Shown here one piece after another: positions 1 to 22,819 of a stretch of DNA of 22,819 nucleotides. Each line of letters begins with the position of its first letter. The stretch's first letter is position 1. The stretch lies in IMG/VR virus record IMGVR_UViG_3300029286_000257, positions 1 to 22,819 of that record, one strand, 5' to 3'. This stretch comes from a virus. Both the position numbers and the translations under genes were made by a program. The notes beneath the pieces are model-generated. The model saw only the letters and a list, made by a program, of their open reading frames with translations. It had not been told where the DNA came from and made no database searches.

Positions 1-1
1 G

Positions 2-181
2 ACGCCCGCGCTGAAACCGCTGACACCGGAGCAGATCAAGGCGAACAGACTGGCTGTGCTCCGGGCTGCGGCGGCGCGGATTGGGCTGGATGGCTCTCAA
101 CGTTCCCTGATCGGCGGCGCGGATAGCCTAATCGGTGATCCGGATGAGGACGAGTTGCGTGCCGTGCGCGGGGAGGACTGA
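2..181 (+). CDS. C-terminal end of an unidentified protein (partial)
   Basis: An open frame enters from the left edge and ends at TGA 179-181, giving the last 59 residues of a protein whose start lies outside the window. The peptide is Ala/Leu/Arg-rich at first (LAVLRAAAARIGLDG) and ends in an acidic tail (DPDEDELRAVRGED). I do not recognise a family. The stop lies two bases before the ATG of the next gene, which suggests the two are co-translated and that the fragment belongs to the same early operon. The tight spacing and the lack of a better frame support it as real; its function is unknown. Confidence 0.5.
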   Translation, partial: TPALKPLTPEQIKANRLAVLRAAAARIGLDGSQRSLIGGADSLIGDPDEDELRAVRGED

Positions 182-183
182 GC

Positions 184-453
184 ATGTCCAACACACCACA
201 GATCACCATGAGAAAAAACGGAGAGGAAACCCCCCTGTTCTTGAGCGCCAAGGTGTGCGAGTGGAAGCGTGACGGAGACGGGGGCTACTACGTCAAGTGC
301 GGTGACTTCCGCGTCATCATGCAGCGCCAGAGGGATAGTGACGACAAAGCGGAACATAACTTCGCTTTCTGCCCCTACTGCGGAGGCAAGTTGATCGTGA
401 CCATCAACGCTGGTGTTGGGGTGAAACCAGCCAAGGAGCGGAAGTTTCCGTGA
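184..453 (+). CDS. small zinc-finger-like protein, unknown function
   Basis: An 89-residue protein of unknown role. The visible feature is a CPYCGGKL knuckle at about residues 62-69. A further Cys lies at about residue 39 (VKCGDF), and a Cys near residue 25 (KVCEW) could complete a metal site. The middle section has alternating hydrophobic and charged residues as expected of beta strands. Small phage proteins with one CPYCGG knuckle are common in early operons and usually uncharacterised. ATG 184 is two bases after the previous stop, and its own stop overlaps the GTG of the next gene (GTGA at 450-453), so coupling is likely. The sequence does not say whether it binds DNA, RNA or protein. Confidence 0.65.
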   Translation: MSNTPQITMRKNGEETPLFLSAKVCEWKRDGDGGYYVKCGDFRVIMQRQRDSDDKAEHNFAFCPYCGGKLIVTINAGVGVKPAKERKFP

Positions 454-689
454 CATATAACCCCTTGTTGTCTGCGGCCGTATTCCACTCCGACAAGGCG
501 GAATGGTGGCTGCGCCAGGAACGCGATAACCCGACGCAAAGCGGGAAGTTCAAGGACAACTGTCGCAAGTGGTACGCGCTGCATCGCATGTGGATGCAGG
601 CAATCGAGAGAGCACAACAACGTGGTGTAAGAGTTCAACCAACGGATGGAAGGAGAGGAGAATATGAGTCAAAAAAACAGCAACAGTGA
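450..689 (+). CDS. small basic hypothetical protein
   Basis: A 79-residue protein starting at a GTG that overlaps the preceding stop by four bases. It is rich in Trp, Arg, Lys and Gln (AEWWLRQERD, KWYALHRMWMQAIERAQQRG) and probably mostly helical. The C-terminus runs past the ribosome binding site and start of the ERF gene and ends 26 bases inside it, so the last residues (GRRGEYESKKQQQ) are partly dictated by that overlap. I do not recognise a family. Position in a chain of overlapping early genes is the main support. The first two thirds look more protein-like than the tail. Confidence 0.55.
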   Translation: MTYNPLLSAAVFHSDKAEWWLRQERDNPTQSGKFKDNCRKWYALHRMWMQAIERAQQRGVRVQPTDGRRGEYESKKQQQ

Positions 690-1503
690 AAGCGGATCGC
701 GCATATGTGGGCAACTGGCGGCGATCATGGCCGACGTGGACGCGGTCGGCAAGGATGGCCGCAATTCGCAGCAGGGTTTTAACTTCCGCAAGATCGAGGA
801 TGTGATGGACCTGTTCCATCCCATTTTCGCGAAGCACAAGGTGTTTATCCTCCCCGAGGTCCTGGAGGACAAGGCGGAGGAACGGCAAACCCAAAAGGGG
901 GGAACGCTGATCTACCGGATTCTGAAGGTGAGGTTTGCCTTCGTGTCCGGAGACGACGGGAGCCGCGAGTTCATCACGACGGTCGGGGAGGGAATGGACA
1001 GCGGCGACAAGGCCGCCAATAAGGCCATGACGGCCGCGTACAAATACGCCCTGACCCAAATGGTCATCCTGCCCTACTCCGGCATGGATGACGGGGATTC
1101 CGACACGCCACCGCCCATAGCGCCGAAGAAAGCCGCTACGCCCACTCCGGCCGCTACGCCCCAGCCCGGCAATCTGCGCAGCGCGTATGACGGCCGGGAA
1201 ATTCAGCCGGGCGAGAGTCCGCTGCCGAAGGCGGCCGCTCCGCCGGCGCGGCCGCCTACCCCGCAGCCGAGCGACGGGACGGCGTTTCATGGGGCGCTCT
1301 ATGACCGGATGAAGCAGACCAACATCAGTCCGGACGAGTTGACGGCCTACCTGCGCAAGCGCGGCTTGATCGCCGGAACACAAACGATTCACACGCTGTC
1401 GGGCAAACTGGCGACGGCGATGTTGGAGGGGACGGACGCTAAAACACAGAAACGCAATTGGGATCTGATCGTAAACGGAATCAGGGAAGGGAGAGCGAAG
1501 TGA
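664..1503 (+). CDS. erf: ERF-family single-strand annealing recombinase
   Basis: A 279-residue protein of the ERF superfamily. In phage P22, Erf anneals complementary single strands and circularises or recombines the phage genome without RecA. The diagnostic segment is GEGMDSGDKAANKAMTAAYK followed by YAL at residues 108-130. It is preceded by the N-terminal IMADVDAVGKDGRN and FNFRKIEDVMDLFHPIFAKH elements. After residue 145 comes a long Pro/Ala-rich linker (to about 205) and then a small helical C-terminal module, as is usual for ERF proteins. ATG 664 is chosen because AGGAGAGGAG (651-660) sits just upstream; an in-frame ATG at 646 lies before that ribosome binding site. The DUF669-like, ATPase and helicase genes that follow fit a recombination operon. 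Confidence 0.9.
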   Translation: MSQKNSNSESGSRICGQLAAIMADVDAVGKDGRNSQQGFNFRKIEDVMDLFHPIFAKHKVFILPEVLEDKAEERQTQKGGTLIYRILKVRFAFVSGDDGSREFITTVGEGMDSGDKAANKAMTAAYKYALTQMVILPYSGMDDGDSDTPPPIAPKKAATPTPAATPQPGNLRSAYDGREIQPGESPLPKAAAPPARPPTPQPSDGTAFHGALYDRMKQTNISPDELTAYLRKRGLIAGTQTIHTLSGKLATAMLEGTDAKTQKRNWDLIVNGIREGRAK

Positions 1504-1976
1504 ACCGAGAGTCAGACAGGGAACAGAACGAAAACGAACTCGACTGGGACAGCGAGATTCGACCGGATCAGGGACGCAGTGAATTTGTGGTACTGCCGGA
1601 CGGCACGGAATGTGCCTTCGAGGTGAAGAAGTTCCTCAAGGACCGCAGCTCGAGGGGGTTCGCCATGGCGCGGCTCGATGTGATCTGCACGGCGGACGAC
1701 GGACGGCGCACGTATGTGCACGAAAACCTGACCTTCACCGACGCGGCGATGTTCCGCATTCGTGATTTCGGTGAGGCCATTGGACACCTGATCCCCGGAC
1801 AGACCGGCCGGATTGACTGGGACAACGGCGTGCTGGGCGCTACGGGTCGGTGCCGGTTGGGCGTGGAGACCTGGACGCGCCGAGACGGGGAAGAGGCGGA
1901 ATCCAATAAGGTCAAGGAATGGCTCCCGGCGCCAAAGGCTGATGATCTGGGTGGAGAGGAGGCGAGTTTCGGATGA
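1500..1976 (+). CDS. DUF669-like phage protein
   Basis: A 158-residue protein resembling the DUF669 phage family, which is repeatedly encoded next to annealing proteins and early ATPases and is thought, without firm proof, to bind DNA or assist recombination. Family-like features are an acidic N-terminus, a beta strand carrying a polypeptide of the type LPDGTECAFEVKKFLKDRSS, then ARLDVICTADDGRRTYVHENL and a closing GRIDWDNGVLGATGRCRLGV. GTG 1500 is chosen because it overlaps the ERF stop (GTGA) and follows a purine-rich AGGGAAGGGAGAG. An extended start at 1458 would lie deep inside the ERF gene. The stop overlaps the ATG of the next gene (ATGA). Confidence 0.75.
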   Translation: MNRESDREQNENELDWDSEIRPDQGRSEFVVLPDGTECAFEVKKFLKDRSSRGFAMARLDVICTADDGRRTYVHENLTFTDAAMFRIRDFGEAIGHLIPGQTGRIDWDNGVLGATGRCRLGVETWTRRDGEEAESNKVKEWLPAPKADDLGGEEASFG

Positions 1977-3307
1977 GGAACCAGAAGCATCTGGATCCCG
2001 TGCGGATCACGGGACTTGATATCGAGAACGTCAAGCGGGTTCATGCGGTACACCTGGAGCCGGCGGAGACGGGCCTGACGGTGATCGGCGGAGACAATCG
2101 CCAGGGCAAAACGAGCGTGCTGGATGCCATCATGGCCGCGCTGGGCGGGGAGAAGTTCACGCCGACCCGGGCGGTCCGGGACGGGTCCGACAAGGGGCAG
2201 GTGACGGTGACCCTCTCCAACGGTCTGGTGGTGACCAGGGCGTTCACCGGCAAGGGCAGCTACCTGAAGGTGACTGACCCGGCCGGAAGCAAGGGCGGGC
2301 AGATGCTGCTCAATGAATTCGTGAGTGAATTCGCGCTTTCCCTGGGCAAGTTCCTGCAGGCTTCGGACAAGGAGAAGACCAAGACTCTGCTGCAGATCAT
2401 TGGGGTGGACCTGACGCCCTACGAGGAGAAGCACAAGCAGCTTTATGGCGAACGTGAGCAAGTCGGCCGCCTGCGCGACCGCGCGAAGCATCACGCGGAG
2501 GCTCTGCCGTACAACGCCGAGGTGGGGACTGAGATGCTGACGCCCAGCGATATCATGGCGGAGCTGGAGCGGAAGGTCGGCCAGAACGCAAAGAACCGGG
2601 AGATCCGGACGAAGGCGCAGGCCTACGCCGGCAACGTGCGCAACCAGGAAGCCAGGGTCAAGGCGGTCGAGGATGCGGTCGCTGAACTGGAACGACGCCT
2701 GAAGGACGCGAAGACGGAATTGTTCGAACGGCAATCCGAACTGACCCGGATGCAGGCGGAGTTGCAGGCGGCGCTCACGGCCGCCGCCGCGGTTCAGGAC
2801 GAAGACGTGACGGCGATCAAGGAGCGGCTGGCCCAGATCGAAGACACGAACGCGGAGGTCCGCAAAAACATGGAACGCGAGAAAGCCCTGGCGGAAGCGG
2901 AAGGCTATGCCGAGGAATACAGGGCCTTCTCGCATCAGATCGAGGCGAATCAGGCGGAGATGCGCGACCTGCTCAACGGCGCCGCAATGCCCTTGGATGG
3001 GCTCAGCGTCGAGGGCGGAGTACTGACCTACAGCGGGCAGGCATGGGACTGCATGTCCGGCGCGGACCAGCTCCGGGTGGCAACGGCGATCGTGCGGAAG
3101 CTGAACCCTGCCTGCGGTTTCGTGTTGATCGACAAGGCGGAACAAATGGACCTGACGACTCTGCGCGAGTTCGCGTCGTGGCTGCAGGCGGAGGGCCTGC
3201 AGGCGATCACGACGCGCGTCAGCCGCGGGGACGAGTGTCAGATCGTGATCGAGGATGGTGTCGTGTCCGCGCGTCGGGAGCCGGAAGAAGAAGTCAGTTT
3301 TGCTTAA
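1973..3307 (+). CDS. SMC/RecF-like AAA ATPase of phage recombination cluster
   Basis: A 444-residue ABC-type ATPase. The N-terminus has a RecF/SbcC-like strand (ITGLDIENVKRVHAVHLEP) and a Walker A of the form GGDNRQGKTS at residues 39-48. Residues about 135-330 are heptad-rich and Glu/Lys/Ala-rich, predicted as coiled coil. The C-terminal half-site has a signature-like MSGADQLRVATA (361-372) and a Walker B-like CGFVLIDKAEQMD (381-393). In this family the two ATPase halves pack across the coiled coil and clamp DNA ends. The residue after the Walker B Asp is Lys (D387-K388) instead of the usual Glu, with Glu at 390. It overlaps DUF669 by ATGA and lies between the annealing protein and the helicase, so a role in recombination or end processing is likely. 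Confidence 0.85.
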   Translation: MRNQKHLDPVRITGLDIENVKRVHAVHLEPAETGLTVIGGDNRQGKTSVLDAIMAALGGEKFTPTRAVRDGSDKGQVTVTLSNGLVVTRAFTGKGSYLKVTDPAGSKGGQMLLNEFVSEFALSLGKFLQASDKEKTKTLLQIIGVDLTPYEEKHKQLYGEREQVGRLRDRAKHHAEALPYNAEVGTEMLTPSDIMAELERKVGQNAKNREIRTKAQAYAGNVRNQEARVKAVEDAVAELERRLKDAKTELFERQSELTRMQAELQAALTAAAAVQDEDVTAIKERLAQIEDTNAEVRKNMEREKALAEAEGYAEEYRAFSHQIEANQAEMRDLLNGAAMPLDGLSVEGGVLTYSGQAWDCMSGADQLRVATAIVRKLNPACGFVLIDKAEQMDLTTLREFASWLQAEGLQAITTRVSRGDECQIVIEDGVVSARREPEEEVSFA

Positions 3308-3311
3308 CCCT

Positions 3312-3376
3312 TTCCATGGCTCCGCCCGGTACATGAGTAATCAGGGACACGGGGCTCCCTTCCGTGAGCCATGGAA
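3312..3376 (+). promoter_or_regulatory. 11-bp perfect inverted repeat upstream of the helicase gene
   Basis: The only substantial gap in the early operon (3308-3396) contains TTCCATGGCTC at 3312-3322 and its exact complement GAGCCATGGAA at 3366-3376, separated by 43 bases. The right arm ends six bases before the helicase ribosome binding site. It could be an operator bound as a looped dimer, or a long stem-loop in the mRNA that limits helicase translation. There is no T-run, so it is not an ordinary terminator. Confidence 0.5.
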
Positions 3377-3381
3377 TTCAT

Positions 3382-3388
3382 AAGGAGG
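3382..3388 (+). promoter_or_regulatory. strong Shine-Dalgarno that fixes the helicase start
   Basis: AAGGAGG is an almost perfect anti-16S match, placed eight bases before GTG 3397. It decides the GTG start over the more upstream in-frame GTG at 3364, which lies before it. Confidence 0.8.
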
Positions 3389-3396
3389 TACCACCT

Positions 3397-4941
3397 GTGA
3401 ACTTACGTCCGTACCAGTCCGCCGCCTTTGACGGAATTTACCGGTCGTGGCAGCAATTCAAGCGCACCTTACTCGTGCTCCCCACGGGGACGGGCAAAAC
3501 AATCGTATTCGCCCACGTAGCCCGACATGAGGTCGAGCAGGGCAACCGCGTGCTGATCCTGGCGCATCGCGACGAGCTGATCCGCCAGGCGGCGGATAAG
3601 TTGCAGGCTGCTACCGGACTCTCCGCCGCAATCGAGAAAGCGGACGAGACGGCCGCGGATTCGCTCTTCCATGTGACGGTGGGCAGCGTGCAGACGCTGA
3701 TGCGGCCGGAGCGGCTGGAAAGATTTCAGCGCGACTACTACGACACGGTGATCGTGGACGAGGCCCACCATTGCCTGAGTGACAGCTACCAGCGCGTGAT
3801 GGCCTGGTTCGACGCGCGGGTGCTAGGCGTTACTGCCACGCCTGACCGCGGAGACAAACGGAACCTCGGAAAGTTTTTCGAGGATATCGCTTTCGAGTAC
3901 GGTCTGCGCCAGGCGATCGCGGATGGGTATCTATGCCGGATCAAGGCCCGGACGGTCCCGCTCCGGATCGATCTGTCGGCCGTTCGCATTACCGCCGGCG
4001 ATTTCAACGATGCGGATCTCGGGAACGCGCTGGATCCGTACCTGCCGCAGATCGCCGCCGCAATCCCGCACGATCGCAAGACGATGATCTTTACTCCGCT
4101 CTGCGCCACGGCAGAGAAGATGCAGGCCTTATTGCGCGCGGGAGGCGTCCGGGCCTATTACGCGTCGGGCGAGGACCGCAGCCAAGTGAAGGCATGGGAA
4201 GCCGACGGGCCAGGATCGGTCATGCTCAATGCGATGCTGCTCAATGAGGGCTACGATCATCCGCCGCTGGATTGCGTGATCGTGCTCCGGGCGACCAAGA
4301 GCCGGCCTTTTTACGCCCAGATGATCGGTCGCGGGACACGGCTTTACGCCGACAAGCCGGACTTGCTCGTCATGGACTTCCTCTGGCACACGGCGAAGCA
4401 CGACCTCTGTCATCCAGCGTCCCTGGTCGCGGAGAAGGAGGACGTGGCCGCCAAGATGACGGCGATGCAGGAGGCGGCCGCCGGAAATCCGGATGCCGAA
4501 CAGTCCGACCTCGAGTTTCTGGAAGCCCAGGCGAAGAAAGAAGTCCAGAAGGAACGAGAGGAGGCGCTGGCCCGCGAGCTACGCGCGAATCAGCGCAAAG
4601 CCGGGCGTACCGTGGATCCGCTGGAATTCGCATTGTCGCTGCATGATACGGCCCTGGAGGAGTACGAGCCGGTCATGCCCTGGCAGGCGGCGCCGGCGTC
4701 GGAGAAGCAGATTGCGATGTTGGTGCGATTCGGCTTCGCGCCGGACCGGATTCCGAACAAAGGTTTCGCCTCGATGCTGCTGGACAAGATCATCAGGCGC
4801 CGTCGCGAAAACCTGGCCAGCCCAAAGCAAGTCAAGTTGTTGGAACGGTTTGGATATCAAAACGCCGGCGCGATGACGTTCGTACAGGCGAAAGGTGTGA
4901 TTGATGATATCGCCCGGAATGGGTGGAGGAGAGTGGCGTAG
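3397..4941 (+). CDS. superfamily 2 DEAD/DEAH-box DNA helicase
   Basis: A 514-residue helicase. Motif order is complete: an early RPYQ motif (4-7), Walker A LPTGTGKT (28-35), motif Ia region LILAHRDEL, Walker B VDEAHH (120-125), motif III TATPDR (146-151), a second RecA domain with MIFTPLCATAEKM and LLNEGYDHPPLDCVI, and motif VI QMIGRGTR (308-315). This is the UvrB/type I restriction-like helicase group often used by phages for replication or recombination. The last 80 residues contain two related modules (ASEKQIAMLVRFGF at 434 and ASPKQVKLLERFGY at 474), each followed by a short Phe/Ala/Asp pattern; similar C-terminal modules occur on other phage helicases. The GTG start follows an AAGGAGG site. 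A recombination/replication context is given by its neighbours. Confidence 0.92.
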   Translation: MNLRPYQSAAFDGIYRSWQQFKRTLLVLPTGTGKTIVFAHVARHEVEQGNRVLILAHRDELIRQAADKLQAATGLSAAIEKADETAADSLFHVTVGSVQTLMRPERLERFQRDYYDTVIVDEAHHCLSDSYQRVMAWFDARVLGVTATPDRGDKRNLGKFFEDIAFEYGLRQAIADGYLCRIKARTVPLRIDLSAVRITAGDFNDADLGNALDPYLPQIAAAIPHDRKTMIFTPLCATAEKMQALLRAGGVRAYYASGEDRSQVKAWEADGPGSVMLNAMLLNEGYDHPPLDCVIVLRATKSRPFYAQMIGRGTRLYADKPDLLVMDFLWHTAKHDLCHPASLVAEKEDVAAKMTAMQEAAAGNPDAEQSDLEFLEAQAKKEVQKEREEALARELRANQRKAGRTVDPLEFALSLHDTALEEYEPVMPWQAAPASEKQIAMLVRFGFAPDRIPNKGFASMLLDKIIRRRRENLASPKQVKLLERFGYQNAGAMTFVQAKGVIDDIARNGWRRVA

Positions 4942-4943
4942 TC

Positions 4944-5018
4944 ATGCATCAACGATACTACATATGTGCCATACGCGAGCCAGGGGATAAAGGGCAGCCG
5001 CACCATGAACGACCGTGA
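4944..5018 (+). CDS. possible 24-codon leader peptide ahead of the primase-helicase
   Basis: ATG 4944 opens a 24-residue frame (starting MHQRYYICAIREPG) that follows GGAGGAGAG at 4925-4932 and ends at TGA 5016-5018, just past the primase-helicase ATG at 5005. It begins two bases after the helicase stop. The gap has no other use, the ribosome binding site is better than the one before the primase-helicase, and the overlap would allow translational coupling. It may be a leader peptide or simply chance; it is too short to judge by composition. Confidence 0.3.
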   Translation: MHQRYYICAIREPGDKGQPHHERP

Positions 5019-7275
5019 CAAGGCCCTGCTCTGCCTGGCCGCACTCTCCCCCGCACGCGCGGTTTCGCACGAGTCGTGGGTTGCCGTCGGGATGGCGCTC
5101 CACGAGTCCGGCTGCTCGCTGCAGGACTGGGCGAGCTGGTATCCAGACGACAATCGATCCCATGACCGGGTTTGCCGCCAGAAATGGGATTCCTTCGGCC
5201 GCAATGGCGGACCCCGCACCGGACTCGGGACACTGGTCAAGTGGGCGAAAGAAGACAAACCAGCCTTCCGCCTCCCATCCGATCCACCGCCAGGCCTTCC
5301 TGCCACACTCGGTTGGGATACTCTGATCCCGCCCATGAGGGACGAGCACCGTGTTCACCCACGAACCGCGGAGACCGCCCGGGAGCCAATCCCGGATGAG
5401 CCTGACATCGATTTCGATCATCTGCCGCCTGAACTCATCCCTGAACCAGGGGCAGATTGGCCCACAGGCGACCTGGTCAGTTATCTCTCCGCCCTCTACC
5501 GGCCGGACGAAATCTGCGCGTACGTCCTGGATGCCTACCACGACAAAGGAAAGTGGATCCCAGGCAGCCGCGGAATCTACGGCCGCACGGTTAAGGAAAT
5601 TGTTGCATCGTGTCGCAAGCACCAGGGCGACGTGTCCCAGGCACTCGGTGCCTGGCGGCCCGAAGCCGGCGCCTGGGTGCGTCTGAACCCGATGGACGGT
5701 AAGGGAGTCCGGAATGAGAACGTCACGGATCACCGGCACGTTCTGGCTGAATCGGATATCTTACCGCTGGACAAGCAGATCGCCGTCATCCGGGCGTTGA
5801 ACCTGCCTTGCGCGGCGCTCGTGCATTCCGGCGGAAAGTCGATCCACGCCATTGTCAAAATCGATGCCGGTCAGGACGCCAAACTCTACCGCGATCGTGT
5901 AGATTTCCTGTTCCGGGTCCTGGATCGTAACGGCTTCAAGGTGGACCGGCAGTGCCGCAACCCAGCCAGGCTGTCCAGGCTACCCGGCGTGGCGCGTGGA
6001 GAGCGCAAGCAATACCTTTTGTCCGGTCCGTGCGGCGCCGCGTCCTGGGCCGAATGGGAGGCCGAAATGAAGGCGGACACGGATCCGCTTCCTATTGCTC
6101 GCTCGATCATGGACTACGCCACCCCGCAGCCTGGTGATCCGGGCGAGCTGCTCAAGTACCGATTCCTGTGCCGCGGCGGGGCTCTGCTGTTCGTGGGCCC
6201 GACCGGCGTCGGCAAGTCTGCCTGTGTCGTGCAGGCGGCCTTCCTGTGGTGTCTCGGTAAGCCGTTTTTCGGGATCGAGCCGGCCAGGCCGCTGCGGATT
6301 CTCATGGTACAGGCCGAAAATGACGACGGCGACATAGCCGAAATGCGCGACGGAGTCATTCACGGGCTGATGCAGTCCGGAGAACTCTCCGACACGGATC
6401 CCGAGCGGATCGCCGGGATGATCCAGGTTGTCTGCGAAGACTCCCGCACTGGCCGCGACTTCGGGCTGATCCTCGATCGACTCTTAGCCAAACATCACCC
6501 CGACCTGGTGATCGTGGATCCGGCGCTGGCCTACCTGGGTGGAGATGCACTCAAACAGGCGGATGTGACTCTGTTCTGCCGTAACATCCTCAACCCGGTT
6601 ATCCACCGCCACAACGTCGGCCTAATCCTGGTCCACCATACCAACAAGCCTCCACGCGGGGACGACAAGTCCGATGGGTGGAAGGCTGGCGACATGGCCT
6701 ACCTCGGGCAAGGGGCAGCGGACTGGGCGAACTGGGCGCGGGCCGTCATGGCGATCCTGTCCAAAGGCTCGCATTCTCTTTTTGAACTTTGTCTCGGCAA
6801 ACGCGGCGGCCGCGTGCGCTGGGGAAAGGAGGGTCAGGATGGTGAATGGCAAAAAATCTATGCTAAGTCCATCGCTCACTCAAAGGAACCCGGCGTCATC
6901 TGCTGGCGCGAACCGGACACCAAGGAAATGTTCGACGAATCTGCATCTAAATCAACCGGCAGACCGAAGAAGGACTGGAACACAGCCAGGGCCTCCGCCG
7001 TGGAAATCGCCGGTGAGTGCGTCAGAACCCGCTCCCAGCTCAAGGAGGAATGCCTGCGCCGCATCCCCGACATCGGATCAGAGGACCAATACGAGAAGCA
7101 GGTCAGCTCCGCGATCACGGCGGCCGTTGATGATGGAAAAATTGAAGAGGTGCGGACCCACGACGGCACGAGATTGGTATTCCTTGTCGGTCCTGTAGAC
7201 GGGTCAGTAATGAAGCGCGTCGAAGAGATTATCAAGGCTCGTGAGGCCAAGAAACAGAAGGGTCTAGAAATATGA
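5005..7275 (+). CDS. primase-helicase fusion (PriCT_2 + AEP-like primase + RepA-type helicase)
   Basis: A 756-residue replication protein. Residues 1-85 resemble a PriCT_2 domain (SHESWVAVGMALHESG, then CRQKWDSFG and TGLGTLVKWAKE). Residues about 215-345 look like an archaeo-eukaryotic-type primase core: an acidic motif around E249-D251 (LAESD), SGGKSIHAIVKID (275-287) with H281, and D314 before NPARLSRLPG (319-328). Residues 390-640 form a RecA-fold helicase of the RepA/AAA_25 type, with Walker A GPTGVGKS (398-405) and Walker B LVIVDP ending at D505, followed by VHHTNKP. It would make primers and unwind the fork in the cytoplasm. ATG 5005 is preferred because domain homology starts there; GTG 4966 would add 13 unconvincing residues. 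No DNA polymerase is seen nearby, so host polymerase may be recruited. Confidence 0.88.
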   Translation: MNDRDKALLCLAALSPARAVSHESWVAVGMALHESGCSLQDWASWYPDDNRSHDRVCRQKWDSFGRNGGPRTGLGTLVKWAKEDKPAFRLPSDPPPGLPATLGWDTLIPPMRDEHRVHPRTAETAREPIPDEPDIDFDHLPPELIPEPGADWPTGDLVSYLSALYRPDEICAYVLDAYHDKGKWIPGSRGIYGRTVKEIVASCRKHQGDVSQALGAWRPEAGAWVRLNPMDGKGVRNENVTDHRHVLAESDILPLDKQIAVIRALNLPCAALVHSGGKSIHAIVKIDAGQDAKLYRDRVDFLFRVLDRNGFKVDRQCRNPARLSRLPGVARGERKQYLLSGPCGAASWAEWEAEMKADTDPLPIARSIMDYATPQPGDPGELLKYRFLCRGGALLFVGPTGVGKSACVVQAAFLWCLGKPFFGIEPARPLRILMVQAENDDGDIAEMRDGVIHGLMQSGELSDTDPERIAGMIQVVCEDSRTGRDFGLILDRLLAKHHPDLVIVDPALAYLGGDALKQADVTLFCRNILNPVIHRHNVGLILVHHTNKPPRGDDKSDGWKAGDMAYLGQGAADWANWARAVMAILSKGSHSLFELCLGKRGGRVRWGKEGQDGEWQKIYAKSIAHSKEPGVICWREPDTKEMFDESASKSTGRPKKDWNTARASAVEIAGECVRTRSQLKEECLRRIPDIGSEDQYEKQVSSAITAAVDDGKIEEVRTHDGTRLVFLVGPVDGSVMKRVEEIIKAREAKKQKGLEI

Positions 7276-7278
7276 AAA

Positions 7279-7430
7279 GTAACTCCGCAAAAAGTAACTC
7301 CGTAACTCCGCAAAAAGTCGGTTGCGGTCTCAGCGAAGTAACACCGCGGCTATCCCCCTCCCCCCCGAAGGGGGGGATAGCACGGGGGTTACTGAGTCCC
7401 GGTGGCTACAGTTTCTGCGGAGTAACTACC
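7279..7430 (+). promoter_or_regulatory. GTAAC-box cluster, candidate replication origin or operator
   Basis: The 171-base gap 7276-7446 carries six GTAAC boxes: 7279, 7294, 7302 (all GTAACTCCG), 7338 (GTAACACCG), one inverted at 7384-7392, and 7422 (GTAACTACC). A 17-bp sequence, GTAACTCCGCAAAAAGT, is repeated perfectly at 7279-7295 and 7302-7318. The spacing and orientation resemble iterons. Location directly after the primase-helicase gene fits an origin, while location before the resolvase and late-regulator genes would also fit a promoter control region. No clear -35/-10 pair is obvious. Confidence 0.55.
7337..7393 (+). repeat. large imperfect palindrome with GC-rich hairpin core
   Basis: Two 22-base arms (7337-7358 and 7372-7393) match at 18 of 22 positions as an inverted repeat. 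The inner ten pairs (GCTATCCCCC at 7349-7358 against GGGGGATAGC at 7372-7381) and the outer six (AGTAAC against GTTACT) are perfect. The centre is a C-run/G-run. No T-run follows, so it is not a standard intrinsic terminator. Two GTAAC boxes lie at its outer ends, tying it to the repeat cluster. Confidence 0.65.
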
Positions 7431-7446
7431 TGGAGGGTGGGATGAC

Positions 7447-7833
7447 ATGCCGCGCTGCCTCATCAAACTTGACGACCTGCCCCCAGCCTACCAGGACCAG
7501 GTCCGAGCCCAGCTTGACGCTCTGGCTACCCTACGCTCGCCCCGTCAGTGTCAACCGGACGGCGCACGGGCACTGGAGCAAAAAGACCGGAATGCAGATC
7601 TGCTGGAGGATCCTGCTGGCACGCTGCATATCCGGATCGTTCGGGTCGGCGGCAGGACCATGGACAGCGACAACCTGCCATCTGGATACAAAGCGCTGCG
7701 CGATGCAATCGCTGCCGCTTTCGGCCGCCGCGGAGATTCTGAGGGGGACGGATGGATTTGGGAATACGCGCAGGAACCAGGGGAGATCGGGACGCGCATC
7801 GAAATCTACACGGAGGAATTGAGCCATGCCTGA
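7447..7833 (+). CDS. RusA-like Holliday junction resolvase, frame possibly disturbed
   Basis: A 128-codon frame whose C-terminal half looks like a RusA-type endonuclease: a strand LHIRIVRVGG, then MDSDNLPSGYKALRDAIAAA with the conserved Asp-x-Asp-Asn acidic motif, an acidic DSEGDG turn and a closing WEYAQEP/RIEIY element. Such enzymes cut branched DNA before packaging. The expected N-terminal substrate loop is poor in this frame, but the +1 frame across about 7530-7600 reads LWLPYARPVSVN followed by HGHWSKKTGMQ, which is what a RusA N-terminus should look like. A C AAA AAG heptamer (7579-7585) lies in that frame. GGAGGG (7432-7437) can serve ATG 7447 or ATG 7442 (the +1 frame). The gene may therefore be frameshifted, programmed or damaged. 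The C-terminal identity is more certain than the frame. Confidence 0.6.
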   Translation: MPRCLIKLDDLPPAYQDQVRAQLDALATLRSPRQCQPDGARALEQKDRNADLLEDPAGTLHIRIVRVGGRTMDSDNLPSGYKALRDAIAAAFGRRGDSEGDGWIWEYAQEPGEIGTRIEIYTEELSHA

Positions 7834-8251
7834 ATGTCACAAATGTCTACATAACGGGAAAAGACGAGCAATTTGCAAGGTTTGTCTAGGTCCGTCTGAC
7901 CTACCTAACAACCATGGCCAGACCTTCGTCAGTGTGGAAAAAGTCGCTGCGTTTATCGCGGCGCCTGAACCGCTGGAGGATACCGATCCACGGTTCGATA
8001 CAGCCATTCACCTGCTCAAAGCGTTCTGGGGGCTCGGCATGATTGAACGGGAGATCGTCAGCGCACGAATGAGAGGCGAGCATTACAGCGTGATCGCTGC
8101 CAGGTTAAACCTGACGTTGACCCGGCGACTCACGATTCAGGCTGTCCATGCCCGTGTCAAAAAGGCGGTCCGACACTTTCCTGTTTTGGAGCAACTTTTT
8201 AAGGCGACTGTGTTCAAACAAAAACAACGGAAAAAGAAAGGGCATGTATGA
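7826..8251 (+). CDS. zinc-ribbon plus helix-turn-helix protein, possible late regulator
   Basis: A 141-residue protein that I cannot assign to a named family. The N-terminus has two CxxC pairs (C4/C7 and C17/C20) that could hold zinc. Residues about 70-120 read like a sigma region 4-type helix-turn-helix: MIEREIVSARMRGEHYSVIA, then ARLNLTLTRRLTIQAVHARVKK. The C-terminus is strongly basic (KQKQRKKKGHV). Its position between the replication genes and the terminase is where many phages place a late-gene activator or a sigma-like factor. It starts inside the end of the RusA-like gene and its stop overlaps the next ATG (ATGA), so it is co-translated with both. DNA binding is an inference from the pattern; a structural role is less likely. 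Confidence 0.6.
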   Translation: MPECHKCLHNGKRRAICKVCLGPSDLPNNHGQTFVSVEKVAAFIAAPEPLEDTDPRFDTAIHLLKAFWGLGMIEREIVSARMRGEHYSVIAARLNLTLTRRLTIQAVHARVKKAVRHFPVLEQLFKATVFKQKQRKKKGHV

Positions 8252-8496
8252 GCAAGACGAACCTCGAACGATTACCGGAATTGCTGGCTTCCAAGGCCGC
8301 CCACGAAGCCAACCTGCGCGATATTCTTGGAGCGTTCAGAGATAAAGTAAAAGCGCTGCGTGAACAGCCGGATCCAGAAACCGATAAATCGGTGGCCGAC
8401 ATGATCACCGATGAAAAACAGGCGATTGCTGGTCTTGAAAAACAGATCGTCGAAGCATGGCAATTCCCGAACCAGCTCACCATGGATTTTGGTTGA
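8248..8496 (+). CDS. small helical protein with clamp-binding-like C-terminus
   Basis: An 82-residue, highly charged protein predicted to be two long helices (LPELLASKAAHEANLRDILG; VADMITDEKQAIAGLEKQIV). It ends in NQLTMDFG; residues Q76-F81 resemble the QLxLxL/F peptide by which many bacterial proteins bind the DNA polymerase III beta sliding clamp. It has no recognised family. The ATG overlaps the previous stop and the gene immediately precedes the terminase genes. If the peptide is functional, the protein could link the host replication clamp to phage replication or packaging; otherwise it is an ordinary small accessory protein. Confidence 0.6.
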   Translation: MSKTNLERLPELLASKAAHEANLRDILGAFRDKVKALREQPDPETDKSVADMITDEKQAIAGLEKQIVEAWQFPNQLTMDFG

Positions 8497-8566
8497 AATG
8501 CAGCACTTCTGGCATCAGTAGTCAATCTTCTTGCCGAGTTGGCTGCTTGAATCAACGGCTTTTTGC

Positions 8567-9064
8567 ATGAAGCGGAGTGCAACTCTACGTCAACAAGCTT
8601 TCATTCGTGAGTACGTGAAGGATTTCAACGGCACCCAGGCTGCCCTTCGCGCTGGGTACTCGTCGAAATGTGCCCGTCATTTTGCTTACCGATTGCTCAA
8701 GCAACCCGAGATTCAACAGGCAGTCCACGAGAAAGTCAAACGCATCACGGATAAATCCGATGTTACCATTCAGCGGGTTCTTACCGAATTGGCGCGGATA
8801 GCGTTCTCTCAACTGCATCACTCTGTCCGGGTCGTGTCGGGTCGGGTCGTGGTCACGGATACGGATGCGATGACCGAAGACCAGCGCGCAGCGATGGCGG
8901 AGATTGCGGAAACGGAGGCTGGCGTGCGTGTGAAGATGCACGATAAGACCCGAGCGTTGGAATTGCTGGGTAAATATCTGGCACTGTTCACCGATCGTAC
9001 AGAGGTGACCGGCGCGGATGGAGGCCCTCTTGTCGTGGTTCGACCTCCTGAACCGAAGACATGA
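8567..9064 (+). CDS. terS: terminase small subunit
   Basis: A 165-residue Terminase_2-type small subunit, which recognises phage DNA and recruits the large subunit to start packaging. The N-terminus has the family signature LRQQAFIREYVKDFNGTQAA, then LRAGYSSKCARHFAYRLLKQ and PEIQQAVHEKV, forming the DNA-binding helices. The middle (VTIQRVLTELARIAFS) and the KMHDKTRALELLGKYLALF segment are also typical. ATG 8567 is chosen because family homology begins there, although no good Shine-Dalgarno precedes it; a TTG at 8531 would add 12 residues. The stop overlaps the ATG of the large subunit (ATGA), the usual coupling for this pair. Confidence 0.9.
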   Translation: MKRSATLRQQAFIREYVKDFNGTQAALRAGYSSKCARHFAYRLLKQPEIQQAVHEKVKRITDKSDVTIQRVLTELARIAFSQLHHSVRVVSGRVVVTDTDAMTEDQRAAMAEIAETEAGVRVKMHDKTRALELLGKYLALFTDRTEVTGADGGPLVVVRPPEPKT

Positions 9065-10311
9065 TCGAGTTGACAGAGAAGCAGGCGCGGGCCTGGTGGG
9101 AAATCCTTGAAGCGCCGGACGTGCGCCGAATCCTGTTCGATGGCGGCGCACGGTCCACCAAGACCGCCCTTGTCTGTGCTTGGCTCGCCGTTGAGGCCGC
9201 CAGATATCCTGGAACCCCTATCCTCCTGGCCCGTAAACACCGTGACCATGCGAAGGACAGCTTGTACAACGACACGTTGCGCAAGCTGCTTTCTGGGCGG
9301 CGTGAGTGGCGGTTCCGTGACTCCGACCTGGAGATCCACCATCGCAACGGAAGTTTCTTGCGAGTCGAAGGTCTGGACGATGCCGCTCGAACGGATAAAG
9401 TTCTGGGCACGGAGTATGGCCATGTTTTTTTCAACGAGGCGACACAGCTGTCATGGCACACAGTGACGACGGTTCTCACGCGGCTGGCTCATGCGGCCGT
9501 TCCGGTTCGGAAGGCAATCTTCGACTGTAACCCTAAGAACCAACGGCACTGGCTCTACAAGGCCGGGATACTGCACCAGGACCCCGATACAGGAACCCCG
9601 CTGGACGATGCGACGACATGGCGGCGTCAACACTGGACACCCTACGACAACCCCCATCTTCCGGCGGACACCATGACGACGCTGGAGGCTCTGACGGGCG
9701 TGCAGCGTCGTCGGATGCTCAAGGGAGAATGGTGTGAGGCGGAAGGCGCTGTGTACGACGAGTTTGACGAGGCGGTACACGTTTGGGACGGTCCGTTGCC
9801 GGCGGGGCATGAGCAGTGGAGCAAGGTGCGGGGCATTGACTTCGGCTACACCAACCCGTTTGTCTGCCTCTGGGGGGCCATTGATTCGGACGGGCGCCTC
9901 TGGATCACTGACGAACGCTACGTGCGGCAGCAGACGGTGCAGGTACACGCCAGGGCCATTAAGGCCGTTGATTCCGGATCCTTTCTCTGGACGGTGGCGG
10001 ATCACGATGCGGAGGATCGGGCGACGTTGCACGCTGCCGGCATCTGGACCGCGGCGGCGCGGAAGGAGGTTCAAGCGGGTATTAAGGCGGTCAAGGAGCG
10101 GCTGAAGATTCAGCCGGATGGCCGCCCGCGTTTATTTGTGCATGAACGCTGCACGGAGACGATTGCAGAATTCAGCGATTACGCCTGGGCGCCGCCCAGC
10201 GAGGGGCGCAACGCCAAGGAAGAGCCGGTCAAGGACCGGGACCACGCGATGGATTGCGTGCGCTACATGGTCATGCAGTTGGATGGGCGCGCGGGAAGCG
10301 GGCTGTTTTGA
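9061..10311 (+). CDS. terL: terminase large subunit (PBSX-type ATPase/nuclease)
   Basis: A 416-residue packaging motor subunit. The ATPase half shows Walker A GGARSTKT (28-35), an adenine/Walker-adjacent LLARKHRDHAKDS, Walker B HVFFNEAT (121-128) and the coupling motif IFDCNP (153-158). The RNase H-like nuclease half shows GIDFGYTNP (258-266) with D260, ADHDAED (313-319), and DHAMDCVRYM (394-403), which supply the acidic metal ligands. It cuts concatemeric DNA and drives it into the procapsid through the portal. The length and motif spacing fit the shorter PBSX/SPP1-like terminases. It overlaps terS by four bases and is followed by the portal gene 16 bases later. Confidence 0.97.
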   Translation: MIELTEKQARAWWEILEAPDVRRILFDGGARSTKTALVCAWLAVEAARYPGTPILLARKHRDHAKDSLYNDTLRKLLSGRREWRFRDSDLEIHHRNGSFLRVEGLDDAARTDKVLGTEYGHVFFNEATQLSWHTVTTVLTRLAHAAVPVRKAIFDCNPKNQRHWLYKAGILHQDPDTGTPLDDATTWRRQHWTPYDNPHLPADTMTTLEALTGVQRRRMLKGEWCEAEGAVYDEFDEAVHVWDGPLPAGHEQWSKVRGIDFGYTNPFVCLWGAIDSDGRLWITDERYVRQQTVQVHARAIKAVDSGSFLWTVADHDAEDRATLHAAGIWTAAARKEVQAGIKAVKERLKIQPDGRPRLFVHERCTETIAEFSDYAWAPPSEGRNAKEEPVKDRDHAMDCVRYMVMQLDGRAGSGLF

Positions 10312-10327
10312 TTCTCCGGCTTTTGGC

Positions 10328-11821
10328 ATGGATAACATCCTTGCCACACGCAAACATGCCGTGCTCGTGGCGCGCGGCGAACAACTGCGGATCAATCTCC
10401 TGGCCTACCATGGCGGAGAAGCCTACATCACGGAACGTTTGAGCCGCTGGCCGTCGGAAAGCGATGTGGATTTCTCCGGAGATGCCGGACAGCCGTTAAA
10501 TGAGCATCGGTTCTACAACAACGGCACCAGTGCAACGCTGGGGCGGTTGCAGCGGGCGTTCTTGAATAATTACGCGCTGCGGATCGCTACGAAAATCAAT
10601 CAGTACGTTTTTCAGTCTCAACCCGCGCGCAAGGGGATCGATGTCCCGTGGGCGCTGGATGTCACGCGTACCGGAATGAGCTTGAATCAGTTCATGGGGG
10701 AGGTAAGCGGGCTCCTGACGGCGGGGCGTTGGTGCTGGGTGGGGGTGGATCGGCCCAGTACCCAGGGCCCCAGATCGCGGGCGGCCGTTGAGTCGTCCGG
10801 AGATCGGGTTTATTGGCAGCTATACGATCCGATCGAGGTCGTTGATTGGGCTTTGGATGCGAAGGGGAACCTTGCCTGGTTGCTGCTGGAACGCGAGGAA
10901 TACACCAATGCCGACCCCCGAACGGCAGCGCATTCCGAAAAGTGCCGTTATCTCTATGAGCCAGGCAAGGTGACGCGCCTGGTTTTCGACGACAAGAAAA
11001 AAGATTTTTCCACGGCCACGGAGTCTGCATCCGGGTACAACGGAGTCCCGTTTGTTCCAATCGGGATACCGAGCAGCGCGTCCTGGTGGTTTGACGATGT
11101 CGAGCGGATTCAGCGGTCCATCATGGATCTGCATTCCTCGCTCGACACCGCCATTTTTAAGACTGTGTTTCCTTCCCTGGTTGTTTCGGAGTCGTTCCGG
11201 AATGCATTCACAGGCGACAAGATTGAGGCCAACGAGGTCCGGCGTAAGGTCGGGATGGGTCATCCGTTCTTCGAGACTCCAGAGGAAAAAAGCATTACGC
11301 GCTGGTTAACCCCGACAACAGCCGACCTGAAATTTATTCGCGAGGAAATCGATCGGCGTCAAAGCGATCTCTACGACATCGTTGGGTTGGCGATGAAGGT
11401 GCCCGAGAGCCGACAGGTAGCCAGCGCAGAGGCGAAGCAATGGGACCATCTGGACACGGAGGCTGTTCTGGCAGAACGCGCGACCGTGCTGGAGGAAGCC
11501 GAGCTGAAACTGGTTGAATTGAGTCGCGCGATCGGCGGACCCATCTTCCATCCGTATGCGCCGACGTATGCGAAGAAGTTCGATTTGACCGATTTCTCCG
11601 CCGATATCGCGGCGATCACACAGGCGGGCGGCCTGACGCTGCCGCCTGAAGGAGAGAAGTTGTTGGCGAAGGCTGCCCTGCGATCGGCGGCAAAGCGCTT
11701 CAATATCCCGGACGCTGAATTGCAGCCGGCGATCAAGGCCGTGGACACCTACGAGCCGCCGGCTTTCCCTCCGGAACTATCCCGTTTGCCCCCAAGCGAT
11801 GAAACTGACGCTCAAGTTTGA
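10328..11821 (+). CDS. portal protein
   Basis: A 497-residue protein located directly after the large terminase, as expected for a portal. It resembles the DUF4055/SPP1 gp6-like portal group: an N-terminal region with repeated Tyr/Asn/Arg (YNNGTSATLGRLQRAF), ATKINQYVFQSQPAR, the segment GLLTAGRWCWVGVD seen in that group, a membrane-free mixed core with VPFVPIGIP, and a long C-terminal helix region (QVASAEAKQWDHLDTEAVLA, then ERATVLEEAELKLVELS). Twelve such subunits would form the DNA channel at one capsid vertex. ATG 10328 is chosen from context; the frame remains open upstream to 10118, but that stretch is inside terL in another frame. The Shine-Dalgarno is weak. Confidence 0.85.
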   Translation: MDNILATRKHAVLVARGEQLRINLLAYHGGEAYITERLSRWPSESDVDFSGDAGQPLNEHRFYNNGTSATLGRLQRAFLNNYALRIATKINQYVFQSQPARKGIDVPWALDVTRTGMSLNQFMGEVSGLLTAGRWCWVGVDRPSTQGPRSRAAVESSGDRVYWQLYDPIEVVDWALDAKGNLAWLLLEREEYTNADPRTAAHSEKCRYLYEPGKVTRLVFDDKKKDFSTATESASGYNGVPFVPIGIPSSASWWFDDVERIQRSIMDLHSSLDTAIFKTVFPSLVVSESFRNAFTGDKIEANEVRRKVGMGHPFFETPEEKSITRWLTPTTADLKFIREEIDRRQSDLYDIVGLAMKVPESRQVASAEAKQWDHLDTEAVLAERATVLEEAELKLVELSRAIGGPIFHPYAPTYAKKFDLTDFSADIAAITQAGGLTLPPEGEKLLAKAALRSAAKRFNIPDAELQPAIKAVDTYEPPAFPPELSRLPPSDETDAQV

Positions 11822-11963
11822 ACCGCAGGTTAATGATCTGCTGATGCTCGCCGATCTGATAGGTAAGCTGGAGAAACTGGTGCCCGACCGGCGCGCGGCG
11901 GAGAACTTGACGCGGCAGATCGAATACCGACTGCGCAGGCTGCGCCGGGTGGAACTGGATTGA
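11799..11963 (+). CDS. 54-residue protein overlapping the portal gene end
   Basis: A short frame from ATG 11799 to TGA 11961-11963 that overlaps the last 23 bases of the portal gene. The peptide (MKLTLKFEPQVNDLLMLADL, later RQIEYRLRRLRRVELD) is amphipathic, Leu- and Arg-rich, and reads as one or two helices. Small helical proteins between portal and scaffold occur in several phages, with no agreed function. Support comes from the natural amino-acid mix, the overlapping start and the lack of any other explanation for this stretch. No family is recognised. Confidence 0.5.
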   Translation: MKLTLKFEPQVNDLLMLADLIGKLEKLVPDRRAAENLTRQIEYRLRRLRRVELD

Positions 11964-12052
11964 TTACCGGGCTCTTTGTAGACGCTTGACCGGCTGGGCG
12001 GATCAGCCGGGATCGGGGATCATGGTGACCCCGTAACCCCACCAGGAGAGAC

Positions 12053-12706
12053 ATGGACATCAAGGCATTGTTGGCGAAGGCAGCTAAGGGCGAAACGTTG
12101 ACGGACGAGGAGCGGGCGGCTCTGGCGGATTACGACCCTGATAAGGCGGCGAATTCGGCGGCGGCAGCGGCCAGAAAAAAAGCCGAGTCGGACCTGAAAG
12201 TGGCGCGGGACAAGGTCGCGGAGCTGGAGCAGCAACTTTCCGAAGCCGGCAACGAAGGGAAGACGGAGCTGGAGAAGCTCCAAAAAGCCCTGGAGAAGGC
12301 GAACAAGACTCTGGCGGAGAAGGATGCACTGATCCAGAAGGCGGAAGCCGATCGGAAAAAGAGCGTCCGGGACGGCAAGATCGGAAAAATTCTGTCCGGC
12401 CTGAAGCTCATGGACGGCGTTGACCAGGATCTGGTGCGGTTGGCGTTGGAGCGTACCTTTGCCGATGTCGGTGACGATGACCTCGATGTGGCAGATACGA
12501 TCAAGCCCTTGATCGATGGCTTCGCGGCCAAGAACAAGGCGCTGATTCTCGGAGATAACGGCGGCGGCGCGGGCACACCGCCGAAGGACGGACCAGGCGG
12601 AAGCAGTGGTGGCGCCATCACGCTGGACGGCGTGAAGAAGATGGGCGATGCCGAGTTCATGGCGAACAAGGACAAAATCTGGGCGCAGGCGGACAAACTG
12701 AAGTAA
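12053..12706 (+). CDS. capsid scaffolding protein
   Basis: A 217-residue, very hydrophilic protein typical of phage scaffolds. Residues about 30-110 are heptad-rich coiled coil (ESDLKVARDKVAELEQQLSE, KTELEKLQKALEKANKTLAE). The middle is helical (KIGKILSGLKLMDGVDQDLV). A Gly-rich linker follows (about 165-190), and the C-terminus is short and helical (DGVKKMGDAEFMANKDKIWA). In the family the C-terminus binds the coat protein and the helices guide procapsid shape, then the protein leaves. AGGAGAG (12042-12048) lies just before ATG 12053. Unusually, two short secreted-looking proteins separate it from the major capsid gene. Confidence 0.8.
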   Translation: MDIKALLAKAAKGETLTDEERAALADYDPDKAANSAAAAARKKAESDLKVARDKVAELEQQLSEAGNEGKTELEKLQKALEKANKTLAEKDALIQKAEADRKKSVRDGKIGKILSGLKLMDGVDQDLVRLALERTFADVGDDDLDVADTIKPLIDGFAAKNKALILGDNGGGAGTPPKDGPGGSSGGAITLDGVKKMGDAEFMANKDKIWAQADKLK

Positions 12707-12729
12707 CGAACGAAAGGGTGAAGCAGACA

Positions 12730-13122
12730 ATGAAAAAAATGGTATCAGGTTTCATGTGCTTGGCGGCGTTGTGCGGATTTGTTCTGGCGGACTACACGCC
12801 CGCTTCGAAACAGGACGCGCTCAACGTGGCGACGGCGCAAAGCGTGACGAACGGTCAGGCGGTGACGATCAGCGCCGGGTTGAATGTCCTGACGGGCATA
12901 GCCAACGCGGTGGACGGAACGAACACCGTGACGCTGGCGGCTCCGGATCGCGCGGGGATCCTGGCGGTAATCGCTGTGGGCAGCAGCACCAACCTGATCG
13001 GCATTGCCGACTCGGGAACAGCGGCGCTTTCCGCCGCCTTTATTGGGGACGCGAATGACACGCTGACCCTGATTTCCGTTTCAACTTCCACCTGGGCGAA
13101 GGTTACCGGAAGCGCAAACTGA
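12730..13122 (+). CDS. signal-peptide-bearing capsid-region protein 1
   Basis: A 130-residue protein with a classical Sec signal peptide: MKK, a hydrophobic core (MVSGFMCLAALCGFV) and a likely cut after VLA, leaving an N-terminus DYTPASKQDA. The mature part is rich in Ala, Thr, Val, Gly and Ser (GTNTVTLAAPDRAGILAVIA), as expected of beta-structured fibre or decoration proteins. I do not recognise a family. The N-terminus after the signal (ADYTPxSK) is shared with the next gene, pointing to a duplication. A virion protein of this position normally stays in the cytoplasm, so the signal peptide is odd. ATG 12730 is used; GTG 12718 would put four residues before the signal. Confidence 0.65.
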   Translation: MKKMVSGFMCLAALCGFVLADYTPASKQDALNVATAQSVTNGQAVTISAGLNVLTGIANAVDGTNTVTLAAPDRAGILAVIAVGSSTNLIGIADSGTAALSAAFIGDANDTLTLISVSTSTWAKVTGSAN

Positions 13123-13123
13123 C

Positions 13124-13591
13124 ATGAATAAACCGCTTATTTGCATGGTTGTGGCGCTGTGCGCCGTGGGCGCGCGGGGAGCGGACTACACCCCCACATC
13201 GAAAGAGAATTCCGGGGGGGCCCTGGGCGCCGAACAGGTGACCCTGGCGGAGGGGAAGGTGATCGTCGGTCAATCGAGCGGAGTCGGTCTGGCGGTAACG
13301 CCCAGCGGCGGCGCCACAATGACGACCGGCGGCGTGGTTACCGTGAACCTGGCCCATGCCAATACCACCGGCGTCGTCGCTGTAGCCAAGGGCGGCACCG
13401 GCGCAGTCACGTTGACCGGACTGGTCAAAGGCAACGGGACGAGCGCCATGACGGCGGCGGCCGTTGGATCCGATTACCTGGCGCCGGCAACGGACGCCAG
13501 TGTGACGAATGCGACGCTGGCTGTTGTGAGATCAGACGGAGGCACGAGCACGTTGACGATTGTGAAAGGGGTAATCACCAAGATCGAGTAA
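13124..13591 (+). CDS. signal-peptide-bearing fibre-like protein 2
   Basis: A 155-residue protein that starts one base after the previous stop. It has a signal-like N-terminus (MNKPLICMVVALCAVGARG), then ADYTPTSKENS, matching the mature start of the preceding protein. The body is repetitive and beta-rich, with the segment VAVAKGGTGAVTLTGLVKGN and then GTSAMTAAAVGSDYLAP, a pattern known from phage tail-fibre and short head-fibre proteins. It ends with TSTLTIVKGVITKIE, also common in such proteins. The likely role is a capsid-attached fibre or adhesin. Export through the membrane, if it happens, is unexplained for a capsid-region gene. Confidence 0.65.
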   Translation: MNKPLICMVVALCAVGARGADYTPTSKENSGGALGAEQVTLAEGKVIVGQSSGVGLAVTPSGGATMTTGGVVTVNLAHANTTGVVAVAKGGTGAVTLTGLVKGNGTSAMTAAAVGSDYLAPATDASVTNATLAVVRSDGGTSTLTIVKGVITKIE

Positions 13592-13621
13592 CCGTTCCGA
13601 ATTGATTTCTGGGCTTTGAAT

Positions 13622-13641
13622 ATCGACAGATCGACAGATCG
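13622..13641 (+). repeat. 8-bp tandem repeat upstream of the major capsid gene
   Basis: ATCGACAG occurs twice in tandem followed by a half copy (ATCG), in the 85-base gap before the capsid gene. It may be a protein-binding site or a chance short repeat. No convincing promoter is seen beside it. Confidence 0.4.
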
Positions 13642-13676
13642 AAAAACAATCGAGCGAGAAAGGCTGAGGTAAGAAC

Positions 13677-14525
13677 ATGGGTATGACGAATGCAAAACAG
13701 GAATTGTGGGCGAAAACGATCGTGGCGTTGCTGAAGACCAAGTTGGTTTCGGCCGGCATCTGCAACCCCAACGTGGTGCTGAACACCAAGACGAGCAAGT
13801 TCCACATCGTCGGCGCCGGAGAAGTTACGGTCTCCGATGTGAACGAAGACGCCGATTTGACCTACGCGGAGCCGAGCGATACGGATGTCGAGTTCACGTG
13901 GAACGTGGACAAGTATTTCGGCATCCTGGTCAAGGACACGGACACGAACCAGACCGAAATCAATTGGGAAAGCCTCTATGCCGATCGCGGCGCGTATGCG
14001 GCGATGAAGGCGCTGGACGCCGCGGTGTTCGCGGATCACGCCTCGCTCGGGCTGACCAACTATGAGACGGGGACCACCCCGTGGCAACTCGGGGCCGATG
14101 GCGCCGACACCGCGAAACTGTTCGCCTCGGTTGGCGCACAGCTGGATGCAGCGGATGCGCCCCAGGAAGGCCGGTACATTGTGTTGCCGCCCGCGGGGAT
14201 CCAAGCGATCCGGCTGTATGGCGCCGGGAAGAACAGTGGGTTTGGCGACAAGATGCTTGCCAATGGGCAGGTGGGCATGTTCCTGGGCTTCCAGGTGTTC
14301 ATGTCGAACAACCTGACCAATGCTTCCAGTGTGATTCACAGCTTCGCCGGTGTGGCGGGCGATGGGATCGCATGGAAGGTGCAGATCGATCCGGAAAGCA
14401 TCGAATCCATGCGGGCGCAGGGGCGGTTCGCCACCCTGATTCGCGGGCGTGTGCGCGCGGGCCACAAGGTCTATCGGTCTGGGATCACGGTGGACGTGAA
14501 CCTGAACAGCACGGTGCTGGCGTAA
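13677..14525 (+). CDS. major capsid protein (P22 coat-like)
   Basis: A 282-residue protein in the expected position after the scaffold. The sequence resembles the P22 coat-like branch of the HK97 fold: an N-terminal helix (NAKQELWAKTIVALLKTKLV), a strand/loop region leading into VEFTWNVDKYFGILVKDTDT, a helix with RGAYAAMKALDAAVFADHA, a central YIVLPPAGIQAIRLYGAGKN, a GFQVFMSNNL segment and a closing SGITVDVNLNST. The length is slightly short for the family but adequate. It would form the icosahedral shell in the cytoplasm. GAGGT lies seven bases before ATG 13677. Two RNA hairpins follow the gene. No signal peptide is present, in contrast to the two preceding genes. Confidence 0.85.
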   Translation: MGMTNAKQELWAKTIVALLKTKLVSAGICNPNVVLNTKTSKFHIVGAGEVTVSDVNEDADLTYAEPSDTDVEFTWNVDKYFGILVKDTDTNQTEINWESLYADRGAYAAMKALDAAVFADHASLGLTNYETGTTPWQLGADGADTAKLFASVGAQLDAADAPQEGRYIVLPPAGIQAIRLYGAGKNSGFGDKMLANGQVGMFLGFQVFMSNNLTNASSVIHSFAGVAGDGIAWKVQIDPESIESMRAQGRFATLIRGRVRAGHKVYRSGITVDVNLNSTVLA

Positions 14526-14535
14526 GGACGAACAA

Positions 14536-14587
14536 GCAAGCGGCCGGGCACTCCGGCCTCTTGCAAGATCGCAGGGGTTAACCCTGC
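14536..14587 (+). promoter_or_regulatory. tandem stem-loops downstream of the capsid gene
   Basis: Two hairpins lie back to back in the gap after the capsid gene. The first pairs GCAAG-C-GGCCGG (14536-14547) with CCGGCC-T-CTTGC (14553-14564), eleven pairs and one mismatch with a five-base loop. The second pairs GCAGGG (14571-14576) with CCCTGC (14582-14587). Neither is followed by a T-run. They could stabilise the 3' end of capsid mRNA or slow polymerase. Confidence 0.5.
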
Positions 14588-14615
14588 ACTACCCAAAAGG
14601 GCGATGAGGTGACCT

Positions 14616-14852
14616 ATGGCTGACGAAAAGAAAAAGGGTGTCTACGCGCCCAAGACGAACATCGTGAAAACAGCGGCGCCAAAGCCGGCGAACGAGACGG
14701 CATCGCCGTTTCAACCGATCGAGATTGAGCGGATCAATCCGAACGGGACGGTAGACCGGCGGGTCTGCAACAAGCCCGATCTGCCCGCCTTTCAGCGGCG
14801 CGGATTCAAGGTTGTATCCGTTCCGGAGGCGAAGGGCAACGAATTGAAGTAA
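14616..14852 (+). CDS. small structural-region protein, unknown function
   Basis: A 78-residue protein following the capsid gene. The first 30 residues are Lys/Ala/Pro-rich and probably disordered (MADEKKKGVYAPKTNIVKTA). The rest forms a small domain (IEIERINPNGTVDRRVCNKP, then FQRRGFKVVSV). Comparable short proteins with a disordered N-terminus and a small mixed domain are found between coat and connector genes. A GATGAGGTGA site precedes ATG 14616. I cannot name the family. Confidence 0.6.
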   Translation: MADEKKKGVYAPKTNIVKTAAPKPANETASPFQPIEIERINPNGTVDRRVCNKPDLPAFQRRGFKVVSVPEAKGNELK

Positions 14853-14895
14853 TTTGCGCAACAGGGCACTCCTTTCCCCTGGAACGCATTCCCCG

Positions 14896-14936
14896 GCCCC
14901 CGGTTGCGACCATCCGCGCAACCGGGGGCTCTTTTT
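14896..14936 (+). terminator. strong intrinsic terminator inside the late operon
   Basis: A 13-bp perfect stem (GCCCCCGGTTGCG at 14896-14908 with CGCAACCGGGGGC at 14917-14929), an eight-base loop, then TCTTTTT (14930-14936). This is the clearest terminator in the window. It follows the capsid gene and its small neighbour and sits immediately upstream of the next gene's AGGAGG. Partial read-through would give more capsid than connector mRNA. Confidence 0.9.
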
Positions 14937-14948
14937 AGGAGGCGCGAC

Positions 14949-15317
14949 ATGTCTATTGATCTTGCCGGAGCGAATGCCTATTTCTCGCCAGGCAACCACC
15001 TGAAGGCGGAGGTCTGGGCCGGGTTCGATGAGGACCAGCCTGGGGGGGCTGTGGCGCAAGCCAAGCGGGTTCTTGCGCGAATGCTTTGTGACGGAATCGA
15101 GGAAGAGGCCACAACGGACGGCGATTTCCCTCGGCACGACCTGGCGGTGTACGAGCAGGCCTGTTATTTGCTGCAAGCCTCACCTTCCATGGCGGACGGC
15201 ACGTATACGGGCCCGAAGTGGGCGATCCCCGAGGAGCCCATGAATCCGCATGTGATCTGTGCGGATGCGCTGGCCTGGCTGGCGTACCCGGGCCAGATCA
15301 CGATTTCCAGGGGGTAA
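14949..15317 (+). CDS. head-tail connector-like protein
   Basis: A 122-residue protein whose N-terminus (GANAYFSPGNHLKAEVWAGF) and middle (AVAQAKRVLARMLCDGIEEE, then DLAVYEQACYLLQAS) follow the ANxYF...W...A...A pattern of phage head-completion/connector proteins, some of which are annotated as DnaT-like. It would help close the portal after packaging and provide the tail-joining ring. ATG 14949 follows AGGAGG (14937-14942) by six bases, so translation should be efficient although the gene lies directly behind a terminator. Homology is from pattern memory, hence moderate certainty. Confidence 0.6.
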   Translation: MSIDLAGANAYFSPGNHLKAEVWAGFDEDQPGGAVAQAKRVLARMLCDGIEEEATTDGDFPRHDLAVYEQACYLLQASPSMADGTYTGPKWAIPEEPMNPHVICADALAWLAYPGQITISRG

Positions 15318-15320
15318 CCC

Positions 15321-16313
15321 GTGCCCCGTCGCGCCCAAGCCAAGCTCGCCAAACTGATCCGGCGCGAGAATGTGTCTGTATCCCAGTTGGACGCCGCCAT
15401 CCGCAAGGCCCGGCAACGGGTCGCCATGATCGTACACGCCGCGGCACGAGATCAGAAACTGGTTGTATCCGGGCGCAATCGAGAGGCGCTCTACAAGCGG
15501 ATCGGGGATGCCTACGCCCAGCTTGACCTCGGGCTGAAGGACTGGAGCCGCGACTTGGTGCGCAAGGGGATTGTGGACTGGCGCGACGAGGCGATCCGGG
15601 ACGTGCGCGAGCAGACGTCTACGGACCCGAGCAACGACATCACCCGGTTTTCGCGCGAGTACGCCGAAGACATGTGGAAGCGCGTCGCCCCGCAGAATGG
15701 GCGCAGCCTGGCGGCGGTGTTCACGGACCGGATGGCCGAGGAGGATGTGAAGCGCCTGCGTCAGGCGGCCGTGGAGACGTTCCGGGAGGCCTCGCTCTCG
15801 GGGATGACGGCCAATGAGATCCATGCGACCATCCAGGCGAAATGGGACGCGGCCGCCGGCGACATGGCGGCGTTCCGATTCACCGACGCCGCGGGCCGCT
15901 CCTGGAGCAACGCGCGTTATTTGCAAATGCTGGTGCGGACAACGGAACAGCGTGTGGCGCGGGACAGCTATTTTGACGCCCTGATCGAGCATGGTGACGA
16001 CCTGGCCCAGATCGAAAACGTGGACGGGGACGCCTGCGATATCTGCCAGGCCTGGGACGGGGTGATCGTCAGCATCAGCGGGTCGAACGACAAGTACCCG
16101 AGCTATCAGCAGGCGTTGGATGCCGGTTGCTTCCACCCGAATTGCCGGTGCATGGCGGAGCGGGTGGACGAGACACTTGACCAGGCGGAGATCGCGAAGC
16201 AGGCGCAGACGGAGACGCCGGACTTCGAGCGGCAGGAGGGTGAGACGGACACGGAGTACCGGAACAGGATGACGGAGGCGGTCGGGAAGTATTCGGAGGA
16301 GTTCGGGGCGTGA
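15321..16313 (+). CDS. minor capsid / head morphogenesis protein (gp7/Mu F-like)
   Basis: A 330-residue minor head protein. The first 200 residues are helical and Arg-rich (QLDAAIRKARQRVAMIVHAA). The recognisable part is the C-terminal domain: ARYLQMLVRTTEQRVARDSY, then DGDACDICQAWDGVIVSISG, YPSYQQALDAGCFHPNCRCM. The CxxC and the FHPNCRC segment are typical of SPP1 gp7/Mu gpF-like and phage_min_cap2 proteins, which enter the head with the portal and help DNA exit. It starts at GTG 15321 three bases after the previous stop and ends overlapping the methyltransferase ATG. It lies after, not before, the capsid gene, a less common order. Confidence 0.85.
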   Translation: MPRRAQAKLAKLIRRENVSVSQLDAAIRKARQRVAMIVHAAARDQKLVVSGRNREALYKRIGDAYAQLDLGLKDWSRDLVRKGIVDWRDEAIRDVREQTSTDPSNDITRFSREYAEDMWKRVAPQNGRSLAAVFTDRMAEEDVKRLRQAAVETFREASLSGMTANEIHATIQAKWDAAAGDMAAFRFTDAAGRSWSNARYLQMLVRTTEQRVARDSYFDALIEHGDDLAQIENVDGDACDICQAWDGVIVSISGSNDKYPSYQQALDAGCFHPNCRCMAERVDETLDQAEIAKQAQTETPDFERQEGETDTEYRNRMTEAVGKYSEEFGA

Positions 16314-17623
16314 GTCAGGAGACAGAAGTTGTCAGGACAAAAATTGTCCCGGAAAGACAAAACCTGTCCGGAACAGAAGACCGTATGCTACGCGGAGAGA
16401 CTGGTGTCGATCCTGGGAAATTTACGCGCCGAACTATTGACACGACGAAATTGCCCGACTCGCTTGACCGCACCGTGCAACAGACCAGCTTGGCGAACCT
16501 GAAGAAACAGCCGGGATACGAAGCGGCAAAGTGCCATGGCGATGTCAAGGCGGCCGACGACGTTGTCACGGCTCTGTTGAAAAGGGATCGGATCAAGGAA
16601 CTCAAGGCGAAGCTCGACCCGGACAAGAATGACGAACTCACACACGTTGACCTGTTCAGCGGGATTGGCGGATTTGCTCTTGCCGCTCGATGGACTGGAT
16701 TCCGCACCGTCGCCTTCTGCGAGTGCGAGCCCTACGCGCAGCGCGTCCTGCGCAAGCACTGGCCCGACGTGCCGATCCATGACGACGTGCGAACCTTCCC
16801 CGGAGCGAGCCATGCAGGGGCAACTCTTCTCACCGGCGGATTCCCTTGCCAGCCGTTCAGCCTTGCCGGGAAGCGCGGAGGCGCGGGAGATGACCGCTTC
16901 CTCTGGCCGGCGATGGTTGCCGTTATTGAAGCTGTCTGGCCGACTTGGATCATTGGCGAGAATGTGCCTGGCATCGTCACGATGGAACTCGACCGTTGTG
17001 CATCTGACCTGGAGGCCCAAGGCTACGCCGTCTGGCCGGTTATTCTTCCAGCTTGCGCCGTCGGTGCCTTCCACCGACGAGACCGAGTGTGGATTGTGGC
17101 CCAACGCGAGAAGTCGGGACTGGAAGGGCCAGACGCAACGCGGCCAGCACGCGCCGATGGACGGGTTGCCAAATGCGGTGGCGATGTGGCCGACGCCAAG
17201 GGCGGCGGAGGCCGGGGCAGACTTTGCGAAGCTGAACCGAAGCAAAACCGGAATCAGTCTGCCGACGGCGGCGGCACTCTGGCCGACTCCGAGAGCCGGG
17301 AAGGTGACGGACGAGGAGCCGGAAGCATGGGCGGCGCGGCGGGACGCGGGGAAGGTGTCAACACCACCGCTCACGCTGGCCGTGAAGATGTACCCAACGC
17401 CGGACGTGGGGGCGGCGAAGGGGCGCGGGGCTGCGAGCGCGGAGGATCGAACGCGGCTTGGTGGGAGCCTGAACCCGACGTGGGTCGAGTGGCTACAGGG
17501 ATACCCGCTCGGGTGGACCGACTGCGCGGACTCGGCAACGCCATCGTGCCGCAAGTCGCGGCGGAAATCATGAGGATGATCGTGAGCATACATACGCAGA
17601 ACAATGCCGTGAGGGTCAAATGA
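16310..17623 (+). CDS. dcm: C5-cytosine DNA methyltransferase with a fused N-terminus
   Basis: A 437-residue C5-cytosine methyltransferase. Motif I DLFSGIGG (114-121), motif IV GGFPCQPFS with the catalytic Cys 180, motif VI ENVPG (217-221), motif VIII RRDRVWIVA (256-264) and motif X GLGNAIVPQVA (about 407-417) are all present, so it can be active. Residues 1-108 are extra: homologues normally start near THVDLFSG. Part of this section (LKKQPGYEAAKCHGDVKAAD, then VVTALLKRDRI) resembles the start of phage phosphoribosyltransferases. Residues 265-395, where the target-recognition domain belongs, are Gly-rich and low-complexity, while the +1 frame looks better there. The ATG overlaps the minor capsid stop. 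It probably masks phage DNA from host restriction. Confidence 0.88.
   Translation: MSQETEVVRTKIVPERQNLSGTEDRMLRGETGVDPGKFTRRTIDTTKLPDSLDRTVQQTSLANLKKQPGYEAAKCHGDVKAADDVVTALLKRDRIKELKAKLDPDKNDELTHVDLFSGIGGFALAARWTGFRTVAFCECEPYAQRVLRKHWPDVPIHDDVRTFPGASHAGATLLTGGFPCQPFSLAGKRGGAGDDRFLWPAMVAVIEAVWPTWIIGENVPGIVTMELDRCASDLEAQGYAVWPVILPACAVGAFHRRDRVWIVAQREKSGLEGPDATRPARADGRVAKCGGDVADAKGGGGRGRLCEAEPKQNRNQSADGGGTLADSESREGDGRGAGSMGGAAGRGEGVNTTAHAGREDVPNAGRGGGEGARGCERGGSNAAWWEPEPDVGRVATGIPARVDRLRGLGNAIVPQVAAEIMRMIVSIHTQNNAVRVK
16329..16376 (+). repeat. alternating TTGTC / GACAA half-site array
   Basis: Half-sites alternate in orientation: TTGTC (16329), GGACAA (16335), TTGTCC (16344), GACAA (16356), CTGTCC (16364) and GGAACAG (16370). 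The central GGACAA-AAA-TTGTCC (16335-16349) is a perfect 6-bp inverted repeat. It covers codons 7-22 of the methyltransferase gene, next to its start, so it could be an operator for it or an inserted repeat element. Confidence 0.5.
16629..17573 (+). CDS. overlapping +1 frame with WPTP motifs (possible second product of the dcm locus)
   Basis: A 314-codon frame lies entirely inside dcm, one base forward. Its last half has features that do not look random: LWPN (17094), MWPTPR (17184), LWPTPRA (17277), MYPTPD (about 17387), and SLNPTWVEWLQGYPLGWT near the end. I recall phage proteins with repeated WPTP motifs and a terminal VEWLMGxPxGWT, but I cannot check this. By hand count about 80% of third codon positions in the last ~145 codons are G or C, against about 63% for the dcm frame over the same bases. 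It may be a separate protein, or the true target-recognition segment joined to the methyltransferase by frameshift. The first third is Ser-rich and looks like a shadow. Confidence 0.4.
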   Translation: MTNSHTLTCSAGLADLLLPLDGLDSAPSPSASASPTRSASCASTGPTCRSMTTCEPSPERAMQGQLFSPADSLASRSALPGSAEAREMTASSGRRWLPLLKLSGRLGSLARMCLASSRWNSTVVHLTWRPKATPSGRLFFQLAPSVPSTDETECGLWPNARSRDWKGQTQRGQHAPMDGLPNAVAMWPTPRAAEAGADFAKLNRSKTGISLPTAAALWPTPRAGKVTDEEPEAWAARRDAGKVSTPPLTLAVKMYPTPDVGAAKGRGAASAEDRTRLGGSLNPTWVEWLQGYPLGWTDCADSATPSCRKSRRKS

Positions 17624-17751
17624 CCGCTGCGGGCATTTATACCCTCGACGGGCTGGTTGGCCTTTCTTTCCGCTGCATCGTCGCCGACCCGCCGCGGGCG
17701 CCAGTACGGTGCCGCACTTGGTTGGGGGTTCTTGATTATGGAAACGTTTGA
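17620..17751 (+). CDS. 43-codon ORF, possible MT-A70-type methyltransferase remnant
   Basis: ATG 17620 overlaps the dcm stop (ATGA) and follows GAGGG at 17611-17615. The 43-residue product contains FRCIVADPP, like the IVADPPW motif of MT-A70-type adenine methyltransferases, but the Trp is replaced by Arg and the frame stops at 17749-17751, 14 bases into the Dam gene. It may be the leftover start of a replaced methyltransferase that now serves to couple dcm to dam translation. Too short to be an enzyme. Confidence 0.35.
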   Translation: MTAAGIYTLDGLVGLSFRCIVADPPRAPVRCRTWLGVLDYGNV

Positions 17752-18337
17752 AGACAAGTCACGCCGTGGCGGAACGAAGACCCGCTACCTGTTTTCCGGT
17801 TGCATCCGCAAGGGTGACTACTCGGACGAATACTACACCCCTTCCCACATCGTGACGTCCCTTGGCCGTTTCGACTTGGACCCGAGCGCTGGGCCGAAAA
17901 GCCATGCTCGCCGGAACATCCGGCTCCCCAAAGACGGCCTGTCCGCGAAGTGGACAGGCCGGGTGTGGATGAACCCGCCATACAGTACGCTGCACCGATG
18001 GCTGCAACGGTTCGTCGCCCATGGCGACGGCGTGGCGCTTGTGAACGCCCGCCCCGACGCCAAGTGGTTTCAATATCTCTGCGCCCATGCGGACGCTATC
18101 CTCTGGCTTCGTGGGCGCGTGCGCTTCGAGCGCCCAGACGGAACGTCCGGCGGGTCTCCGGTGGGCAGTGTGCTGGTCGCATACGGGGAGCGCAACGCCG
18201 CCGCGCTCCTTGCGTCGGGACTGCCCGGCGTGGTGATGACGGTGCGGCATTGTACCCCCAACGCTGGGGCTGTGCCTCGGCGCGGTAGCGACGTAGGCAC
18301 CAGCCCCTTGTTGGGGCTTCCGGGTTCTGGAGACTGA
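17738..18337 (+). CDS. dam: Dam-type phage N6-adenine methyltransferase
   Basis: A 199-residue enzyme of the phage Dam family (PF05869-like), which methylates adenine in DNA. The conserved start DEYYTPSHIV (30-39), the FDLDPSAGP element (45-53), and the catalytic MNPPYS (78-83) are present, followed by a strand/helix region (GVALVNARPDAKWFQYLCAH) and SPVGSVLVAYG. Length is typical. ATG 17738 is preferred because it follows a GGGGGT stretch and homology begins soon after; the frame stays open upstream to 17657, giving an unconvincing Arg/Gly-rich extension. The next methyltransferase starts one base after its stop, so the two are made together. Confidence 0.9.
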   Translation: METFEDKSRRGGTKTRYLFSGCIRKGDYSDEYYTPSHIVTSLGRFDLDPSAGPKSHARRNIRLPKDGLSAKWTGRVWMNPPYSTLHRWLQRFVAHGDGVALVNARPDAKWFQYLCAHADAILWLRGRVRFERPDGTSGGSPVGSVLVAYGERNAAALLASGLPGVVMTVRHCTPNAGAVPRRGSDVGTSPLLGLPGSGD

Positions 18338-18338
18338 C

Positions 18339-19487
18339 ATGGTGACGATCCTGACAGGCGATTGCCGCGAGGTGTTGAAGACGCTGCCCGATGCGTCGGT
18401 CAACTGCTGTGTCACGTCCCCGCCGTACTGGGGGCTGCGTGATTACGGGCACGCCGGGCAGATCGGACTGGAGCCGACGCCGGAAGAGTACGTCGTCAAC
18501 CTAGTCGCCGTGTTCCGCGAGGTCCGTCGCGCCTTGCGCGACGACGGCACGCTCTGGCTGAACCTGGGGGACTCCTACACGGCGAACGCTGGGCAGAGGA
18601 AATCCACCGATGCCAGGGGACCGAAGCAATGCACGAATCGCGGAAGCACCGACCTTGGATCACGCGCCCTCGACAACCTGCCCGCCAAGAATCTCGTGGG
18701 CATCCCCTGGCGCGTGGCGTTTGCCTTGCAGGCTGACGGCTGGTGGCTGCGCTCGGACATCATCTGGCACAAGCCAAACCCCATGCCGGAGAGTGTGACC
18801 GACAGGCCGACCAAGAGCCATGAGTACATCTTCCTCCTGACCAAATGCGACCGCTACTACTACGACGCCGAGGCGATCAAGGAGCCGGTGCAGTCGGGAC
18901 CGTCTGACGTGCGGAAGATGCTCGAATCGAAGGACAGGATTGACGCAAAGCATTTCCACACGGACGCCGGGCCGCTGGCCGCCGCGAACCACCGGACGAA
19001 CATCGGGAACAAGCGGGCGGTGGGCGGCACGAAGAAGGAAGGGCCGAACAGCCAGATGCACGTCAGCCATGCGGCAGGGAGAGAAGCCAGCGAGCCGAAC
19101 CCGTCCCGGTCTGCGCTGCGCGTGCATGGCAACGCGCCAGGGCGACACTCTGACGGCGGCCAGGCGTGCAATGACCCGGAGCAACTGTTCAGGAACAAGC
19201 GGGACGTGTGGACGGTGGGAACGTCAACCTACGACGGTGCCCACTTCGCCACCTTCCCGCCCGCGCTGATTGTGCCGTGCATCCTCGCCGGGTGCCCGGC
19301 GGGCGGCACGGTGCTCGACCCCTTTGGCGGGAGTGGGACCACGGGCGACGTGGCGAGCGGCAACGGACGCCGGGCCGTGCTGGTCGAGTTGAACCCGGAG
19401 TACGCGAAACTGGCACAGGACAGGTGCGGCCTGTTCTGTAGCCCCAACGCGAACATGAGGATTGAGGAACGGAGCGCAGCGGAGTGA
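18339..19487 (+). CDS. beta-class N4-cytosine/N6-adenine DNA methyltransferase
   Basis: A 382-residue enzyme with the catalytic motif TSPPYWGLRDYG (26-37) first and the AdoMet-binding motif LDPFGGSGTTG near the C-terminus, the order of beta-class amino-methyltransferases. The start VTILTGDCREVLKTLPDASV is typical. SPPYW favours N4-cytosine, but N6-adenine cannot be excluded. About residues 190-290 form a polar variable segment where a target-recognition domain would lie. It begins one base after dam, with GGAG (18328-18331) upstream. Together with dcm and dam it would give three different base modifications and broad resistance to host restriction. Confidence 0.92.
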   Translation: MVTILTGDCREVLKTLPDASVNCCVTSPPYWGLRDYGHAGQIGLEPTPEEYVVNLVAVFREVRRALRDDGTLWLNLGDSYTANAGQRKSTDARGPKQCTNRGSTDLGSRALDNLPAKNLVGIPWRVAFALQADGWWLRSDIIWHKPNPMPESVTDRPTKSHEYIFLLTKCDRYYYDAEAIKEPVQSGPSDVRKMLESKDRIDAKHFHTDAGPLAAANHRTNIGNKRAVGGTKKEGPNSQMHVSHAAGREASEPNPSRSALRVHGNAPGRHSDGGQACNDPEQLFRNKRDVWTVGTSTYDGAHFATFPPALIVPCILAGCPAGGTVLDPFGGSGTTGDVASGNGRRAVLVELNPEYAKLAQDRCGLFCSPNANMRIEERSAAE

Positions 19488-19556
19488 CGTGTTGCCGGTG
19501 AGATATGCACAGCAGCTATCGCGCTCTCGCGGCATCTTGAATCCCCGGCCATAGGC

Positions 19557-19802
19557 ATGACCAAGCGCGTTCAGATCACCGACCTGCGGGAAGTAAAAAT
19601 CCTGCGGGTAATCTGCACAAAATGCGGGACGGCGATTACATCCAGCCTGAAGCACTGCGGCAGCGCTGAATTGTGCCGAGCGTGCAATAAGCGGGTGAAC
19701 ATGGAAAACTTTCTCGACTTGGCCAGCGCCATCGGCCGGCTTAACGCAAGCAAGGGTCCGGCTTTCCGCGTCGAGATCGAGACGGAAGACTCGCAGGAAT
19801 AA
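19557..19802 (+). CDS. small zinc-ribbon protein
   Basis: An 81-residue protein with CTKCG (C20, C23) and CRAC (C40, C43), plus C34, forming a likely zinc ribbon. The rest is a short helix (FLDLASAIGRLNASKG) and a strand (AFRVEIETED). Similar small zinc-ribbon proteins occur in many prophages without known function. Its position next to methyltransferases recalls phage Mu Com, a zinc protein that allows translation of the mom modification gene, but there is no clear sequence match. It closes the methyltransferase block; a 139-base gap follows, in which no convincing forward gene is seen. Confidence 0.6.
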   Translation: MTKRVQITDLREVKILRVICTKCGTAITSSLKHCGSAELCRACNKRVNMENFLDLASAIGRLNASKGPAFRVEIETEDSQE

Positions 19803-19941
19803 CTCCTGCTTCCACTAAAACGCCCGCAACCCAGCCGCTTTTAACCGCTGCGCGGCGATCTCCGCCTTATCCTTGCCCTGACGCCTTCCGCCGCCCGAAC
19901 CGTTTGTAGGGCCTTCCAGCCTTGATTCCCCGGCTTTGGGT

Positions 19942-20556
19942 GTGATTGACGCCACGGTCAAAGTCGAAGGCTTGCGCGAAGCGTTGCGGGATCTGTCCGC
20001 CATGGACGGCCATGCCCGCGGCGGACTCAAGCGCGCGCTGTGGCGGATGGGGGCGCTGGTCAAGAAGACGGCGGTCCGTTATGCGCCGATCTCGCCCAGT
20101 ACGGGGATGCTCAAGCGGTTTCTCAGGCGCGGCGCCATAGCCGGGGATCGGGTGACACTGAAGGCGACCAAGCGCCGCGGGGTGACGGAGGTGATGCTGA
20201 CCCAGTTCTACGCGGACCGGCTGAAGACTGATTTTTACGGCTTTGGCAACCCGCGTTCCACGACGCTGCCGAAGCCGGGCGGGCTGATGCGGTCCATAAC
20301 CCTGCACGCGACAGAGAACCAGGCGGAGATATTTGTCCCGGTCAACAGTGAGGCAGGCAAGTACGCATTCCGGATCCACGAGGAATTCGGCAAGACTTGG
20401 TTCCATCGCGGCCCCGGAACCCAGGCCAAGGGCGCGCAGGCTGGAGCCAAGTTCATCGAGCGAGCGGTCACGGATAACGGGCGGGAGCTGGTCCGGATCG
20501 CGGAGGATGAGATGGATCGGGCGTTGGTGCGGGCGTTGCGTGTGGGAAAGTCGTGA
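19942..20556 (+). CDS. HK97 gp10-like neck / tail-completion protein
   Basis: A 204-residue protein similar in pattern to the HK97 gp10-like family that joins head and tail. The N-terminus reads VIDATVKVEGLREALRDLSA, then GGLKRALWRMGALVKKTAVR and YAPISPSTGMLKRFLR, the typical order of a Gly-Leu helix, an amphipathic helix, and the AP-x-x-TGxL motif before a basic strand. The middle (FYGFGNPRSTTLPKPGG) is longer than in the family minimum. GTG 19942 is a guess; TTG 19936 is equally possible and neither has a good ribosome binding site. Confidence 0.75.
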   Translation: MIDATVKVEGLREALRDLSAMDGHARGGLKRALWRMGALVKKTAVRYAPISPSTGMLKRFLRRGAIAGDRVTLKATKRRGVTEVMLTQFYADRLKTDFYGFGNPRSTTLPKPGGLMRSITLHATENQAEIFVPVNSEAGKYAFRIHEEFGKTWFHRGPGTQAKGAQAGAKFIERAVTDNGRELVRIAEDEMDRALVRALRVGKS

Positions 20557-20573
20557 AAAGTGAGAGGTGAAGC

Positions 20574-21008
20574 GTGAATTTCGATGCGACGGCATGGGAT
20601 CGGGCGGAACGGGCGGCGTTCGAGGCGCTGATTGCGGCGATCCCGAACAGCCGGGAAGGCCGGAACGCCTTCCTGGGCGAATTGCCGGACATGTACAACA
20701 CCTGGAGCTTCATCACGGGCGACGGACCGACGAACGGACCCTGGAATCAAAGCATGGTGTCCATGCGTATGCAGGCGGTCATTGTCGGGCGCTATGTTGA
20801 GCGCAAGGATGCCCAGCGCTTCGCCATGAGCGTGGTGGCCTTGTTACGCGGGCCGGTGCGCGGAACGGAGCCGGTCTATCTTTTTCGGGGTGGTACGACG
20901 CAACCGACCTGCCGGCGGGATGCCATTGATGCGGCGAATCACAGACAGCCGGTCCCGGTGTGGACGGCGGAGATACCGGCGGAGATCGTGTTTGAGACAA
21001 AGGGTTGA
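20574..21008 (+). CDS. tail-terminator-like protein
   Basis: A 144-residue protein between the gp10-like gene and the next structural gene, which is where tail-terminator (gpU-like) or second neck proteins are encoded. The sequence starts NFDATAWDRAERAAFEALIA and continues with AIPNSREGRNAFLGELPD and MVSMRMQAVIVGRYVERKDA; the end is a strand pair (VPVWTAEIPAEIVFETKG). I cannot match it to a family with certainty; the assignment is mostly by order and size. GAGAGGTG lies just upstream of the GTG start. Confidence 0.55.
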   Translation: MNFDATAWDRAERAAFEALIAAIPNSREGRNAFLGELPDMYNTWSFITGDGPTNGPWNQSMVSMRMQAVIVGRYVERKDAQRFAMSVVALLRGPVRGTEPVYLFRGGTTQPTCRRDAIDAANHRQPVPVWTAEIPAEIVFETKG

Positions 21009-21040
21009 TTCGCTGGCTATAGGAAACAAGGGAAAAGGCC

Positions 21041-21739
21041 ATGGCTGAATTGTCCCGCGTCTATAGTCTGTACATCAACGGGGATAAACCCGGCGGATTG
21101 AACGCGCTGCTGTCCGGAAAAACGTCTTCGCAGATCATCGAAACCCCGGCCTTCATGCAGGGCGACCGGTTCGCGTTGCGACTGTTTTTTCGAAAACCCG
21201 GCGCTACGTTGAACGATGCCTCCACGGCGTACGAACTCCCCGCTACGTTCAGCCTGGTGCTGTCGGGCAAACTGGCGACGGCGATAAAAACCGGATCGAA
21301 CCTGATCCTGGTATCCACTTGGACGAAGACGGGCACCGGCGACGATGTTTACTACTCCGGCTCCATGGATATGAACACGGCGGAGTTGACTGCTGCATTT
21401 GAGACTGCTTCGGCCGATACGTTGTCGGTCTATGTGGACATCGAAGTGCGCGACGCGACCAATTCGGAACGGACCACGTACCGGGTGCCGGTGACAGTGT
21501 ATCGCCAGGTGTACGACGGGCAGATGGAGCCATCCCCGCTGGGATATCCCGAGATTGTGATGGTTTCGCCGAACGGCTCGTATTGGAAGGTCGGCGTGGC
21601 AGACACGGGCCAGGTGGAGATCGTGGCAACGACCACCCAACCGGCCTACACCTCGCTGACGATGGTGTCCCCGGGCGGGACGCATTACGGGCTATCCGTT
21701 ACGGATGCCGGCAACGTTCAGATTGTGAGTTTGGAGTAA
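21041..21739 (+). CDS. structural (tail/fibre-associated) protein with duplicated C-terminal motif
   Basis: A 232-residue protein, probably a tail or tail-tip component. The first 160 residues form a beta-rich domain (SLYINGDKPGGLNALLSGKT, then ATFSLVLSGKLATAIKTGSN, LSVYVDIEVRDATNSERTTY). The C-terminus has two related 22-residue units at residues 174-195 and 208-229; both begin MVSP, then have Gly at position 6, an aromatic near 8-9, Val at 13, Asp at 15, Gly at 17 and end in V-x-I-V, with 11 of 22 positions identical. Such beta-hairpin units are seen in phage fibre proteins and may support oligomerisation. It has no signal peptide, unlike the gene that follows 14 bases later. Confidence 0.65.
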   Translation: MAELSRVYSLYINGDKPGGLNALLSGKTSSQIIETPAFMQGDRFALRLFFRKPGATLNDASTAYELPATFSLVLSGKLATAIKTGSNLILVSTWTKTGTGDDVYYSGSMDMNTAELTAAFETASADTLSVYVDIEVRDATNSERTTYRVPVTVYRQVYDGQMEPSPLGYPEIVMVSPNGSYWKVGVADTGQVEIVATTTQPAYTSLTMVSPGGTHYGLSVTDAGNVQIVSLE

Positions 21740-21753
21740 CGAAAGGCGCGAAA

Positions 21754-22819
21754 ATGAAGAACAGATTTTGGATGCTCGCTGTAATCTTGTGCTTACCTGC
21801 CGGTTTGGCTTGGGCGGTATCAGGCACTGTCTACCGCACCGTCATCACCGACACCAACGGCGTCATCGTCGCCCCGGCCAACTTCGCCGGCGCCAACGCC
21901 CTGGCAACCACCGAAACCACAGCCACGCTGACCGAACAGGTTCTCGTCGCCAGCAACCTGGCTGCCTCCGGCGTAGCCTCATCCCTGCTGGCCCAGGCCA
22001 CAGCCGACTCCGGGCTCGGCACAGGATTAACGGCGCAAGCCTCCGCTCAGATCGCGCTGTCCACTGGTCTTTCTGCCCAGGCCTCCGCCGCAATGGGGAT
22101 TTCGTCCGCGGCCGTTGCCCAGGCGACGGCTGACGCCGGTCTGGGCACGGGGCTGACGGCGCAAGCCTCCGCTCAGATCGCGCTGTCAACCGGATTGGCC
22201 GCGCAGGTTACGGCTGCCCTGGGTCTATCCTCATCCTCCGTGGCCCAGGCCTCCGCCGATGCCGCACTGGCAACCGGTCTCACCGCCCAGGCGGCCGCGC
22301 AGAGCTCGCTCTCCACCGGCCTCTCCGCCCAGGCAACCGCCGACGCTGCCTACGGCTGGGGCGACCACCGCGCCGCCGGCTATGGCACCGACAGCGTCCT
22401 GCGGGCCTATGCGGCAACGCTGGCCAACGACTGGAGTACAAATCCGGCTGTGTCCGTCGTCAGCCACGGCGCAACCACCGGCGACAAGATTCGCCTGTAT
22501 GATTACCTCGACACCCAGCGCTGGGGCTTCGGCGTCCAGCCGTGGGCTATGGTCACCTACATGGACCCCGGCAATGCCCAGTCGCGCTTCGTCTGGCGCC
22601 AGGCATCCACTAACGCGGCCGCTTCCGACGGCGGGTCGGATGTGATGGCCCTTTACGCGTCCGGACGACTCGACATGCAGGTAGGCGGAACGATCGTCTT
22701 CGGCGACACCAACGCCGTTGACTCCAACTCCGTCTCCCGCTGGAATGGCTACGCCGACACGATCGCCACCAAGGCCTCGTCCACTGCCCTCGCTGCCACA
22801 ACGCGCCGGGTGGCCGGGA
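21754..22819 (+). CDS. fibre-like protein with signal peptide (5' part, runs off the window)
   Basis: The first 355 codons of a larger gene. Residues 1-22 are a good signal peptide (MKN, hydrophobic LAVILCLPAGL, cut likely after AWA). Residues 77-202 are nine 14-residue units such as GLTAQASAQIALST, which also group as 42-residue repeats. The repeat ends in AYGWGDHRAAGYGT, a motif common in phage tail fibres and adhesins, and is followed by a beta-rich globular part (KIRLYDYLDTQRWGFGVQPW). The product is probably a trimeric stalk plus head fibre. GAAAGGCG lies upstream of ATG 21754. The signal peptide suggests export, unusual for a phage tail fibre. Confidence 0.8.
   Translation, partial: MKNRFWMLAVILCLPAGLAWAVSGTVYRTVITDTNGVIVAPANFAGANALATTETTATLTEQVLVASNLAASGVASSLLAQATADSGLGTGLTAQASAQIALSTGLSAQASAAMGISSAAVAQATADAGLGTGLTAQASAQIALSTGLAAQVTAALGLSSSSVAQASADAALATGLTAQAAAQSSLSTGLSAQATADAAYGWGDHRAAGYGTDSVLRAYAATLANDWSTNPAVSVVSHGATTGDKIRLYDYLDTQRWGFGVQPWAMVTYMDPGNAQSRFVWRQASTNAAASDGGSDVMALYASGRLDMQVGGTIVFGDTNAVDSNSVSRWNGYADTIATKASSTALAATTRRVAG
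21982..22359 (+). repeat. nested 42-bp / 126-bp coding repeats
   Basis: Nine 42-bp units encode the 14-residue repeat of the fibre-like protein. At a higher level three 126-bp units follow one another (21988-22113, 22114-22239, 22240-22365), and the first two share 32 identical bases (22030-22061 and 22156-22187). Such repeats usually change in copy number by recombination. Confidence 0.9.

Follow-up and report, generated by a model that had tools for sequence, protein, structure and literature searches.

The question raised by this locus is why the DNA of a viral cytosine methyltransferase gene, dcm, can be read as meaningful protein in two frames. The window, by which we mean the whole 22,819-nt stretch analysed here, is a 22.8-kb viral contig (IMGVR_UViG_3300029286_000257) with terminase, portal and head genes; the dcm ORF occupies positions 16310–17623, and the +1 frame is open from 16581 to 17570 (listed as 16629–17573). 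A sequence-only reading had noted that, across the C-terminal third of dcm, VADA-type words of the dcm frame are the same bases as WPTP-type words of the +1 frame, and had offered two explanations: a conserved dual-coding locus, or a methyltransferase whose target-recognition part is reached by a frameshift. The word-for-word overlap is borne out: GATGTGGCCGACGCCAAG at 17183 reads as DVADAK and as MWPTPR, CTCTGGCCGACTCCGAGA at 17277 as LADSE and as LWPTPR, and GATGTACCCAACGCCGGA at 17387 as DVPNAG and as MYPTP; NPTWVEWLQGYPLGWT was found too. Third-position GC over 17090–17573 is 64.6% in the dcm frame and 78.9% in the +1 frame, close to the 63% and 80% that had been counted by hand. The overlap of the two genes, here called alpha (dcm frame) and beta (+1 frame), starts at 16812, well 5′ of the position 17090 given in that reading (Table 1). 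Two more DNA methyltransferases lie directly 3′ of dcm, at 17738–18337 (PHROG 111) and 18339–19487 (PHROG 67), and this three-enzyme modification cluster sits between head and tail genes.

Table 1. Features of the alpha/beta locus (positions in the window)
Feature	Position	Strand	Details and basis
GGAGGAG, likely Shine-Dalgarno of alpha	16295..16301	+	sequence
alpha, C5-cytosine methyltransferase large subunit, dcm frame	16310..17623	+	GTG start, 437 aa, motifs I–VIII and X
alpha motif I, DLFSGIGGF	16649..16675	+	conserved columns, alignment A3
GGAG, likely Shine-Dalgarno of beta	16802..16805	+	sequence; weak RNA fold around start
beta, +1-frame gene nested in alpha	16812..17573	+	ATG start, 253 aa, begins MQGQLFSPADSL; WPTP region and motif IX
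alpha motif IV with catalytic Cys, GGFPCQPFS	16835..16861	+	A3 invariant P80, C81, Q82; same bases read +1 by beta
alpha motif VIII, HRRDRVWIVA	17072..17101	+	A3: H156 and R158 nearly invariant, R160 invariant
beta target-recognition region, LWPN/MWPTP/LWPTP/MYPTP words	17094..17459	+	hhalign probability 97.2, E 4.6e-11; beta-frame Z 4.8, alpha-frame Z 0.4
alpha spacer, predicted disordered, VADA/LADS/VPNA words	17120..17488	+	pLDDT ~40 over most of alpha 271–393; 273–383 without alpha-frame constraint
beta motif IX, LNPTWVEWLQGYPLGWTD	17469..17522	+	alignment A1 invariant L220, V225, E226; hhalign; alpha frame there reads DVGRVATGIPARVDRL
alpha motif X, GLGNAIVPQVA	17528..17560	+	A3 invariant L309, N311; ordered C-terminal helix, block pLDDT 86–96

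The dcm frame encodes the catalytic part of a C5-cytosine methyltransferase. Profile searches match alpha to PF00145 (E 1.7e-36), PHROG 363 (E 1.1e-79) and TIGR00675, and the protein has motifs I, IV (PCQ), VI (ENV), VIII and X together with a predicted fold like that of M.HhaI, with which the AlphaFold model aligns over ~205 of 327 residues (Z 24, rmsd 2.4–3.3). The PF00145 match ends at profile position 168 of 324. In the model the catalytic core is mostly above 90 in pLDDT and the motif X helix is at 86–96, with the spacer between them at ~40; that is, alpha is predicted to be disordered where motif IX is expected and ordered again at motif X. Ahead of the catalytic domain, 16310–16636 encodes an N-terminal extension of ~109 residues without a Pfam match.

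The +1 frame encodes a protein related to the stretch that alpha lacks. The search against phage proteins that had been proposed for both translations places the dcm frame in PHROG 363, as above, and the +1 frame in PHROG 1008 (E 7.6e-31), a family likewise labelled DNA methyltransferase. All 44 aligned beta proteins match PHROG 1008, and beta is conserved across these 44 relatives; Pfam matches none of the 44, and searches of NCBIfam and PADLOC with beta returned nothing. Profile–profile comparison (hhalign) aligns beta residues 95–236 with the part of single-chain actinophage methyltransferases that contains the LPTP repeats and motif IX, at the probability and E value listed in Table 1, and finds no aligned counterpart in those enzymes for the N-terminal ~90 residues. 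One single-chain enzyme, L211, matches PF00145 over positions 1–317 of 324, so the LPTP-repeat and motif IX part falls within the normal order of the domain. AlphaFold models beta alone poorly (pLDDT 61.5, pTM 0.27), and the model has no match in the PDB, an absence that is not evidence of a new fold; the poor model fits a subunit that needs a partner and is not positive structural proof of one. It has also to be considered that alpha is a complete enzyme alone and beta a distinct overprinted product such as a regulator or an inhibitor. Alpha does carry motif X and every catalytic motif, and beta has an N-terminal part without a known homologue and no Pfam match, but alpha has no motif IX, its VIII–IX stretch is unconserved (see below) and disordered in the model, and beta is homologous to exactly the part that is missing from alpha; we regard this explanation as very unlikely.

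Beta could be translated from a start of its own or by a shift out of the dcm frame. In 57% of loci, vs. 19% of shuffles, an ATG preceded by a Shine-Dalgarno sequence stands where the start is expected, beta in relatives often starts right after a +1 stop, and in the window the RNA around the beta start has a weaker fold than every one of 200 shuffles. The chosen beta start is GTG or TTG in about a quarter of relatives, and a few have no nearby start. The second explanation of the sequence-only reading, a programmed ribosomal frameshift from dcm into the WPTP frame after motif VIII that yields a fused methyltransferase with motif IX, accords with beta being +1 throughout, with a junction that would fall near motif VIII, and with actinophage relatives that carry the same halves as one chain or as two +1-overlapping ORFs. 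However, a programmed +1 shift predicts conservation only past the shift and no start of beta's own, whereas conservation of beta already sets in at its own start and extends over motifs IV–VIII, a stretch that a shift after motif VIII would leave unused, and start codons with a Shine-Dalgarno sequence are enriched, often right behind the +1 stop. Moreover, the fusion would be without motif X, because motif X is again encoded in the dcm frame. The frameshift explanation is thus improbable, and we favour, on the strength of these sequence features, independent initiation of beta.

Both frames show signs of selection. In the window, the +1 ORF is longer than in nearly all synonymous-codon shuffles (p ~0.002), and in most low-GC relatives it is longer than in all 1000 synonymous shuffles. 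Counts of +1 stops per locus, in 87 loci, are 0.01 vs. 3.60 expected over motifs IV–VIII and 0.01 vs. 1.26 expected over VIII–IX, and are at expectation 3′ of beta. In shuffles that preserve alpha, beta-frame similarity exceeds the null by Z ~7–15; in shuffles that preserve beta, alpha-frame similarity in relatives exceeds the null by Z ~7–14; and similarity in frame +2 is at background. (The shuffle tests take synonymous sites to be saturated between the loci compared, a reasonable assumption at 40–50% protein identity.) Against stop-free nulls the beta amino acids are still conserved, with median Z of 5.8 in the N-terminal part, 4.8 over VIII–IX and 5.9 at motif IX, and the reverse test gives Z for alpha of 8.9 over IV–VIII, 0.4 over VIII–IX and 4.0 at IX/X. 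These regional values define an order of selection along the gene: alpha alone, both, beta, both, alpha alone. At alpha codon position 3, heterozygosity drops from 0.63 before beta to 0.46–0.59 inside it and 0.38 at motif IX, and is back at 0.67 beyond the overlap; in single-chain relatives, used as a control, position 3 is always the most variable and +1 stops occur all along the gene. We conclude that both frames are conserved beyond synonymous-shuffle nulls, that third-position constraint is confined to the overlap, and that the VIII–IX stretch of alpha behaves as an open but unconserved spacer in which selection acts on the WPTP frame.

The first explanation of the sequence-only reading, a conserved dual-coding locus, therefore holds: the two frames stay open in homologues, and selection acts on each. 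Two observations had been named there as counting against it. The first, homologues with only one frame open, is not what nearly all loci show; selection confined to one frame is likewise not what is seen overall, but it does describe VIII–IX, which is constrained in beta only. A +1 frame open merely from GC content and methyltransferase conservation, for which the GC-rich window and the likewise long and open codon-aligned antisense frame (16388–17593, minus strand) might speak, is almost certainly not the explanation, the +1 frame staying open in relatives at 35–44% GC and the stop deficit and position-3 constraint being limited to the overlap, whereas the single-chain control has +1 stops. 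The antisense ORF, codon-aligned with alpha, was itself rejected as a gene; relatives have a median of 8 stops in that frame, and it matches no PHROG.

We consider it very probable that a single C5-cytosine DNA methyltransferase is encoded here by two overlapping genes, whose products are a catalytic alpha and an independently started beta that carries target recognition and motif IX. What the sequence shows is the conservation of two frames, the start site, the homology of the C-terminal half of beta to the recognition part of single-chain enzymes, and the predicted disorder of the alpha spacer. Alpha would supply the large AdoMet-binding and catalytic domain, with motifs I–VIII, then the disordered spacer, then motif X. 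Beta, which we infer to be translated from the ATG at 16812 in the +1 frame, would consist of an N-terminal part with a beta-hairpin, the WPTP target-recognition region and motif IX, and would provide the missing small domain. From homology, and by analogy with M.AquI and M.EcoHK31I, beta most likely associates with alpha to complete the small domain of the active enzyme. The heterodimer would then methylate phage DNA at its target sequence, probably protecting it against restriction.

The closest precedent is provided by the nested two-subunit enzymes of the M.EcoHK31I type, with which the locus belongs by the features compared. M.EaeI is, like M.EcoHK31I, a two-polypeptide C5 methyltransferase. 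Lee, Kam and Shaw reportedly described in 1995 an M.EcoHK31I small subunit of 176 aa encoded in an alternative frame inside the 309-aa large-subunit gene; nesting in another frame is likewise found in the window and in nearly all relatives, and the small-subunit length is similar to the 172–176 aa of beta in several loci here. The division of motifs is also the same: alpha has motifs I–VIII and X without motif IX, and beta aligns with single-chain enzymes through motif IX, as the large subunit of M.EcoHK31I has motifs I–VIII and X and its small subunit motif IX (PMC3404938). The difference lies in the predicted recognition domain, which in M.EcoHK31I has been placed in the large subunit, whereas here VIII–IX is constrained in the beta frame only. 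With a published two-polypeptide C5 methyltransferase that has motif IX in its small subunit (PMC3404938), the earlier description of the locus as a candidate for an undescribed arrangement was too strong. M.AquI, also a published two-polypeptide C5 methyltransferase (PMC3404938), and the split actinophage methylases Twister gp79/gp78, Vash 32/33 and TelAviv 6/5, in all three of which the second protein is +1, resemble the locus in having two proteins, with motif IX and all or part of the recognition region in the second. In these systems, however, motif X too belongs to the second protein, and the first stops either behind motif VIII or inside the variable region; here the alpha frame holds motif X. 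The split phage genes overlap by ~30–210 nt, whereas here beta is nested in an alpha that runs on to motif X. Single-chain actinophage enzymes (e.g., OldBen gp68) have the same order of catalytic part, LPTP repeats, motif IX and motif X, and match beta by profile, but carry everything in one frame, with stops in the +1 frame along the gene. An HNH endonuclease with a ShiLan domain is also known to be hidden out of frame in a phage methylase gene (PMC11855218); that endonuclease is a mobile homing insertion, whereas beta is methyltransferase-related and collinear with the methyltransferase. The breadth of the arrangement, the recognition domain encoded by beta and the swapping of modules were not found described in the open-licence literature, and earlier descriptions may exist. 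No adjoining restriction-enzyme gene was recognised beside the dcm locus.

The arrangement is common in phages and prophages: among ~100 viral loci (GC 0.35–0.66) almost every one has the same +1 nesting, as do 77/80 bacterial loci found via beta. The bacterial tally (77 nested, 6 partial, 1 separate, 1 in-frame) takes in phage records L107–L112, and for a few loci the measured end of beta lies past a stop, so that it counts arrangement and not intact genes. Record titles of the loci name Bacillota, Pseudomonadota, Bacteroidota, Acidobacteriota and others. So long an overlap, in which selection on both frames is visible across several bacterial phyla, is a clean natural setting for testing how frames share selection. 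In four loci (L095, L097, L099 and L105) alpha runs ~430–480 nt beyond the beta stop, and in L099 an insert splits the overlap from motif X.

Annotation of these loci often holds one half only. Both genes are annotated in Tadhana and in K1ind2, where one is called ‘Mte8-like’, a name for which the literature yielded a single passing mention; only alpha is annotated in HB10c2 and in the two plasmid records examined; and only beta is annotated in Mycobacterium phage Bipolar (gp69, hypothetical protein), whose record lacks the catalytic methyltransferase frame. Nearly all plasmid matches sought beside a restriction gene are annotated ‘DNA cytosine methyltransferase’, and the two regions read contain no restriction gene. 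Orphan phage methylases may accordingly be cloned or modelled without their likely DNA-reading subunit, and the VADA-type words that recur in these phage dcm proteins arise as by-products of the WPTP words that the other frame encodes.

A broad regular-expression classification sorts the relatives as nested, as split (+1, motifs IX and X together on the second gene) or as single-chain. In the catalytic-domain tree, rooted at its midpoint, most single-chain and split forms cluster (SH-aLRT 98) inside nested lineages; because of the midpoint root, the direction of an origin of single-chain and split forms from nested ones is not fixed. Several pairs of close relatives (e.g., L014/L017 and L056/L081) have flanks with 86–96% DNA identity and a VIII–IX module with 55–66%, and a divergent module between similar flanks is as expected of an exchangeable specificity module. 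A more general scheme, which we put forward tentatively and as somewhat doubtful, is that the nested form is an old and widespread class in which beta holds all recognition, a module swap alters specificity while alpha has just to stay open, and single-chain and split forms derive by changes of frame. Just past alpha motif X, L056 (2860–2949) and L079 (2870–2997) carry a WPTP-like or RTPTA-like fragment in the beta frame that is missing in L081 and L084 and looks like a leftover or spare recognition module. In bacterial loci L138 and L187, alpha stops early and the beta frame contains motif X; the two are possible intermediates between nested and split forms.
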